Assembly: GCF_901686465.1 (NCBI RefSeq)
Contig: NZ_LR594487.1
Span: forward strand, 1,795,650 to 1,859,649
Direction of reading: 5' to 3'
DNA length: 64,000 bases
Source of the DNA: Halorubrum sp. DM2
GTDB lineage: Archaea > Halobacteriota > Halobacteria > Halobacteriales > Haloferacaceae
Shown here: in pieces, positions 1 through 64,000 of the stretch
Layout: each line of letters begins with the position of its first letter
Numbering within the stretch: position 1 is the first letter of the stretch
The notes under the pieces: model-generated
Told to the model about the DNA's origin: nothing
Database searches by the model: none
The model's input: the letters and a program-made list of their open reading frames with translations, nothing else
Translations under genes and position numbers: made by a program

Positions 1-678
1 GGCGTCCGGATCGTGCGCGGAATCGAACTCCGCGTCGACGCCGGCTTCGAGCGGCTCGACCTCCTCGGGTACGGCGTGGAACACACCGACGCCCTCGACG
101 CGGAGATCGACCGCCTCCAGCGCGACCGCCGGGAGCGCGGCGCGGCGATCCTCGACGCGGTCGAGGAGCGGCTCGGCGTCGACCTCGGTGTCGAACCCCG
201 GGCCGGACTGGGACGACCGCACATCGCCCGGGCCGTCGACGAGTCCGACGCGCCCTACGACTACGCCGCGGCGTTCGACGAACTGATCGGCGACGACGGG
301 CCCTGTTACGTCGCGCGCGAGGTGACCCCGCTCGACGAGGGACTCGACCTCCTCGCGGACGCGTGCGCGCTCGTCGGGCTGGCGCACCCGTTCCGGTACG
401 AGCGCGTCGACGAGGCGCTCTCGGTCGCCCGCGAGCGGGACGCGGTCGACGCCGTCGAGCGGTTCTACCCGTACGGCCGCGCGGTCGACGACGCGCGGAT
501 CGACCGCGTCGCCGCCGAGGCCGACCTGCTCAAGACCGGCGGTACCGACGCGCACGAACGGACGCTCGGCGTCGCGGGGCTGACGGGATCGGCGTTCGCC
601 CCGGTCCGGAAGCGCCTCCCCGAGCCGGTCCCGATCGAGGAGGGCTCCGCCGGAGCGACGACCGACGAACAGGATTAA
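1..678 (+). CDS. PHP-domain metal-dependent phosphoesterase (5' truncated by window edge)
   Basis: The reading frame is open from base 1, so the N-terminus lies outside the window; the visible part is 225 residues. PHP proteins are metal-dependent phosphoesterases (DNA polymerase PHP, histidinol-phosphatase and YciV/TrpH-like families). Visible PHP landmarks are a GIEL segment near the start (metal-ligand Glu), GRPHIARAV (His), a later LAHPFRY (His) and the closing TGGTDAH motif (Asp and His). The first HxH metal motif expected at the N-terminus is missing only because of the edge. The C-terminal tail is short and polar. The family is clear; the physiological substrate cannot be read from sequence. 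Confidence 0.85.
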   Translation, partial: GVRIVRGIELRVDAGFERLDLLGYGVEHTDALDAEIDRLQRDRRERGAAILDAVEERLGVDLGVEPRAGLGRPHIARAVDESDAPYDYAAAFDELIGDDGPCYVAREVTPLDEGLDLLADACALVGLAHPFRYERVDEALSVARERDAVDAVERFYPYGRAVDDARIDRVAAEADLLKTGGTDAHERTLGVAGLTGSAFAPVRKRLPEPVPIEEGSAGATTDEQD

Positions 679-703
679 GCCCGCGCCGAACGGAGTGGTG
701 CGT

Positions 704-868
704 ATGCGGTGTCACTACTGCGACCGGGAGGCCACGTACGAGGCCGAGCAGCGCGGCGTGGTCGTCGGGCTCTGCGAGTCGCACTTCAAACAGCGCGTCG
801 AGGAGCTCGCGGAGTCGGACGAGCTGGCGGAGCTCCGAGACCGAATCGACATCGAGTCCTCCGAGTAG
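704..868 (+). CDS. Small zinc-finger protein, 54 aa
   Basis: A 54-residue protein begins with MRCHYCDREA and carries Cys3, Cys6, Cys24 and His27, a CxxC-x17-CxxH arrangement typical of a single treble-clef or zinc-ribbon finger. The rest is an acidic helix (residues 28-54). It lies 25 nt after the PHP gene and on the same strand, so it may be co-transcribed. I recognise it as the kind of conserved small zinc-finger protein common in haloarchaea; the function is unknown, and nucleic-acid or protein binding is only inferred from the finger. Confidence 0.75.
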   Translation: MRCHYCDREATYEAEQRGVVVGLCESHFKQRVEELAESDELAELRDRIDIESSE

Positions 869-984
869 TCGCACTGTTTCGCCCTCCTCCGCGTCGGACC
901 TCCGGCCCCACCGGTGGCACTCGGCCACCGAACGCCCCGCTTCGAGACGAACGCTAAAAGACCGCGCGGGGCCAACGCCCCCAC

Positions 985-1965
985 ATGGACCTCACGGACC
1001 GGCCACGCCGACTCCGGACCGACGGCGTTCGCCCGCTGGTCGCCGAGACCGACCTCTCGGCGTCCGACCTGGTCGCACCCGTCTTCGTCGACGCGACGAC
1101 CGACGAGCGCGTGCCGATCGAGACGATGCCGGGCCACGAGCGCGTCCCGGTCGAACAGGCGGTCGACCGCGTCGAGGAGATCACCGAGACCGGCGTCGAG
1201 ACCGTGATCCTCTTCGGCGTCCCCGAGTCGAAAGACCCCGAGGGGAGCCGGGCGTACGCCGACGACGGCGTCGTCCAGCGGGCAATCCGGCGGATCGACG
1301 CGGAGACGGACGCGACGGTGATCGGCGACGTCTGCCTCTGTGAGTACACCGATCACGGCCACTGCGGCGTGATCGAGGAGTCCGCCGAGACGGACCCGAC
1401 GCTCACCGTCAAAAACGACGAGACGCTCGACCTCCTCGCGAAGACCGCCGTCTCGCAGGCCGACGCGGGCGCGGACGTGGTCGCCCCCTCCGCGATGACC
1501 GACGGGCAGGTGGGCGCGATCCGCGAGGCGCTCGACGACGCGGGCCACGAGGGCGTCGCGGTCCTGAGCTACGCCGCGAAGTACGAGTCCGCCTTCTACG
1601 GCCCGTTCCGTGACGCCGCCGACGGCGCGCCCGCGTTCGGCGACCGCCGCCACTACCAGATGGACCCCGCGAACCGCCGCGAGGCGCTCCGGGAGGCGCG
1701 CCTCGACGCCGAGCAGGGTGCCGACGTGTTGATGGTGAAACCCGGGCTACCGTACCTCGACATCGTCGGCGACCTCCGCCGGGAGTTCGACCGGCCGATC
1801 GCGGCGTACAACGTCTCCGGCGAGTACGCGATGCTCCACGCCGCCGCCGAGAAGGGGTGGCTCGACTTGGAGGCGACCGCGCTGGAGTCGCTCACGGCGC
1901 TCAAGCGCGCGGGCGCGGACCTAATAATCACGTACTTCGCCGAGGACGTGGCCGACCACTTATAA
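985..1965 (+). CDS. hemB: Delta-aminolevulinic acid dehydratase (porphobilinogen synthase)
   Basis: This 326-residue enzyme condenses two 5-aminolevulinate molecules to porphobilinogen in tetrapyrrole (haem, cobamide) synthesis. The zinc-site cluster CLCEYTDHGHC is seen at residues 117-127 (Cys117, Cys119, Cys127), so this is the zinc-dependent type. Two active-site lysines are visible: Lys199 in SYAAKYESAFYGP and the Schiff-base Lys252 in MVKPGLPYLD. The length is full for the family. A TATA-like 'gctaaaag' lies about 30 nt before the ATG, giving a short or leaderless mRNA. Structured repeat copy A begins 53 nt downstream of the stop. Confidence 0.97.
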   Translation: MDLTDRPRRLRTDGVRPLVAETDLSASDLVAPVFVDATTDERVPIETMPGHERVPVEQAVDRVEEITETGVETVILFGVPESKDPEGSRAYADDGVVQRAIRRIDAETDATVIGDVCLCEYTDHGHCGVIEESAETDPTLTVKNDETLDLLAKTAVSQADAGADVVAPSAMTDGQVGAIREALDDAGHEGVAVLSYAAKYESAFYGPFRDAADGAPAFGDRRHYQMDPANRREALREARLDAEQGADVLMVKPGLPYLDIVGDLRREFDRPIAAYNVSGEYAMLHAAAEKGWLDLEATALESLTALKRAGADLIITYFAEDVADHL

Positions 1966-2018
1966 TCGGATTATAATCAGATTTTGGAGGCTATTGCTCC
2001 CTCTCTGACCGTTCTACG

Positions 2019-2322
2019 CTGGCGCGCGCCTGCGAGGCCGCCTTGCGGCCGAGCAGCGTCGCGCGAGGGAGTCGGTCGCCGGAGCAACGCGGAGGCGACC
2101 GACGAGGCTGGGGAGGCGCGAGGTGCGGTGCGGGGCGGGACTCGAAGGGGCAGCCGCGAGGGCGAAGGCGCGCGACGTAAGCACCGCAGGAGCGAACGCA
2201 GTGAGCGACGAGGAGCGTGGTTCGAGAGAGCGAAGCTCTCTCGTCATCACGAAAGGCGCTTCGCGCCTTTCGAACGACAGCGAGCGCACCGAGTCCTCGC
2301 GGCTGGGGCTTCGGTGGTCTCC
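2019..2322 (+). repeat. Structured GC-rich repeat, copy A (downstream of hemB)
   Basis: About 300 nt between hemB and the convergent ferredoxin gene, with no credible protein. It starts with a 'ggcgcgcgcctgcgagg' head, then hairpin H1 (ggccgc/gcggcc), a 'cgcgcgagggagtcg' block, hairpin H2 (tcggtcgcc 2072-2080 with ggcgaccga 2094-2102), a 'gaggctggggaggcg' block, then 'ggactcgaaggggcag'. A long-range stem (cagccgcgagg 2151-2161 with cctcgcggctg 2295-2305) encloses two further hairpins (gagagc/gctctc and aaaggcgc/gcgccttt). It ends with 'ggggcttcggtggtct'. Homologous copies are at 29561-29865, 57616-57990 and 61936-62244. Confidence 0.85.
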
Positions 2323-2393
2323 GCATCGAAAGTGGCTCGACCGTACCGCACAACGGGAATCCCGAAGCGTTCCGCTCACCCGTCTCCGATCGA

Positions 2394-2636
2394 TTATACC
2401 ACCTGCTCGCCGTCGTCGTCGTACACTTCGATCGCGTCGACGGGGCAGCTTCGGGCCGCGAACTTCGCGTCCAGTTCTTCGCCGTCTGGGACTTCGACGA
2501 CGAACAGATCCGGCTCAGCCTCGGTACTGTCGGCGAGGTCCGCCTTCCCGTCGTTCAGGTTCTTCTCGAAGGCGTCCCACTCGGCGACGCACTGGAACAT
2601 TCCGACGCAGGTGTCGCGGTCGAACTCGACGCGCAT
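2394..2636 (-). CDS. Single-cluster ferredoxin (3Fe-4S/4Fe-4S type), 80 aa
   Basis: A small acidic electron carrier. Starting from MRVEFDRDTC gives 80 residues, the normal length; a longer in-frame extension upstream is low-complexity and was not used. Cluster ligands visible are Cys10 and Cys16 (CVGMFQC) and Cys64 followed by Pro65 (SCPVDAI). The middle position of the classical CxxCxxC motif is not cysteine (C-x5-C), as in 3Fe-4S or Asp-ligated ferredoxins. The start is directly followed by the conserved beta strand expected in these ferredoxins. The partner is unknown. The gene converges on hemB, with repeat copy A between them. Confidence 0.88.
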   Translation of the reverse strand: MRVEFDRDTCVGMFQCVAEWDAFEKNLNDGKADLADSTEAEPDLFVVEVPDGEELDAKFAARSCPVDAIEVYDDDGEQVV

Positions 2637-2847
2637 ACTGTGGGTACGAACAGCGAGTACAAAGCCGTGGCGGGGTTCCCGCGCCCCGGTCGGAACCCCC
2701 GTTCCGTGACGGTTCCCGTACGCCGGGAGATCTCCCGGACGATGAGGGTATGTCACCTCCCGACCGTAGTGAAATCGCCCGCTGACGCCGACGCCCTCCG
2801 CCGTTCTCCGCCGGGCCGTTTTTAATCCGGACGCGCGTTTCCCCCGC

Positions 2848-3627
2848 ATGGAACCGGACGGACACGCGCTCCGATCGGCGCTCTACAAGCGCGCGGACGT
2901 GTTTCGGAGCCTCGCCGACGCGCCCGCGAGCAAGCCGGAACTCGTCGATCGGCTGTCGAGTTCGCGGTCGACGGTCGACCGCGCAATCGCCGATCTGGAA
3001 GACGTCGACTGCGTCGAGTCGTGCGGCGGGACGTACTCTCTCACCGCGACGGGTCGGTTCGCACTCGCCGAACACGACCGCTACGCGGCCGCAACGCGGA
3101 CGGTCGAGCGGGCGGCCCCGCTGTTGAACGAGCTCCCGGACGACGCGTCGCTTCCGTCGGCGTTCCTCACCGGGGCGACCGTGACCGTCGCGGACCCGCA
3201 CGCGCCGTCCGAGGCGGCGACGGCGAGCAGCGAACTCCTCGAACGGGCGACGGCGATGCGGGGGCTGGCTCCGACCGTGCTCAAGTCGGACGTGTTCATC
3301 CTGAACCGGGCGCTCGATCGCGAAGGACTCAACGTGGAGGTGATCGCCGAGCCGGAGGTGGTCGAGGCGCTCTCCGCGCTCTCTGACACGCCGGTCGCGT
3401 CGCTCGTCTCCCGCAACTCCTTCTCTCTGTACCGCAGCGCGGGTCCGCTCCCGTACGCGCTGTGGCTGATCGAGACCCCGGAGGGGGACCACGCGGGGAT
3501 CACGTTCCGACAGACCGGAGACGCCACCGGGATGGTGGTGAACGACTCGCCGGCCGCGGTCGAATGGGCGGACGCGGAGCTGACGTCGCGCCGCGAGGCG
3601 GCCACTCCCATCGATCGCCCGGTTTAA
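2848..3627 (+). CDS. Winged-helix transcriptional regulator with FilR1-type C-terminal domain
   Basis: This 259-residue protein has an N-terminal winged helix: residues ~8-75 include SKPELVDRLSSSRSTVDRAIADLE, with the recognition helix around SRSTVDRAIADL and a wing ending in YSLTATGRFAL. The remaining ~170 residues resemble the ligand-sensing middle/C-terminal domain of the methanogen regulator FilR1, a common haloarchaeal architecture. The TATA box 'gtttttaat' lies about 28 nt before the ATG, implying a leaderless transcript. It is divergent from the ferredoxin gene with a 211-bp shared promoter region, so ferredoxin regulation is possible but unproven. Confidence 0.8.
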   Translation: MEPDGHALRSALYKRADVFRSLADAPASKPELVDRLSSSRSTVDRAIADLEDVDCVESCGGTYSLTATGRFALAEHDRYAAATRTVERAAPLLNELPDDASLPSAFLTGATVTVADPHAPSEAATASSELLERATAMRGLAPTVLKSDVFILNRALDREGLNVEVIAEPEVVEALSALSDTPVASLVSRNSFSLYRSAGPLPYALWLIETPEGDHAGITFRQTGDATGMVVNDSPAAVEWADAELTSRREAATPIDRPV

Positions 3628-3653
3628 TTCGCTCGCGGTCGATACCACCGACG

Positions 3654-3908
3654 ATGACCACCGTCTGGCTCGTCGACCGGCAGTTCGACTCGAAGGGGCT
3701 CGTCCGGCTCACCTACGCCACCGAGGACGGCGAACGGATGCACACGAAGGAGTTGGCCGAACAGCGGCTCGTCACCGGCGACGGGATCACCGCCGGTCGC
3801 GAGGTCGAGGAGACCGCGCTCGGCGAGAGCCCGGCCGACGAGGTCGAACGGTTCGCGACGGAGGCGTCGAAGATGGCCGCTGAACACGACCTCGACGACC
3901 GGGTCTGA
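3654..3908 (+). CDS. Conserved small haloarchaeal protein, 84 aa, unknown function
   Basis: An 84-residue acidic protein starting MTTVWLVDRQFDSKG. The first ~40 residues read as a small beta-rich fold (WLVDRQF, LVRLTYATEDGE), followed by a helical tail (ADEVERFATEASKMAAEH). No catalytic or metal motif is visible. It follows the regulator by 26 nt on the same strand, so it may share its transcript. I do not recognise a function. The start ATG was chosen because the longer frame overlaps the upstream gene and has shadow-like composition. Confidence 0.7.
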   Translation: MTTVWLVDRQFDSKGLVRLTYATEDGERMHTKELAEQRLVTGDGITAGREVEETALGESPADEVERFATEASKMAAEHDLDDRV

Positions 3909-3993
3909 ACGCCTAAATCCGCCCGAATCCCCCACTCGGCCGCGCTACCGTCTCCGCGTAACCGAGTCCGTTAAGGGGGAACCGGCGGAACGT

Positions 3994-6681
3994 GTGGCTG
4001 AAATGCCCAGTGGAGAGTACGACCCCGACGCCGTCGAGCCGCGGTGGCAGCGGCGATGGGTCGACGAGGAGACGTACGCCTACCCCGACGAGGATCCGGT
4101 CGATCCGAACACGGTCTTCTCCATCGACACCCCGCCGCCGACGGTATCGGGCAGCCTCCACATGGGCCACCTGTACGGGTTCACCCTCCAGGACTTCGTC
4201 GCCCGCTTCGAGCGGATGAACGGCGGCGCGACCTTCTTCCCGTTCGGCTACGATGACAACGGGATCGCCTCCGAGCGCCTGACGGAGGACGAGCTCGACA
4301 TCCGCCATCAGGAGTTCGAGCGCCGCGAGTTCCAGGCGAAGTGCCGCGAGGTGTGCGCCGACTACGAGGAGCAGTTCACCGAGAACGTCCAGTCGCTCGG
4401 CGTCTCCGTCGACTGGGACCACACCTACCAGACGATCGAGCCGCGCGTCCAGCGCGTCTCCCAGCTGTCGTTCGTCGACCTGTACGATCAGGGCCGCGAG
4501 TACCGCGAGAAGGCTCCGGCGATCTGGTGTCCCGAGTGCGAGACCGCCATCTCGCAGGTCGAGACCGAGGACGACGAACAGGCCAGCCACTTCAACGACA
4601 TCGCCTTCGACGTCGCCGGAAGCGACGAGAACGGCGACCTCCCCGACGAGTTCGTCATCTCGACGACGCGCCCCGAACTCCTCCCGGCCTGCGTCGCCGT
4701 CTTCGTCCACCCGGACGACGACGAGAACCAGGACCTCGTCGGCGAGTCCGCCGAGGTCCCGCTGTTCGGCCACGAGGTGCCGATCATCGCCGACGAGCGC
4801 GTCGACACCGAGACCGGCTCCGGCATCGTGATGTGCTGTACGTTCGGCGACCAGAACGACATCGAGTGGTACCAGGTCCACGACCTCGACCTCCGGGTCG
4901 CCATCGACGAGTCCGGCCACATGACGGAGGTCGCCGAGGAGTACGAGGGCCTCCACTCCTCGGAGGCCGGCGAGGCCATCGTCGAGGACCTCGACGAGGC
5001 GGGCGCGCTGTTGGACCGCCGCGACATCACCCACACGGTCAACGTCCACGAGCGCTGCGGGACGAGCGTCGAGTTCCTCGTCACCGAGCAGTGGTACGTC
5101 GAGATGCTCGACAAGACGGACGAGTACCTCGACGTCGGCCGGGAGATGGAGTGGTCGCCCGAGAAGATGTTCACCCGGTACGAACACTGGGTCGAGGGGC
5201 TCCAGTGGGACTGGCTCATCTCCCGCCAGCGCTCCTCCGGCATCCCGTTCCCGGTGTGGTACTGCGAGGACTGCGGCGAGGAGATCATCGCCGAGAAGGT
5301 GGACCTCCCCGTCGACCCGCTCTCCGACGACCCGCCCGTCGACGCCTGCCCCGAGTGCGGGCACGACGGGTTCGAGCCCGAGGACGACGTGCTCGACACG
5401 TGGGCCACCTCCAGCCTGACGCCGCTCATCAACGCCGGCTGGGACTGGGACGAGGAGGCCGGGGAGTTCACGATGGAGCGCCCGGAGCTGTATCGGTTCG
5501 ACCTCCGGCCGCAGGGTCACGACATCATCAGTTTCTGGCTGTTCCACACGCTCGTCAAGTGCTACGAGCACACCGGCGAGGTGCCGTTCGAGGAGACGAT
5601 GATCAACGGGCACGTCTTGGACGAGAACCGCGAGAAGATGTCCAAGTCCGTCGGCAACGTCGTCGAACCCGAGACGGTCTTGGAGGAGTTCCCGGTCGAC
5701 GCCACGCGCTACTGGGCGGCCGGGACCGCGGTCGGCGACGACTTCCCGTTCAAGGAGAAGGACCTCCGCGCGGGCGAGAAGCTGATCCGGAAGCTGTGGA
5801 ACGCCTCGAAGCTCGTCGAGTCGCTCGCGCCGGAGCCGCTCCCGGCCGAGCCGGACGACGGCCTGCGCGAACTCGACCGCTGGCTGCTGGCCGAGCTCGA
5901 CGCCGAGGTCGAGCGGCTCACCGACCTGCTCGAAGAGCGCGCGTTCTCGAAGGCCCGGGACGAACTCCGGAGCTTCTTCTGGAACACGTTCTGTGACGAC
6001 TACCTCGAGATCGCGAAACAGCGCGACGACGACGCGGCGGCGTACACGCTCCGGACCGCACACCGCCGGTTCCTGAAGCTGTTCGCGCCGCTGCTCGCGC
6101 ACGTCACGGAAGAACTGTGGCACGACATGTACGCCGACGCCGTGCCGGACGCCGCCGATGTCGACGGGATCCGCCTCGCGGACGGCGCGAGCGAGTCGGT
6201 CCACCTCGCCGACTGGCCCGAGCCGCTTAGTGTCGAGGCCGACCGCGACGCCGGAACCGCGGCGACCGCAGTCGTCGGCGCGCTCCGGAAGTACAAAAGC
6301 GAGAACCAGCTCCCGCTCACCGCCCCGCTCGACGCCGTCGAGGTGTACGCCGACGTCCGCGGGTTCGAGGACGACATCACTGGCGTCATGCACGTCGACG
6401 ACCTCGCGGTCCACCCCGACGGCGACGCACCCGTCGAGACGGTTATCACCGGTATCGACCTCGATTACGCCACTGTCGGTCCGAAGTACGGCGACCAGGT
6501 CGGCGACATCGAGGCCGCGCTGGCGCAGGGTGACTACGAGATCGACGGCGACGAACTCCGCGTCGCGGGCGTCACGCTGGTCGACGACGAGTTCGCGGTC
6601 GAAGAAGAGCGACAGTATCAGGGCGAGGGCGAACTGCTTCAGGCGGACGACGTCGTCGTCATCGTCCGAAACGAGGCGTAG
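3994..6681 (+). CDS. valS: Valine--tRNA ligase
   Basis: A class I aminoacyl-tRNA synthetase of 895 residues charging tRNA-Val. The HIGH-type motif is GSLHMGHLYG (about residue 54), and the KMSKS motif is EKMSKSVGN (about residue 547). The editing (CP1) domain lies between them and includes a zinc-ribbon-like CPECETAISQ. After KMSKS come the anticodon-binding helical domain (RWLLAELDAEVERL) and a short acidic C-terminal domain. I chose the GTG at 3994 because 'ccgttaagg' at ~3969 sits at TATA spacing for a leaderless message; the ATG at 4003 is an alternative that removes only three residues. Confidence 0.97.
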   Translation: MAEMPSGEYDPDAVEPRWQRRWVDEETYAYPDEDPVDPNTVFSIDTPPPTVSGSLHMGHLYGFTLQDFVARFERMNGGATFFPFGYDDNGIASERLTEDELDIRHQEFERREFQAKCREVCADYEEQFTENVQSLGVSVDWDHTYQTIEPRVQRVSQLSFVDLYDQGREYREKAPAIWCPECETAISQVETEDDEQASHFNDIAFDVAGSDENGDLPDEFVISTTRPELLPACVAVFVHPDDDENQDLVGESAEVPLFGHEVPIIADERVDTETGSGIVMCCTFGDQNDIEWYQVHDLDLRVAIDESGHMTEVAEEYEGLHSSEAGEAIVEDLDEAGALLDRRDITHTVNVHERCGTSVEFLVTEQWYVEMLDKTDEYLDVGREMEWSPEKMFTRYEHWVEGLQWDWLISRQRSSGIPFPVWYCEDCGEEIIAEKVDLPVDPLSDDPPVDACPECGHDGFEPEDDVLDTWATSSLTPLINAGWDWDEEAGEFTMERPELYRFDLRPQGHDIISFWLFHTLVKCYEHTGEVPFEETMINGHVLDENREKMSKSVGNVVEPETVLEEFPVDATRYWAAGTAVGDDFPFKEKDLRAGEKLIRKLWNASKLVESLAPEPLPAEPDDGLRELDRWLLAELDAEVERLTDLLEERAFSKARDELRSFFWNTFCDDYLEIAKQRDDDAAAYTLRTAHRRFLKLFAPLLAHVTEELWHDMYADAVPDAADVDGIRLADGASESVHLADWPEPLSVEADRDAGTAATAVVGALRKYKSENQLPLTAPLDAVEVYADVRGFEDDITGVMHVDDLAVHPDGDAPVETVITGIDLDYATVGPKYGDQVGDIEAALAQGDYEIDGDELRVAGVTLVDDEFAVEEERQYQGEGELLQADDVVVIVRNEA

Positions 6682-6705
6682 ATTTCCGCCGCCGACCCGT
6701 TTCTC

Positions 6706-7761
6706 TCACAGGTCCGTACCGACCGCGTCCTCGACCGACTCGAACCCGTCACGGTCGAGCAGCTCCAGAAGGCCCTCGTTGATGTCGCGCGCGAGTCCCG
6801 GCCCCTCGTAGACGAGTCCGGTGTACAGTTGGACCATCGAAGCGCCCGCTCGTATCTTCTCGTACGCGCCCGCGGCGTCGGAGACGCCGCCGACCCCGAT
6901 CACCGGAACGTCGGTCCGCTCCGCGACGAACCGCACCCGATCCGTCGCCAGCGACTCGATCGGCTTCCCCGAGAGCCCGCCCCGCTCGGCCCGGTTGTGG
7001 CTCCGGAGCGAGTCCGGGCGCGACGTCGTCGTGTTGGTCGCGATGACGCCGTCGAGGTCGAGGTCGTCGACGACCGCGAGCGCGTCCGCGACGGCCGGGT
7101 CAGGGAGATCGGGTGAGAGCTTCACGAGGAGCGGGTCGGCACCGGCGTCGTCGAGCGTTCCGAGGATGCGCTCTAAGGCGGCCCGGTTCTGGAGTTCACG
7201 GAGCCCCGGCGTGTTGGGGCTGGAGACGTTGACGACGAAGTAGTCGCCCGCGTCCGCGACGCGCTCGTACGTGTACAGGTAGTCGTCGGGGGCGTCGGCG
7301 AGGGGCGTCGACTTGGACTTCCCGATGTTGATCCCGACCGGCACGTCCGGGAGGGGGTCGCGGTCGAGACGCTCTCCGACCCTGTCCGCGCCCTCGTTGT
7401 TGAACCCCATCCGGTTGACGAGCGCTTCGTCCTCCGGGAGTCGAAACAGTCGCGGGCGTGGGTTCCCCGGCTGCCGTTCGGCGGTGACCCCACCGATCTC
7501 GACGTGTCCGAACCCGAGCGAGGCCAACGCCCGCGGCACCTCCGCGTTCTTGTCGAACCCGGCGGCGACGCCCACCGGATTCGAGAACGTCGACCCGAAC
7601 GCGTCGACCGCGAGTCGCTCGTCGTCGACCGTGTACCGCTCGGCGAGCGCCGACCCGACCGGCGTCCCCTGAACGCCGCCGAGCAGTCGATGAATCAGTC
7701 CGTGTGCGGTCTCCGGTGGAAGCCGGAACAGTGCCGGTTTCAACAGGTCGTACGCGCCCAT
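6706..7761 (-). CDS. pyrD: Dihydroorotate dehydrogenase (quinone), class 2
   Basis: A 351-residue FMN enzyme that oxidises dihydroorotate to orotate in pyrimidine synthesis, passing electrons to membrane quinones. Visible family motifs are GVAAGFDKNAE (FMN/substrate), NRMGFNNEG, the active-site VNVSSPNTPGLREL (class 2 uses the serine), LLVKLSPDL, IATNTTTSRP and the FMN phosphate-binding IGVGGVSDAAGAYEKI. The N-terminal amphipathic helix (YDLLKPALFRLPPETAHGL) is characteristic of membrane-associated class 2 enzymes. I start at MGAYDLL because class 2 proteins begin there; ten extra upstream codons are possible. It is convergent with valS. Confidence 0.95.
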   Translation of the reverse strand: MGAYDLLKPALFRLPPETAHGLIHRLLGGVQGTPVGSALAERYTVDDERLAVDAFGSTFSNPVGVAAGFDKNAEVPRALASLGFGHVEIGGVTAERQPGNPRPRLFRLPEDEALVNRMGFNNEGADRVGERLDRDPLPDVPVGINIGKSKSTPLADAPDDYLYTYERVADAGDYFVVNVSSPNTPGLRELQNRAALERILGTLDDAGADPLLVKLSPDLPDPAVADALAVVDDLDLDGVIATNTTTSRPDSLRSHNRAERGGLSGKPIESLATDRVRFVAERTDVPVIGVGGVSDAAGAYEKIRAGASMVQLYTGLVYEGPGLARDINEGLLELLDRDGFESVEDAVGTDL

Positions 7762-7855
7762 CGTCTGAGTCTCGTCACGAGCGACAATCAATCCGCCGAC
7801 CGCAACCGACGCCGCCGCTGGGACGGATCTTCGAGACGTAGTACCGCGCTCGGCG

Positions 7856-8059
7856 TCAGAAGTCGTGTTCGAGCTGGTCCGGATTCGCGTCCGCCTTCTA
7901 GATGATTATCTTGCCGTCTCGGACTCGGACGAACACCTCGTCACCGATATCCATGCCGGCGACGGCGAGCTCGTCCTCGTGGAGGTTCACGTGGACGTTG
8001 TGGTACTCCCCCTCGTCGTCTTTCGCGCCACTGGGGCTGAGCTTCTTTTTACGGACCAT
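7856..8059 (-). pseudogene. Small AbrB-like protein interrupted by an in-frame TAG
   Basis: The intact part (stop codon at 7898-7900) encodes 53 residues, MVRKKKLSPSG...RVRDGKIII, with the short beta-hairpin look of AbrB/SpoVT-type swapped-hairpin proteins (HVNLHEDELAVAGMDIGDEVFVRV). Directly after the TAG the same frame continues with KADANPDQLEHDF and then TGA, a typical polar haloarchaeal C-terminal tail. A single C-to-T change (CAG to TAG) would explain the break and would give a 67-residue protein. The domain core is complete, so the shortened product may still fold. The AbrB assignment is inference from the strand pattern. Confidence 0.55.
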
Positions 8060-8222
8060 CGCGGGTGTGCTTGTCGCACTTCGCAATAGCAGACACATAA
8101 GTGTTGTTTACCCGATTTTCCCTCGCTCGCGTCTCCGCGCGCCGTAGCGTTCGAGGGAACTCGGACGGGATCCGAACGCCGTCGCGCCCGTCTCCGTCCG
8201 GAAACCGTAACCAGTGCCCGGT

Positions 8223-8280
8223 ATAATATATAAATGTTGTGCCGCACAGCTTTCATTTTCCCGATATATTTATTACACAC
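8223..8280 (+). promoter_or_regulatory. AT-rich promoter region of the MC1 gene
   Basis: Two TATA-like stretches ('ataatatataaat' at ~8223 and 'gatatatttatta' at ~8262) interrupt the surrounding high GC 35-90 nt upstream of the MC1 start codon. The second is placed for a transcript with a short leader of about 20 nt. Strong, duplicated TATA elements fit an abundantly expressed chromatin protein. Sequence inspection only; no transcript start is known. Confidence 0.5.
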
Positions 8281-8310
8281 TGTGTGCTGGTGTCTCATGG
8301 AGGCAAAACC

Positions 8311-8640
8311 ATGGTACGTGAAGACGGTAAGCGAAACTTTGCCCTTCGAGAGGAAGACGGATCGGAACCGAGCGAGTTCTCGGGAAACATGCCGCGTCAG
8401 GCGGCACTCAAGGCCGCTCGAACGCTGGACCCGGCACCCTCTGAGGATGAGGCGGAGCGAACGACGCTTCGCCTCCGCGAGAAGGGGACCCGAAAGGTCC
8501 ACGAGTACGAGGGATGGGCCTGGAAGGACAGCGCCCCGGAGGTCGACGAGGCGGAGGAGGACTTCTGGCTCAACGACCTCGACGACATCACCAAGGCCAA
8601 CGTCTCGAAGCAAGGCATCGAGTACCTCGACGAGGAGTAG
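8311..8640 (+). CDS. MC1-family non-histone chromosomal protein
   Basis: A 109-residue architectural DNA-binding protein of the MC1 family, which bends DNA and compacts chromatin in methanogens and haloarchaea. The recognisable core reads RNFALREEDGS, then FSGNMPRQAALKAAR, then TTLRLREKGTRKVHEYEGW, closely following the classical MC1 order. Unlike the basic methanogen protein, the C-terminal third is acidic (VDEAEEDFWLNDLDD), as expected for halophilic adaptation. I chose the ATG at 8311 (MVREDGKRNF) because it gives the family start; the longer upstream frame adds hydrophobic, AT-rich promoter sequence. Confidence 0.92.
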   Translation: MVREDGKRNFALREEDGSEPSEFSGNMPRQAALKAARTLDPAPSEDEAERTTLRLREKGTRKVHEYEGWAWKDSAPEVDEAEEDFWLNDLDDITKANVSKQGIEYLDEE

Positions 8641-8800
8641 TCCTCTCCGGGCGCGTTGATTCCGATCTCTCCTTTTAGCCGTGGGTCGGAAGGACCCGGA
8701 TCGACGCGGAGACGCTATCTCGGACCGTGGCCCCCGCGTCGATCCGAGCCGGTCAGTCGTCTCTCCCGTCTCGGCATGAAACCGCATGACGTGGCGCAGA

Positions 8801-8827
8801 TGGTTCGACGGGGTTAAGTACAACCCC
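8801..8827 (+). promoter_or_regulatory. rRNA operon promoter motif P1
   Basis: The core 'tggttcgacggggttaagt' followed by 'acaacccc' matches the known haloarchaeal rRNA promoter layout (ttcgacgg, a TATA-like ttaagt, then a C-rich start region). A related motif lies ~102 nt downstream, as in other haloarchaeal rRNA operons with several tandem promoters. Confidence 0.65.
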
Positions 8828-8902
8828 GGCATTTGAAGAAATGCGAAGAACGCATCGCGGACTCGGGCCGTTCAACTCGGCCCGGTTTCGCTTGGACCTG
8901 AT

Positions 8903-8929
8903 GTGGTTCGATGGGTTTATGACCCGTCG
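8903..8929 (+). promoter_or_regulatory. rRNA operon promoter motif P2
   Basis: The core 'tggttcgatgggtttatg' then 'acccgtcgg' is a direct, slightly diverged repeat of motif P1, with the TATA-like 'gtttatg' in the same relative position. It is the promoter-like motif closest to 16S. Confidence 0.65.
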
Positions 8930-9024
8930 GACGATACGTTCAGGTCCGCGAGAGATGAGGATCGCGCCCCCTGCGCTCCGGCGTAAGCGGCGATCTGATG
9001 TGAGCCGTGGTCGTTCGGTGCCAT

Positions 9025-9065
9025 CCAAGCCGCTGGCTGGAACCGGACACCACACAGACCAATGC
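9025..9065 (+). other. 16S rRNA processing stem, 5' strand
   Basis: This segment is complementary to 10688-10725 downstream of 16S: the reverse complement 'gca-tggtctgtgt...gtccg...cggcttgg' matches 'gca-tagtctgtgt...gtccg...cggcttgg' with small interruptions. Archaeal pre-16S is excised from such a long helix by the bulge-helix-bulge splicing endonuclease. The pairing is seen directly; the cleavage sites are inferred. Confidence 0.7.
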
Positions 9066-9149
9066 AATGGTGTGTCAACTCTCGTCTCCAACGAGATTGA
9101 CACCCGCCAACACCCCCTTCGAGCCGGGAATCAGGCTCGAAGGATACTC

Positions 9150-10618
<1,469 letters not shown>

Positions 10619-10687
10619 ACCGACCTGAGACCTCCCACACGGGAGGCTCACCTTACGACCGTTCACCAGAACGGTCACTACTCATTC

Positions 10688-10725
10688 GCACTAGTCTGTG
10701 TACGTCCGTCCACCCACCGGCTTGG
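10688..10725 (+). other. 16S rRNA processing stem, 3' strand
   Basis: Partner of 9025-9065 (see there). It lies 70 nt after the 16S 3' end and before the spacer tRNA-Ala. Confidence 0.65.
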
Positions 10726-10786
10726 ACACCCTAGAACGACCACGGCCCACACAACACGCGAGACAGACCTTCCCCACAGGGAAGGT

Positions 10787-10858
10787 GGGCTCATAGCTCA
10801 GCGGTAGAGTGCCTCCCTTGCAAGGAGGATGCCCTGGGTTCGAATCCCAGTGAGTCCA
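10787..10858 (+). tRNA. tRNA-Ala (anticodon TGC) in the 16S-23S spacer
   Basis: A complete 72-nt cloverleaf. The acceptor GGGCTCA pairs with TGAGTCC and includes the G3-U70 wobble that is the alanine identity element. The anticodon loop CTTGCAA gives anticodon TGC, and the T arm is CTGGGTTCGAATCCCAG. The discriminator base is A. Alanine tRNA in the 16S-23S spacer is the standard haloarchaeal arrangement. Confidence 0.97.
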
Positions 10859-11000
10859 TGTCCGTTCAGTCCAAATCCGTCCCCTTAAGTGGGAGACGCG
10901 ATTCGGACTGAACACGACGACCGATGCACCATCCCGGGAAACCGCGGATGGGAAGGGTTCGACGAACGCCCCGCACACACCCGGGGCGATTCAATGACAA

Positions 11001-11063
11001 CCGTGTATACGTGCGATCCAGACGTCCACTGAACTCATCCGAGTTCGTGGAACGTCAGTGAAC
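11001..11063 (+). other. 23S rRNA processing stem, 5' strand
   Basis: The sequence 'ccgtgtatacgtgcgatcca' through 'gaactcatccgagttcgtgg' is the near-perfect complement of 14054-14115 after the 23S gene (reverse complement 'ccgtgtatatcgtgcgatcc' through 'gaactcatgcgagtcgtgg'). This is the long helix from which archaeal pre-23S is excised, here more than 40 paired bases with a few bulges. Confidence 0.85.
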
Positions 11064-11139
11064 CATATACAGTCGGAATACTCTGACGAGTATTTCTGAC
11101 ACCGTCAGCACTCTCTTCTGAGAGTTGGCTGGCACACTA

Positions 11140-14048
<2,909 letters not shown>

Positions 14049-14053
14049 TCATT

Positions 14054-14115
14054 GGCGCTGACGCGCCACGACTCGCATGAGTTCAGGCGGTACCTGGATC
14101 GCACGATATACACGG
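14054..14115 (+). other. 23S rRNA processing stem, 3' strand
   Basis: Pairs with 11001-11063 (see there) and starts about 6 nt after the mature 23S 3' end. Confidence 0.85.
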
Positions 14116-14128
14116 TTGATACCGAACC

Positions 14129-14199
14129 ACGACCGACACAGGCGTCTCTTAACGTCTCGACGGACAGAGAGAGTCTCGGTTCGAATCCGAGAGTCGGCA
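14129..14199 (+). ncRNA. tRNA-like leader element in front of 5S rRNA
   Basis: Immediately before 5S is a T-arm-like stem-loop (ctcggttcgaatccgag) followed by 'agtcggc' and a discriminator-like A. The 3' strand 'gtcgg' can pair with 'ccgac' near 14130, giving an acceptor-like stem without a normal D arm or anticodon arm. In Haloferax volcanii, tRNase Z is known to mature the 5S 5' end by recognising a tRNA-like leader; this element sits in exactly that position, with the predicted cut after the A giving the 5S start at 14200. It is not a functional tRNA gene. Confidence 0.65.
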
Positions 14200-14322
14200 T
14201 GAAGGCGGCCAAAGCGGTGGGGAGACACCCGTACCCATTCCGAACACGGAAGTTAAGCCCACCAGCGTATCGTGAAGTACTGGAGTGAGCGATCCTCTGG
14301 AAACCACGAGTCGCCGCCTCCC
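14200..14322 (+). rRNA. 5S ribosomal RNA
   Basis: About 123 nt with the haloarchaeal 5S pattern: 'aaggcggccaaagcggtggg' at the 5' end, the internal 'cccgtacccattccgaacac' and 'ggaagttaagcccaccagcg', and the 3' 'gccgcctccc' pairing back with the 5' 'aggcggc'. It follows 23S by ~150 nt in the same operon. Confidence 0.95.
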
Positions 14323-14355
14323 TATTCATACGAGAGCATTCTGCTCTCATCTACC

Positions 14356-14386
14356 AGCCCGCGGGCACACTGCCCGTGGGCTGTTT
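14356..14386 (+). terminator. Hairpin-plus-T terminator after 5S
   Basis: 'agcccgcgggca-cac-tgcccgtgggct' is a strong 12-bp stem with a 3-nt loop, followed by 'gtttt'. It could end or attenuate the rRNA transcript before the downstream tRNA-Cys. The stem is seen directly; termination is inferred. Confidence 0.55.
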
Positions 14387-14468
14387 TCATGTGTTGCGAG
14401 CCCGCGCGCTCGCGGTCTCGCACGCGACCGCTAAGCTTAAACGCTCGACAGCGGTACGTCCGACTGGT

Positions 14469-14544
14469 GCCAAGGTGGCAGAGTTCGGTCAGACGCAGCG
14501 GCCTGCAGAGCCGCCCAACGCCGGTTCAAATCCGGCCCTTGGCT
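14469..14544 (+). tRNA. tRNA-Cys (anticodon GCA)
   Basis: A 76-nt cloverleaf. The acceptor GCCAAGG pairs with CCTTGGC, the anticodon loop CTGCAGA gives GCA, and the T arm is gccggttcaaatccggc. The discriminator is U, the cysteine identity base. tRNA-Cys downstream of 5S is the usual haloarchaeal rRNA operon layout. The mature end runs into 'ttttt', a likely transcription end. Confidence 0.96.
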
Positions 14545-14635
14545 TTTTCTTATCGTTCGAGGCGGGACGCCGGATCCTGCTCGCGAACTGACCCGCTTAG
14601 TAACCGTTAAACACCGGGTGACCCATGCGTGAACT

Positions 14636-15493
14636 ATGCAACGACGCGCTGTGGCCGTGTTCGTCGCGCTCTTCCTCGCCGTTGCGGGCGTGGCGGGCGC
14701 GCTGACCGCGACGGCCGATAGTCCGGAAATAGCGTTTGAGAGCCCGGAGGTAGACGCCGCTAACGGTGACACCGTCCAGATCGGTGGCGAGTCGTACACC
14801 GTGGGTATTTCCGAGAGCGAGGAGGGCGGTGGTGGCCACGGCGGTGCGGCGACGACGGTGGTCACGGGCACGCTCGAACGCGAATTCACGGCGGAGACGT
14901 CGGAGACGTGGACGAACGGCTCGACGGTGTCGATCGACGACCGCGAGTGGCGGGTCGAGATAACCGGGGAGAGCCCCTCCGAGTTCACGCTCGTCGAGGT
15001 GCTCGACCGGCAGGCGATCCTCGAAGCCGACGATTCGGCCGACAACCAGACGGTCACCTCCGACGCCGGTGAGGAGTTCGTCTTGGTGACCGACGAGTCC
15101 GGTGAGACCACGTCGGTCCCGGCCGACGAGTACTTCCCCGAGCCCGAGGAGCGGTCGTACGCGTCTGGAGACACGCTCCAGTACAACGGGAACACGGTCA
15201 CCGTCGACGACGTGACGGCCGATGGGGCCGTCGTCGTGTGGGAGACCACCCAGACGGAGACGATCGAGATCGAACAGCACTCGACGGTGACCGTCGGTGA
15301 CACGGAGTACGTCGCTCACTTCCCCGACGCGTCGACGCTTCAGATGACGACGGATATCGAGGCGTACGAGTCACAGGCGTCCGAGATCAAACAGTTCAAC
15401 CAGTACAACAGCGGTCTATCGCGCGTGCTCATCCTCTCGATTCTGTCGTCGATCATGCTCGCCGGGATGGCGTTCATCCCCTCGCGGTACTGA
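14636..15493 (+). CDS. Secreted/membrane-anchored surface protein, unknown function
   Basis: A 285-residue protein with an N-terminal signal or membrane segment (RRAVAVFVALFLAVAGVAGA, residues ~3-22), a long acidic beta-rich exterior domain (residues ~30-255) and one C-terminal transmembrane helix (RVLILSILSSIMLAGMAFIP, ending five residues before the terminus). A Gly/His-rich loop (EEGGGGHGGAA) and several N-x-S/T sequons suggest exposure and glycosylation. The exterior appears to hold two related beta modules (TVQIGGESYTV and TVTVGDTEYVA look alike). I do not recognise a family; cell-surface location is inferred from topology. Confidence 0.7.
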   Translation: MQRRAVAVFVALFLAVAGVAGALTATADSPEIAFESPEVDAANGDTVQIGGESYTVGISESEEGGGGHGGAATTVVTGTLEREFTAETSETWTNGSTVSIDDREWRVEITGESPSEFTLVEVLDRQAILEADDSADNQTVTSDAGEEFVLVTDESGETTSVPADEYFPEPEERSYASGDTLQYNGNTVTVDDVTADGAVVVWETTQTETIEIEQHSTVTVGDTEYVAHFPDASTLQMTTDIEAYESQASEIKQFNQYNSGLSRVLILSILSSIMLAGMAFIPSRY

Positions 15494-15745
15494 TCGCCGA
15501 CCCGGTGCGCTCGGATTTCCGCCGGCGGTCGCAACTCTCCGGGACGGTACCCGGACGCAATGCCTCGGTATTGGCGGGAACGGCGGCCGCACTGCGTCCG
15601 TTACGCCGGTCCCGTCACTACCGCGGTCATCGGGTCTTGTGGCGTCGACGGTACCGTCTCGGATGTCGCGCTCGGCCGTTCGTTCGTCGACCGGACGCCC
15701 GGCGCTTCGCTGCCCGCCTCGCGTGGTGATCGCGTTCGTTCACAC

Positions 15746-17122
15746 ATGACTACACAGATCAAAGATCCCGTTCACGGGTACATCGAACTCGCCGACCCGC
15801 TCGTCGATCGCGTGATCGACACGTCGGCGTTCCAGCGGCTTCGGCACGTCAAACAGCTCTCGGCGACGCATCTCGTCTATCCGGCCGCCAATCACACGCG
15901 GTTCGAACACAGCCTCGGGGTCTATCACCTCGGCCGTCGCGTCTTCGAGAACCTCCGCGAGGAGCCGTACTTCACCCGGGAGACCTCGCCGGAGACGGTA
16001 GACGAGATACAGTCGACGTTGGAGTGTGCGTGTCTGCTTCACGATGTCGGCCATCCGCCCTTCTCGCACGTCTGCGAGCGCTTCTTTGACCCGGCGGAGC
16101 TGCGGGACCGGCTCGCCGAAGAGGGGTTCGTCGCGTCGCTTCGGGAGGCCGGACTCGGCGACGCCCCGGTTCGGGAGGCGAGCCCGCACGAACTCGTGAG
16201 CTGTCTGTTGATACTCGATCGCTTCGCGGACGCGCTGCGGTCGCTGTCGGTCGATCCCGAGGAGGTGTGTGCGTACGTCTTGGGGTACAGCCTGGTGTAC
16301 GAACGCGGGGGACCGTGGCAGCACGGGCTGGGCGCACAACTGCTCCACTCTCCGGTCGATGTCGATCGGCTCGATTACATTTCCCGGGACAACTGGATGA
16401 CCGGCGCGAACGTGTTGAACTTCGACACCGACCGCATGGTCGACGCTTACACCGCACACCCCGACGAGGGGCTGGCGCTCTCCGAGAAGGCGCTCTCGAC
16501 GCTCGGCAACTACCTCGAAGGCCGGATCGCGCTGTACATGTGGGTGACCCAACACCACAAGTCGGTGTACGCGAACGCGCTCCTCCGCGACCTCACGGAA
16601 CGGGCGGCCGCGCTGACGGGCGACCCGCCGGTGACGATAGACGGGGTGATCGAAGACGAGATCGACGACAACACCGTCGCCGAGCGGCTGCGCCGACTCG
16701 CGCGCGACCGGCCCGAGACCACGTTCGCGACGCTGTACGACCGGTATCGCGCCCGGCGGTTCCCGACGACCTGCTGGAAACACCGGATCGCCTACGCGGA
16801 CCGGGTCGATGTCGACCGCGAGGCGTTCGGCGAGTGGCTCGTCTCCGGCGACGACCGCCTCGAACGTGCGCTCGCCGACGAGCTGGGCGTCCCGGCTCAC
16901 GACGTGTGGATCGAACGCTCGTACGTTCCCGAGTACGAGCCCTCGGAGCTGGCCGACATCCCGATAGCCTACGGCGGGACGACGCGCTCGGCCGGCGACT
17001 GGGGACTGTACGGCGAGCGCACGTTCGATAGCCCGATCCCGTTCGTCTACGTGCCGGACGGGGACCGCAAGCGCGCGACGCGGTGGCTCGTCGATCGGTT
17101 CCGGGCGGAGTACGGGGGCTGA
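15746..17122 (+). CDS. HD-domain phosphohydrolase (dNTPase-like)
   Basis: A 458-residue protein of the HD superfamily related to dGTPase/SAMHD1-like metal-dependent phosphohydrolases. It opens with the family signature KDPVHGYIEL, continues with FQRLRHVKQLSATHLVYP and NHTRFEHSLGVYHLG (first metal His), then CLLHDVGHPPFSH (HD pair), and later DRLDYISRDNWMTG. The C-terminal ~200 residues are the family's less conserved extension. ATG 15746 was chosen because the conserved N-terminus begins directly after it; about 60 upstream in-frame codons look non-coding. Likely substrates are deoxynucleotides, by family only. Confidence 0.88.
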   Translation: MTTQIKDPVHGYIELADPLVDRVIDTSAFQRLRHVKQLSATHLVYPAANHTRFEHSLGVYHLGRRVFENLREEPYFTRETSPETVDEIQSTLECACLLHDVGHPPFSHVCERFFDPAELRDRLAEEGFVASLREAGLGDAPVREASPHELVSCLLILDRFADALRSLSVDPEEVCAYVLGYSLVYERGGPWQHGLGAQLLHSPVDVDRLDYISRDNWMTGANVLNFDTDRMVDAYTAHPDEGLALSEKALSTLGNYLEGRIALYMWVTQHHKSVYANALLRDLTERAAALTGDPPVTIDGVIEDEIDDNTVAERLRRLARDRPETTFATLYDRYRARRFPTTCWKHRIAYADRVDVDREAFGEWLVSGDDRLERALADELGVPAHDVWIERSYVPEYEPSELADIPIAYGGTTRSAGDWGLYGERTFDSPIPFVYVPDGDRKRATRWLVDRFRAEYGG

Positions 17123-17174
17123 CCCGCATCCCTCGGTCCGTGACGGTCCCGGTCTGACCGTTCCGCTCTGACGC

Positions 17175-17351
17175 CTATTCGCCGTCGCTGCCCCCGACGG
17201 AGGGACCGACAGGGAGCGACACCGATCGGCCGCAGCGGCCGACGGCGACGCCGAGCGCGAACGCGACGACACCGGTGAGCGCGATCCACAGCGTGTCCGG
17301 GTGTTCCGTGCCGGAGTGTAACAACAGGCCGGCGATCGATATGAGTTCCAT
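17175..17351 (-). CDS. Small single-span membrane protein, 58 aa
   Basis: A short frame starting MELISIAGLLLHSG and ending GGSDGE. Residues ~20-42 (DTLWIALTGVVAFALGVAVG) form one or two hydrophobic segments, and the C-terminus is polar and acidic, the halophilic norm. It is convergent with the HD gene and 52 nt from it. No function is recognised. Similar tiny membrane proteins are common between haloarchaeal genes (another is at 54372-54521). Confidence 0.55.
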   Translation of the reverse strand: MELISIAGLLLHSGTEHPDTLWIALTGVVAFALGVAVGRCGRSVSLPVGPSVGGSDGE

Positions 17352-17504
17352 ACTTTCGGTCGACTCCTGTCCCGCTAAACCCCGTCGGTACGGAGGCCGC
17401 CAACCCTTGACCGCTGCCCGACTCGGGGACCGATAACACCGGTGTTAGCCGGTCACGGTCCCGTCCCTCTCGTTTTTATACGGCTCGGCCGCCTTCGGAT
17501 CGGT

Positions 17505-18119
17505 ATGAGCGACGAGAATCCGGCTCCGGTCACGTCGGAGCGTCCGGACGCACCGTTCCACACCAGCGGCACCGACCACATCACGGTCTGGGGGAGCAAC
17601 GAGGAGGACACCCTCGCCTTCTACCGCGACCTGCTCGGGATGCCGCTCGTGTTGCGGCAGCCGAACCTCGACGACCCCTCGCAGACGCACCTCTTCTTCG
17701 ACACCGGCGACGACCGGATCCTCACCGTGTTCGTGAGCGACGAGCGCGCGTCCGCCCGTGGGCAGCGTGTCAACACCGGCGCGGTCCACCACCTGTGTTT
17801 CAGCGTCGAACCCGACGAGTACGAGGAGATCATGGCGTCCCTCGAAGAGGCGGGCAAGGGGTACAACGTGTTCGACCGCGGCATCTTCCACTCCATTTAC
17901 ACGCAGGACAACAACGGCCTCGTCATCGAGCTGTCGGCGGACAAATACGAGATTCCCGACGGGCGCAAAGGCGAGGTGCTCGCGACCGCCCAGCGCCTCC
18001 GCGAGGAGGACGGGGCCGACTTCGCGCAGGACCGACACATGGAGGGGGCCCTCGAAGAGCTGGGTATCCCGGTGAACAAACACGACCTGCCCGACGCCGA
18101 CGCCGGCGTCGGGGTCTGA
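17505..18119 (+). CDS. VOC-family (glyoxalase/ring-cleaving dioxygenase-like) protein
   Basis: A 204-residue vicinal-oxygen-chelate protein. Its two betaalphabetabetabeta modules are visible: SGTDHITVWGSNEEDTLAFYRDLLGM (residues ~24-50) and NTGAVHHLCFSVEPDEYEEI (residues ~88-107). Metal-ligand candidates are His28, His94 and the Glu of GLVIELSADKYE. The TATA box 'gtttttatacgg' (~17471) lies about 28 nt before the ATG, supporting this start. One base separates it from the next gene, an esterase. The pair resembles bacterial MhqO/MhqD-type quinone-detoxification neighbours, but substrate and activity are inferred. Confidence 0.85.
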   Translation: MSDENPAPVTSERPDAPFHTSGTDHITVWGSNEEDTLAFYRDLLGMPLVLRQPNLDDPSQTHLFFDTGDDRILTVFVSDERASARGQRVNTGAVHHLCFSVEPDEYEEIMASLEEAGKGYNVFDRGIFHSIYTQDNNGLVIELSADKYEIPDGRKGEVLATAQRLREEDGADFAQDRHMEGALEELGIPVNKHDLPDADAGVGV

Positions 18120-18120
18120 G

Positions 18121-18831
18121 ATGGCCGGCCGCTCTCCCGGGCACGGCGGCGACGACCCGCACGGCGACGAGCCGCTGGTCACCGCCGGGACGCCCCTCGA
18201 TGACGCCGACGCCGCGCTCGTGCTCGTCCACGGTCGCGGCGCGACCGCCCGTAGCGTCGTCGATCTGGGTGAACAGCTGGCCGACGACCGCGACCTCGCG
18301 ATTCTCGCGCCCGCGGCCGCCGGGAACACCTGGTACCCGAACTCCTTCCTCTCGCCGGTCGCGGACAACGAACCGGGCCGCACCTCGGGGCTGCGCGCGG
18401 TCGGCGCGGCGGCCGACCGCGCGGTCGACGCCGGGATCGACCGCGACCGCGTCCTCGTCGGCGGCTTCTCGCAGGGAGCGTGTCTCGCGAGCGAGTTCGT
18501 CGCCCGGAACCCGACCCGGTACGGCGGACTCGCCGTCTTCAGCGGCGGTCTGATCGGGGAGTCGATCGACATCGATGACTACCTCGCGGACGGGGCGGCG
18601 GACGGGGAGGTGTCGACCGACGCCGACGGGGGCCCTCTCGACGGGACGCCCGTATTTGTCGGCTGTAGCGACACCGACCCGCACATTCCCGAAGAGCGGG
18701 TTCACGAGACGACCGCGGTGTTGGAGGCGCTCGGCGGCGACGTGGACGAGCGGATCTACCCGGGGATGGGCCACGGGATCAACGACGACGAGGTCGAAGC
18801 CGTGTCGGCGATGGTCGCGGACCTCGCGTGA
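18121..18831 (+). CDS. Alpha/beta hydrolase, phospholipase/carboxylesterase family
   Basis: A 236-residue serine hydrolase. The oxyanion region is LVLVHGRGATARSVV, the nucleophile elbow is VGGFSQGACLA (Ser in GFSQG), the acid is in FVGCSDTDPHIPEERV and the catalytic histidine is in YPGMGHGIND, the normal order for the carboxylesterase/MhqD group. A Gly/Asp-rich loop (residues ~155-172) is inserted before the acid residue and looks like a halophilic expansion. It starts one base after the VOC gene, so the two are almost certainly co-transcribed. Confidence 0.88.
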   Translation: MAGRSPGHGGDDPHGDEPLVTAGTPLDDADAALVLVHGRGATARSVVDLGEQLADDRDLAILAPAAAGNTWYPNSFLSPVADNEPGRTSGLRAVGAAADRAVDAGIDRDRVLVGGFSQGACLASEFVARNPTRYGGLAVFSGGLIGESIDIDDYLADGAADGEVSTDADGGPLDGTPVFVGCSDTDPHIPEERVHETTAVLEALGGDVDERIYPGMGHGINDDEVEAVSAMVADLA

Positions 18832-18859
18832 CGGTCGGTACCGGCCGCTCCCGGTCGGA

Positions 18860-20935
18860 TCACGCCAGCCAGTCGTCGGGCTTCGTGTCGTAGTCGACCT
18901 CGTCGGCCGCGATCCGCGCTTCGAGGTCGTCGTCGAGGTCGTGTTCGGTCACCTCGCCGCCGTCGTACTGGAAGCGCACGCCGACTTCGGTGCCCTCGGG
19001 CTCTTCTCCGCGCCGCTTCGCGCGCCGGACGGCACCGTCGCCGTACTCGGTGCGGATCGTGGCGAGGTTGACCGGGCGACCCCACAGCTCGAACGCGCGT
19101 TTCAGCGTCGCCTTCGCCTGTTCCTCGTCGAGCGCGACACCGTTGTACCGGTGGCCGAGGAGCAACTCGCCCCGGTTCCGGAAGTTGCCGTCCATCACGA
19201 CGACCGTCGGCTTCCCGAAGTTCGTGAACCGCAGGAGCAGCTTCTTTCGGATGTCGTCGGCGTCGACGCTGGCGACGCGGTACTCGCCCGCAGCCCGGCT
19301 GTACTCGTAAGTGAAGTAGTTCCCCTCCCGCACGAACTCGTCGGTGAGGAACGCGTCGATGAACGTCACGTCGTTGTGGCTCTCGCGGACGTCGAACATG
19401 CGCCTCCAGCCGGCCGCGCGGTCGACGTCGTCGATCGCGGCCTCGACCGTCTCGTAGCGGTCGACGTCGAACAGGTACCGCGCCCGCTCGGCCAGCGCCT
19501 CCCGGGAGACGTTCCGGAGCGCGCCGCGGTGTTCGGGCCGGGAGAGGACGTAGTGTCGCTCGGCGAGCCCCTCGCGCGTGAGCAGCTTCCACGGGTACCG
19601 CTCGACGTCCGGGGCGTCTCCGTCGCTCGGGTCCGGATCGGCGTTCGGATCGCCGCTCCGGGCCGACAGCGCCCGGTCGACCGCCTCGGCGTCGACCCGC
19701 GGATTGCCCTCCGCGGCGAGGTCGGCCAGCTCGTCGAGCGTCGCCGTCCCCGCACCGGCAATGGCCGGGTGCGGTTCGAGCAGTTCCGCGACGCGGTCGA
19801 CGTCGATCCGCGAGTGGAAGTTCTCGGGCGTGACGCCCTCGACGCGGAGCAGCCTGTCGATCACGTCCCGGCGCGCCGCGCGGCGCTCGACGTGGGTCCA
19901 CAGCTCGAAGCCGAGCTTGTAGGGATTGAGTCCGGGCGAGCCGAGCACCCGCGACATGTGGTCGGCGTACGTGAGGAACTCGTTGGGACCGGCGAACCCC
20001 TCGCCGCCCATCATCACCGACTCCCAGTACGTCGCCCACCCCTCGTTCATCACCTTCGTCTGCTTCTGTCCCGCGAAGTAGTACGCCTCCTCGCGGATCG
20101 CGTCGATGACGGTCGTCTCCCACGGTTCCCGGTCGACCGCCTTGCCGCTCTCGGGGTCGTACCGCTTCCCGTGGTCGCGCAGGAACGCGAGCACGTCGGG
20201 CCGGGGGTCCTCCGGTTCGACGCCCTCGCCCCGCGCTTCGAGCCACTCGTCGTCGAACACGTCGCGGCGCACCTCCTCGGAGAGGTCGAGGCCGTCGATC
20301 CGGTCTTCGATCGCCGCGAGCGGGTCGTCGTCTCCGTCGTTCACGTCCGCGGCGACGCCCGGCTCCTCGACCGACCGGGCGGCGTCGACCGGGCTGTGCT
20401 GGTCGATCGTGTCCTCTAACGCGGTCACGGCGTCGATCAGGCGCTCCACCTCGTCGCGGTCGACGTCCGCCCGCTCCGCGATCGACGCGATCCGGTCGGC
20501 GTTGCGCTCCAGTCGCGCCGCGGCGTTCGGGCCGCCCTCGCCGCGGTCCGCGTACAGCCCGAACCACTCGTTGTTCGCGAAGAAGTCCGCGTGCGCCTCG
20601 ACGTGGGTGATGACGGCCTTCTGGTCGGCGGCCGCGTTCGACTCCTGGAGGAACGCGTGGGCCGGGTCGTCGTTGTTGACGATCTCGAACGCCTTCCCGA
20701 GCCCGTGGCGGTCCTTCTTTCGCTGTCGCTCGTAGTTCATCCCCCACCGCCAGTGCGGGTACCGACGCTGGAAGCCCCCGTAGGCGATCAGTTCGTTCAT
20801 CTGGTCGTGGTCGACCACCCAGTACCGCACCGGGTACGGTTCCAGCCCCAGCCGCTCCGCCAGCTTCCGGGCCTCGCGGGCCGGCTCGTCGAGGGCGTCG
20901 GCCTCGCGTTTCGCCTCGATCCGGTCGTCCCTCAT
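18860..20935 (-). CDS. SpoVR family protein (YcgB-like)
   Basis: A 691-residue SpoVR/YcgB homologue, the last gene of the PrkA operon. Recognisable family blocks are [20 protein letters not shown] near the N-terminus, [54 protein letters not shown] and [16 protein letters not shown]. Residues ~385-445 hold an acidic, Ala/Asp-rich insertion absent from bacterial members. In bacteria ycgB works with yeaG (PrkA) and yeaH in starvation and sporulation responses; the biochemical role is not settled. Its start overlaps the stop of the DUF444 gene by 4 bp, implying coupled translation. Confidence 0.93.
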
Positions 20936-22320
20936 CGGCGGTCACCCCCGTCCGCGCGGCGTCCGGCGGTCGCCCCGGTCGCGTCGCCGGCGTCGCTCGC
21001 GCCGGACTCCGTGCTGAGGATCTCGTAGATGGCGTCGGTGACGTCGTCGGGTTCCGAGACGCGCGCGACGGCCACGCCGTCGCCGTCGTCGAACGCGGCC
21101 TCGACCTCGTCGGCGTGACGGGCGTTCGCCGCGCCGTCGCCGGGCCGCGTCTCGACGTACGCTTGGAGGTTGGCGTCGATCGACTCCATCAACGGGATCA
21201 CCGACTCGGTCGTGTCGCTGCCGGCGTTCTCCGAGTCGCCGGCGGCGAACACGTACCGGTTCCACTCGCTGTACGGGTACTCCGCTACGATCTCCTCGAC
21301 CAGTTCGTACGCGCTGGAGATCCGGGTCCCGCCGCCGGATTGGACCCCAAAGAACTCCTCGCGGTCCACCTCCCACGCCTCGGCGTCGTGGACGACGTAC
21401 CGGAACTCGGCGGCGTCGTACTTCCCGGTCAGGTACCAGTCCATCGGGGTGAACACCCGCTCGACCAGCTCTCGTTTCGTCTCGCGCATCGAGCCGGAGG
21501 CATCGCGGACGTTGATCACGACGACGTTGCGCTCGCGCTCCTCTATCACCTCCGGGTGCCGGAACCGCTCGTCCTCGTGCCGGAACGGGACGCTGTCGAG
21601 TCCCTCTTCGCGGATCCGGCGCGTGACGGAGTCCCGCTCGACCCCGTCGTCGAGGTCATCGAAGCTCTCCCAGCGGTCGAGCGCCGCGATCGGCTCGCAC
21701 CGCTCGGCTTCGAGCGTCGCGGCCGTGTCCGCGACCCACGCCCGGGAGACGGGGACGCCGTCGCCGCGCGCCCACGCGAACACGTCGTCCACGTCGGCCC
21801 CGTCGACGAACAGCCCCTCCCGGACGTACGCCTCGTCGAAGTCCGTCGCGAGGTGGCGCTTCAGCCCGCGCTTGAAGAACTCGTCGACGTCGAGGGTGCC
21901 GCGCGGACCCGAGCGGGCGGTGTCGGTGAAGTCGCCCTCCACCTCCTCGACCACGCGCTTCCCCTTCGGTTCGAGGTCGAGCCCGAGCGCCTCGTCCAGC
22001 TCCTCGGCGAACTCCTCGGGGTCCATCTCGTAGTACTCGTGATCGCCGCCCTCTTCGCCGGGGTCGCCCTCTTCGTCGCCGTCGCCCGGGTCGGGGTCGA
22101 CCGGCTGGCCGGGCTGGGGCTGGCCGTCGCCGCCCTGCCCGACCCCGCCCGCGGAGCGCTGGTCGTACTCGAAGGCGGGGAGATCGACCAGCTTGACCGG
22201 GATCCGGATCCGGTCGGCGTCGGAGCCGCCGAGGTCGCCGCGGCTGATGAACTCGGCGAGGTCCTCGCGGCGCGTCTCGCCGACCTCCCGGAACCGCTCG
22301 CGGTCCTCGGTCAGTCCCAC
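20932..22320 (-). CDS. DUF444/UPF0229 (YeaH-like) protein with vWA domain
   Basis: A 462-residue YeaH homologue. The N-terminal part is [17 protein letters not shown], then a Gly/Pro/Asp-rich linker (residues ~65-95). The second half is a von Willebrand A domain with the MIDAS motif [14 protein letters not shown], followed by [17 protein letters not shown] (second MIDAS threonine). It is a predicted metal-dependent protein-protein interaction module that functions with PrkA and SpoVR. It overlaps the upstream prkA paralogue by 10 bp and the downstream spoVR by 4 bp. Confidence 0.92.
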
Positions 22321-24725
22321 GGGCTCTCACCCCCGGTGCCGGCGTCGTCCGCCCGCTCGCCGTCGCTCGCCGCGCCATCGACGTCGGCCCACTCCTCGCG
22401 GACGTCCTCCATCACGGCGCGGCTCGTCAGCTCCGCGGACGCGCGGCTGTAGCCCCGCTCGCACAGCCGGTCGATCGTCTCCGCTTTCACCCGCGCCGTC
22501 TCGGTGTCGTCGGGCGGATCCGGCCACGCCGCCGGGTCGAGGTCGGGGAACCGGCGCTTCACGTCGGCGAGGTCGTTGGCCTCGATCACCGACTCCAGCT
22601 CCGGCACCTCCCCGAGGTCCACCTCGTCGACGCCGAACGCGTCGTCTCGGTTGCGCCACGCGTACCGCGTGAGCCCGCGGATGACACGCTCGCGCCGGAA
22701 GCGCTCGACGGCTCGGCCCGGCTCGGTCCCGCGGTAGTCGCCCTCGCCGAACCGCCCGAGCGTCTCCGTCTCGAACACCTTCATCGCGAGCGGGTCCGGG
22801 GGCTCGTCGTCGCGGCCGCGTGCGGTCGGGTCCGCGTCGTCCCACGCGTACACGTGCTCGACGTACTCGGCCACCGTCTCGGCGGGGACGGTCTCTTCCG
22901 CGAGGACCGCGTCGATCACGTCCTCGCGCTGTCGCTCGCGGATCTGCGCCGCGACCGGCGCGCGCCGCCCCTCGAACTCCGCGGCCTCCGCCCGCGAGAA
23001 GACGGGGGCGTCGGCGAGCCCGTCGGCGAGCGCCGCGAGCACGTCCGTCGGGGTGACCACGCGCTCGACGGGGAGGTCGGGGTGGCTCCGGTCGGCGGTC
23101 GTCGCGAGCAGGTCGGCGATCGCGTCGCGGGCGTAGGTGACGGGGATCCCGTTGCGGCCGTCCCCCTCTGCGAGGTCGATGTCCGCGACGGTGACCGCGT
23201 CGTCGCCGCGCCGGACCTCCCCGGTCTCGTAGAGCGTCGCGGTCTCGATCAGGTCGAGGTCGCCCGGCAGGTCGTCGGCGTCGAGCCGCGTGACGACCGC
23301 GTACAGCGCCGCCGCCCCGATCGCGTGGGGCGCGATCTCCCGTTCGACGACCGTCCCGTCGGACTCCCGGACCTCGATCGACAGCGGGGCCGCGCCCGGG
23401 TCGTCGCCGTCGGCGTCCGCGGCGTCCGCGCCGTGGACCTCCGCGCCGCGGTCGTCGACCCCGCCACCGGTCTCCCCGGCGACCGGCGTCGAGCCGGCGA
23501 CCTCGCGGCGGAGCAGCCGCGCCTCCAGCCGGCGGTTCGTGAGGTACCGGAACTCGTGTTTCGAGAGCCGCCGCTTCAGCGCCTTCAGCGGGTCGGCGTC
23601 GCCGCGCTCGGCGTGTCGGTCGAGCTCCGCGTCGAGGTCGGGATTCGAGATGACGATCAGCTGGGTGTCGAGATCCATCCCGATCCCCTTGTCCAGCTTC
23701 ACCCGGCGCTCGTCCGGGACGTTGAGCAGCCGCCGGAGGAGGTCCGCGTGTTGGCTCGCGTCCTCGACGACGGTGGCGACGCCGTTCCCCTGCGAGAGCA
23801 CGCCGTCGTAGCTGAACGCCTGCGGGTTCTTTCGGCCGCGCGAGTCGAGTTCGCGCAGCATGCCGCCCATCCACGAGCCGACGAGCCGCTCTTTCGCCGT
23901 CCCGTCGTCCTCGGCGTGGAGGACGCCGATCCCGCGTCCCACGTCGACGACGTAGCTCGTCACGCGCAGGTGGTCGCGGTCGGTGATCGCCGAGAAGAGG
24001 TCGCGGCGCTCCCGTTCCCGGTAGACCGACTCCAAGTGGTCGTACGCCTCGCGGCTGAACGGATCGAGCGCCACGTCGGCGGCGATCGGGTACGCGTCGC
24101 CGTCGACGGCGTCGGCGATCGACTCCCGGACCGCCTCGGGGAACACAGACAGCGGATGCGTCTGGACCGGGCTGCGGTACCACTCGCCCGCGTCGCCGCC
24201 GTCGCCGTACGACAGCGACGCCGCGCCCGCGCCGCCCGCGCCGCCGCCGCTCCCCGCGCCCGCGACGTTCCACTCGACGGTGTACCGCCGCCCGGCGTCG
24301 GTCTTCGAGAAGGCGCGGAGCCCGTTGACCAGACACCGCTTGAACTCCGATTTGCCCGTCGCGGTGGGGCCGTCGATCCAGACTATCGTCTCGTCGTTCC
24401 CCCGCCCGGCGGCGGCCGCGCGGAGGTCGTCGACGAACGCGTTGAGCGCGCGGGTGTTGCCCAACACCGCGTGTTCGCCGTCGTTCGCCGGGTCGTCGAA
24501 GAAGCGGTAGCGGTCGAGCGTCTCGCCGCGCTCGCGGACCTCCCGCGTGCCGTACGCTTCGACGGCCGCGAGGAGATACCCCGCGCCGGAGGCGGCCGCG
24601 GTCGGGCGTTCCAACACGCGGTCGACGTACGATTCGAGGCTCATCGGCGGGTCGTACGCGCCGCGGAGGGTCTCGTCGGCCGCGGCGACGAACGCCTCCC
24701 CGTCGGATCGGGTGCGGTCGCTCAT
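22311..24725 (-). CDS. PrkA-type serine protein kinase/AAA+ protein, second paralogue
   Basis: An 804-residue relative of PrkA (YeaG). Early motifs are [14 protein letters not shown] and an AAA+ Walker [15 protein letters not shown] (about residue 125). The middle retains PrkA-type blocks such as [32 protein letters not shown] and [14 protein letters not shown]. It diverges from its neighbour in the Walker region (GPTATGKSE against GPVGSGKSH) and carries an acidic insertion near residues 415-445. The C-terminal ~130 residues end in the same FDVREEW/ERGYS-type helical region as the neighbour. It starts one base after the neighbour's stop codon. Confidence 0.88.
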
Positions 24726-24726
24726 C

Positions 24727-26814
24727 TCAGTCCCCGCCGTCCTCGATCTCCGAGCGCGCGACCGCCGCGCCCGCGTACTCCAACACCTCCGCCGCGCCGT
24801 CCTCGGAGTAACCGCGGTCGACTAAGGCCGAAACCCACGCGCTCCGGTCCTCGTCGTCGAGGTCGGTCGCGGACACCAGCGCGGAGAAGTTGATGTTGTG
24901 TTTCTTGTCCTCCCAGAGCTTCCGTTCGAGGGCGCGGCGGAGCCGGTCGTTCTCCTGCGGGTCGAAGCCGCGCCCCTCGCGGGCGCGCCGGGAGACCCAG
25001 TTCGACACCTCCTGTCTGAAGTCGTCCTTGCGGTCGGAGGGGACGTCGAGCTGTTCCTCCACCGCGCGCAGGAACGTCTCGTCCGGCTCGCTCTCCCGCC
25101 CCGTCAGCTCGTCGTCGACGGTGTCGTCGTCGATGTACGCCATCACGTGGTCCATGTACTTCTCGCCCTGTCGACGCAGCTCGTCGACGTCGTACGCCAG
25201 CGCGTGGCGCACGTCCTCGATGGCGCGCTCGCGGTACTCCTCGCGGACCCGGTCGAGCAGGCGCTCGTACCGGTCGAGGTCGTCGGCCGCGATCGAGCCG
25301 TGGCCGCCGAGGTTCGCCTCGAAGTGATCGAAGACGGACAGCGGCGAGAGGTACCCCCGGTCGCGGTGGGTGGCGTCCATGATCGCCTCGGCGATCTCGT
25401 CGCCGACGAACCGCGCCGAGATCCCGTCCATCCCCTCGCCGATATCGGCGGACTCGGCGGCGTCCTCCCGCAGCTTCCGCCGGTCGATCTCCTCGTCTTC
25501 CAGCTCGCCGTTGTACGCCTTCGCCTTCTCTAAGAGCGTCACCGTCTCGTCGGTCGGCTCTTCGAGGCGGGTGAGAACGCCGAAGAGGCCGGCCATCTCT
25601 AGGGCGTGCGGCTCGACGTGGACGTTGGGCACGTCGGCGTTGGCGAGCATCTTCTCGTAGATCTTCGCCTCCGACTCGTACTCCAACACGTACGGGTAGT
25701 CGATCCGCTTCGTGCGGTCGTTGAACGCCTCCATCTTCTCGTCGCCGGTCTTCTCGCGGTACTCCGGCATGTTCGTCCGCCCGACGATCACCTGGTCGAT
25801 GTCGATCCGGGGGTTGTTCTTCGGCTTGATCGTCGACTCCTGTGAGGCGTGGAGGAAGTCGTAGAGGAACTCCCGCTGGAGCTTGAGAAGCTCCTCGCCG
25901 GAGAACAGCCCGCGGTTAGCGTTACAGAACGCGCCGGCGTAATCGAACGCGCGCGGGTCGGACTCGCCGTAGACGGCGAGTTTCGCGTAGTTGACGTCGC
26001 CGGTCAGCTCCGTCTCGTCTTGGTTCTTCTTGTCCTTCGGTTCGAACGTCTCGATACACTCCCGGCGGTTCTCGTCGGCGACGAGCCGGACGACCTCGAC
26101 GTGTTCGTCGAGCACGCGTTCGAGGTCGTCGTCGTACTGTGCGAGCAGTTCGTTCAGGTAGAACTCCGAGGCCGGGTCGGGGTGCTGGTCGTTCCGCAGC
26201 GTGTACGGCGCGTCGAGCCGCTCGTTGAGGTCGTCGACGACGGCCTGTCGCTGCGCCTTCGGGAGGAGCACGAGCGGATCTTGGCTCATCGGCGAGCGGA
26301 CAATGTCGTCGTCCGGGTCCTGGTCGTCGATCACCGAACAGAGGTCGACCCAGCGGAAGGTGTACATCCGGCCGTCGTCCTCGCGGGTGTACGCCTCGAA
26401 GTAGCGGCGCACGAGGTAATCGAAGTGCGACTTCCCGGAGCCGACCGGCCCGAGCAGGAGCTTGATCCGCTTTTCGGGACCGAGTCCGCGCGCGCCGGAC
26501 TTCACCTTGTTGACGAACTCGTGGATCGCCTCGTGGACCTCGCGGCCGTAGAAGACGTTCTCGCCGTCGTGGAGCGGGTCCTCGGCGGCGAGGGCGTACT
26601 CGACGACGCCGCGTTCCTCGTCGTAGTGGGTCCCGTAGTGGTCGAACATGTCCGCGACGCGCTGGTGGGCGTTCCGGGCGATCCGCGGGTCGTCGTACAG
26701 CGCGTCGAGGTACCAGTCGAACGATCGCGCCGCTCTGAGGTCGTCCGGGACCTCCGTCCGGTACTCCTCGCTGAGCCGTTCGAGCGTGTGTCGTTCCGCG
26801 GTGGTGTCTGCCAT
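24727..26814 (-). CDS. prkA: PrkA serine protein kinase (YeaG-like)
   Basis: A 695-residue PrkA, first gene of a four-gene operon. It has the PrkA AAA+ region with Walker A LLLGPVGSGKSHF (about residue 120) and the family block EVHEAIHEFVNKVKSGA just before it. Later blocks are FRWVDLCSVI, ELLKLQREFLYDFLHASQE, VIVGRTNMPEYREK and RIDYPYVLEYESEAKIYEK. The C-terminal domain ends with the helical NWVSRRAREGRGFDPQENDRLRRALE region. In bacteria PrkA kinases respond to nutrient stress and work with YeaH and YcgB. The likely promoter is the TATA-like 'catatatag' (minus strand) near 26970. Confidence 0.94.
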   Translation of the reverse strand: MADTTAERHTLERLSEEYRTEVPDDLRAARSFDWYLDALYDDPRIARNAHQRVADMFDHYGTHYDEERGVVEYALAAEDPLHDGENVFYGREVHEAIHEFVNKVKSGARGLGPEKRIKLLLGPVGSGKSHFDYLVRRYFEAYTREDDGRMYTFRWVDLCSVIDDQDPDDDIVRSPMSQDPLVLLPKAQRQAVVDDLNERLDAPYTLRNDQHPDPASEFYLNELLAQYDDDLERVLDEHVEVVRLVADENRRECIETFEPKDKKNQDETELTGDVNYAKLAVYGESDPRAFDYAGAFCNANRGLFSGEELLKLQREFLYDFLHASQESTIKPKNNPRIDIDQVIVGRTNMPEYREKTGDEKMEAFNDRTKRIDYPYVLEYESEAKIYEKMLANADVPNVHVEPHALEMAGLFGVLTRLEEPTDETVTLLEKAKAYNGELEDEEIDRRKLREDAAESADIGEGMDGISARFVGDEIAEAIMDATHRDRGYLSPLSVFDHFEANLGGHGSIAADDLDRYERLLDRVREEYRERAIEDVRHALAYDVDELRRQGEKYMDHVMAYIDDDTVDDELTGRESEPDETFLRAVEEQLDVPSDRKDDFRQEVSNWVSRRAREGRGFDPQENDRLRRALERKLWEDKKHNINFSALVSATDLDDEDRSAWVSALVDRGYSEDGAAEVLEYAGAAVARSEIEDGGD

Positions 26815-27331
26815 CGTATCACGTTCGCTCGGAGTGGGCGGCGTTGCCGGCGTTCGACGCGGCCGACGGAGCCGTCGCTCTCCGTGCGCGTGTCAACGTC
26901 TCGTCGAGCCGCGAGCAGCGCGTCGTCGGCGTGCGTTTCGGTGCCGGTTGTCGCTTCGCCCGTATCCGAGGCTATATATGTGAGAGGGATTGTCACGGAT
27001 AAGTATGTCGGCAGTTGACATCCAACATGACCCGATCGCCGCCGTCGCCGTCGCCGGATCCGCCCCGGTCGGTGACGGTCCGTCGGCCGGGTTTATCCGA
27101 GGTTCGTGAGATCGACGGCGGGGGTGACCGCGAGACCGACCTGAACGGCTCGCGCGCGTCGCCCGGAAGATACGGCTCGCGCGCGCCGCTCTGCGACGCG
27201 TCCTCTGACCGGGCGGCAGTTCGCGAGAGGGATCGACCGGGAGGGCCGTCGCTCGGACGGACAGCCGTTCTGGAACCGGAATCATCGGCCCCGGGGCCCA
27301 CCCTTTTGCGGCCCGCCGACGCAGTACGCGT
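26815..27331. other. Divergent intergenic region between prkA operon and DUF1028 gene
   Basis: This 517-bp region has no convincing gene. It holds a TATA-like 'ctatatatg' (~26970, palindromic, usable on either strand), and 'cccttttgcgg' near 27300 at leaderless spacing for the GTG at 27332. A 34-codon frame from the ATG at 27004 follows the TATA but has no recognisable features and was not called. A short direct repeat 'ggctcgcgcgcg' occurs near 27148 and 27175. Confidence 0.6.
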
Positions 27332-28060
27332 GTGACGTTCAGCATCTGCGTTCGCGAGCGGTACACCGACGAGGACGGCGACGACCAGACCCGGTTCGGC
27401 GTGGCGGTGACCACCCGACTGCCGGGCGTGGGCACGCTCTGCCCGTTCGCGTCGTCCGACGGGGCGGTGGCGACCCAGTCGCTCGTCAACGTCGAACTGG
27501 GGCGGAAGGGGATCGAGTACCTCGGTGACGGGCTCGCGGTCGACGACGCCTTACGGGCCCTCCTGAACGCCGACGAGGGGAGCGCCGAGCGCCAGCTCCA
27601 CGGCGTCGACGCCGACGGGACGTTCGCGTTCTCCGGCGACGAGTGTAACGACTGGTACGGCCATCTGGAGGGGCAAAACTACACCGTTGCGGGCAACCTC
27701 CTCACCGGCGAAGACGTGATCGAGGACGTCGCGGCCGCCTACGAGTCCGACGCGCACGGCGACGCGCCGCTCGCCGAGCGGCTGATCGACGCCCTCGCGG
27801 CGGGCCACGCGGCGGGCGGCGACAAGCGCGAGGACCTCGAAGTCCAGTCCGCGGCGCTGCTCGTGCGGAACACCGAGGCGGAGGCCGACGACCCGTACTA
27901 CAACGACCTCCGCGTCGACGCGAGCGAGACGCCCGTGGCCGACCTCCGCGAGACGTACGAGACCGCCAAGCGCGGCTACGAGACGATCTTAGAGAAGTAC
28001 GCCGAGGAGGAGGAGCAGGACGCGACCGAAGACGAGACGGCGGGGAACGACGCGGAGTAA
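27332..28060 (+). CDS. DUF1028 family protein (Ntn-hydrolase-like)
   Basis: A 242-residue protein with the DUF1028 pattern: TFSICVRERYTDEDG at the start, GVAVTTRLPGVGTLCPF, VATQSLVNVELGRKGIEYLGDG, then QNYTVAGNLLTGEDVIEDVA. DUF1028 proteins have an Ntn-hydrolase-like fold, but an activity has not been generally assigned. The C-terminus adds a highly acidic tail (YAEEEEQDATEDETAG). A GTG start at 27332 lies ~28 nt after a TATA-like 'ccttttg', supporting a leaderless message. The gene is convergent with the EEP gene, with 5 bp between them. Confidence 0.85.
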   Translation: MTFSICVRERYTDEDGDDQTRFGVAVTTRLPGVGTLCPFASSDGAVATQSLVNVELGRKGIEYLGDGLAVDDALRALLNADEGSAERQLHGVDADGTFAFSGDECNDWYGHLEGQNYTVAGNLLTGEDVIEDVAAAYESDAHGDAPLAERLIDALAAGHAAGGDKREDLEVQSAALLVRNTEAEADDPYYNDLRVDASETPVADLRETYETAKRGYETILEKYAEEEEQDATEDETAGNDAE

Positions 28061-28065
28061 CTCCC

Positions 28066-28926
28066 CTACGGCGACAGCCGCGCGAGGATCGGCAGGTGGT
28101 CGGAGGGGTATCGCCCGCGGTCGTCCCGGTCCGCGAGCGTCGCGAACGCCTCGACCGAGAGCGCCGGCGAGACGAGCGCGTGGTCGATCCGCCGCCCGTC
28201 GATCAGGCGAGCGAAGTCGGTGAGACTCGTCTCCGGGCCGTGGCGGAGGTCGGCGGCGACCGCCGCGTCGCGGAGCTCGAGCCCGTCTCGGTCGGCCGGG
28301 TCCGCGGCGGGTTCGTCGTCGAGCTCCGGGTCGTCCCCGACGAGGATCCGGTGCGGATCGGAGCCGGGCGTACAGTTGAAGTCGCCGACGAGGACGGTCG
28401 CGATCGGTCCGTCCGGGATCGGTCCGTCGGCGTCGTCGCCCGCCGTGGCCGCTATCTCCGGTATCCGCTCGCGGAGCAGGCGCGCGGACTCGCGCCGCGC
28501 GCGGGCGCTCACGTGGTCGAAGTGCGTGTTGACGACGAGGAGCGCGTCGCCGCCGACCGCCCGGACCCGCGCCCACGTTGCGATCCGCGGATACGACGCG
28601 TCCCAGCCGGTCGAGGGCTCCGCGGGCGTCTCGGAGAGCCAGAACGTGTCGCTGTCGACGACCTCCCAGCGGTCGCTTCGGACCGCGATCGGACAGCCTT
28701 CGCCCTCGCCGTCGGCCTCGCGGCCGCGCCCGACGAACTCGTACTCCGGGAGCCGCTCGCGGAGGTCGCGGCGCTGGTCCGGCAGCGGCTCCTGAAACGC
28801 GGCGACGTCGGGCCGGTGGAAGCGGACGAGTCGCCCGACCGCGTCGCGGCGGTCGTGCCAGGCGTCGTGGTGGTCGCCGCGGTTGGCGTAGCGGACGTTG
28901 TAGCTCAGCACCCGGATCCCGGTCAT
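28066..28926 (-). CDS. Endonuclease/exonuclease/phosphatase (EEP) family protein
   Basis: A 286-residue metal-dependent phosphodiesterase-fold protein. All diagnostic blocks are present: RVLSYNVRYANRGD (Asn), DVAAFQEPLPDQ (Glu metal ligand), LLVVNTHFDHVSARAR, TVLVGDFNCTPGSD (Asp/Asn), GRRIDHALVSPAL and the closing RYPSDHLPILARL (Asp-His). The length and order match the small DNase I-like subgroup that acts on phospholipids or nucleic acids. No signal peptide is seen, so a cytoplasmic role is likely. The substrate is not determined. Confidence 0.9.
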   Translation of the reverse strand: MTGIRVLSYNVRYANRGDHHDAWHDRRDAVGRLVRFHRPDVAAFQEPLPDQRRDLRERLPEYEFVGRGREADGEGEGCPIAVRSDRWEVVDSDTFWLSETPAEPSTGWDASYPRIATWARVRAVGGDALLVVNTHFDHVSARARRESARLLRERIPEIAATAGDDADGPIPDGPIATVLVGDFNCTPGSDPHRILVGDDPELDDEPAADPADRDGLELRDAAVAADLRHGPETSLTDFARLIDGRRIDHALVSPALSVEAFATLADRDDRGRYPSDHLPILARLSP

Positions 28927-29020
28927 TACGTCTGGCGTCGCGGGCGAGGCGATTAAATCTCGTGGAGTGCGCGCGGAACTGTCGTCGACGTCTCGCTCGC
29001 TCGGCTGTACGTACTCATTC

Positions 29021-29527
29021 GGCCCTGTTGAAATCCTTCATCCTTGATAGGAACCGTGTGCTGAATACAACGCGCGTATCTTGCACGGTAGAGACAGGTG
29101 TCGTTATCACTAGGTCGGTCAGCATATAGGACATACAGATCGACCTATCAACAGCTGTTTGATAAAGATTCATATGCTGACAATATCTGATATTATGTAT
29201 GAGCGAAGATGAAAATCCGTTGCTCATGGTCCACCTCCGTTCGATTCGTACCGCTATTGTTGGGTTAGCGCTCGCGGTTCTTACAACGGGGCTTATTATT
29301 TCAGGGGACTCACTGGATTTTCCGTTTCTCATCTTCTCTCTGTTCGTCTGCCTATACGCATTTGTGCCGCCCTTCATTCGTGCTTGAAGGCCAACCAAAC
29401 TCAGCTATTGACCAACTGATTGTCCTACAATGGCATCAGATCACTTGTGGTCCACACTGCTGCATTGATACTCTATATTCAGCACGACAGCAGAAACATA
29501 TCATAAATTGATCATTTCAACAGAGCC
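29021..29527. mobile_element. MITE-like non-autonomous element (~507 bp) with imperfect terminal inverted repeats
   Basis: The left end reads 'ggccctgttgaaatccttca'; the right end read inward on the other strand is 'ggctctgttgaaatgatcaa'. Similarity continues past the termini ('gtgctgaata' about 35-50 nt in from both ends). The whole segment is much more AT-rich than its flanks, lies between two core genes and encodes no transposase. Haloarchaeal IS elements have similar termini, but I cannot name the parent family. A clear target-site duplication is not visible; 'attc' occurs next to both ends but with a one-base offset. Confidence 0.65.
29199..29387 (+). CDS. Small two-span membrane protein inside the MITE-like element, 62 aa
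   Basis: A 62-residue frame, MSEDENPLLMVHLRS..., with two hydrophobic stretches (IVGLALAVLTTGLIIS and FPFLIFSLFVCLYAFVPPFI) joined by a short DSLD turn. AT-rich 'gatattatgt' directly precedes the ATG. Codon use is much less GC-biased than in neighbours, consistent with transfer. It is the only plausible gene in the element; whether it is expressed is uncertain, and a reverse-strand frame of 127 codons overlaps it but looks less protein-like. Confidence 0.4.
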   Translation: MSEDENPLLMVHLRSIRTAIVGLALAVLTTGLIISGDSLDFPFLIFSLFVCLYAFVPPFIRA

Positions 29528-29560
29528 AATTCGTTGTAAACTACGATCGACACGAACAGC

Positions 29561-29865
29561 GCCGAAGCCCCAGCCGGGAGGCGGGCGCACGCTCGCTGCG
29601 CTCCTCACTCTGTCGCGTTGCTCCCTCGTTGCGGTGCTGCCGTCGTCATCAGAACGCGGAGCGTTCTGATTGGCTCACGAGAGCTTTGCTCTCGTGAACG
29701 CCTCCGCCCGCCTCCCGGCTGCCCCTTCGAGTCCCACCCGACCGCACAGCACCTCACGCCTCCCCAGCCTCGTCGCCGGTCCTCCGCTTCGCTTCGGACC
29801 GCCGACTCCCTCGCGCGGTGCTCCTCGCGCCCTTAAAAGGGCGCTCGGAGGCGCGCGCCACCGCA
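29561..29865 (-). repeat. Structured GC-rich repeat, copy B (downstream of the PUA gene)
   Basis: Minus-strand copy of the element seen at 2019-2322. Read on the minus strand it has the head 'gcggtggcgcgcgcctccga', hairpin H1 with a new stem (gcgccc/gggcgc, loop ttttaa), the 'gcgcgagggagtcg' block, H2 with loop 'gaagcgaagcgga', the 'gaggctggggaggcgtgagg' block and 'ggactcgaaggggcag'. A lengthened closing stem pairs 29705-29721 with 29571-29587 (17 bp). Two inner hairpins (acgagagc/gctctcgt and cagaacgc/gcgttctg) differ completely in sequence from copy A. The head lies 66 nt past the PUA gene stop, and the tail is 34 nt from the MITE-like element. Confidence 0.82.
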
Positions 29866-29931
29866 CAGCACATTCTCTTATAAGGGATCGTTGCCGTCGC
29901 TTGCGACGCTTAAAAACGGGGGCTCGGCCGC

Positions 29932-30414
29932 TCAGACGGAGAACTCGTAGAGGTCGTCGCCAACGTGATGGATCGACTCGACGACCTTCCCGCTGTCGCC
30001 GACCATCTCGTCGCCGTCGACCAGCGCGCGGCCGACCGCGAGCACCTTCCCGTGGGTCTCCTCGGCGACGACGACCAGGTCCCCGCCGCGGATCTCCGGG
30101 TCGGCCTCGACGATGCCGGGACGCATCACGTCCGCGCCGTCGGAGACGAACGAGATAGCGCCCGCGTCGACGGTGACGACGCCCGTCTCCGGGTCGAAGT
30201 CGTTCGCGCCGCGGACGGTGAGGAACGGCTCGTCGTCGTCGACGTAGAAGACGGCGGGGTCGCCGTCGACCAAGACGAGTTCGTAGCCGGCGTCGACGAA
30301 CTCGACGAACTCGAACGTCTCGCCGTCGATGTCGACCCCGAGGTGATCGGCGACCGCCTCGCGGATCGCCGTGATCTCGTCGCTCCGGAGGTGATGCCGG
30401 GATTTCACTTCCAT
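29932..30414 (-). CDS. PUA-domain RNA-binding protein
   Basis: A 160-residue archaeal protein with a C-terminal PUA domain. The N-terminal ~70 residues (SRHHLRSDEITAIREAVADHLG) resemble the pre-PUA domain of the MCT-1/Tma20-like group. The PUA part runs from VVTVDAGAISFVSDGADVMRPGIVEADPEI through VLAVGRALVDGDEM. Such proteins bind structured RNA and in eukaryotic relatives act on ribosome recycling or initiation; the archaeal role is inferred. Start MEVKSRHH was chosen; 32 upstream in-frame codons run into the divergent ferredoxin promoter. Confidence 0.85.
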   Translation of the reverse strand: MEVKSRHHLRSDEITAIREAVADHLGVDIDGETFEFVEFVDAGYELVLVDGDPAVFYVDDDEPFLTVRGANDFDPETGVVTVDAGAISFVSDGADVMRPGIVEADPEIRGGDLVVVAEETHGKVLAVGRALVDGDEMVGDSGKVVESIHHVGDDLYEFSV

Positions 30415-30561
30415 GCCCGTCCCGTCGACCGCTCGGCCGATAAATGGACCGCTCCACAGCGTGGCCGTTCGGTGGCGGCCGGCCGCTCCACCCTTCGGAC
30501 CCGGTCTCACCCCGTTGGACCGATCAAAACGGCCTTAAACCACCTCTCCATACCCACGTGT

Positions 30562-31179
30562 ATGTTTGGCCCACTGGCGATCGTGGCGATCACGAGGATC
30601 GTGAGCCTGCCCGCGATCGCGCTCGCGGCGGTCGCGACGCTGCTCGTCCTCCTCGTCACCTCCGTGAAGGGAACGGGGTGGGAACCCACGACCGACATCT
30701 CCGAGGAAGTGCTCGAACACCGCGCGTCCGCGGTTCCGGAGACGGAGTTCCCCGAACCCGGTAACCGCGCGGTCGGCGGCGGCGGTGGCGGCGCGGGCGC
30801 GATCCCGGCCGGTGCCGACGGCGAGGAGGGCGAACTCGAAGAGGGCGGCACCGTCAGCTCCGGTCCCGGCGACATCCCCGAAGACGAGGTGGAGTACTTC
30901 GAGGTCGAGTTCGTCAAACAGGGCGAGACGGTCGAGCTCTCGAACGACCAGCCCATCCTCGAACAGGGCGAAGACGAGGGGTGGGATCTCCCGTACGCCT
31001 GCCGGCAGGGACAGTGCGTTTCCTGTGCCGGACGTATCGCCGACGGTCCCTCCGAGGACTTCGTCGAACACGACAACCAGCAGATGCTCGAAGAGGCCGA
31101 AATCGACGACGGCTACACGCTCACCTGCGTCGCCTACCCCCGCGACTCCTTCAGCATCGAGACCGGCGAAGCGCCGTAG
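30562..31179 (+). CDS. Membrane-anchored 2Fe-2S ferredoxin
   Basis: A 205-residue protein with an N-terminal transmembrane anchor (ITRIVSLPAIALAAVATLLVLLV, residues ~10-32), a Gly-rich and acidic linker (residues ~70-110) and a plant-type 2Fe-2S domain. Cluster ligands are in YACRQGQCVSCAG (C-x4-C-x2-C), and a final Cys is in YTLTCVAYP. Membrane tethering suggests electron delivery to or from a membrane complex. The ATG at 30562 lies 28 nt after 'gccttaaacc', a TATA at leaderless spacing; the longer frame upstream overlaps the PUA gene on the other strand. Confidence 0.9.
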   Translation: MFGPLAIVAITRIVSLPAIALAAVATLLVLLVTSVKGTGWEPTTDISEEVLEHRASAVPETEFPEPGNRAVGGGGGGAGAIPAGADGEEGELEEGGTVSSGPGDIPEDEVEYFEVEFVKQGETVELSNDQPILEQGEDEGWDLPYACRQGQCVSCAGRIADGPSEDFVEHDNQQMLEEAEIDDGYTLTCVAYPRDSFSIETGEAP

Positions 31180-31264
31180 CCCCGCCGCGTTTCGCTGTAC
31201 GTACCCCTCCCCGCGCTGCGCCCGCTCGCGACACCCTTTTTCGCGTCTCGCTCCAACCGATCCC

Positions 31265-31603
31265 ATGTCCGTCACTACGGCGGTCGTCGCCGCCGGCGGC
31301 GGCGTCGCCGTCGCCCTGATCGCCGCGGCCGTCTACCGCGACGCCGTCCGCGTCGGCGTCGACCTCGGGTCCCCGGCGCTGTGGGCCGCGCTCGTCGTCC
31401 TCACCGGCGGCGCGAGCGTCGTCACCGCGATTCTCGTTCCCGACGCGCCCCTGCCTGGCGTCCTCGTATTGACCGCGTTCGGCCCGCTCCTGTACCTGCT
31501 CGAACGCGACGACTCGATGCGCGGCGGCGACGCCGCGGACCCCACGCGGCTCCCGAGCCAGTCGGAGGAGTCGCCCGACGGGAGCGACGAGCCGGACCGA
31601 TAG
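31265..31603 (+). CDS. Small membrane protein, 112 aa, unknown function
   Basis: Hydrophobic segments are at residues ~5-24 (AVVAAGGGVAVALIAAAVY), ~38-58 (ALWAALVVLTGGASVVTAILV) and ~64-80 (GVLVLTAFGPLLYLL), so three spans, followed by an acidic cytoplasmic tail of ~30 residues (RLPSQSEESPDGSDE). 'ccctttttcg' lies ~28 nt before the ATG. It is on the same strand as the ferredoxin and NifU-domain genes but separated by 85 and 142 nt. No recognised family. Confidence 0.7.
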   Translation: MSVTTAVVAAGGGVAVALIAAAVYRDAVRVGVDLGSPALWAALVVLTGGASVVTAILVPDAPLPGVLVLTAFGPLLYLLERDDSMRGGDAADPTRLPSQSEESPDGSDEPDR

Positions 31604-31745
31604 CGGCCTCGCGCCCGCTCGCCGCGCCCGCTCGCGGCCCGTCCGGGCGCGTTCCCGCCTCATCGACGGTGACACAGTTCCTTTCTCGCTTGCTCGCGGT
31701 TCCTAAACCGCAACTTTCCATATCGTCGGGAGCGAAGGGAAGGTA

Positions 31746-32081
31746 ATGAGCGACGAGAGCGACGAGAGCCTCGCGGACCGGGTCGAGCGGTGGATGGTCG
31801 GGCAGATGCCGATCATCCAGATGCACGGCGGCACGAGCGTCGTGCGCGAGGCGGACCCCGACACCGGCGAGGTCGTCGTCGAACTCGGTGGCACCTGCTC
31901 CGGCTGCGGCATCTCTAACATCACCGCCGACAACATCCGTCGCGACCTAATCTTAGACTTCGACGAGGTCGACGACGTGACGGTGCGGACGGCCTCCTCC
32001 GGTGACAACGGCGCGTCCACCGTCGAGGGCGGCCGCGGCGGCGAACTCAAACACGAGACCGAGTCCGCGAACCACTTCTGA
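31746..32081 (+). CDS. NifU C-terminal-domain protein (Fe-S scaffold/carrier)
   Basis: A 111-residue protein with the NifU-like fold: [18 protein letters not shown] followed by [27 protein letters not shown]. The CSGC motif supplies the two cysteines that hold a bridging Fe-S cluster in a dimer. The acidic, disordered C-terminal ~30 residues are a halophile-style extension. It likely carries or assembles Fe-S clusters for targets such as the nearby ferredoxin, though the genes are not tightly coupled. It is convergent with the GH97 gene. Confidence 0.88.
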
Positions 32082-32136
32082 GCGCGGCGGGCCGACCCCG
32101 TCCCGCCCCACTCGCTTTTGCCTCCTCTTTTTCCCC

Positions 32137-35100
32137 CTACAGCGGCGTGAACGGCAGCGACGCCGGCGAGTCCGGGCCGTAATCGAGCGCGTCCGCCTGC
32201 GAGACGCCCTCGGGCGTGATCAGGTCTATGATCTGCGGCGCGTTGTCGGCCGCACCCTCACGGGCACCGCCGAAGACGTAATCCCGTGCGTCGACCTCGA
32301 CCGCCCGCAGGCTGCCGCGGTCCTCCGAGCCGACGACCGGCAGCACCTCCCAGCCGGAGAGGTCGCCGCCGACCGTCGACTTCGGTATCGAGACGACGGC
32401 CGTGTTCGCGTCGAAGCTGACGAACACCTCCGGCGTGCCGAGGGTCGCTCCGTCGCCGTCCGTGACCCCGCTTCCGAAGCCGCTCGCGTCGACCCGACAC
32501 TGCCACGGGTCGGCGAACTCGGCGGTGAGTCCGATGTCGTCGAGCGACGCCGTCCGCCCGCCGTCAGCCTCGGGGTCGCGCAGGTACACGAGGAAGTAGT
32601 GCGGCGAGAACTCGCCGCCGAACGTGTCGTACAGGTTCTCCACCTCGAAGGCGAACCGATACTCGTCGTCGGTCTCGTACGTGCGGAACGCGCGCAGGTC
32701 GAACGCGCCCGCTTCGAACGCGTCGGCGGTCGGATACACGTACTCGCCGGGGCCGTCGTCGTCGCCGGCGGGATCGGTCAGTTCGGCGACGAGGTCGCCG
32801 GGAACGACGGTGACGGTGTTGGCGGCGAGTTCGGCTCCGCTCTCAGCCTCGCGCACGACGACATCGAAGGTACCGAACCCGGGGTTTCGGAACCCGAGTT
32901 CGACGGTCTCGTTCGTCGCGTTCGGCGGGAGACGGACGATGTCGCGCGAGGCGACCTCACCGTCGATCGACACCTCCACGGCCGTGCCGCCGACGAACGG
33001 GGCGTCGTTCGACCCGGTCGCGGTGAGGAGGGGGTCACCGAGGACCACCTCGTCGGCGATCTCGATCTCCAGTTCCTGCTCCGGCCGTTCGTACTCGGGG
33101 AGCCGGTTGATCTCGCGGCCCTGAGCCGGGCGCAGTCTGACCGCGGTCCCCCCGCTCGGGGCCAGCGACGCCAACAGGGTCGAACTCGGCGTGACGACCG
33201 CCTCGTCGATGCGGACCCCGGTCGGGTCGACGTCGACGCCGGTACCGACGGCGTCCGAGTGGATCTCGGCGACGTACTTGGGACCGTTTCGGCCGTTGCC
33301 GTTTCCGTTCCCGTTTCCACGTCCGTTGCCGCGGCTGTTTCCATTTCCGTTGCCGCGTCCGTTGCCGCTGCCGCGTCCGTTGCCGTTCCCGTTACCCCGA
33401 CCCGGCGTGCCGCCGGAGTTGCCGGGAGCGAGGAAGTCGAGCGGCACGTCGACCGTCCGCCCGTCGCCGTCGGTCATGACGCCGAGGTACCACTCGTCGC
33501 CGTGGCGGCGGGCGATCGCGAGGTACTCGCCGATCGCGGAGCCGACGACGCGGGTCTCGTCCCAGCCGGCGGCCGGGACCGACTCGATGAAGCCGAACTC
33601 CGGCTCGGCGTCGAAGTTCTCGTTTTCGGGTTCGTACCCCTCGTACTCGGCCGGGATCGGTGACGGCTCGCCGGGCCCGGTGACCGCGACGGCGTTGAGG
33701 TTGAACCCGCCGACATCGCCGCCGAAGCCGCCGTCGCCGTCGTCGTAGTCCAGTTCGATCGCGACCTCGTTGTCGCCGGCCGCCAGTTCGACCTCGGTCG
33801 TGAACACCTGCCAGTCGTCCCAGTAGTCGGTGAAGGGCGGCTCGATCGTCCGCGCCTCGTCGTTGACGCGCAGGGTCGCGCGCGGCCCGCCGGCGTCGAT
33901 CACGCGGCCGGCGTTCTCCTCGGCGTCGCTCGCGTACCGGAGGTGGAGGTCGTAGGTCCCGGCGCTCGGCACGTCCTCGACCGTGAAGGCGACCGACGAT
34001 CCGCTCGGGGCGCGGTTGGGGTCGACGGCGACGAAGTTGGTCCCGAACGCGTTCCGCCACGAGTCGTCGGTGACCAGTCCGTCGCGGTCGCCGGCGGCGG
34101 CGTGGAGGCCCTCGCCGGCCGCGAACGTCTCGTCGACGTACCCCTCGATCCGGTCGGCCGCCATCTGGAGGCCGCTGAGGTACGTCGGGTACATCGCGAG
34201 CTGTTTCGCCCGCGTCGTCTGGATCTGGTCGCCGCGGTCGTCGCCGAAGGTGATGTCGAAGATCCCCGGCTGGAAGCTCACGGGACCGGCGAGGTTCCGC
34301 GTGAACGGGAGCGTGACGTGGTGATCGCGGCCGACGTTCGACCCGAGCTGGCCGAACCCGTCGTACTCCTGAGCCTTGACGACCTCGCGGTTCGCCACGT
34401 TCGGGTAGGTGCGGATCTCGCCGGTCGGCTTGATCCCCTCGTGGATCTCCAGCAGCTGGCGGTTCGCGGCGGCCTCCCGGATCACCAGCCGGTGGTGGTT
34501 CACCGCGAGCTGGTTGTGCTGGTTGTGGGTCGGCTCCGCGCCGTCGCCGTCGATGCCGAGGCCCGGGTCCGAGACGTAGCCGTTCTTGATCGAGTTGATC
34601 CCCGTCTCGTCGTAGCCCGTGAACACGTCCTCGTCGAGGATCGCCGACTCGTACCCCGGGAGGTTCCCGGCGGTCTCGTTGTGGATCGTCATCTCGACCG
34701 GATCCGGGAGCCCGGCACCGAAGTCGGTCACCTCGCGCACGTCGAAGTCCGGGTAGGAGTCGTCGACGCCGAATCCGAATCCGGTCCCGTCGCCGGGATA
34801 GGTGTCCCACCCCTCGTTCCACCCCTCGACGAGGACCCCGTCGATCCCGTTCTCGCTCGCGAAGCGCATGTACCGCTTCATCCGCTCGGTGCGGGCCCCG
34901 TGAACGTAGGCGGCCGGATTTCCGCCCCCGCCCGCGACCGCGTCGTCGGTCTTGTACTCCCAGTTCGCCTGCCCCGCGATCATCGTCCACCAGATCCCGA
35001 CGTACTTGCGCGGCTCGATCCAGTCGGTGTCGGGTTCGCCCCCCGCTCCCGCCGGTAGCGCCTCCTCGTCGAGCGGGTCGGAGAGCAGCGGGACCAGCTG

Positions 35101-36069
35101 CGACTCGATCAGCTCGCCCGGCCGCTCGACGACCTGAATCGTCCGCCACGGCGTCGCCGCCGGGAGTTCCAACGATGCCTTGCTCCCCTCGGGCAGCGGC
35201 GTGAGCTCGGTCGCGAACGCGGTCTCCCCGTCGTCGTCCCGCGGCGCGAGCGTCGCGGCCGCGTAGTCGTCGAGGTTCGCCTCGTGGACGCTCAGGTACG
35301 CGTCGCCCGCGTCCACCGTGAGCGGCGTGTGCGCGCCGGTCCGGACCTGCGTGTCGGTCGGTCGCGTCGTCCGCGTTCCCCCCGGGATCTCCGAGAGCGG
35401 CGTCTCGCTGTACTCCTGTTCGAACCGCGGGTTCGTCACCTCGTTGCGGATCCACCACGCGTCGTAGTCGTCCGCGAAGTCGACGCCGGTGTTCTCAGAG
35501 ACGACCACCGCCCGGCCTTGGTTGCTCGCGAACCCCTCGCCGAGGACGACCCGGAGCCCGATCCCGTCGTCGAAGACGCGGACCTGAAGGGTCGCCGTCC
35601 GGCCGCCGCCTTCGGAGCCGTCGGTCGCGTCCGCGAGCCCGACGCTGAGGGCGTTGTACTCGGCCGAGACCTCGTCGTACGCGCCCCACACCGGCTCCCA
35701 CTCCTCGGTCGCGGACTCGCGTTCGGTCCCCGTGACGCTCACCGAACCGTCGTCGCCCGCGGCGCTCGCCCCGAACGCCGACTGGTTCCTGAAGTCGAAC
35801 CCGAGCGTCGACGGCCCGACGTACGTCGCCCCGGCGCGCGCGACCTCGTAGGTCGGGACCCCGTCGCTGACCTCGACGGTGACGGATATCGATCCGTCCG
35901 GGGACTCCACCGTCTGAACCGGGTCGTCCGCGTCGTTGGCTATCCGCGCGGCGTCGTCGGCGGCGACGGTCCCCGAGTAGCCCGCCGCGGCCACCAGCGC
36001 CCCCACGCTCCCGAGGAAGCCGCGTCGCGTCGCTCCGTCAAATGATTGCTGTGATCGTTTCTCACGCAT
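32137..36069 (-). CDS. Tat-secreted GH97-family glycoside hydrolase with CBM and C-terminal binding domain
   Basis: A 1,310-residue protein starting MREKRSQQ with a Tat signal (TRRGFLGSVGALVAAAG). Domains in order: GH97 N-terminal beta domain (~45-300); catalytic barrel (~330-690) with GVLVEGWNEGWDTYPG and the GH97 signature EGIKPTGEIRTYPN; a CBM35-like beta module (~695-800, AGTYDLHLRYASD); the GH97 C-terminal beta domain (~830-985), interrupted by a Gly/Asn/Arg tract; a beta-sandwich stretch; and a glucodextranase-like C-terminal domain (~1098-1300, DDEYRFAFEVENLYDTFGG). GH97 enzymes are alpha-glucosidases or alpha-galactosidases. The TATA-like 'gtatatacg' lies ~20 nt before the start. Catalytic acid/base residues were not assigned. 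Confidence 0.9.
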   Translation of the reverse strand: MREKRSQQSFDGATRRGFLGSVGALVAAAGYSGTVAADDAARIANDADDPVQTVESPDGSISVTVEVSDGVPTYEVARAGATYVGPSTLGFDFRNQSAFGASAAGDDGSVSVTGTERESATEEWEPVWGAYDEVSAEYNALSVGLADATDGSEGGGRTATLQVRVFDDGIGLRVVLGEGFASNQGRAVVVSENTGVDFADDYDAWWIRNEVTNPRFEQEYSETPLSEIPGGTRTTRPTDTQVRTGAHTPLTVDAGDAYLSVHEANLDDYAAATLAPRDDDGETAFATELTPLPEGSKASLELPAATPWRTIQVVERPGELIESQLVPLLSDPLDEEALPAGAGGEPDTDWIEPRKYVGIWWTMIAGQANWEYKTDDAVAGGGGNPAAYVHGARTERMKRYMRFASENGIDGVLVEGWNEGWDTYPGDGTGFGFGVDDSYPDFDVREVTDFGAGLPDPVEMTIHNETAGNLPGYESAILDEDVFTGYDETGINSIKNGYVSDPGLGIDGDGAEPTHNQHNQLAVNHHRLVIREAAANRQLLEIHEGIKPTGEIRTYPNVANREVVKAQEYDGFGQLGSNVGRDHHVTLPFTRNLAGPVSFQPGIFDITFGDDRGDQIQTTRAKQLAMYPTYLSGLQMAADRIEGYVDETFAAGEGLHAAAGDRDGLVTDDSWRNAFGTNFVAVDPNRAPSGSSVAFTVEDVPSAGTYDLHLRYASDAEENAGRVIDAGGPRATLRVNDEARTIEPPFTDYWDDWQVFTTEVELAAGDNEVAIELDYDDGDGGFGGDVGGFNLNAVAVTGPGEPSPIPAEYEGYEPENENFDAEPEFGFIESVPAAGWDETRVVGSAIGEYLAIARRHGDEWYLGVMTDGDGRTVDVPLDFLAPGNSGGTPGRGNGNGNGRGSGNGRGNGNGNSRGNGRGNGNGNGNGRNGPKYVAEIHSDAVGTGVDVDPTGVRIDEAVVTPSSTLLASLAPSGGTAVRLRPAQGREINRLPEYERPEQELEIEIADEVVLGDPLLTATGSNDAPFVGGTAVEVSIDGEVASRDIVRLPPNATNETVELGFRNPGFGTFDVVVREAESGAELAANTVTVVPGDLVAELTDPAGDDDGPGEYVYPTADAFEAGAFDLRAFRTYETDDEYRFAFEVENLYDTFGGEFSPHYFLVYLRDPEADGGRTASLDDIGLTAEFADPWQCRVDASGFGSGVTDGDGATLGTPEVFVSFDANTAVVSIPKSTVGGDLSGWEVLPVVGSEDRGSLRAVEVDARDYVFGGAREGAADNAPQIIDLITPEGVSQADALDYGPDSPASLPFTPL
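33279..33411 (-). repeat. Gly-Asn/Gly-Arg codon repeat tract inside the GH97 gene
   Basis: About 130 bp of in-frame hexanucleotide-type repeats (variants of 'ggaaacgg' and 'ggcaacgg') encode alternating Gly-Asn with Gly-Arg and Gly-Ser interruptions. The tract interrupts the GH97 C-terminal beta domain between VDVPLDFLAPG and KYVAEIHSD. It is a mutable simple repeat and length differences between strains are expected. Confidence 0.8.
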
Positions 36070-36210
36070 TCCGTCCGCACCGTATATACGATGAACAATA
36101 ATGCTATTGTAACGAAACGAAGTGATTGGATTTCGAAACGAGCGAGTCGATCGGTCGACGCGGGGTGGCACTCTCTCGTCGCAGGCGGGCGGTACCTCGC
36201 CGCGACTGCC

Positions 36211-37734
36211 CTACAGCGCGTTCTCCAGCGCCGACGCGACGCTCCGCGCCTTCTCGGCGAGCGGCTCCGGGGTGTAACCCGCCGCGACCGACTCGTCTAA
36301 CGCGTCGTCGTCGACGCGCTCCACGCTCCCGTCGGGTCGTTTCACCACGTCGACGTGGAGGTCCACGTAGCGGGCCGCGTCCGGGAACACCTCCACCGGC
36401 GTACAGACGTTGACGTACGTCCCGCGGACGGTCCCGTCTCGGCCGCGGTAGGTGGTCGGGTACCACCAGCGGCCCTCCTTCAGGCTCGTCTCGGCGACGT
36501 CGCCCGCCTCGCGGTCGACGCCCAGCCCGTCGTAGGTCCCGCCGCCGGTCATCTCGCGTTCGACGGTGACACCGCCGTCGGCGTCGACCTCGGTGACCGT
36601 CCCCTCGCCGAGGGTGATCAGCCGACCGTCGGGCTTCCCGTGGTCGATCCGGAGCGCGTCGCCCTCGCGCGGGCCGAACGCGTCGCTCACGACCGCGAAC
36701 GGGAACGCCGCGTCGGGGTCGGGCTCGCAGAGCGCCTCCGCGAGGTCCACCCCGGCCGAGGCGTCCGACGACCCCGCCTTCACGCGGTGGTGGCCCGGCA
36801 TCGTCGCGGTCGCGGTCCGGCGCGCGTCGTCGAGCCCGAACCGGCTCTCGCGGCCGAACCAGACCCAGATGCCGGCGTTCGGTGCGGCGGTCGGCGCGTC
36901 GCGGAGCCGGGACCGGTCGTCGAGGACGCCCAGCCCCTCCCCGTCGGTCTCGTCGTCGCCCACGCCTTCGCCGCCGGCCGCCCCGTTCCCCTCCCCGGGT
37001 CCGGTCGCCGCGCGCAGCGCCTCCGCGGCGTCGACCGCCGCGTCGAGTCCGGCGGTCAGCGCCTCCGTGTCGGCGTCGACGGCCGGGGGCTGCCACACCG
37101 CCCGCCAACCAGCCGGCGGTTCGAGGTCGAGCAGGTCGAGCATCCCCGACAGCTCCCGGGCGGCCTCCTCGTTCCGCACGTCGACCCGCGTCCCCGACCC
37201 CGGTTCGAGCGCGACGAGGTCGCCGCCGACCCGGAGCTCCCCCGACAGCTCGGGGCGGCGGTCGGTCCACGGTGCCGCCGACGCGCGCACCTGAACGCGG
37301 ACGGGGTCGTCCGTCTCCACGCGGGCGTCGACGTCGCCGTACGGGAGGTAGCCCTCTTGGGTCCCCGCGGGCGCGCCCGCCCCTTCGACCTCGTCGCCGA
37401 CGCGGAGCCGGACCACCGCGCCGCCGCCGAGCGTCTCCGTCACCTCGCCGTCGAGGACGGTCCCGGGCGGAGTCAGGTCCGGCCACGCGAGCGCGTCGCG
37501 GCCCGCGTCGGTCATCAGGTCCCGGACCGCCTCGACCGCGTCCGGACCGCCGCTCGCGCCGACGCCCTGTCGGTCCGCGCTCGTCTCGACCCGGACCTCG
37601 GGCGGGTCGGTTCCGAACGCGGCGTCGAACCGCCGCCGGATCGGCGGCGAGGCGTCGACCACCTCGTGGCCCGCGTCGAGCAGGCGCGCGGTGAGCGCCG
37701 TCGAGTAGATGCCGCGGACCCGGACCCGCGACAT
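36211..37734 (-). CDS. FAU-1-type RNA-binding protein/ribonuclease (DUF402 domain)
   Basis: A 507-residue homologue of archaeal FAU-1, an RNase E/G-like N-terminal region plus a DUF402 C-terminal domain implicated in rRNA processing. The start RVRVRGIYSTALTARLLDAGHEVV is typical, followed by an S1-like segment (GTVLDGEVTETLGGGAVVRLRVGD, ~90-115). A Gly/Asp-rich spacer sits at ~245-275, and the DUF402 domain (~385-470) has RWWYPTTYRGRDGTVRGTYVNVCTP. A GTG two codons upstream overlaps the previous stop as GTGA, so 37740 is an alternative start; I prefer MSRVRV by family. Confidence 0.88.
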   Translation of the reverse strand: MSRVRVRGIYSTALTARLLDAGHEVVDASPPIRRRFDAAFGTDPPEVRVETSADRQGVGASGGPDAVEAVRDLMTDAGRDALAWPDLTPPGTVLDGEVTETLGGGAVVRLRVGDEVEGAGAPAGTQEGYLPYGDVDARVETDDPVRVQVRASAAPWTDRRPELSGELRVGGDLVALEPGSGTRVDVRNEEAARELSGMLDLLDLEPPAGWRAVWQPPAVDADTEALTAGLDAAVDAAEALRAATGPGEGNGAAGGEGVGDDETDGEGLGVLDDRSRLRDAPTAAPNAGIWVWFGRESRFGLDDARRTATATMPGHHRVKAGSSDASAGVDLAEALCEPDPDAAFPFAVVSDAFGPREGDALRIDHGKPDGRLITLGEGTVTEVDADGGVTVEREMTGGGTYDGLGVDREAGDVAETSLKEGRWWYPTTYRGRDGTVRGTYVNVCTPVEVFPDAARYVDLHVDVVKRPDGSVERVDDDALDESVAAGYTPEPLAEKARSVASALENAL

Positions 37735-37736
37735 CG

Positions 37737-38129
37737 TCACAGCGCCTCGCGATCGCGCGCGAACCGCACTCGGTCGTTCACTGTGTCGCCGAGCGCGAGT
37801 TCGACGAGAACGGGCTCGGCGTTATCGTCTTCGCGGAGTACTCGCCCACCCTCCACCGGGACGCCCCAGCCGTCGAGCGAGAGGTAGCCCCGGAGGTCGC
37901 TCCCATGGGTGAACAGGTCGACGTCGGCGGTCGGGTGTTCCTGGATGTCGGTCGCGCTGTGGGCCATCTCCATGTCCGAGTACACCGGTCCGTCGCCCGC
38001 GAAGAAGTCGGTCAGCGCCTCGGCGTCCGCCGCGACCAACTCCGCGACGCGGTCCGAGACCGCGGCGATCTCGTCGGTCTCCAGCCCGGCCTCGCGGAGT
38101 GCGCGCTGGGTCCGCTGGTCGAAGTGCAT
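37737..38129 (-). CDS. Conserved haloarchaeal protein, 130 aa, unknown function
   Basis: A 130-residue acidic protein starting MHFDQRTQRALREAG. The first half is helical (TDEIAAVSDRVAELVAADAEALTDFF), and the second half is beta-rich (VDLFTHGSDLRGYLSLDGWGVPVEGGRV). No catalytic motif is recognised. It ends in a GTGA overlap with the possible start of the FAU-1 gene, so the two are probably translationally coupled, and a role in RNA metabolism is conceivable from context alone. Confidence 0.78.
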   Translation of the reverse strand: MHFDQRTQRALREAGLETDEIAAVSDRVAELVAADAEALTDFFAGDGPVYSDMEMAHSATDIQEHPTADVDLFTHGSDLRGYLSLDGWGVPVEGGRVLREDDNAEPVLVELALGDTVNDRVRFARDREAL

Positions 38130-38351
38130 ACTCCGGCGTTCGGGTGCCGCGGTTTCAACTCTGTCGGCTCCGCTGAACTCCGGTTTTCGGATATGCCCGT
38201 CTGTGAAACGGCCGGTCGCTGGAAACTGCCAACTATACGGAACGTACAATATATCTGTGTTTCCTAGATATCAAACTCACGTAATTCCGAATGTCAATGG
38301 CAATGAGACGTGGTTGAACGCTTATCATTGAGGGGAAAGTTACTCCGGTAG

Positions 38352-38744
38352 ATGACAGTGGTTCCAACGGAGTGGAGTGAGCCGGATTCTCGGCTAGGCG
38401 TCTACTATGAACTCCTCTGGATAGGGCTGGCAATTCTCGGCTTCGGTGCGGTCGCGTACTGGGAACCGTTCTCAATCACTGTCTCGATCACGCCACAACG
38501 ACTTGCCGGCGCGACAACCCTCGGAGTGGCTCTCGGAATCGCTGTGACGTACGGCTCATTTGTGAGCGAGCGGTCCCAACGACTCTGGGAAAATTCCCGC
38601 ATTCGGTTCGCTGGCCTGTTCATATTCGTCATGGGTGTCCAACTTGGACTCAATGTTGCCCCCACGTGGACGGTACTTACGATGCTAGCGCTACTTTTCA
38701 CACTCATACCGCTTCGCGTCGCCATCTACTTTCGTATGCGGTAA
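38352..38744 (+). CDS. Four-span membrane protein, 130 aa, in a lower-GC patch
   Basis: MTVVPTEWSEPDSRLG... is followed by hydrophobic segments at ~20-40 (LLWIGLAILGFGAVAYW), ~50-72 (RLAGATTLGVALGIAVTYGSF), ~85-103 (FAGLFIFVMGVQLGLNVA) and ~107-126 (VLTMLALLFTLIPLRVAIYF). Base composition and codon choice are noticeably less GC-rich than in neighbouring core genes, suggesting recent acquisition. The upstream 200 bp is AT-rich with several TATA-like strings (for example 'acaatatat'). No function is recognised. Confidence 0.6.
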   Translation: MTVVPTEWSEPDSRLGVYYELLWIGLAILGFGAVAYWEPFSITVSITPQRLAGATTLGVALGIAVTYGSFVSERSQRLWENSRIRFAGLFIFVMGVQLGLNVAPTWTVLTMLALLFTLIPLRVAIYFRMR

Positions 38745-38868
38745 GCCCTACAGCTAATCGCAAGTGGCTCGCCCGTAGTTAGCAGTTGATCGCCGCATCG
38801 AGGAGGGGTCGGAACGTCTCCGGCTCGATGGAGTACAACTGTCGATAAGTAGGGTTGCGAACACACCG

Positions 38869-39207
38869 TTACAGATCATGTTTTGAGGGATCACAAAGTG
38901 CGATACGCGCCTCTTCGGCGGAGACGGTGAATATCACGACGTCCAAGCCGTGTTCAGTGGCGATATTGCGTATCCTTTCGGGGGCGTTTTCTGGAGCAGC
39001 ATCCACGGTACCACCGTTCCACGATAACGCGTCGAGAATTCGTATCCAAAGTGTCTGATTCTCGTGTTTCAATCCTCCCTCGCGTGGGATTTTACCGGAT
39101 ACCCACTCACCGGACAGCCCCGACACAGCCGTATCGCCGCTATCGAACTTGAATCCAGAATAGCCCGCCTCTTCGAGTTCCTGTATCACGCGCTCCCAGT
39201 CCGTCAT
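38869..39207 (-). CDS. Hypothetical protein, 112 aa, in a lower-GC patch
   Basis: MTDWERVIQELEEAGYSGFKFDSG... has a soluble alpha/beta look: an N-terminal helix, a glycine turn, a middle beta region (GLKHENQTLWIRILDALSW) and a C-terminal helix-strand (ERIRNIATEHGLDVVIFTVSAEEARIAL). The middle-to-end pattern resembles a small domain for binding or comparison rather than catalysis. Composition matches the neighbouring 38352 gene more than the core genes. It is convergent with that gene, 124 nt apart. Confidence 0.55.
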   Translation of the reverse strand: MTDWERVIQELEEAGYSGFKFDSGDTAVSGLSGEWVSGKIPREGGLKHENQTLWIRILDALSWNGGTVDAAPENAPERIRNIATEHGLDVVIFTVSAEEARIALCDPSKHDL

Positions 39208-39420
39208 TAACCGTCCAATCGAACAATACGGGGATAAATATGTAGTCCATACTGAACGAGACGTACTTTACCGGTATTCCCCGCCAGCGAGTCAACCCTT
39301 ATCACCGGGACCACTCTGCCGTCGCTGGAGGTCTGCGGATCCGGCCGCTCGCCTCGCGTTCCCCGAGTCCGACCCTCCCGTCGGCAATCGATTAAGTCAC
39401 CGGGGGATCTAACGGGACCC

Positions 39421-40431
39421 ATGCCAGCAGACGAGGACCCGATCGCGTCCCGGGCCGACGACGACCGCGACCTCTACGACGTCGCGACGTGGGAGGAGCG
39501 GACCTCCCTCGACGGGCTGTCGGTCGCGCTCCACTGGTTCGTCACCCGGTCGGCGAAGGCCGCGGTCGTGCTCGTCGCACTCGTCGGACTCCTCGCGATC
39601 CTCGGCTCGTTCGGGATCGGGCTGCTCTTTGACCCCGCGATCGCGATCCTCCTCGGGCTCTCCGTGATCCCCGCGCTCGGCTTGGCCGCGTACGTGTACG
39701 TCTCCGACGTGACGACCGCGGAGCCGCTGTCGCTGCTCGTCGCCACGTTCCTGTTGTCGATCCTGACCGCGACGTTCGCCGCGGTCCTCAACAGCGAGCT
39801 TCAGCCCTTCTTCCGCCCGCTCGGCTTCCCGGGACTCGTGCTCTTTTTTTTCCTGATCGTCGGGCCGGTCGAGGAGTCCGTGAAGCTGCTCGCGGTGCGG
39901 CTGTACGCGTACACCGACGCCCGGTTCGACGCCGTCATCGACGGGGCCGTCTACGGTGCCATCGCCGGCCTCGGCTTCGTCGTCATCGAGAACCTCGTGT
40001 ACATCGCCCAGAACGTCGACCTCGGGGAGCTGACGGTCGGGATCGCGGCGCTCGGCGCGGGCGACGGCATCGCCGCGCTCCGGGCGCTCGCCGGACCGGG
40101 CCACGTGATCTACTCGGCGTTCGCGGGCTACTACCTCGGGCTGGCGAAGTTCAACCCCGGGAACCGCGGCCCAATCGTCGTGAAGGGGCTCGTGCTTGCG
40201 GCCGCGATCCACGGGCTGTACAATACCCTCGTCGGCCCGGTGACGGGGATCGCCTCGGGGCTGTTCGGCGTCCCGCAGGTGCTCGCGCTGTTCGGGTTCG
40301 TCCTCGTCTTCCAGGGCGCGTTCGGCTACGTCCTCCTCCGGAAGATCCGGCGCTACCGCGACGCGTACCTCGACACGCGCGACGCGGTCGACCCCGACGT
40401 CGAGCCGGAGCTGGACGAGTTCGAGCAGTAG
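39421..40431 (+). CDS. PrsW-family intramembrane metalloprotease
   Basis: A 336-residue polytopic membrane protein of the PrsW group (CPBP/Abi-related glutamic/metallo intramembrane proteases). The diagnostic motif VEESVKLLAVRLY (EExxK) is at ~residue 150, followed by FVVIENLVYI (ExxxY), GPGHVIYSAFAGYYLG (His) and AAIHGLYNTLV (His). About nine hydrophobic segments follow an acidic N-terminus of ~40 residues. In Bacillus, PrsW cleaves an anti-sigma factor; haloarchaea lack that target, so the substrate is unknown. A TATA-like 'gattaagt' lies ~30 nt before the ATG. Confidence 0.9.
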   Translation: MPADEDPIASRADDDRDLYDVATWEERTSLDGLSVALHWFVTRSAKAAVVLVALVGLLAILGSFGIGLLFDPAIAILLGLSVIPALGLAAYVYVSDVTTAEPLSLLVATFLLSILTATFAAVLNSELQPFFRPLGFPGLVLFFFLIVGPVEESVKLLAVRLYAYTDARFDAVIDGAVYGAIAGLGFVVIENLVYIAQNVDLGELTVGIAALGAGDGIAALRALAGPGHVIYSAFAGYYLGLAKFNPGNRGPIVVKGLVLAAAIHGLYNTLVGPVTGIASGLFGVPQVLALFGFVLVFQGAFGYVLLRKIRRYRDAYLDTRDAVDPDVEPELDEFEQ

Positions 40432-40460
40432 CCGAGCCACCGCACCCTCCGCCCCTCCCG

Positions 40461-41438
40461 TCAGGGCGGACTCTCGACCCGCGAGCGGTCGCCGGTCCCG
40501 CCCGTCAGCGCGCTCGCGAGCGCTCCCTTCACCACCACCTCGTCGCCGAGGTCGGTGAGCCGCACCTCCGGGACGTTGATGAACACCATCTCCGGGAGCT
40601 TCTCGCGGATCGGATCGAGGACGCGCTCGGGGTTGTTGAGCGCCACCGCGCCGCCGATCGTCACGACCAGCGGGGCGTACGCGTGGATGACGTTGGCGAT
40701 GCCCATGGCGTTCCAGTGGGCGACCTGATCGATCACGTGGTCGGCGAAGGTGTCCTCGTCCGCCGCCTCGAACACGTCGACCGCGGAGAAGTCGGGGTCC
40801 TCGACCGGGAGGCTCGTCTCGATCGGGTCCTCCTCGTACAGCTCGCGGGCGTAGTGCGGGATGTTGTTGCCCGAGCAGTACCCCTCCCAGTGGCCGTCGA
40901 GCCCGCAGCCGCAGGTCATGAACCCGTGCGGGTCGACGGTCATGTGGCCGACCTCGCCGGCGTTGCCGTCCCACCCCGAGAGCACGTTGCCGTCGACGGC
41001 GACCCCCGCGCCGATCCCCGAGGAGATGGTGAGATACACCATGTCGTCGGGATTGCGCTCGGAGTGGAACCGCTCGCCGATGACGCCCGCGATGGTGTCG
41101 TTGTGGAGGTACACCTCGTCGGTGTCGAGCAGCCGGCCGACCGGGCCGACGAGCGGGATGCGCTCGACGGTGTCCGGGAGGTTCGCCGGTCCCTGAACGA
41201 CCCCCTCCGCTAAGTCGAGCGGGCCGATCGAGCCGATCCCGGCCGCGACCGGCTCGCTCGGCGCGATCCCCGCCTCCGTACAGGCCCCTCGGATCACCTC
41301 CAAGACGGCCTCCGTGACGGCGATGCCGTTCGGCCCCCGCGGAGTGGCCCGCGACGCGGAACCGAGGATCGCCGCGGTCTCGTCGCCGACGACCGCTCGG
41401 ACGTTCGTCGCCCCGAGATCGACGCCCACGTAGTACAT
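40461..41438 (-). CDS. ROK-family sugar kinase (glucokinase-like)
   Basis: A 325-residue ROK protein. ATP-binding phosphate-1 motif: VGVDLGATNVRAVVGD at the N-terminus. The middle has DTIAGVIGERFHSERN and the Gly-rich VYLTISSGIGAGVAVDG. A ROK zinc/substrate region is GEVGHMTVDPHGFMTCGCG followed by LDGHWEGYCSG; the final Glu is in the expected position. No HTH domain is present, so this is an enzyme rather than a ROK repressor. It probably phosphorylates glucose or a related hexose, which would fit a GH97 glycosidase elsewhere in the window. It is convergent with the PrsW gene. Confidence 0.9.
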   Translation of the reverse strand: MYYVGVDLGATNVRAVVGDETAAILGSASRATPRGPNGIAVTEAVLEVIRGACTEAGIAPSEPVAAGIGSIGPLDLAEGVVQGPANLPDTVERIPLVGPVGRLLDTDEVYLHNDTIAGVIGERFHSERNPDDMVYLTISSGIGAGVAVDGNVLSGWDGNAGEVGHMTVDPHGFMTCGCGLDGHWEGYCSGNNIPHYARELYEEDPIETSLPVEDPDFSAVDVFEAADEDTFADHVIDQVAHWNAMGIANVIHAYAPLVVTIGGAVALNNPERVLDPIREKLPEMVFINVPEVRLTDLGDEVVVKGALASALTGGTGDRSRVESPP

Positions 41439-41528
41439 CGGGTGTAAGCGCGGACCCGTCTCACTTAAGCGGGACGCTTCGCGCGGTCGAGCGAGGGTAA
41501 AGAACTAGATCGCTTCCGCGAAACCGCC

Positions 41529-41987
41529 TTACGACGCGGTCTCGCGGACGAACGTCACCGGACACGGGGCCGACAGCATGACCTCCTGTGCGACGCTGCC
41601 GAAGACGGCCTTCCCGGTCGGGGAGCGCCGTCGTCCGCCGACGAAAACGCGGTCGGCTCCGAGACTGTCGGCGGTCTCGATGACCTCGTCGGCGAGGTCG
41701 CCGACCGCGCCACGGACCGAGTGCCGCACGCCCGCCTCCGAGAGCGCCTTCGAGAGCGCGCGAGTCGTCGCGTGCCGCTCCGCGACGGCGTCGGGCGTCG
41801 AGCCTTCGCTCCCCCGTTCGACGCCCAGTTTCTCCCGGATCCCGTCGAACTCCGACTCGTCGAACACGTGGGTCAACACGACCTCGGCGTCCGCCGGCTC
41901 CGCGACCGCGATTATCTCGTTCGCGAGCCGTTTCGCGCGCTTCTCGTCCTCGGTACCAACCGCCAGTACGACTGTCTCGATGCTCAT
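41529..41987 (-). CDS. Universal stress protein (UspA family)
   Basis: A 152-residue UspA domain: N-terminal ETVVLAVGTEDEKRAKRLANE, a middle DEVIETADSLGADRVFVGGRRRSPTGKAVFGS, and the C-terminal VMLSAPCPVTFVRE. The GG-x-RRRSPTG...GS segment corresponds to the ATP-binding loop of nucleotide-binding USPs. 'tttttaag' lies ~27 nt upstream on the minus strand, supporting a leaderless message from this ATG. It is a stress-associated protein of unknown partner. Confidence 0.92.
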   Translation of the reverse strand: MSIETVVLAVGTEDEKRAKRLANEIIAVAEPADAEVVLTHVFDESEFDGIREKLGVERGSEGSTPDAVAERHATTRALSKALSEAGVRHSVRGAVGDLADEVIETADSLGADRVFVGGRRRSPTGKAVFGSVAQEVMLSAPCPVTFVRETAS

Positions 41988-42211
41988 ACATGCCTTTCGT
42001 CTCCTCGTGACTTAAAAACATCGGAATTTTAACTCAAATCCGAATAAACATTTAGTCGATCGATCCTGACAGTCCGGCGCTGCCGACGCCGTCACCTTTG
42101 ACCGATTCCGGTCGGACGGACGCATCGCTGTCGAAGCGAAACTCTGTCTCGGCAGTCGGCGACGAGCGTGACCGCGGGGAACCGTTCAGTAACAGGCGCG
42201 TCGAGAACCGT

Positions 42212-42595
42212 TCAGTAGTCGGGGGCGTCGTCCTCGACTTCGCGCTTCAGCGAGTCGCGGCGGGACTTCGCGTCGCGACCGGTCGCCTCCAGCAAGAACT
42301 CGTTTTTCGCGTCGACGGCGTCGGCGGCGGCGTCGGCGTCCCCGTCGGCGATGACCTCCTCCGCGGGCCGCTCCTCGAAGTGGACCGCCAGCTTGTCCTT
42401 CTTGCCCCCGTACTCGGCGGCCCCCGCGACGATCCGCTTGAACACCGGGTTGTCGGGGTCCCCGACGACGTACAGTTCGTGGCCGTCGTACTCCTCGGTG
42501 CCGGTGACCTCGCCGAAGTACTCCTCGATGGACCCCTTCAGGTCCGGCATTCGGTCGTCCAGATGCTCGCCGCGGCGCATCTTGTACTGCTTCAT
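42212..42595 (-). CDS. DUF5611-type conserved archaeal protein, 127 aa
   Basis: A 127-residue protein from MKQYKMRRGEHLDDRMPDLKGSIEEYFGEV. The core alternates strands and helices (GHELYVVGDPDNPVFKRIVAGAAEYGGKKDKLAVHFEERPAEEVI), followed by an Ala/Asp-rich helical stretch and a basic-acidic tail. I recognise the family as a conserved haloarchaeal DUF of unknown function. An upstream in-frame extension of 14 codons was not used because the conserved N-terminus begins at this Met. No operon partner is evident. Confidence 0.75.
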   Translation of the reverse strand: MKQYKMRRGEHLDDRMPDLKGSIEEYFGEVTGTEEYDGHELYVVGDPDNPVFKRIVAGAAEYGGKKDKLAVHFEERPAEEVIADGDADAAADAVDAKNEFLLEATGRDAKSRRDSLKREVEDDAPDY

Positions 42596-42702
42596 GCCGC
42601 GACCGTTCGACAGGCCGGCGTAAACCAGTTTCGTCACGCCCGTTCGGGGGGTTCGGCCGCCGACGCGCCCCTTTTATCACGACTACCGTCGTCGTCGCTC
42701 GA

Positions 42703-43821
42703 CTACCGCGGGCGTTCGTCGACGTACCCGCGCTTACACTCGGGACAGATGTCGCCCGCGCGCATGGAGTTCCCGTCTGCTGCCCGAACCATGCCGCATT
42801 CCGGGCAGTAGTACTCTGTCGGCTCGTCCCCGCCAGCGGTCTCCAGATCCGGGCTCTCGCCGCGGGTGATCCCGGTTCCGCCCTCGCCGCCGGCGTCGAA
42901 CGAGACCGCCTCCGCGTCGTCGGGGGACTCGACGTACTCCGTCTCCGCCGACCTCGCCGACTCCGCGTCCCCTTCCACCGCCTCAGGCGCGAGTCCCCCG
43001 CCGAACTCGACGTCGGCCTCTCTGCCTTCGCCGACCTCCGCGCTGAACCCCTCGTCTTCGCCCCCGTGATCCGGCCAGGCGGTCTGGTCGTCCCCCTCGG
43101 CGTCCTCCTCGTCGACCGACGGCCACGCCCCCCGTTCACGGTCATCGAGCGACTCCTCCTCCTCGTCGAGGATCACGCCGTCGTCGGTCTCCGCGTCCGA
43201 TTCGTCGGTCGACGCGGACTCCGGACCGGCGTCGGCCGCGGCCGAGCCGCCGGCTTCCGCTCCCTCGCCCGCGTCCAGCAGCTCCGCCTCCTCCTCTGCC
43301 CGGTCCGGTCCCCGCGACGGCTCCGACTCGTTCGCGGGGTCCGACCGGTCGGGCGCGCCCGTCGGCGCGTCGACGGCTTCTGGTTCCGGTCCGGTCTCGG
43401 CCGGGTCGGTCTCCCCGTCGTCGGACGGTCCTTCGCCGAGGATCACCGCGTCGTCGCTCCCGGCCCCCGGCTCCTCGTCGAGCGTGATCCCATCGTCGGC
43501 GCTCGCGTCGCCCGCGTCGACGCCGCCGGCGTCGACCTCCGGGGCGTCGGTCCGGCCCGGTGTCGCCGACGGTCCGCCCACGGTCCCGGGGTCGGCTTCG
43601 CTCGCCGGGTCGGCTCCGCCGGCCGCGTTCGCGGCGGCCTCGTCGGCCAACTGCTCCATCGTCGTCACTTCGGTATTCTCGCTGACGATCTGCGTCTCGC
43701 CGCAGCGAGCGCAGGTCTTCACCTCCTTGACGGTCGTGACGACCTCGTCGCCGTCCTCCTCGCGTTCCCGCTGGAGTTCGGGTTCGCCGAAGTCGTGTCC
43801 GAGCAGACACCTGAGTCCCAT
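42703..43821 (-). CDS. Double zinc-ribbon protein with long acidic linker (DUF7093-like)
   Basis: A 372-residue protein starting MGLRCLLGHDFGEPE. An N-terminal zinc ribbon has KTCARCGETQIV (residues ~35-46), and a C-terminal pair has YYCPECGMVRA and GDICPECKRGYV (residues ~335-368). About 250 residues between them are a low-complexity Asp/Glu/Gly/Ala linker with repeated 'DDGV/ILDEE' motifs, expected to be disordered at high salt. The arrangement suggests a scaffolding or nucleic-acid-associated role; no enzymatic domain is visible. Confidence 0.78.
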   Translation of the reverse strand: MGLRCLLGHDFGEPELQREREEDGDEVVTTVKEVKTCARCGETQIVSENTEVTTMEQLADEAAANAAGGADPASEADPGTVGGPSATPGRTDAPEVDAGGVDAGDASADDGITLDEEPGAGSDDAVILGEGPSDDGETDPAETGPEPEAVDAPTGAPDRSDPANESEPSRGPDRAEEEAELLDAGEGAEAGGSAAADAGPESASTDESDAETDDGVILDEEEESLDDRERGAWPSVDEEDAEGDDQTAWPDHGGEDEGFSAEVGEGREADVEFGGGLAPEAVEGDAESARSAETEYVESPDDAEAVSFDAGGEGGTGITRGESPDLETAGGDEPTEYYCPECGMVRAADGNSMRAGDICPECKRGYVDERPR

Positions 43822-43996
43822 TGTGCCACCCTGCGGTGCCGAGGGTAAAAAACGCCCCGTCGGCGTCCGACGCTCGGCACACGACGGTCTCGGGGCGAGG
43901 CAGACTGTTCCGGGGCGACGCGGCCGCATCTCGGCGGTTCGATCCTCGGCCACGGGACACAGGCTCTTTGTGGATCGCCGCTGTACCGTGACGCAC

Positions 43997-44311
43997 ATGC
44001 CTACCGTATCCTATCAGGGCGAGGAGATCGAGTGCGAGAAGGGCGCAGTCTTACGCGACGTACTCAAGGAGGCCGGTCTGTCGGTCTACAACGGGAAGAT
44101 GGAGCAGCTCAACTGTCGCGGTGCCGGGTCGTGCGGCTCCTGTGCGGTCCAAGTCGACGGCGAGGTCAGCGAGCCGGGCAAAAAGGAGCGCGCCCGCCTC
44201 TGGTTCCCGCCGCACCACCCGAACCACGACGTCCGCCTCGCCTGTCAGACAAAGGTCGAGGGCGACGTCGAGGTGACGAAGGGCCGCGGCCTCTTCGGCC
44301 AGCACATCTGA
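43997..44311 (+). CDS. Soluble 2Fe-2S ferredoxin, 104 aa
   Basis: A 104-residue adrenodoxin/plant-type ferredoxin: MPTVSYQGEEIECEKGAVLRDVL, then cluster ligands in NCRGAGSCGSCAV and a final Cys in VRLACQTKVEG. It lacks the membrane anchor and linker of the ferredoxin at 30562. The ATG is the only sensible start for the family N-terminus. It is the likely soluble electron carrier, and no partner enzyme sits next to it. Confidence 0.92.
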   Translation: MPTVSYQGEEIECEKGAVLRDVLKEAGLSVYNGKMEQLNCRGAGSCGSCAVQVDGEVSEPGKKERARLWFPPHHPNHDVRLACQTKVEGDVEVTKGRGLFGQHI

Positions 44312-44522
44312 GCGGGCGGGGCGACCGCTCGACGCGATTCTTGATTCAGCAACTAACACTCCTCTCCGTCACGAACGAGGCACGCGCTACGAGCGGTGCG
44401 CTGGTCGGGAATAAAATACGGCCGCGGCGGACGTGAGCCCGCGACGCGGACGAAAACGCTTGGTACCGTGTGTCAGAGTCGCGTTCGGCGTCAGCCGGAC
44501 CGACCCACCTTCTCGGATCGGC

Positions 44523-44717
44523 TTACTGCCGAACGACGTTGGTCGCGCGGGGGCCCTTCTCGGAGGACTCGATGTCGAACTCGAGCTCCTGGCCCTCTTC
44601 GAGGTCCGGGCCGCCGACGTCTTCCATGTGGAAGAACACGTCGTCGTCCGCGTCGTCAGTCTCAATAAATCCGTAGCCGCCAGTGTCGTTGAAGAAATCA
44701 ACCTTTCCGGTCGCCAT
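44523..44717 (-). CDS. cspA: Cold-shock domain protein
   Basis: A 64-residue single cold-shock domain starting MATGKVDFFND. RNP1 is GGYGFIET (residues 13-20) and RNP2 is DVFFHMEDV (residues 26-34). The halophilic version is shortened and acidic but keeps the OB-fold pattern ending SEKGPRATNVV. It binds single-stranded nucleic acid and acts as an RNA chaperone. A TATA-like 'ccttatgcc' lies about 27 nt upstream on the minus strand. Confidence 0.93.
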   Translation of the reverse strand: MATGKVDFFNDTGGYGFIETDDADDDVFFHMEDVGGPDLEEGQELEFDIESSEKGPRATNVVRQ

Positions 44718-44928
44718 TGCGAATAGAGAGATGCCCCGTTCGGGCATAAGGATTGCGAGGGTACAGTTACCACGTGGCTCTGGGAACGGGATCTTCGAAA
44801 AATGCCGTTGTACGGGTCTGAAACGACTGTAGGGCGGTTTTCGACGTTCGCCCTACCGATTCCCTCGATGTCTGCTGCGGATCCCTCCGACGCCGAGGTT
44901 TATGACTCCGGCCGCGAAAGCGTCGCCC

Positions 44929-45492
44929 GTGTCCCACGCACACGGTGCCGACGGCCCCGCCTTGACGCTCCGCGAGAACGGTCCCGCCCTGCTGGTCCCC
45001 GCGGCGTGGGGCGTCGCCGCGGGAGCGGTCCTCGGCGTCGTCTCCGCGCACGCGCTGTTCGTCGCGCACGTCGTCATGAGCGCCCTACTCGTCGCCTTCG
45101 TTGTTGCCTCGTGGCGCGACATGGCGACCGGCGTCCTCCGGGCGTGGAAGCTGGTGATCCTCGCCGGGACGCCGGTCACGCTCGCGGGCGTCGCCGGGTT
45201 CCTCGCCCGCGACGGGACCGTTCCGGCGCTCGCGGCCGCCCTCCCGGCCGACGCGGCGCTCGCCGTCGCCTTCTACGGCTGGATGCTGCTGCCCGCCCCC
45301 GCGTTCGTCTACACGGGCCTCCGCGACCCGGAGATCTCGCGCTCGATTATCCACTACGCCGCGGCCGCGTGTTCCGTCGTCGGGGCCGGCGTCGCCGCCC
45401 TCGCGGCCTCCGCGACCGGCACCGTCGCCGGCATCGCGCTCGTCGGCGTCGGCCAGACGGCGGGGATCCTCGCGGCGACCGCGCTGTACTGA
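44929..45492 (+). CDS. Polytopic membrane protein, 187 aa, unknown function
   Basis: From the GTG at 44929 the protein starts SHAHGADGPALTL and has about five hydrophobic segments (AWGVAAGAVLGVVSAHALF; HVVMSALLVAFVVASW; AWKLVILAGTPVTLAGVAGF; AAFYGWMLLPAPAFVY; SVVGAGVAALAASATGTVAG). I reject the in-frame ATG at 44902 because it overlaps a TATA-like 'tttatg' located at leaderless spacing from the GTG. No family is recognised. It is divergent from cspA. Confidence 0.65.
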   Translation: MSHAHGADGPALTLRENGPALLVPAAWGVAAGAVLGVVSAHALFVAHVVMSALLVAFVVASWRDMATGVLRAWKLVILAGTPVTLAGVAGFLARDGTVPALAAALPADAALAVAFYGWMLLPAPAFVYTGLRDPEISRSIIHYAAAACSVVGAGVAALAASATGTVAGIALVGVGQTAGILAATALY

Positions 45493-45544
45493 CGGGCGAC
45501 CGCCGAGGTGCGCTCCCAGTCGCCAGCCGCGTCTCGGTCCCGCC

Positions 45545-46531
45545 TCACTCCCTCGTTCCGTCGAGCGCGCGCCGGAGCGCGCGCCGGTGGAACGCGACTG
45601 CCTCCTCCCGGTCGACCGGCGGGTACCGCGGGTTCGTCACCACGCCCTCGCCGTCGACGACGGCGCTCGCGACGGCCGCCACGCGGTACGCGCGCCCGCC
45701 CGGCGGCAGTGAGCGAACCGACCCGTAGCCGTCGCGGAACGCCCGGCGGAGCGGTTCGGTCTCGCCCCCCGGCACGTACCAGTCGACCACCAGGTGTTCC
45801 GCCTTGGCGACCGACACGCCCGGCGGCGCGGCGAGCGGAGCCTCCCAGTCGAGGACGGCCGTCACCGCGCCGTCCGCGACGAGCGCGTTCCCGGGGCGGA
45901 AGTCCCACGGGAACAGCCGCGGCGCGGCGTCGGTCTCGGTCGGCTCCCGGAGGACCTCGTCGAGCGCGTCGCGGAGGTCGTCGAACTCGGCCGGGAGCCG
46001 CTCGGTGTGTCGCTCGCCGAACCCCCGGAGCCAGTCCGCGGCGTCGATCGGATTCCGGACGGACAGCCGGGAGTCACGCCCGCGCGCCGCCTCCGCCCTC
46101 GTCTCCGCGCGCTCCGCGACTCCGAGTCGCCCGCAGCGGGGGAACCGGAACGCCTCGTGGACCTCGGCGAGGTACCGCCCGAACGCCCGCGCTACCGCCC
46201 GTCGGTCCGCCGGACCGAGTTCGACGAACGCCTCGTGGAGGTCCCGCCCCTCGACCAGCGGCGTGACCATCCACCCCGTCCCGTCGACGACGCCGTCGCC
46301 CAGCGGGCAGGGGACGGGAACGCCCGTCCGCTCGCCGACCGCCGCCAGCAGCGCCGCCTCGGTCCGGATCGCTTCCGGTGTCGAGGAGTACTGAACGACG
46401 ACCGGATCGGCCGCGTCGAACCGTATCACCTCCGTCCGCTTCCGGTTTCCCCGGCCCAGCGGCTCGACGCTCGCCGGCGTCGCTCCCGGCCGCGTCTCGG
46501 CGAGGGCTCGCTCGCGGACCGCGTCGCTCAC
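45545..46531 (-). CDS. Aminoglycoside phosphotransferase-like (APH) kinase
   Basis: A 328-residue protein with the APH/choline-kinase fold. The nucleotide-binding beginning is VEPLGRGNRKRTEVIRFDAA, the middle has GWMVTPLVEGRDLHEAF, and the catalytic loop reads FPWDFRPGNALV with the Asp and Asn retained but Pro-Trp where the family's His-Gly usually sits. DFG-equivalent: AVLDWEAPLA. The N-terminal DAVRERALAETRPG helix is typical. Small-molecule or protein kinase activity is inferred. It overlaps the HAD gene by 4 bp and is transcribed after it. Confidence 0.85.
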   Translation of the reverse strand: MSDAVRERALAETRPGATPASVEPLGRGNRKRTEVIRFDAADPVVVQYSSTPEAIRTEAALLAAVGERTGVPVPCPLGDGVVDGTGWMVTPLVEGRDLHEAFVELGPADRRAVARAFGRYLAEVHEAFRFPRCGRLGVAERAETRAEAARGRDSRLSVRNPIDAADWLRGFGERHTERLPAEFDDLRDALDEVLREPTETDAAPRLFPWDFRPGNALVADGAVTAVLDWEAPLAAPPGVSVAKAEHLVVDWYVPGGETEPLRRAFRDGYGSVRSLPPGGRAYRVAAVASAVVDGEGVVTNPRYPPVDREEAVAFHRRALRRALDGTRE

Positions 46532-47229
46532 GCGTCGGCCTCCGTTTCGGGCTCGGGATCACACCGTAGGAGCGCCGCGAGTTCGTCCAGCGAGTCGAGG
46601 ACGTAGTCCGGGCGGTACGGGGCCGCCGCGTCGTCGGGATCGGCCCGCAGCCAGGCCGACCGGAGGCCGGCGTTGTGCGCGCCGGCGACGTCGTACGAGA
46701 GCGAGTTCCCGACGTACAGCATCTCTCCGGGGTCGACCGACAGGGCGGTCGTCAGGCGGTCGAACGGCTCGACGTGGGGCTTCCGGCGCGGCAGGTCGCC
46801 CGCGTACACGATCGCGTCGACGCGGTCGGCGAGACCGAGCGCCTCGACCTTTGCCCGCTGCCGCCGCTCGGGACCGTTCGTGAGGATCCCCACGGGACCT
46901 GCCGCCGCCGCGACCGACAGCGCGTCGACCGCGCCCGGGAGGTACGCGACCCGCGAGTCGTCCGCGACCGCCTCGAACGCCTCGGCGAGCGCAATCGGGT
47001 CGACGTTGCGGCCGTGTTGTGCCGCCAACCGCGCGAATCCCGCCCCGAGGTAGCCGACGCGGTCGTCCGGGTCCGGCGCGCCGTCGAGGAGCGGCCACAG
47101 CTCATCCGGCTCGCCGAACGGCTCGACGCCAGCCGCCTCGAACGCCCGGCGGTACAGCGCGGTCACGTCGTGGTCGTGGCGGCACAGCGTGTCGTCGAGG
47201 TCGAACGCGACCGCCGCGAACCGGCTCAT
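46528..47229 (-). CDS. HAD-superfamily hydrolase
   Basis: A 233-residue HAD phosphatase (subfamily IA-like cap). Motif I: AFDLDDTLCRHDHD (nucleophile and acid Asp). Motif II: VGILTNGPERRQRAK. Motif III: the Lys of DLPRRKPHVEPF. Motif IV: EMLYVGNSLSYDVAGAHNAGL. Start MSRFAAVAFDLDD is the family start; the longer upstream frame overlaps the zinc-finger gene on the other strand. It probably dephosphorylates a small metabolite, and coupling to the APH-like kinase gene suggests the two act on related substrates. Confidence 0.9.
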   Translation of the reverse strand: MSRFAAVAFDLDDTLCRHDHDVTALYRRAFEAAGVEPFGEPDELWPLLDGAPDPDDRVGYLGAGFARLAAQHGRNVDPIALAEAFEAVADDSRVAYLPGAVDALSVAAAAGPVGILTNGPERRQRAKVEALGLADRVDAIVYAGDLPRRKPHVEPFDRLTTALSVDPGEMLYVGNSLSYDVAGAHNAGLRSAWLRADPDDAAAPYRPDYVLDSLDELAALLRCDPEPETEADA

Positions 47230-47289
47230 ACGGGATCGAACGCCCCGCGCGGCGAAGTCCGTTTCGGCGACGCGCCCGTACCCCCGCCG

Positions 47290-47460
47290 ATGCCCGACCC
47301 CGAGGACACCCACGACTGCGAGACCTGCGGTGCGACCGTCGCCGTTGCGGACGCCCGCCGCTCCGAGCCGCTCGGCGACCTCGACCCCGGAACGTGGCAG
47401 ACGCTGAACTGCCCGCGCTGCGGCGACCGGCTCGCGACCGTGTTCGTCGGCGACGAGTGA
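47290..47460 (+). CDS. Small zinc-ribbon protein, 56 aa
   Basis: A 56-residue protein: MPDPEDTHDCETCGATVAV and LNCPRCGDRLATVFVGDE. The two CxxC pairs (Cys10-Cys13 and Cys41-Cys44) form a classical zinc ribbon. It is divergent from the HAD gene with a 60-bp shared promoter region. No function is recognised beyond zinc binding. Confidence 0.75.
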   Translation: MPDPEDTHDCETCGATVAVADARRSEPLGDLDPGTWQTLNCPRCGDRLATVFVGDE

Positions 47461-47547
47461 CCTGCCGCCGCCTGACCGGCTCTGACACCCGACTGAACCT
47501 CATGCTAACACCCAACACTATCTACGGCTCCGGCCCGTACCCGCCGC

Positions 47548-47835
47548 ATGGTCGACTTCGGCACGGTCTACTTGATCGCGACCGGCGCGGCGCTGCTGTT
47601 CGCGCTCGGCGTCGGGCTCCGAGTCCTCGCCGGGGTATTCCGGGACGGTCGCGAGCGCAGCCGAAAGCGGCGCGAGGGGGAGGTCGAGCGCTACACCGAG
47701 GACCCCGTCTACGACCGCGACCCGCCGGACGCAGACGCAGGGGGACAGCGGATCTGTCCACAGTGCGGCGCGGAGAACGCGTCCGAGTTCGTGTACTGCT
47801 CCGAGTGTGCGGCACCGCTCGGTCCGAATCCGTGA
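47548..47835 (+). CDS. Membrane protein with C-terminal zinc ribbon, 95 aa
   Basis: One transmembrane helix (VYLIATGAALLFALGVGLRVLAGVF, residues ~7-31), then a strongly basic stretch (DGRERSRKRREGEVE), then a zinc ribbon with ICPQCGAEN and YCSECAAPLG (two CxxC pairs). The positive charge just after the helix predicts that the ribbon is cytoplasmic. Function unknown; resembles small zinc-ribbon membrane proteins of archaea. Confidence 0.75.
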   Translation: MVDFGTVYLIATGAALLFALGVGLRVLAGVFRDGRERSRKRREGEVERYTEDPVYDRDPPDADAGGQRICPQCGAENASEFVYCSECAAPLGPNP

Positions 47836-47867
47836 CTGGAGCCGCGTTGACTGACCGAGCCCGCCCG

Positions 47868-48176
47868 AGAGGACAGGGGCAGTTCGATCGATAGGCGAAA
47901 CTCTCGAATCTAAACCGTGCGAAAAAGCCATCCCGCCTCCCCGATTTGGACTCGCCGAGACGGCCGATCTCGCTGCGCTCGGTCGCTGCGACTCGCCCGC
48001 TCAAATCGGGTCGGGAGCATTTATACTGCTCACTGTTCGGTCGCTCCGCTCCCTCACGAGTTCGCAGGAAAATGCCGCCTCCCCGATTTGAACGCCGGAA
48101 GACTTCGCTGCGCTCGTCTTCCGAGCCCCCGCTCGCTCCGCTCGCGGGGACGGGGGACAGCTCGATCTTCAGTCGG
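47868..48176 (-). repeat. Decayed tandem copies of tRNA-Phe and its flank
   Basis: This gene-free stretch is explained by tRNA-derived repeats. 'ccgcctccccgatttg' (the tRNA-Phe 3' end and T arm read on the plus strand) occurs at ~47930, ~48074 and in the intact gene at ~48210. The flank 'aactctcgaa.ct.aa.cgt.cgaaaaa' precedes the first and third copies. The second copy (48073-48174) also retains 'ggggacagctcgatcttcag', but ~58 bp of palindromic GC-rich sequence interrupts it. Copies are truncated at the anticodon arm and cannot be functional tRNAs. Confidence 0.75.
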
Positions 48177-48208
48177 AACTCTCGAACTTGAATCGTACCG
48201 AAAAACTA

Positions 48209-48282
48209 TGCCGCCTCCCCGATTTGAACGGGGGACAGCTCGATCTTCAGTCGAGTGCTCTCCCAGTCTGAGCTAAGGCGGC
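48209..48282 (-). tRNA. tRNA-Phe (anticodon GAA)
   Basis: A complete 74-nt cloverleaf on the minus strand. The acceptor GCCGCCT pairs with AGGCGGC, the anticodon loop CTGAAGA gives GAA, and the T arm is cccccgttcaaatcgggg. The discriminator is A. It lies beside decayed copies of itself on its 3' side, the usual position of tRNA-targeted integration scars. Confidence 0.96.
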
Positions 48283-48477
48283 TCGCACTCGAAGTAACGC
48301 CGAATCGGGACAAAAGGATTTCGAAAGACTGCGGCTCGATCGCCGGACCGCCCCCATCTCTCCCCTCGATTGCGGACGTGCCCGCCGAAACCGGTCGATT
48401 TCACCGCTGCTTGCAGGCGACGGAGACGAACCGAGGTAGCGCAACCGACCCCTCTCCGGCCGACGTATCGGGTATCG

Positions 48478-49092
48478 ATGTCCGATCACGATCACGACGA
48501 TCACGACCACGACACCCACCACGAACACCTCGAAGCCGCCGTCGACGAGCGCGACGACTGGGCGCGCCGCCGCCGAAAGGGGATTCCGACCGACAAGAAC
48601 CTCCTCGTCGTCGCCTGTATGGACGAGCGCATCCCGATCGAGGAGGCGCTCGGCATCGACCTCGGCGACGCGCAGGTGTTCCGCAACGCCGGCGGCAAGG
48701 TGACCGACGACGTGATCCGGTCGGCCGCGCTCACGACGAACTTCTTCGACACCGACGAGATCGTCGTGATCAACCACACCGACTGCGGCATGATGAGCGC
48801 CCCCGACGCGGCGATCCGCGACGGGCTCGCGGCGCAGGCCGGCGACCTCGACGACGCCGACCTCGACCCCTCGCTGCCGGAACTCACCATCGGTGACGCC
48901 GACCTCCTCGACTGGGTGAAGATGACCGACGACATCGACGCGGCCTGCGCCGCGCAGGTCGAGTACCTCCGCGAGTCCGCGTTCATCCCGGACGACACGA
49001 CCGTCTCCGGCTACGTCTACGAGGTCGAGTCCGGCGAACTCCGCCGCCCCGACGAGCGGATCGCCGAAGAGATCAGCGAGCGACGGGCCTGA
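48478..49092 (+). CDS. Beta-class carbonic anhydrase
   Basis: A 204-residue beta-carbonic anhydrase-type protein. Zinc ligands Cys47, His100 and Cys103 are visible in VVACMDERIP and VINHTDCGMM, and the catalytic Asp49-Arg51 dyad is intact. The first 17 residues are a His/Asp run (SDHDHDDHDHDTHHEH) that may bind metal. The C-terminal DDTTVSGYVYEVESGELRR is typical of the type II-like archaeal group. The enzyme interconverts CO2 and bicarbonate. ATG 48478 is the family-consistent start. Confidence 0.92.
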   Translation: MSDHDHDDHDHDTHHEHLEAAVDERDDWARRRRKGIPTDKNLLVVACMDERIPIEEALGIDLGDAQVFRNAGGKVTDDVIRSAALTTNFFDTDEIVVINHTDCGMMSAPDAAIRDGLAAQAGDLDDADLDPSLPELTIGDADLLDWVKMTDDIDAACAAQVEYLRESAFIPDDTTVSGYVYEVESGELRRPDERIAEEISERRA

Positions 49093-49252
49093 GCGTCCGA
49101 CGCGGTTGATCCGACCGTCCGGCTGCGACGCTTCGATCGACCGACGAGACGACCCCTGCCGCCGCACCGGCCGAGGTGTGACGTTTTTATGCGCCCGCGG
49201 CGAACCCCGTCACGAATGGACCGAGTACGCGCGCCCGCGTTCGAGCGAGGTG

Positions 49253-50434
49253 ATGTCGGTGGGCGCTGACGGCGATTCTGCCTCCGGATCTGACGCCGCG
49301 ACCGACGCCACCGACGCGCCCGTCGTCGCCGGCTTCTTCTCCGGCTGTGGCGGGCTCGACTTGGGCTTCGAACGGGCCGGCTTCGACGTCGCGCTCGGGA
49401 GCGACCAGTGGGAGCCGGCCGCCGAGACCTACCGCCGAAACTTCCCAGACGTGGAGTTCGTCGATGAGGACGTCCGCGAACTCGACGCCGCGGCGATCCG
49501 CGAGTCCGTCGAGCGCGCCGGCTACGACCCCGGCGGGGTCGACGTGGTGATCGGCGGCCCGCCGTGTCAGGGCTTCAGCCGGCTCAACAACGAGCAGATC
49601 GAACTCGACGAGATGGAGAAGGACCGGCGGAACACGCTGTTCGAGGAGTTCCTCCGCGTCGTCTCCGTCCTCGAACCCCGGCTCGTCCTGATGGAGAACG
49701 TCCGCGACCTGATCAACCGCCAGACCAGCGACGACCGGTACGTGAAAGACCTCATCGTCGACGAGTTCGCGGCCCACGGCTACAAGTGCGAGTACCGGGT
49801 GCTGGAGGCCGAACAGTACGGCGTCCCCCAGAAGCGCCGCCGGATCTTCTTCGTGGGCACCGACCGCGACGTTCCCATCCGGTTCCCGGAGCCGACGACC
49901 CCGGAGGGGAGCTGGCGCACCGCCGGCGAGGCGCTCGCGGACGCGAGCGACGACCTCCCGAACATGACGTACGCGAACACCGGCGAGAAGACGCTCGAAC
50001 GCATCCGTCACGTCCCGCCGGGCGGCTACTACCGCGACCTCCCCGACCGCCTGAAGACAAAGAAGTACCGCTGCGACTGCGAGGACACCGACACCTGCCC
50101 CCACGAGCCGGAGATCGTCAAGCGGTACGGCACGTACCTCCGCCGGCTCCACCCCGAGGAGCCGTCGCTGACGGTGAGCACGAACGTCTTCATCCACCCG
50201 AGCGAGGACCGCTACCTCACGCCCCGCGAGATGGCGCGGCTCCAGACGTTCCCCGACGAGTTCGCCTTCGAGGGGACGAAGACCGACGTGCTGAAACAGA
50301 TCGGCAACGCGGTCCCGGTCCGACTGGGCGAGGAACTGGCGCGCCAGCTGCTGGAGTACTTTCCCGAGGTCCGCGACGCGCCGCCCGCCGACCCCGACGT
50401 GTACGAACAGCAGTCGCTGACTGACTTGGCCTGA
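49253..50434 (+). CDS. DNA (cytosine-5)-methyltransferase, solitary
   Basis: A 393-residue C5-cytosine methyltransferase. Motif I: FFSGCGGLDLGFERAG (residues ~28-43). Motif IV: IGGPPCQGFS with catalytic Cys105. Motif VI: LVLMENVRDLI (Glu149). Motif VIII: EQYGVPQKRRRIFF. The C-terminal motif X is DVLKQIGNAVPVRLG. The target-recognition region (~240-330) contains a Cys cluster (KYRCDCEDTDTCPHEPE) that could hold zinc. No restriction endonuclease gene is adjacent, so this is likely an orphan or regulatory methyltransferase. Its specificity is not readable. Confidence 0.93.
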   Translation: MSVGADGDSASGSDAATDATDAPVVAGFFSGCGGLDLGFERAGFDVALGSDQWEPAAETYRRNFPDVEFVDEDVRELDAAAIRESVERAGYDPGGVDVVIGGPPCQGFSRLNNEQIELDEMEKDRRNTLFEEFLRVVSVLEPRLVLMENVRDLINRQTSDDRYVKDLIVDEFAAHGYKCEYRVLEAEQYGVPQKRRRIFFVGTDRDVPIRFPEPTTPEGSWRTAGEALADASDDLPNMTYANTGEKTLERIRHVPPGGYYRDLPDRLKTKKYRCDCEDTDTCPHEPEIVKRYGTYLRRLHPEEPSLTVSTNVFIHPSEDRYLTPREMARLQTFPDEFAFEGTKTDVLKQIGNAVPVRLGEELARQLLEYFPEVRDAPPADPDVYEQQSLTDLA

Positions 50435-50464
50435 CTTTGGTTCGGTAGTCGCGGAAAACGCGTA

Positions 50465-50535
50465 TGGGGCCGCTGAGAGTCGAACTCAGGTCCACTGCAC
50501 CCAAGGCAGCGAGGATACCACTACCCCACGGCCCC
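50465..50535 (-). tRNA. tRNA-Pro (anticodon TGG)
   Basis: A 71-nt cloverleaf on the minus strand. The acceptor GGGGCCG pairs with CGGCCCC, the anticodon loop CTTGGGT gives TGG, and the T arm is cctgagttcgactctcag. The discriminator is A. It sits between the methyltransferase and helicase genes. Confidence 0.95.
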
Positions 50536-50623
50536 TCGCCTCACACTACCCGCATGAGTCGCTAAAGCGTTTCGTTGCGCGGGCGGGGGACGCCCCGTGT
50601 CGCCTCGCTCTGAACGCCCCCGA

Positions 50624-52678
50624 TCACTCCTCGTCGTCGCGCCGTTCGAGGTCGGCGACGATGTCGTACGGGTCGGTGCCCTTCCGCACCGAATCGAGGA
50701 TGAAGAACGCCTCGTCGGGCGCGAGGAAGTGCCTGGTGACGCCCCGACCGAGCGGCGTCGGCTCGAAGCCGTCGATGAAGTTCCACTCCAACAGCCTCCC
50801 GAGCGCGTGCTTCGTCGGGACCTCGCCGATCATGCGATCGTTGAGGCGCTTCGCCTTCTTGCCCGCGACGACGACGTTCGCGAGCGTCTCCTCGGCGGCC
50901 GCGGTCTCGTCGTAGTGGGTCGCCACGTCCTCCATCTCGCCTTTCAGGAGGGTGAAGGCGACCTCGTCCTCCGTGCGGTCCATCGAGCCGTGGTAGACGC
51001 CGTCGGGCTCGACGAGGAGGTAGACGCGGCCGCGGTCGTGGTAGTCCGGCCGGCCGGCGCGGCCGAGCATCTGGGAGAACTCCTGAACGGAGAGCCACTC
51101 GATCCCCATCGCCAGCGAGTCGAAGATCACCTGCGAGGCGGGGAAGTCGACTCCGGCCGCCAGCGCCGCGGTGGTGACGACCGCGGAGAGATCCTGGTCA
51201 CCGAACTGCCGTTCGACCTTCTTCCGACGCTTGTAGTCGAGCCCGGCGTGGTACGGCGTGGAGTCGTACCGGAGCTTGCGGCTGATCTCGTGACAGCGCC
51301 GCCGCGAGTTCGTGAAGATGATCGTCTGGCCGCGGTACCCCTTCGACGACTTCGTGTCGAACTCCCGTTTGACGAGCTTGTCCGCTATCTGCGCCTTCTC
51401 GCGGCTGTCGGCGAAGGTGACGTGGCGCTCGATGGGGACGGGGCGCTCCTCGTACTCGATGAGCGTCGCCCGGAGCTTCTTCGCGAGCCATTCGGGGTTC
51501 CCGACGGTCGCCGAGAGGTAGACGAACTGGGTGCCGTCGTAGCCCGAATGCGTCTCCATCCGGTTCTCGCTGTAGTACTTCAGCCGCGAGATGAGGCCGT
51601 CGAGCCGGTGGCCGCGCTCGCCCTCCTTCAGGGTGTGGACCTCGTCGATGACGACCGTCCCCACGTCGCCCAGATCCTTCCCGGTCCGGAGCGCGTGGTC
51701 GATTCCCTCGTAGGTGCCGACGATCACGTCGGCGTGCGGGTCGAACCGGTTGCCGTCGTCGTTCACCCGCGAGGAGCCGACCCGGATGGACACGTCGAGC
51801 AGGTCGCCGTAGCGGTCCTCGAAGTCCTCGTGTTTCTGGTTTGCGAGCGCGACGAGCGGGACTAAAAAGAGGAGCTTCCCGTTCCCCTTCAGCGCCCGGT
51901 CGATCCCGGTCAACTCTCCGACGAGGGTCTTCCCCGTTGCGGTCGCCGACACGACCAGCTGGTCGTCGCCGTCGAGCAGGCCGTTCCGCACGGAGAGGCT
52001 CTGGACGGGGAGCAGCTCCTCGAACCGCCCTTGGAGCTTCGCGGACAGGTCCGAGTGGAGGTCCAGGTCCTCGGTTCGCACGGGACTCACGTCGTCGACG
52101 TTCGCGGAGACCTCGTCGTACTTCGTGAGGTCGGGGTCGAGTCCGCCCTGAAGGAGGCTCACGATCCGGTCTAAGTCCCCGGACTCGTACAGCAGCTCTT
52201 CGAGGCGCTCCTCGGCCGCGCCCGTGAACTCGCCTTTGTACGACAGCTCCCGCTCCAGCTCCCGCCGGGCGCAGTCGCGGCAGATCAGCTCGCCGTTGTG
52301 TTCGACCGCCTCCTCGCTCGTGATCGGTCCGTACCGCCCGTCGCTCGCGCACCGCCGGCAGGTCCGCACGGTGAGCGACTCCAGTTGGTAGCCGTCGAGC
52401 ATCGCCTCCAATCGCTTCCGGTTCTCGGGCGTGGTCTGCTCGGAGACCCGGATGCGGTCGGCCGCCCGCGCGAGGTCGACGAACTCGTCCGGCTGCCGGG
52501 GGTGGTCCTCGCCGTCGCGGATCACCCGGAACTTCGCCGGACGCGGGCCGGCGGACGTATCCTTGAGTTCGAGCCGCCCGCGGAGCACGCGGTTCCCGTC
52601 GCGGTTCGCGACGACGGTGTAGTCGCTCCGCGACTCGTGGAGGAACAGCGTCTCGACCTCGGCCAACTGCTGTGACAC
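50624..52678 (-). CDS. Ski2-like DEAD/DEAH helicase with zinc-ribbon insert (DUF5814-like)
   Basis: A 684-residue SF2 helicase. Residues ~100-145 hold a zinc ribbon (CRRCASDGRYGP and LICRDCARRELE). Motor motifs: Walker A VVSATATGKTLVGE, motif II VVIDEVHTLKEG, motif III YLSATVGNPEW, motif IV IIFTNSRRRCHEI and motif VI QMLGRAGRPDYHDRG. A C-terminal winged/helical region follows. The family is archaeal-specific and common in haloarchaea; a role in DNA repair or RNA remodelling is inferred from fold. It overlaps no neighbour, and the upstream L10e gene is divergent by only 136 nt. Confidence 0.9.
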   Translation of the reverse strand: MSQQLAEVETLFLHESRSDYTVVANRDGNRVLRGRLELKDTSAGPRPAKFRVIRDGEDHPRQPDEFVDLARAADRIRVSEQTTPENRKRLEAMLDGYQLESLTVRTCRRCASDGRYGPITSEEAVEHNGELICRDCARRELERELSYKGEFTGAAEERLEELLYESGDLDRIVSLLQGGLDPDLTKYDEVSANVDDVSPVRTEDLDLHSDLSAKLQGRFEELLPVQSLSVRNGLLDGDDQLVVSATATGKTLVGELTGIDRALKGNGKLLFLVPLVALANQKHEDFEDRYGDLLDVSIRVGSSRVNDDGNRFDPHADVIVGTYEGIDHALRTGKDLGDVGTVVIDEVHTLKEGERGHRLDGLISRLKYYSENRMETHSGYDGTQFVYLSATVGNPEWLAKKLRATLIEYEERPVPIERHVTFADSREKAQIADKLVKREFDTKSSKGYRGQTIIFTNSRRRCHEISRKLRYDSTPYHAGLDYKRRKKVERQFGDQDLSAVVTTAALAAGVDFPASQVIFDSLAMGIEWLSVQEFSQMLGRAGRPDYHDRGRVYLLVEPDGVYHGSMDRTEDEVAFTLLKGEMEDVATHYDETAAAEETLANVVVAGKKAKRLNDRMIGEVPTKHALGRLLEWNFIDGFEPTPLGRGVTRHFLAPDEAFFILDSVRKGTDPYDIVADLERRDDEE

Positions 52679-52814
52679 TGCCGTTCGGTACGCGAGCGAG
52701 GTATTTCAGGAGTTCGGCTCGGGGGTCGCGCCCGTGGTTCCACGTGCGCGGCGGCGCAGCTACACGAACGGGTCGCACCGAAAAGAACCCGCCTCACGGA
52801 CGGGGAGAGCGGTC

Positions 52815-53345
52815 CTACGAGACGAGCAGCTTCTCGCCGCGGTCGACCGTGATCCGGCACGGCGGGGAGAGCTTGTTGTACGCGCGGCGGAACGCCTCCT
52901 TCACGACGGACGCCTGCTCGACGTCGCAGTACGCCGTGAAGACGACGTCGTCCTTGTTGAGCCGGGCCGCGGTGCCGACCGGCTTGCCGAACGCCTGCCG
53001 CATCCCGTCGGAGACGCGGTCCGCGCCGGCTCCGGTCGCCTGCTTGTTCTCCCGGATGACCTGGTGGGGGAACTTCCGGAGGGTCATCTTGTAGTTGCCC
53101 TCGCCGAGCTCCTTGATCAGGTGGCGGTTCGCCGAGAGGCGCGCGCTCTCCAAGGAGCCGTGTCGCACCTGAAGCTCCTCTTCGACGCGGAGGCTGATCT
53201 GGACGGGGTAGTCGTCCGGCTCGGCGGTGAGGTCGCCCATGTTGTGCTGCGCGATCTTCGAGCCGGGAATGCCCGTGATGTACTCGCGGCGGGTGTACGA
53301 CGGCTTGTCGATCGTCCGATACATAGAGGCGGGTTTGTCAGACAT
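52815..53345 (-). CDS. rpl10e: Ribosomal protein uL16 (archaeal L10e)
   Basis: A 176-residue archaeal L10e, large-subunit protein near the peptidyl-transferase centre and the tRNA acceptor path. Family blocks: [75 protein letters not shown] and [18 protein letters not shown]. The length and order are normal. Start MSDKPASM is canonical; a longer frame upstream enters the promoter. Confidence 0.96.
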
Positions 53346-53473
53346 GGCTACTTGTCCGATGTAGCCGCCGCTGCGTCGATAAAGCCTTCGATAGCGAGGC
53401 GTTCCCGTCGGCCCGTTCGGCGTCGACGAGGGCGCTCGCCCCGATCGCGGTGCGTGTTGACACGCCGGTCGGC

Positions 53474-54316
53474 TCACTCCGTCGGCGTCGGTTCGAGCGC
53501 GACGTGGTCGAATCCGCGGTCCGCGAGACGCTCCGCGGCCCGGTCGGTTATCGACGGCGCGACGAGGATTCCGCGGACCGCGGTGACGCCGTCGTTCCCG
53601 GGGTCAGCGTTGTTTTCGGCGTCGAGGTCGCTTTCCGGATCGTTCTCGATGTCGGGGTCGTTCTCGGCGTCAGCGGTGCCGTCGGCGGCAGCGGCGGACG
53701 CTCCGACGCCCAACTCCTCCTCCATCGCCCGCACGTACCGCGCCAGTTGTCCCACCGCGTCCGGGCCGACCCGGCGACGCTTCAGCTCGACGACGACCGG
53801 CGTCTCGTCGGCGTCGACCCCGAAGATGTCCATCGGACCGGCGCTGGAGGGGCGTTCCGTCTCCCTCGGCTCGAATCCCGATTCGACGAGGTCGGGGCGC
53901 TCTAAGATCCGGGTTCGGAGATCCTCCTCGCTGCCGTGGAGGTCGAGGTCGCGGCCCCCAGTCACGGCCATCGCGGAGAGCTGGTGAACGTCGGAGAAGC
54001 GGACCGTCAGCGTCTCGTCGGGGTTCGACCGCGTCGAGACCACGCGGAGCCGGCCGTCGCGGACCGCGGCGCGGTGTTCCGACCCCGGCGGCTGCCAGTT
54101 GACCGGCTGGCGGCCCTCGTCGGTGTGGACGAGGGCAGCGCCGTCCGGCTTCAACACGAGCAGGCGGTCGCCGGCCCCCAGATCCGAGGCGGCGCGGCCC
54201 TCGTACGAGACCGTACAGCGACCGAACACGCTGATCAGGTCGCCCCGCTCGAAGGCGTCCTCAAGTTCCCAGAGGGACTCGCGGTGGCTCGGGTCGTGGA
54301 CGCTCGTGACTGTCAC
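53474..54316 (-). CDS. nucS: Endonuclease NucS
   Basis: A 280-residue NucS/EndoMS, an archaeal and actinobacterial mismatch-specific endonuclease. The N-terminal DNA-binding part has [16 protein letters not shown] and [13 protein letters not shown]; the nuclease domain has [30 protein letters not shown] (acid and Lys of the PD-(D/E)XK fold). A ~35-residue acidic Ala/Asp/Asn insertion follows [13 protein letters not shown] and precedes [10 protein letters not shown]; the usual protein lacks it. A GTG start gives the family N-terminus. The insertion looks disordered and does not disrupt catalytic motifs. Confidence 0.92.
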
Positions 54317-54371
54317 TGGACCCCGTAGGCGGTCGCGGCTGAAAAAGGGCGCGCGCCGGGTCCGCTTCGCT

Positions 54372-54521
54372 TCAGTCGCTCCGCCGCGACACCGCGATGC
54401 CGGCGACGAAGAGCACCGCCCCGAGCGCGAAGGCGGCGATGCGAAGCGTCGTGTCCGAAACGAGGATTCCGGCCAGCACCGAGACACCGAATCCGGCGTG
54501 TAACACCGCAGTCAGGTTCAT
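54372..54521 (-). CDS. Small two-span membrane protein, 49 aa
   Basis: A 49-residue frame: MNLTAVLHAGFGVSVLAGILVSDTTLRIAAFALGAVLFVAGIAVSRRSD. Two hydrophobic segments (~3-21 and ~26-44) flank a short turn with a charged pair. It lies between ahcY and nucS on the same strand; its composition is not shadow-like because its reverse complement has no coding counterpart. Too short to assign. Confidence 0.5.
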   Translation of the reverse strand: MNLTAVLHAGFGVSVLAGILVSDTTLRIAAFALGAVLFVAGIAVSRRSD

Positions 54522-54621
54522 GAACCCGATACGGCCGCGTCGCACAAAAGGTGGTCGAACGGGACCGAACCGATCAAACCGAGGCGTCCGATCGGTCGAC
54601 TCCGGTCCCCGTCTGGTGGCG

Positions 54622-55911
54622 TTACGTCCCGTGCTCCCAGCTGCCCATGTACTCGCGCTGCTCGTCGGTGAGGTCGTCGTACTCGACGCCCTCGGCGGCG
54701 AGTTTGATGTCCGCGACCTCGCGGTCGAGCTCGTCGGGTACGTCGTGGACGCCGGCGTCGTAGCTCTCGCCGTTGGCGGCCAGTTCGCGGACGACGACCG
54801 CCTGAACGCCGAAGCTCTGGTCCATCACTTCGACCGGGTGGCCCAGCGCGATGGGCGCGGCGAGGTTGACGAGCCGGCCCTCTGCGATGACGTTCAGGAC
54901 GCGGCCATCTTCCATCTCGAACCCCTCGACGCCGTCGCGGACCTCGTAGCGGTCGACCGCGAGGTCGTCGAGGTGATCGAGGTTCACTTCCACGTCGAAG
55001 TGGCCGGCGTTCGCGAGCAGGACGCCGTCGTTCATCTCCTCGAAGTGCTCGCGGGTGATCACGTCGCGGTTGCCGGTCGTCGTGATGAACACGTCGCCCT
55101 TCTTCGCCGCCTCGACCATCGGCAGCACCTCGTATCCCTCCATGTGGGCTTCGAGCGCCTTGCGGGGGTCGACCTCGCAGACGATGACGTTCGCGTTCTG
55201 GCCGGAGGCCTTCTTCGCGACGCCCTTCCCGCACTGGCCGAACCCGCCGACGACGACGTTCTTCCCGGCCCACGAGAGGTTCGTCGTCATCGCGATGGTC
55301 GCGAGCGACGACTCGCCCGTGCCGTGGACGTTGTCGAACAGCTGTTTCATCGGCGTGTCGTTCACGGCGAAGACGGGGTAGTGTAACTCGCCGTCGGCGT
55401 CCATCGCGCGCAGGCGGTCGACCCCCGTCGTCGTCTCCTCGGCTCCGCCGACGATGGAGTCGATCAGGTCAGGGTACTCCTCGTGGACGAGCTTCACCAT
55501 GTCCATCCCGTCGTCGACGGTGATGGTCGGCTCGTGGGCGATACAGGCGTGCATCGCGTCGTAGTACTCCTCGTCGTCGACGCCGCGGACCGCGTAGGAG
55601 GTGATCGACTCGTGGGTGTCGAGCGCGGCCGACACGTCGTCGTGCGTCGAGAGGGGGTTACAGCCGGTTATCGCGACCTCGGCTCCGCCCTCGGCGAGCA
55701 GTTCGACGAGGTTCGCGGTCTTCGCCTCGACGTGCATCGCCATCGCGATCGTCTCGCCCGCGAGCGGCTGCTCGTCGACGAAGTCGTCGCGAAGGGCGTT
55801 GAGAATCGGCATGTGCTGGAGCGCCCAGTCCATCTTCCGGCGTCCCTCCTCTCGGGCGGTTTCGACGTCAGAGAGGTGCTTTGACACCGGCGGATACGCG
55901 GTTTCGCTCAT
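54622..55911 (-). CDS. ahcY: Adenosylhomocysteinase (S-adenosyl-L-homocysteine hydrolase)
   Basis: A 429-residue NAD-dependent enzyme that splits S-adenosylhomocysteine into adenosine and homocysteine, removing the product inhibitor of methyltransferases. Family blocks: MHVEAKTANLVELLAEGG, ITGCNPLSTHDDVSAAL, VGGAEETTTGVDRLRAM, NDTPMKQLFDNVHGTGESS and the NAD-binding VVGGFGQCGKGVAKKASG. The C-terminal NAD-tail ends YMGSWEHGT, close to the usual family ending. The methyltransferase at 49253 and the deaminase at 58021 are plausible metabolic partners. Confidence 0.96.
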   Translation of the reverse strand: MSETAYPPVSKHLSDVETAREEGRRKMDWALQHMPILNALRDDFVDEQPLAGETIAMAMHVEAKTANLVELLAEGGAEVAITGCNPLSTHDDVSAALDTHESITSYAVRGVDDEEYYDAMHACIAHEPTITVDDGMDMVKLVHEEYPDLIDSIVGGAEETTTGVDRLRAMDADGELHYPVFAVNDTPMKQLFDNVHGTGESSLATIAMTTNLSWAGKNVVVGGFGQCGKGVAKKASGQNANVIVCEVDPRKALEAHMEGYEVLPMVEAAKKGDVFITTTGNRDVITREHFEEMNDGVLLANAGHFDVEVNLDHLDDLAVDRYEVRDGVEGFEMEDGRVLNVIAEGRLVNLAAPIALGHPVEVMDQSFGVQAVVVRELAANGESYDAGVHDVPDELDREVADIKLAAEGVEYDDLTDEQREYMGSWEHGT

Positions 55912-56027
55912 ACCACTTGGTTCGCTCACGGCGCACTAAACCCTGCCGACACCGGTCTACGCGTGAAAAAGGAGCGCCGTCAGTTCGTCGGCGTCCGCGC
56001 GACCGCGCGGACGGCCAAGTCGGGTCG

Positions 56028-57341
56028 TCAGTTACCGCCCGGGCCGCCGGCGTGGTCCGGCGGGCCGCTCTCGCCGTCCTCGTCGTCTTCGTCGTCCGCG
56101 TCGTCGTCATCGTCGTCGTCTCCTTCCGCGTCGTCCTCTTCCCCGTCCTCTTCTTCCGTGTCGTCCGCTTCGGTCTCGTCGTCCTCGGCGTCGTCACCGT
56201 TCGGGCCGGCGTGGTCCGGCGGGCCGCGCTCGCCGTCGTCGCTGCCGTTGCCGACGCCCTCGGGCGCGTTGCCGGGCGCGTCGCTGGCGTTGCCGTCGTC
56301 CTCGTCGTCACCGGCGTCGTCCGAGGCGTTACCGGGGTTGTTCTCCGTCGCGAAGTCGGAGACGGCCGCGCCGATACCGCCCTCGCGGTCGCTGATGTTC
56401 TCGATGAAGTCGCGCATCAGCTGACCGAACGGCGTTCCCGCGGAGTCGTCTTCCTCGTCGTCGTCGCCGGCCGTCAGCTCGACCGTCGTCGAGGCGCTCC
56501 GGTTGTCGTACTCGGCGGTCACGTCGACGGTCACGTCCTCCTCGGCGGCCGGAAGCGTCACGGTGCCGTTCGCGTCCGTCTCGTACTCGCCCGTCCCCGC
56601 GTACGAGGCGTTCTCGTCGGCGTCGTCCGCGAGGGCGACGCCGACCGTGGCGTTCTCGACGGGGTCGTCGTCGTCGCTGACCGTGACGACGGGTTCGTCG
56701 TCGGTGTTCTCAACGTCGAGTTCGAGCCCGTCGGGCGCTTCGAGGTCGACCGTCGTCGAGACGCTCCGGTTGTCGTACTCGGCGGTCACGTCGACGGTCA
56801 CGTCTTCCTCGGCGGCCGGAAGCGTCACCGTGCCGTTCGCGTCCGTGTCGTACTCGCCCGTCCCCGCGTACGAGGCGTTCGCGGGGTCGGCGACGCTCAC
56901 GTTAACCGTGGCGTTCTCGACGGCCTCGTCGTCGTCGGTGACGGTGACGACCGGCTCGCCGTCGGCGTCCTCAACGTCGAGTTCGAGTCCGTCGGGCGCT
57001 TCGAGGTCGACGGTCGTCGAGGCCGTCTCGTTACCTGAGGCGACGGTCACGTCGACCGTGACGTCCTCCTCTGCGGCGGGGAGCTCGACGGTACCGTTCG
57101 CGTCCGTCTGATACTCCCCCGCTCCCGCGTACGATTCGTTCTCGTCGTCGTCCTCGTCGGCGACGCTCACGACGACCGTGGCGTTCTCGACTGCGGTGTC
57201 GTTCTGTGTCACCGTAACGGTCGGTTCGCCGTCCGCGTCCTCGACGGCCACTTCGAGGTGGCCGTCGGCGGCCGCGACGCCGGTCATCGCGCCGAGCGCG
57301 ACGACCGCGATCAGCAGCAGGCTGGTGATGCGTTTGCTCAT
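56028..57341 (-). CDS. Secreted surface protein with tandem Ig-like repeats and acidic tail
   Basis: A 437-residue protein with a cleavable signal (KRITSLLLIAVVALGAMTGVAAA). Three beta-sandwich repeats of ~89 residues each follow (starting HLEVAVEDADGEP, LELDVEDADGEP and LELDVENTDDEP); each has AVENATV-type or PVENATV strands, a SYAGxGEYxTDANGTV loop and PAAEEDVTVDV strand. Many N-x-S/T sequons suggest heavy N-glycosylation. The last ~140 residues are low-complexity Asp/Glu/Gly/Asn. No membrane anchor is seen. The repeats are nearly identical at the DNA level (about 267 bp period). Confidence 0.82.
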   Translation of the reverse strand: MSKRITSLLLIAVVALGAMTGVAAADGHLEVAVEDADGEPTVTVTQNDTAVENATVVVSVADEDDDENESYAGAGEYQTDANGTVELPAAEEDVTVDVTVASGNETASTTVDLEAPDGLELDVEDADGEPVVTVTDDDEAVENATVNVSVADPANASYAGTGEYDTDANGTVTLPAAEEDVTVDVTAEYDNRSVSTTVDLEAPDGLELDVENTDDEPVVTVSDDDDPVENATVGVALADDADENASYAGTGEYETDANGTVTLPAAEEDVTVDVTAEYDNRSASTTVELTAGDDDEEDDSAGTPFGQLMRDFIENISDREGGIGAAVSDFATENNPGNASDDAGDDEDDGNASDAPGNAPEGVGNGSDDGERGPPDHAGPNGDDAEDDETEADDTEEEDGEEDDAEGDDDDDDDADDEDDEDGESGPPDHAGGPGGN

Positions 57342-57615
57342 GTCCACTTGGGTCCAACCGCCGTTACCGTATAAAAAGGAGAGTCGCTTAACGCGGTTTA
57401 ATCCGGTTTATTCTCGGGTTAGCGGGTTTGTGACGTCTGTTTGGAGTTTGGTGGCTATCTCGGGCGCGATTCGGGTAATTCGTGGTCGGTTCGACTCCGA
57501 TCCGTCGTCGCGCGCGCTATCGAAAACTGGTATCGGTGAAAATCAACGCGCCACAAAAAACACCGCCGAAACCCTAGTCGCTCGATACTACGGAACCGAC
57601 GTTGTGACCGAGACC

Positions 57616-57990
57616 GTCGAAGCCCCAGCCGCGAGGACTCGATGCGCTCGCTGTGGTCCTCAGTCGCTCGCTTCGCTCGCTCCTTGCGGTCCTTGCGTCG
57701 CGCGTCTTCGTCCTCGCGACTGCCCCTTCGAATCCCGCCCCTCCGGAAGACGTTCCTGCTCGCTTCGCTGCGCGGGCTGCGACTTCCGTGCTCCCGCTCG
57801 CTTCGTCGCCGGCGGCGAAGCCGCCGGCTGCCCGTGGCGCTCCGCGCCACGCTGCTCGCGGGAACGCACCGCGACCGCACCTCACGCCTCCCCAGCCTCG
57901 TCTGCGGCTCCCGTTGGTCGCCGCAGACTCCCTCGCGCGGCGCTGCTTCGCGGCCGCCGGTGGCGGCCGCTCGCAGGCGCGCGCCACCGC
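57616..57990 (-). repeat. Structured GC-rich repeat, copy C (expanded; downstream of the amidohydrolase)
   Basis: Minus-strand copy with the same fixed blocks as copies A and D: head 'gcggtggcgcgcgcctgcga', H1 (gcggccgc/gcggccgc, loop cacc region), block 'gccgcgcgagggagtctg', H2 with a new stem (gtctgcggc/gccgcagac), block 'gaggctggggaggcgtgagg', 'ggattcgaaggggcag' and the closing stem 57712-57722 with 57626-57636. It is ~70 nt longer because extra hairpins were added (for example gtggcgcggagcgccac and ccggcggcttcgccgccgg). The head lies 30 nt past the amidohydrolase stop codon. Confidence 0.8.
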
Positions 57991-58020
57991 GAAAAAGATC
58001 GGAGCGACACGTCTTCCTTC

Positions 58021-59343
58021 TTACTCCGCCGCATCCACGCGGTCGACGAGGTCGCTCGCGGCCTCGGCGGCGCGCGCTTGGACCGCCTCGGCGTCGAGCG
58101 TCAGCACCTCGCGGTCGCGCATGAGGACTTCGCCGTCACACACCGTGTGGCGCACGTCGCTCCCGCGGGCCGCGTAGGCGAGGTGCGAGACGGGGTCGTG
58201 GACGGGCGTCAGGTGCGGGGCGTCGAAGTCGACGACCGCGAGGTCCGCGGCCGCGCCCGACTCGATCCGACCCCCGGGAAGGCCGAGGGCGTCCGCGCCG
58301 CCCGCAGTCGCCATCTCCACGACCGCCGCGGCGGGGACCGCGCTCGCGTCGTCCGCGGCGAGCTTCCCGAGCATCGCGGCGTCGCGCATCTCGTCGAACA
58401 CGTCGAGGTCGTTGTTCGAGGCCGCCCCGTCGGTGCCGAGCGCGACCGTCACGCCCGCCTCGCGGAGGCGCTGGACCGGGGCCATCCCGCTCGCGAGTTT
58501 CATGTTCGAGGCCGGACAGTGGACCACCGCGGTCCCCGCCTCGGCGAGCCGGTCGATCTCCGAGCCGTCGACGTGGACGCCGTGTGCGAAGAAGTCGTCC
58601 GGGCCGAGCGCGTCGAGATCCTCGGCGTACGCGATCGGTCGCTCGCCCCGCTCGTCGACGATCGGATCGACCTCGTCGGTCGTCTCGTTCGCGTGGAGGT
58701 GGACCGGGATACCCGCCTCGCGCGCCTCGGCGATCCCCTCGCGGAGGTACTCCTCGCCGACCGTCGTCAGCGAGTGCGGCATGAACGCCGTGCGGATCCG
58801 GCCGTCCGCGGCCCCGTCGAGTTCGCGGGCGACGGCGAGGCTCTTCTCTACGTCCGCGCGGGCGTCCCCGTCGTCTTTGCCCACGGTGACGACGCCGTGG
58901 CCGAGCCGCGCGCGCAGCCCCGCGCGGTCGATGGCGTCCGCGACGCGGTCCATCGCGAAGTACATGTCCGCGAACGCGGTCGTCCCCGACCGGATCATCT
59001 CGACCGCGCCGAGCTCCGCGCCCGCCTCGACGTCGTCGGGCGTCAGTTCGGCCTCCGCCGGCCAGATGTCCTCGCGGAGCCACGGGTCGAGCGGCTTGTC
59101 GTCGGCGTACCCGCGCAGCAGCGTCATGGCGACGTGCGTGTGCGCGTTGACGAGTCCGGGGATCACGAGGGAGTCCGACGCGTCGAGCGTCTCGTCGGCG
59201 GTCGCGCCGACGGCGTCGTCCACCTCGGCCGGCGACCTGACGGCCTGGATCGTTCCCTCGTCGCGGTCGACCGCGATATCGGCCCGTTCGACCCGCCCGT
59301 CGGGGCGAAGCACCCGCCCGCCGGTGACGCGGAGGTAGTCCAT
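58021..59343 (-). CDS. Amidohydrolase, S-adenosylhomocysteine/5'-methylthioadenosine deaminase type
   Basis: A 440-residue metal-dependent amidohydrolase of the MtaD/SAH-deaminase/5'-deoxyadenosine-deaminase group. Motifs: VNAHTHVAMTLLRGYADD (HxH), HANETTDEVDPI (His), HGVHVDGSEIDRLAEAG then VVHCPASNMKLASG (His), and LGTDGAASNNDLDVFDEM (Asp). The N-terminal DYLRVTGGRVLRPDGRVERADI is the family beginning. It would deaminate an adenosyl by-product of SAM metabolism, complementing AhcY 2.1 kb away. Exact substrate preference cannot be read. Confidence 0.9.
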   Translation of the reverse strand: MDYLRVTGGRVLRPDGRVERADIAVDRDEGTIQAVRSPAEVDDAVGATADETLDASDSLVIPGLVNAHTHVAMTLLRGYADDKPLDPWLREDIWPAEAELTPDDVEAGAELGAVEMIRSGTTAFADMYFAMDRVADAIDRAGLRARLGHGVVTVGKDDGDARADVEKSLAVARELDGAADGRIRTAFMPHSLTTVGEEYLREGIAEAREAGIPVHLHANETTDEVDPIVDERGERPIAYAEDLDALGPDDFFAHGVHVDGSEIDRLAEAGTAVVHCPASNMKLASGMAPVQRLREAGVTVALGTDGAASNNDLDVFDEMRDAAMLGKLAADDASAVPAAAVVEMATAGGADALGLPGGRIESGAAADLAVVDFDAPHLTPVHDPVSHLAYAARGSDVRHTVCDGEVLMRDREVLTLDAEAVQARAAEAASDLVDRVDAAE

Positions 59344-59393
59344 GTCCGTCCGTTCCGTCCCCCGCACCAAACGCCTTCGGTTCCGATCGCGCC

Positions 59394-59500
59394 GTCTTGT
59401 GTCGCGGTCCCGTCGCCGTCTTGTGTCGCGGTCCCGTCGCCGTCTCGTGTCGCGGTCTCGCCGCCGTCTCGTGTCGCGGTCTCGCCGCCCTCTCGCGGCT
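59394..59500. repeat. 24-bp tandem repeat (about four copies)
   Basis: Variants of 'ccgtcttgtgtcgcggtccc' + 'gtcg' repeat four times with a 24-bp period and a few substitutions (ctt/ctc, ccc/ctc). No spacers are present, so it is not a CRISPR array. The period is a multiple of three, but the local frame lacks a real gene. It occupies the divergent promoter region between the amidohydrolase and the LEA-type gene. Confidence 0.8.
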
Positions 59501-59549
59501 CGGCGTGACCGAGCGACACGACTTTACGAGTCGCCGGGAGTCCACCGGT

Positions 59550-60770
59550 ATGACACCCAGCGGCGTCCTGTCGGCGCTGACCGCGGGAAAGCTCCGGATC
59601 GCGCTCGTCGGGCTGGCGGTCGCCGCCGCCGCGGTCGGCGGGGCGTTCGCGCTCGGCGTGTTCGGCGTCCCGAGCGTCGCCGGCGTGAACAACTCCTTCG
59701 GCGACGTGACGAACGAGACTACCGTCGTCGAGACCGATCTGGTCGTCTCGAACCCGAACCCGGTCGGGATCGGACTCGACGGCGTCTCGATCGACTACGC
59801 CGTCTCGATGAACGAGATCCGGATGGCCAACGGCACGCGCGACGGGATCGCCGTCGCGTCCGGTAACTCGTCGATCGGATTCGAGAGCCGCCTCCGGAAC
59901 GACGCGATCCCGCCGTGGTGGGTGAGTCACGTCGAGAACGACGAGCGGACCACGGTCGGCATCGACGCGACGATCACCTCGGACCTGCTCGGCTGAAGCA
60001 CGGAACTCACCCGGACACGAGAGATCGAGACGGACCTGATCGGCGCGTTCGACTCCGAGGAGACCCGACCGGTGAACGCCGACGCGCCGCTCGTCGACGA
60101 CCCCGTCCTCTACGTCAACGAGACGCGCGGCCAGTGGGGGACCGTGAGCGAGACCGAGACCCCGATCGAGATGGAGTTCGACGTGTACAACCCGAACTTG
60201 GAGCCGTACGCGGTCACGGAGATCGGCTACGACCTCACGATGAACGGCGTCGAGATGGGGTCGGGGTCCACCGAGGAGGAGTACGTCATCCCCTCGTACG
60301 GTTCCGAGACGGTCGAACTCACGGCCGCGCTCCGCAACGAGCGCCTCGACGACTGGTGGGTGACCCACCTCGACGAGTCGGTTAGCGGTCACCAGGTGAG
60401 CGACCTCCGCATCGAGTTCTACGCCGTGGTCGAACTCCCGGGCGGCGAGCGGATCACCGTCCCGCTGGACGCGCTGACCTACGAGGAGACGATCGAGACC
60501 GACATCTTCGACGAGGGACTCCACGGGGAGAACGGGACCGACGCGGGCGACGCCGACGGATCGGGCGACTCCGGCGACGGCACGACCGAGGGCGGAAGCG
60601 CGAGCGACGGCGAGAACGCGACGGACGACGGCAACACGAGCGACAGCGACAACACGACAGACGACGGCAACACGACTGACAGCGGTAACACCACGGACGA
60701 CGGAAACACGAGCGACGGCGGTTCCGGTGACGGCGGCGACGACGGACTGCTCCCGCTGACCCTCGGCTGA
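59550..60770 (+). pseudogene. LEA-type (WHy) domain protein split by an in-frame TGA
   Basis: One continuous frame of 407 codons with a single TGA at 59994-59996. The first part (148 residues) has an N-terminal membrane helix (LRIALVGLAVAAAAVGGAFALG) and a WHy-type domain (ETDLVVSNPNPVGIGLDGVSIDY). After the TGA the frame reads STELTRTREIETDLIGAFDSEETRPV and a second domain (EMEFDVYNPNLEPYAVTEIGYDL), then an acidic Asp/Asn/Thr/Gly-rich tail. A CGA-to-TGA change would restore one 406-residue protein. A downstream GTG at 60072 could start the second domain separately. Such LEA proteins are linked to desiccation and osmotic stress. Confidence 0.75.
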
Positions 60771-60840
60771 CCCGGCCGACGGTACGCCTCTCTCCGGCTG
60801 CCGTCAGAACCTTCTTGACCGCCCGCGGCCGCGTTCTGAC

Positions 60841-61248
60841 ATGGCAAGCGACGCCCAGCAGGCGTGTTTCGAGGCCGGGATCAAGTTCGGCTCGCTATAC
60901 CACCAGTTCGCCGGCACGCCAGTCAGCCCGTCGAGCGCGCGGAGTCTGGAGGCAGCGATGGCGGAGTCGATCGAGAACCAGCCGTACTGCGAGGCGGTCG
61001 ACGTCACGATCCATGACGACCGCGTCGCCGCCGATATCGACCACGAGAACGGCTACACCGAACTCACCGGCTCGCTGATGGACGTCGAGATGCGGATCGA
61101 CTACGAGGGCGTCGCGGTCCGCACGCGGATGGAGATGGAGGACGGCTACCCGCTGATGAAACTGGTCGAGGTCGACGACGGCGGCGATCCGGCACAGTCC
61201 GGCGAGGGCGATCCGGCACAGTCCGGCGACGCCGACCCGAACGCTTAG
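60841..61248 (+). CDS. mptD: Archaeal dihydroneopterin aldolase (MptD family)
   Basis: A 135-residue protein matching archaeal MptD, which acts in methanopterin/folate-like pterin synthesis by releasing glycolaldehyde from dihydroneopterin. Visible blocks: CFEAGIKFGSLYHQFAGTPVS, RSLEAAMAESIENQPYCEAVDVTIHD and NGYTELTGSLMDVEMRIDY. The core ends by ~residue 117; the C-terminus adds two copies of GDPAQSGE/D, an acidic halophile-style tail. The start ATG 60841 gives the usual family N-terminus. Confidence 0.85.
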   Translation: MASDAQQACFEAGIKFGSLYHQFAGTPVSPSSARSLEAAMAESIENQPYCEAVDVTIHDDRVAADIDHENGYTELTGSLMDVEMRIDYEGVAVRTRMEMEDGYPLMKLVEVDDGGDPAQSGEGDPAQSGDADPNA

Positions 61249-61305
61249 TACCGCGACCCGCCTACAGCGAGCCGAACCGCCGATTTCACGGTTTCAGAGA
61301 CCCAC

Positions 61306-61803
61306 ATGGTCGACAGACGCCACGACGCCTCGACGGACCGCACCGGCTTCGACGAGACGAAGAACTACCTCTCGAACGCCCTCGGGCGCGTCGTGCCGCG
61401 CTCCGTGGCGCGCCGGGCGGTCGAGGTGACCGTCAGCACGGACGCCGCCGAGTACGCGCCCGACGAGCCGGTCGCGATCACCGTCGCCATCCGGAACCGC
61501 CTGCCGGTCCCGGTCGAGGTCCCCACGTCCACCCGCCGCTCGTGGGGCTGGGCGGTCGACGGCGTCACGGAGGCCACCGACGAGCGGCGCTACGTGCGCG
61601 ACGAGGAGTCCGCGCTGTCGCTCCGGGCCGGCGAGACGAAGCGGGCGACGGCCACGTGGAACGGTCGTCTCCGCCGTACCGCCGGCGACGGCCTCGACCG
61701 CTCGGTCCGGGCCGAGCGCGGGGACCACACGATAACCGCGTTCGTCCCGGTCCCCGACGCCGGCGAGCGCCACGAGGCAACCACGGAAATCCGCATCCGA
61801 TAG
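61306..61803 (+). CDS. Conserved haloarchaeal protein with BsuPI-like beta domain, 165 aa
   Basis: A 165-residue protein. The first ~40 residues are polar and helical (TKNYLSNALGRVVPRSVARR). A beta-sandwich-like region follows (VEVTVSTDAAEYAPDEPVAITVAI, NRLPVPVEVPTSTRRSWGW, RAGETKRATATWNGRL), which resembles BsuPI-type intracellular proteinase-inhibitor folds in its strand order, though this is inference only. No catalytic motif is seen. Structured repeat copy D begins 132 nt after the stop. Confidence 0.6.
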   Translation: MVDRRHDASTDRTGFDETKNYLSNALGRVVPRSVARRAVEVTVSTDAAEYAPDEPVAITVAIRNRLPVPVEVPTSTRRSWGWAVDGVTEATDERRYVRDEESALSLRAGETKRATATWNGRLRRTAGDGLDRSVRAERGDHTITAFVPVPDAGERHEATTEIRIR

Positions 61804-61935
61804 CCCCCGAACGCCGGTCCGCCGTGGTCGGTTCCCGGACGAATTGGCGACGTTGAAATCCTGCGGAGTTGGTGGTTTTACAGCCCGGATCGCTCAGCAC
61901 AGGTGACGTAGTGATTGATCCGCTGAACTTAGTGC

Positions 61936-62244
61936 GGTGGCGCGTGCCTCCGAGGCCGCACCGCGGCCGAGGAGCGCCGCGCGAGGGAGTCGACCGGTCG
62001 AAGCGAAGCGGAGACCGGTCGACGAGGCTGGGGAGGCGTGAGGCTGTGCGGTGCGGGGCGGGACTCGAAGGGGCAGTCGCGAGGCTGACAGAGGCGACGC
62101 AAGCACCGCAGGAGCGAGTGAAACGAGCGACGAGGAGCGTGGTTCGAGACGCCTTCGGCGTCTCGTCATCACGAAAGGCGCTTTGCGCCTTTCGAACGAC
62201 AGCGAGCGTCTGTCCGCCTCGCGACTGGGGCTTCGGCGGTCTCC
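61936..62244 (+). repeat. Structured GC-rich repeat, copy D (downstream of the 165-aa gene)
   Basis: Plus-strand copy. Head 'ggtggcgcgtgcctccgagg', H1 (gccgc/gcggc), block 'gcgcgagggagtcg', H2 with an 11-bp stem (gtcgaccggtc/gaccggtcgac) and loop 'gaagcgaagcgga', block 'gaggctggggaggcgtgagg', then 'ggactcgaaggggcag'. Closing stem 62074-62084 with 62217-62227 encloses two hairpins (agacgcc/ggcgtct and aaaggcgc/gcgccttt). The tail is 'ggggcttcggcggtctcc'. A shorter echo of the tail ('ggctgggacttcggtagtc') follows at ~62288. Confidence 0.85.
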
Positions 62245-62422
62245 GTTGTGAAGCCGTCCTCGACAAAAATAGTCAGGTATAGCCGAGCGGCTGGGACTTC
62301 GGTAGTCGTGTCGATCCGCAATTTATAACCGCCCTTCAGCGATCAGCCGTTTCAGGCGAAACGTCTCTGAAAAGAGGATCCCAACAAAGCCGGCGAACTA
62401 TATCGTGGAAAAGCGAGCGCCG

Positions 62423-63781
62423 CTAGTCGTCCGCTTCCGGTCTGCCGGCCCGCACACCGTCGTCGAACGCGCTCTCGTCTACGGCCGCGGCGACCGCCTC
62501 GTCACGCCGCAGGTGACACGCCGCGTAGTGGCGGTCGTCGCCGAGTTCCGACCCCAGTTCATAGGCGGGGTTCGAGGTCGCGCAGACGCTCTCGTCCGTG
62601 AACCGCTCGGCGAGGAGCCGTTCGGCGTCGTCCCACTCGTCGCGCTCGATGTGCCCGAGCGCCTCGTCGAGCAGGGTGCCCGCGTCGCCGCTCGGCGTCG
62701 CGTCGTCGAAGTACCGGCCGCGGAGCGCGTTCGGGTCGGTCTCCTCGAACGCCCGGCGCTCGACCGCCCGCTGGAACTTCACGACGTTCCGCCACGCCTC
62801 GTCTGTCATGTCGTACTCGTCCGGCTGGATCACACTCGGACACCGCGTCCGGAACCGACAGCCGGAGGGCGGGTCGATCGGGGAGGGTACGTCGCCGGAC
62901 AGAAGCGCCTTCCGCCCGCCGCTCCTCGGATCCGGAACCGGAATCGCATCGAGTAACGCCTTCGTGTACGGGTGTTTCGGGTTCTCGAACAGCTCCTCCT
63001 TGTCGGCCAGTTCGACGACCTCGCCGAGGTACATCACCGCGACGCGGTCCGAGATGTGCCGGATGACGCTCAGGTCGTGCGCGATGAACAGGTACGTCAG
63101 GTCGAACTCCTCCTGTAGCTCCTCCATCGTGTTGAGCACCTGCGCCTGAATCGAGACGTCGAGGGCGCTCACCGGCTCGTCGCAGACGATGAAGTCGGGG
63201 TTCACCGACAGCGCACGCGCGAGGTTCACGCGCTGGCGCTGCCCGCCGGAGAACGCGTGGGGGTAGCGGTTGTAGTGTTGCGGGTCGAGTCCGACCTTCT
63301 CTAACAGCTCCTTCGCGCGCGCCTCGCGGCCCTCCTCGTCGAGCATGCCGTGCGCCTTCATCGGCTCCTCGACGATCGGTCCGACCTTCATCCGCGGGTC
63401 GAGCGAGGACTGCGGGTCCTGAAAGATCATCTGCATGTCCTTCCGCATCCGCCGCAGCGGCTCGCCGGACAGCGACGCGAGGTCCTTCCCCTGGAAGTAG
63501 ACGCTCCCGCTCGTCGGTTCCAACAGCCGGAGGACGGTGCGCGCCAGCGTCGACTTCCCGCAGCCGGACTCGCCGACGAGCCCGAGCGTCTCCCCCTCCT
63601 TGATGTCGAAGCTCACGCCGTCGACCGCGCGGACGTCGGAGGTGGACCGGCTGACGTACGGGAACTCGTCGTCGAGTTGGACGCCGGCAAACAGCCCGCT
63701 CTCGTTGTCGAAGTGCTTGCACAGGTCGCGGACCTGTAACAGCGCCTCGGGGTCCGACTCGGGCGGCCCGACCTCGCTCAT
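62423..63781 (-). CDS. Oligopeptide/dipeptide ABC transporter ATP-binding protein (OppF/DppF)
   Basis: A 452-residue ABC ATPase. Walker [15 protein letters not shown]. Signature: [15 protein letters not shown]. Walker [16 protein letters not shown]. Switch His: [15 protein letters not shown]. The peptide-transporter C-terminal region starts at [24 protein letters not shown] and closes with [13 protein letters not shown]. Between those, about 110 residues separate the Cys-rich pair, longer than in typical OppF. The gene follows the oppD homologue with a 4-bp ATGA overlap. Confidence 0.93.
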
Positions 63782-64000
63782 TCCGCCTCACCCCCGGTCT
63801 CGGTGAAGCCGGCGGAGAAGCCGCCGGCCGCCTCTGCCTCCATCGGCGGGCTCTCGTCGTACCCCACGTCGAACGCGTCGTGTTTCACGCACGCGGCCGC
63901 GTGGCGCGCTTCTCCCTCCTCGTTCAGATTTCGCGGCTCGGGGTGGACCTCGCGGCACACCTCCCGGGCCTCGGGGCACCGGGAGTGGAACCGACAGCCG
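63778..64000 (-). CDS. Oligopeptide ABC transporter ATP-binding protein (OppD/DppD), C-terminal part
   Basis: The window contains only the last ~73 codons. They read [24 protein letters not shown] and [13 protein letters not shown], the cysteine-rich OppD/DppD C-terminal motif that follows the ATPase core. The tail then continues with an acidic Gly/Ala-rich stretch. Its stop overlaps the OppF start by 4 bp, so both are cotranslated in one transporter operon. Confidence 0.9.

Follow-up and report, generated by a model that had tools for sequence, protein, structure and literature searches.

An intact tRNA-Phe gene on a 3.45-Mb haloarchaeal chromosome was found to be trailed by an array of two stereotyped hairpin units and the remnant of a third, and both full units terminate in a copy of the 3' end of the gene. 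In three genomes from two families, about half of the tRNA genes are followed by copies of their own tails. We tentatively read the array, at a little short of an even chance, as a set of displaced attachment sites that were multiplied by recombination between the tail copies and colonised by mobile palindromes. The window referred to below is the whole stretch of 64,000 nucleotides that was analysed.

The last 21 nt of the tRNA-Phe gene, from the T loop to the discriminator base, are here called X; this name, x' and the names of the unit types are labels coined in this analysis. As the sequence-only reading had stated, the tRNA-Phe 3' end occurs three times beside the intact gene, with + strand copies of X starting at 47931, 48073 and 48209. 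No match to X appeared in 100 dinucleotide shuffles of the window, and neither strand of its 64 kb holds a further copy at up to three mismatches. The repetition of flanking sequence was borne out as well, 47876-47951 and 48154-48229 being 76% identical across 76 nt of flank and tRNA piece. The description of the copies as decayed tRNA-Phe genes stands for the leftmost piece (47876-47930); the rest are stereotyped units. As the copied part of tRNA-Phe is the 3' half and never the whole gene, decay of whole tRNA genes was ruled out.

Along the tRNA strand, the gene is followed by a type 1 unit, a type 2 unit and a worn type 1 unit (Table 1). In the type 1 unit, a two-hairpin module interrupts the T arm of a tRNA 3' half; in the window this module is a 58-nt insert splitting one copy of the tRNA-Phe 3' half, and its first hairpin is capped by a GA/GA internal loop. 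Leaders similar to the 33-nt leader of this unit also stand behind tRNA in other species. The type 2 unit consists of a hairpin, then x' (an inverted copy of the T arm), a hairpin core and X. Rfam matches above the curated score, in the array and four other loci, were to tRNA only.

Table 1. Features of the tRNA-Phe array and of the distant two-hairpin module (window coordinates)
Feature	Position	Strand	Remark
tRNA-Phe (GAA), intact; X is its 48209-48229	48209..48282	-	ARAGORN; Rfam tRNA 61.3 bits
Type 1: 33-nt leader after the tRNA, T-rich start	48176..48208	-	
Type 1: exact duplicate of tRNA-Phe from anticodon arm to 5' strand of T stem	48150..48175	-	26 nt, 100%
Type 1: two-hairpin module splitting the T arm of the 3'-half copy	48093..48150	-	
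Type 1: X, identical to the tRNA-Phe 3' end	48073..48093	-	0 mismatches
Type 2: hairpin A region, beginning directly behind X	48011..48072	-	
Type 2: x', inverted and imperfect version of the local T arm, able to pair with X	47999..48010	-	
Type 2: hairpin core separating x' and X	47952..47998	-	
Type 2: copy of X	47931..47951	-	2 mismatches
Decayed type 1: leader and worn anticodon-arm piece, T arm gone	47876..47930	-	76% over 76 nt
Two-hairpin module with nested extra hairpins, inside a dispersed repeat, no tRNA of the window near	57741..57864	-	

When used as a query, the array gave matches in every one of the 59 genomes searched (the own genome among them), a result for which the tRNA gene alone suffices; in many genomes of the same genus, extra matches adjoin tRNA-Phe. 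Seven of the same-genus relatives belong to Halorubrum, as 300-base stretches of loci L006, L012, L016, L018, L027, L031 and L034 recur without a single difference in named Halorubrum contigs, L034 being from Halorubrum sp. GN11_10-6_MGM. Altogether, 62 units were parsed in 45 tRNA-Phe and tRNA-Tyr loci, and at least one unit was present in 38 of the 45, which is not a rate as these loci were picked by likeness to the window. The units follow one another in the orders 1-2, 2-1, 2-1-2, 1-1 and 2-2-2-1 and end in the local X: those behind tRNA-Tyr terminate in the tRNA-Tyr tail, and a variant T stem of the tRNA-Phe in locus L041 recurs in its array. Exact tandem amplification was found with three copies of 122 nt in L041, two of 135 nt in L040 and two of 110 nt in L045, and tRNA-Lys of G027, a genome of the same genus, is followed by four copies at 111-nt spacing. 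Loci with a common zinc-ribbon gene as right neighbour carry between 0 (L032) and 3 (L017) further X copies, a comparison in which some loci are present twice under two names and one locus with 0 copies (L011) holds a run of N.

The pattern extends beyond the genus. Two exact copies of X lying 90-120 nt apart were found in 31 stretches of named genomes, 13 of them outside Halorubrum, and the genera concerned are Halorubrum, Haloglomus, Halolamina, Halarchaeum, Haloferax, Halapricum, Halosegnis, Halobacterium, Halobaculum and Halobellus, together with two further genomes. Parts of the units are shared over large distances: Haloglomus halophilum (Natronomonadaceae) and Halorubrum amylolyticum (Haloferacaceae) have an identical run of 54 nt in hairpin A of a type 2 unit, and the arrays at tRNA-Lys of the own genome (G000) and at tRNA-Phe of G007 share 30 nt of hairpin A. 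Besides, a third form of unit was observed at tRNA-Gly, tRNA-Ala and tRNA-Arg (L063, L071, L072, L075 and L096), where a hairpin has an inverted copy of the acceptor end on one side and a direct copy on the other, and the caps are on the opposite strand in some. Downstream units at G027:C1:1370735 and 102741 have hairpins within hairpin loops, up to several levels deep, as if palindromes were favoured as targets by palindromes.

The frequency of tail copies was determined for tRNA genes found with Rfam in the own genome, in G027 and in G058, a genome from another family, by seeking the last 14 nt of each gene at up to two mismatches within 600 nt downstream. An own 3'-end copy was present behind 18 of 45 genes in G000, 24 of 46 in G027 and 24 of 42 in G058, counts in which tandem tRNA-Asp genes sharing one array enter twice in G000 and G027. 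Mismatched pairs of tail and flank scored in 21/1970, 34/2054 and 20/1716 cases, respectively (75/5740 in total), and upstream flanks held an own-tail copy in 2/30, 1/46 and 0/42. Among other members of the phylum, sampled at 30 tRNA loci with one per genome, the own copy was seen in one of three haloarchaea and in none of 27 others, a weak comparison. Capped hairpins were also classed by whether they have a stem of at least 6 and a 2x2 GA/GA internal loop (TC/TC on the other strand). Within 500 nt downstream of tRNAs (66.5 kb), this type made up 46 of the 52 capped hairpins, and in 310 kb of other flank 3 of 42.

Each unit also appears to be fitted to the gene that it follows. In each of 86 distinct units from these three genomes, the stretch that pairs best with the first 13 nt of X was scored; the scores summed to 849, and when the tRNA tails were permuted among the units (2000 permutations) the mean was 750.4 (sd 8.4) and the largest sum 776. 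As 849 lies beyond the permuted maximum, x' fits its own tRNA more closely than the shared features of T arms would give. At least 10 of 13 positions pair with the start of X in 57 of the 86 units, and the test on 97 rows including repeated units gave the same picture. This tuning could stem from selection for a hairpin in DNA or in RNA, or from quasi-palindrome correction in replication.

Islands were sought at tRNA-Phe and tRNA-Tyr, and six relatives have one, 4.8-21 kb long, with the tRNA immediately on one side and a distal copy of X on the other. Those at tRNA-Phe measure 7.2 kb (L034), 9.9 kb (L035), 8.5 kb (L037) and 9.7 kb (L051), and those at tRNA-Tyr 4.8 kb (L038) and about 21 kb (L049/L050). 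An integrase gene adjoins the distal X in all five islands whose ORFs were read (L034, L035, L037, L038 and L051). The sequence-only reading had suggested looking in a relative for an integrase-bearing island between the copies, and five of the six islands are of this kind; the opposite pattern, with identical copies in all relatives and no integrase at tRNA-Phe, was not seen. Three of the island integrases gave Pfam matches to Phage_integrase and a SAM-like N-terminal domain. Identity to the L034 integrase is 86% for L035, 83% for L037, 63% for L038 and about 53% for L051; its nearest phage relatives are those of HHPV4 (45.8%), SNJ2 (44.3%) and HRPV-9 (43.5%), and plasmids hold nearer kin, with identities up to 51.4%. 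The SNJ2 integrase family is described as confined to Halobacteria in the available part of one report (PMC8371274).

All six islands stand directly behind the tRNA, with any units on the far side of the island. The ends of the islands (L034, L035, L037, L051, L038 and L049/L050) were compared by eye with the bodies of the units and no likeness was found, and the notion that the units are shrunken SNJ2-type islands was rejected on this account. The island of 7.2 kb (L034:2012-8373) encodes, besides its integrase, a primase-like protein (phrog_13901) and a protein like a terminase small subunit (phrog_1889); no capsid family was found among the six L034 proteins scanned, and the island looks like a virus satellite. 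By eye, L035 and L037 have several genes in common with it. Locus L036, at tRNA-Phe of G033, begins with a left end like that of the L034 island, followed by an IS605-type gene (by eye) and a part-array about 2 kb further on.

The own genome has six places matching the L034 integrase, none of them inside the window. Four of the six carry a tail copy of 12-18 nt within 1.5 kb (of tRNA-Arg, tRNA-Met, tRNA-Ile and tRNA-Lys), and at the other two no copy of at least 12 nt was found at a tRNA end. No second tail copy or array was found within 1.5 kb on each side of those four integrase loci, so an array does not invariably accompany insertion at a tRNA tail. Another integrase trace was observed in the own genome at L105 (G000:C1:360266-360472), where a 69-residue C-terminal piece, possibly an island remnant, lies about 4.4 kb downstream of a unit-bearing tRNA-Leu (TAA).

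The displaced sites of the relatives exist with and without the two-hairpin module. A type 1 module sits in the T arm of those in L034, L037 and L038, and those in L035, L051 and L217 are plain, L217 being counted as displaced since the 5' part of its tRNA is absent. L050 was set aside as a worn X precedes its module, which therefore belongs to an ordinary type 1 unit. The filled and plain sites are read as the states after and before colonisation by the module, though recombination of a plain site with an adjoining type 1 unit would give the same picture.

The module is not restricted to tRNA tails. A module-like stretch of 124 nt on the minus strand of the window (Table 1) lies inserted in a dispersed hairpin-rich repeat with 82 matches in the own genome, and at this repeat site the module is present in 3 of 20 loci and absent from 17, with L265 and L271 being one place in the count. 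Filled and empty sites were thus observed for the two-hairpin module, without target duplication as judged by eye. Module-like pieces of 79-84% identity were found in 4 of 72,556 plasmid records, and no other part of the units had a match in these records. Two of the four were read, from Haloferax alexandrinus and Salinigranum rubrum, and the plasmid gene table, which lists no RNA genes, has no tRNA entry next to the module; the Haloferax alexandrinus module sits within another capped hairpin. An origin of the units as viral DNA was rejected, with 0 matches in 50,697 phage records. The dispersed repeat itself (window 57540-58000, minus strand; L257-L275) spans about 0.3-0.45 kb, and several of its copies are immediately preceded by a TATA-like stretch (TTTATAA), so that the repeat may represent a structured RNA present in many copies; above the curated score, Rfam matched only a neighbouring tRNA gene in three of its copies.

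According to the reading that we prefer, X would be an attachment site for SNJ2-like tyrosine integrases. Insertion would give rise to another X, displaced downstream, which would stay behind once the island was lost, in which case past islands were probably the founders of the arrays. With two direct copies of X in place, the DNA between them could be multiplied, deleted and exchanged through recombination at X, and tandem arrays would grow, shrink and move between species, a turnover presumably driven by homologous or integrase-made exchange. Displaced copies without tRNA function may then serve as landing sites for putatively mobile palindromic two-hairpin modules, which would split the T arm (type 1) or end up with an inverted tail copy on one side and a direct one on the other (type 2). 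That the modules landed after the displacement, and the route by which x' comes to match each tRNA, we infer.

The repeated insertion and loss proposed in the sequence-only reading survives in part, as islands do occur at X in relatives. Simple insertion and loss is insufficient because the leftovers are stereotyped hairpin units, stand behind about half of the tRNAs and have x' tuned to each tRNA; unlike island ends and the presence of the module elsewhere also count against it. The displaced-attachment-site mechanism faces difficulties of its own, in that it cannot alone account for the fit of x' to the local tRNA, the bodies of the units are unlike island ends and the integrase loci of the own genome lack arrays.

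Among the rival explanations, one takes the units for RNA genes of the RtT kind, that is, for tails of the pre-tRNA that fold, are cut at the tRNA 3' end and persist as stable small RNAs. The tyrT locus of Escherichia coli, to which our comparison with that species refers, has the same layout: it gave four matches to RtT (RF00391), and each of its 178-bp repeats closes with a 19-nt copy of the tRNA-Tyr 3' end and contains, as read from the sequence, an inverted stretch facing the tail. The haloarchaeal units likewise form tandem series downstream of a tRNA, with a local 3'-end copy and an inverted pairing stretch, but they come in two types, have a split T arm and GA-capped hairpins, and occur at many tRNA genes. 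RtT is known for a stable RNA that is freed from the tRNA transcript. The strand sense to the tRNA folds more stably in 94/136 units vs 62/133 control windows, in line with such RNAs. Their helices, however, show no excess of G.U over A.C (55 vs 54; control 52 vs 45) under a loose rule by which most events look like chance, and four stricter rules gave 8/19, 3/5, 2/5 and 1/4, with few long-helix events. Selection at the RNA level was dropped, as this strand test of helix mismatches was without signal. The caps that lie on the other strand in some units, the type 1-like modules at sites without tRNA and the lack of any Rfam family but tRNA above the curated score also speak against RNA genes, as does the covariance model of RtT, which had no match in G000 and among 14 control genomes matched only E. 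coli. We regard such RNA genes as an unlikely explanation.

The units might instead be gene-less integrative cassettes, mobile elements of 110-150 bp flanked by X that tyrosine integrases would excise and insert in trans. The direct copies of X bounding the units, the variation of arrays beside the same neighbour gene and the hairpin parts common to different tRNAs would all fit. Yet no fresh single insertion paired with an empty site was found at a tRNA, a moved unit would keep the x' of its old tRNA when in fact x' fits the new one, and DNA of 110-150 bp is stiff for the formation of circles; on balance we hold this, too, to be not very probable. A fuller version, which we consider rather unlikely, has cassettes of the same length at tRNA tails, bounded by the local X, with the attachment site folded into a hairpin tuned to the tRNA, being moved, stacked and passed among species by the tyrosine integrases of resident viruses or satellites, much like a gene-less integron array. 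More improbable still is an origin by local duplication and decay only, in which slippage copied the 3' half and palindrome correction in replication shaped the hairpins. Tandem copies of one length within a genome, the worn third unit in the window and the growth of hairpins through nesting are what it would produce, and it is already weakened by the occurrence of units at tRNA-Phe in ten named genera, by the 54 nt identical across families and by the integrase islands at the same X.

Some features of the arrays have counterparts among known haloarchaeal elements. As far as the available parts of the reports go, the sites of the SNJ2 family (SNJ2, HHPV4, HRPV-9 and Humcor2) likewise lie at a tRNA 3' end with the integrase beside the distal copy; the attachment sites of SNJ2 and Humcor2 are given there as 13 bp at the tRNA end, whereas X comprises at least 21 nt and the units are gene-less (PMC8371274, PMC7911831). 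The PATEs and small mobile repeats of Haloquadratum walsbyi are short, gene-less and palindromic like the units, and one of them, SMR-A, is about 110 bp long and inserts in palindromes without target duplication; the accessible portion of that source names no tRNA-tail copies or local tuning for them (PMC3119063). Partial tRNA copies at haloarchaeal prophages, in the same portion of that source, resemble the arrays as displaced tRNA pieces at the ends of elements, but they are single copies that bound one element, with no arrays of hairpin units (PMC3119063). A likeness to integron attC sites was dropped, as the box sequences do not fit. No tRNA-tail hairpin arrays of haloarchaea appeared among the titles and openings of abstracts listed in searches of open-access papers, which is weak evidence of absence. 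To our knowledge, such arrays beside many tRNA genes have not been reported.

The tails of tRNA genes are common integration sites in prokaryotes. The leftovers of integration are usually taken as noise, and here they are ordered, stereotyped and tuned to each tRNA. The RtT repeats, an oddity of E. coli, now stand beside a pattern found in ten haloarchaeal genera. When integrated elements of haloarchaea are annotated by copies of tRNA ends, false ends may result if the arrays are ignored. Besides, the role of these tails becomes testable, be they scars, selfish repeats, buffers for the next insertion or small RNAs.

Follow-up and report, generated by a model that had tools for sequence, protein, structure and literature searches.

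A modular intergenic repeat with compensatory base changes, present in many copies in Halorubrum genomes

Four copies of a two-module element in the window

The analysed stretch of DNA (the window) comprises 64,000 nucleotides of Halorubrum sp. DM2 (NZ_LR594487.1, positions 1,795,650 to 1,859,649 of the forward strand). It holds four copies, A to D, of an intergenic, non-coding element (Table 1). A preliminary description of this DNA had located these copies, and our search confirmed all four there, A and D on the forward and B and C on the reverse strand. The element is described throughout as read on the A/D strand. The gene near copy D encodes an oligopeptide ABC ATPase, and the neighbours of A, C and D in the window revealed no common function. 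The gene at 56027-57347, which adjoins copy C, contains three 261-bp tandem repeats (about 66-79% alike), the number of which may vary between species.

Table 1. Coordinates of the element copies and of the parts of copy D within the window
Feature	Position	Strand	Remarks
Copy A	2016..2323	+	between hemB (ALAD) and ferredoxin-like gene, convergent; orthologous copy in G006
Copy B	29560..29864	-	orthologous copy in G006, different hairpins
Copy C	57608..57990	-	between amidohydrolase gene and repeat-protein gene; site occupied in 11/13 Halorubrum compared
Copy D, whole element (module 1 + module 2)	61934..62244	+	lineage-specific; site empty in nearest relative
H1 hairpin, GYGC.C-NNN-GA-(inner stem GGCCGC/GCGGCC)-GA-N'N'N'-G.CRC	61944..61977	+	symmetric GA/GA internal loop
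Fixed block GCGCGAGGGA	61979..61988	+	almost invariant in 148 copies
H2 hairpin GTCGACCGGTC-(GAAGCGAAGCGGA)-GACCGGTCGAC	61989..62023	+	66 different arm pairs among copies collected
Core block GAGGCTGGGGAGGCGTGAGG	62024..62043	+	nearly invariant; common to other haloarchaeal genera
Module 2 5' block GGGACTCGAAGGGGCAG	62060..62076	+	
Closing stem of module 2, 5' arm	62074..62095	+	partner 62206-62227
Double-hairpin cassette in module 2	62140..62199	+	in A and D; most copies without
Closing stem of module 2, 3' arm	62206..62227	+	partner 62074-62095
3' fixed block CTGGGGCTTCGGCGGTCTCC	62225..62244	+	
Decayed tail unit	62282..62307	+	repeats 3' strand of closing stem, 66-bp spacing

Module 1 runs from GGCGCG through the H1 hairpin, GCGCGAGGGA, the H2 hairpin and the core block, whose positions are mostly more than 98% invariant (165 copies), to a TGCGGTG-rich linker. 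The order in module 2 is GGGACTCGAAGGGGCAG, the first arm of a closing stem that reaches up to 22 pairs, a small hairpin in which two GA motifs stand in tandem (e.g. GCGAGCgaaGCGAGC), the second arm of that stem and CTGGGGCTTCGGCGGTCTCC. The outer triplets of H1 read TCC/GGA, TGC/GCA, GAC/GTC and CGT/ACG across copies. The H2 stems agree with those quoted in the preliminary description for A (2071-2080/2094-2103), D (61989-61999/62013-62023) and C (gtctgcggc/gccgcagac). Terminal inverted repeats, a hallmark of MITEs, were not found; the inverted repeats in D and A are internal stems, with no end-to-end pair.

Parts of the element also recur by themselves. A direct repeat, GTGCGGTG, at 61932-61939 and 62046-62053 brackets module 1 and not the whole element, which suggests that module 1 was inserted or exchanged as a unit. 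Among those seen, copies outside Halorubrum consist mostly of module 1 alone; in L063 and L064, which belong to another haloarchaeal family, a second part of another kind, including a GCTAGCT-containing stem, comes after module 1. The 60-nt double hairpin, organised as GTTCGA-hairpin-TCATCA-hairpin-TCGAAC and lying at 2218-2277 in A, also stands alone on plasmids of Halolamina, Haladaptatus, Natrinema and Natribaculum (L231, 1501-1562, where it adjoins a tnpB-like C-terminal fragment; L232, 1501-1563), and it appears to be a small mobile palindrome in its own right. About half of the module-2 copies carry tail units in which the 3' end recurs with a spacing of about 51 or 66 bp. Such units lie at 62216-62241 and 62282-62307 in the window and others in L031, L040 and L010; they reach up to five copies, some of them identical, and are a possible marker for strain typing.

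Copy number, distribution and genomic setting

A search with the 23-nt core query GACGAGGCTGGGGAGGCGTGAGG, allowing up to three mismatches, revealed 137 matches (69 + 68) on the single-contig chromosome of Halorubrum sp. DM2 (3.455 Mb), whereas the reversed sequence, used as a control, gave none. At roughly 300 nt each, these 137 copies make up about 1% of the 3.45 Mb. The search of haloarchaeal genomes proposed in the preliminary description found the core in 65 of 391 genomes of the class and in 11 of 86 genera, again with no match for the reversed control in any of them. All 46 Halorubrum genomes were positive, the 45 others with 11 to 176 matches each at up to two mismatches. Module 1 occurs sporadically in ten other haloarchaeal genera, with 51 matches in genome G196, 35 in G162 and a few elsewhere. 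A covariance-model scan of 393 genomes of the phylum, run with stricter filters, gave 17 positives, all from one order. One copy lies on a Halorubrum plasmid, between convergent genes. Carriage by viruses found no support, as phage records contained no match to the element and IMG/VR no exact 20-mer. The idea of a replication-strand bias was dropped, since the listing that suggested runs of copies in the same orientation lacks known minus-strand copies (e.g. 2365388, 2694329).

The gaps between genes were classified by rough gene calls from a simple codon model, on which convergent genes flank 10 of the 22 occupied gaps in Halorubrum sp. DM2 vs 56 of 316 unoccupied ones (p 0.004), and 36 of 80 in a wider set. 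Divergent gaps are rare, both here and in the related genome G006. This setting would fit a device at gene ends, either a bidirectional terminator or a stabiliser of mRNA 3' ends, situated mainly between the ends of genes and selected for strong structure. We consider this highly unlikely, however: G006 shows no convergent enrichment (4/22), no T-run was found past the 3' end, a terminator does not need an invariant unpaired block of 20 nt, and promoter avoidance explains the bias in gap types. Relative to the upstream gene, 20 copies have the same and 13 the opposite orientation, with no preference beyond the mix of gap types.

Compensatory changes and evolution at shared sites

In an alignment of ten copies, 98.3% of the cells in stem columns are paired, and 13 of the 27 pairs have changed on both sides. 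The covariance model R1, built from this alignment, was used on 97 distinct copies from Halorubrum sp. DM2 and on 49 distinct loci from other genomes. The 97.4% of cells that pair among the 97 copies exceed by far the 78.2 +- 0.5% found in shuffles, as do their 408 compensatory cells vs 120 +- 9.5; versions in which the partner strand was slid gave at most 44. The loci from other genomes showed 95.4% paired and 226 compensatory cells, compared with 58 in shuffles. Double changes were found for 22 of 25 pairs in the first set and for 24 of 25 in the second.

The covariation significance test called for in the preliminary description was carried out with a purpose-written, R-scape-like script (not R-scape itself), which re-places the substitutions at random on a FastTree tree. 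With E<0.05, 7 of 25 structure pairs were significant among the own copies and 13 of 25 among the loci elsewhere, whereas none of the 6191 and 5861 non-structure column pairs reached significance. Recombination between copies violates the tree of this null; the useful control is the zero among non-structure pairs. Covariance-model alignments lean towards the modelled structure, but a check in which helices were measured from anchors and only Watson-Crick pairs counted agrees with these results: it collected 66 distinct H2 arm pairs, and 747 of 783 pairs were Watson-Crick. In a plain MAFFT alignment, H2 and H1 pairs ranked top among all column pairs, and strict matching of the outer H1 triplets was seen in 33 of the 37 regular copies. 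With the raw MAFFT alignment as input, RNAalifold returned no structure because the hairpins vary in length, which the anchored seed and the covariance model overcome. Compensatory change in the paired columns is far beyond chance; the covariation first described from the four copies is borne out against shuffles, slid controls and a tree-based null, and extends further than had been claimed. Selection acting on the folded strand is the best-supported reading.

We compared the sites of the element with those in G006, of which 464 kb could be aligned with 91.5% identity over the aligned blocks. A G006 counterpart was found for 15 of the 19 own copies with clear synteny and not for the other four, which include D; conversely, 3 of the 18 copies in G006 have no counterpart in Halorubrum sp. 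DM2. The D site measures 604 bp in Halorubrum sp. DM2 vs 40 bp in G006, and about a dozen other species lack the element there too. In the test for a target-site duplication, the alignment of filled with empty intergenic regions stopped short of the junctions. At the sites of A, B and C, which both genomes share, flanks of about 90% identity enclose hairpins, and even a module 2, that are altogether different. At the C site, the blocks are intact in most of the species that carry the element and incomplete in L140 and L139; the stems differ between species, and most of the flanking sequence no longer aligns. These comparisons point to a slow gain and loss of sites and a fast exchange of hairpin cassettes, with the blocks and the pairing kept.

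The earlier observation that whole stems are replaced with pairing kept therefore has two components. Point compensations do exist, as in the H2 arm GTC[G/A/T]GCGGC found with one loop, whereas other replacements are no stepwise compensation: between species, an orthologous site has received another hairpin cassette as a whole, probably by recombination. Through such swapping, pairing could survive without selection on every base pair. Taken to its end, this would make the element a neutral, MITE-like repeat in which recombination exchanges palindromic hairpins whole and quasi-palindrome correction keeps them perfect, while a folded strand has no function. The whole-cassette differences between flanks of about 90% identity, the many perfect stems with 3-nt loops and the tail units that duplicate parts of the element would all agree with this. 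We nevertheless judge it improbable, because the closing stem covaries too: in D its arms are separated by about 110 nt or more, which excludes an exchange in the form of a small palindrome. Nor would it account for the strict matching of the three-base outer stems of H1, for unpaired blocks that are near invariant at old orthologous sites, or for the strand asymmetry described below.

Strand, molecule and comparison with known repeats

The preliminary description had read one position of the closing stem as C-G in A (2151-2161/2295-2305), U.G in C and U-A in D (62074-62084/62217-62227), and had taken the wobble intermediate as a mark of RNA of this strand. The reading was confirmed, and across 115 distinct copies the position is C-G in 71, U-A in 24, U.G in 20 and C.A in none. 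The same sign holds for the two long stems, H2 and the closing stem (39 G.T vs 9 A.C), and in the covariance-model alignments (80 vs 32), whereas the inner GA hairpin shows no bias (6 vs 4). Within the near-invariant blocks, C-to-T changes exceed G-to-A changes, partly at positions able to pair as G.U and partly at one conserved unpaired C. The wobble argument is thus weaker than first put on three counts: the inner hairpin lacks the asymmetry; C-to-T is common at this unpaired C, so that a strand-biased mutation process may lie behind the excess of G.T; and the sign fits RNA of the A/D strand or single-stranded DNA (ssDNA) of that strand alike.

Copy D has a predicted fold of -184 kcal/mol (z -6.8 vs dinucleotide shuffles; z -5.8 for the complement strand). 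RNA is favoured over ssDNA, although G.U pairs make up 1.6% of the long-stem pairs, which is low for RNA, and many hairpins have 3-nt loops instead of typical RNA tetraloops. In 21 of 92 own copies, the motif TTATAA lies in a cluster 17-25 bp ahead of the element, compared with 4 in the 34 bp further upstream; at the C site, most species have it at the corresponding place. As a TATA-like box it would put the start about 8-10 nt inside the element, within H1. The motif is palindromic, recurs 20-30 bp past the 3' end of the element and is missing from most copies; with the start falling inside H1 and the recurrence past the 3' end, we regard it as a lead to a promoter, not as proof.

If the molecule were ssDNA, the folded A/D strand might be the mobile intermediate of an HUH/Y1-type or other single-strand transposase acting in trans, with the stems as recognition hairpins, on the model of IS200/IS605 derivatives and REP/RAYT. 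Triloops such as GCGAAGC form very stable DNA hairpins, D folds as DNA better than shuffles (z -5.3), a strand-specific tolerance of wobble fits ssDNA as well, the sites are polymorphic between species, and the genome contains two Y1 transposase genes. Neither Y1 locus bears an element block, however, and blastn of the elements against both loci found nothing; no partner gene was seen inside or consistently beside the copies, and orthologous copies have been retained over the genus. We regard this explanation as rather unlikely, if the most serious of the alternatives. The Y1 loci were the only ones examined for a parent transposase, and they share no sequence with the element. An IS200/IS605 derivative or PATE was rejected, since the Y1 transposase (tnpA) copies lack the element ends, and a retron, group II intron or SINE-like retroelement on the grounds that PF00078 (reverse transcriptase) gave no match in this genome and was detected in the control genomes.

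The explanation that we put forward, with about an even chance of being correct, is a modular, non-autonomous structured repeat that is recognised as a folded strand through its invariant purine blocks. A fixed purine-rich scaffold would hold interchangeable, perfectly paired hairpins, and the element would work as a folded strand. The most likely molecule would be RNA of the A/D strand, supplied by read-through from the upstream gene or, in some copies, from the TATA-like box that lies some 20 bp ahead of the element. The invariant single-stranded blocks GCGCGAGGGA and GAGGCTGGGGAGGCGTGAGG may serve as the binding site of a host protein or complex, and the stems would need only to pair. New intergenic copies would arise at a low rate by some DNA-level route, and hairpin cassettes would be exchanged between copies by recombination. 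The structure with its covariation, the invariant blocks, the copy number, the gain and loss of sites, the long retention at one site and the cassette differences at shared sites are observed; transcription, the binding partner, recombination as the origin of the cassette differences, the route of spread and any effect on neighbouring genes we infer.

More tentatively, the family might represent a large, genus-wide class of multi-copy archaeal ncRNA or an RNA-bound mobile element with a partner protein. Its hairpin cassettes would be freely exchangeable on a fixed purine scaffold with tandem GA motifs, and a genome would have up to more than 100 such loci. As a structured RNA family of an archaeal genus it would, if expressed, be unusual in its number of copies. 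The near-invariant 20-nt unpaired block common to other haloarchaeal families points to a putative binding partner. More than 100 natural copies of one fold within one genome, together with a relative that shares most sites and not the hairpins, amount to a natural saturation experiment on an RNA or ssDNA structure.

The preliminary description had recognised no named RNA family in the element, and Rfam likewise returned no family match at the gathering score or at a permissive threshold. No record of the family for the genus was found in Rfam or in the open-access literature searched, where nothing on the element appeared under Halorubrum repeats or ncRNA, and to this extent it appears undescribed. 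Like Rfam-type multi-copy ncRNAs, it combines a secondary structure supported by covariation with fixed unpaired blocks; 11-176 copies per genome and the turnover of sites would be unusual for a housekeeping RNA. REP/BIME repeats have a short conserved single-stranded foot beside variable hairpins and are extragenic and strand-specific. The Halorubrum element resembles REP/BIME with RAYT in these features, but it has no linked RAYT-like gene, is several times longer and shares no sequence with the two Y1 genes of the genome. The ncRNAs described from vesicles of H. volcanii and Hbt. salinarum concern other genera (PMC10927574).

The nearest known kinds are BOX and ERIC repeats, which the element resembles by anatomy, with stronger evidence for its structure; it is non-coding, intergenic, of high copy number, able to fold and polymorphic between relatives. 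Like BOX of Streptococcus pneumoniae (PMC3049150), it is an intergenic composite of modules that varies in size, includes a part in variable tandem number, reaches a high copy number, is predicted to fold if transcribed, and lacks a transposase of its own. For BOX, terminal inverted repeats and target-site duplications are reported (PMC3049150). In the Halorubrum element the former were not found, and none of the latter was seen in alignments that stop short of the junctions; the element is also unrelated in sequence, GC-rich and archaeal, and its stems covary significantly, with hairpins that differ between orthologous copies. The copy number of ERIC ranges from 30 to 711 between related species (PMC2267715, PMC10969869), and the Halorubrum element shares with ERIC the intergenic location, the wide variation in copy number between relatives and an RNA-foldable imperfect palindrome. 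In contrast to the single long hairpin of about 127 bp in ERIC, it is built of several domains and combines hairpin cassettes and tandem GA motifs with unpaired blocks that are invariant.
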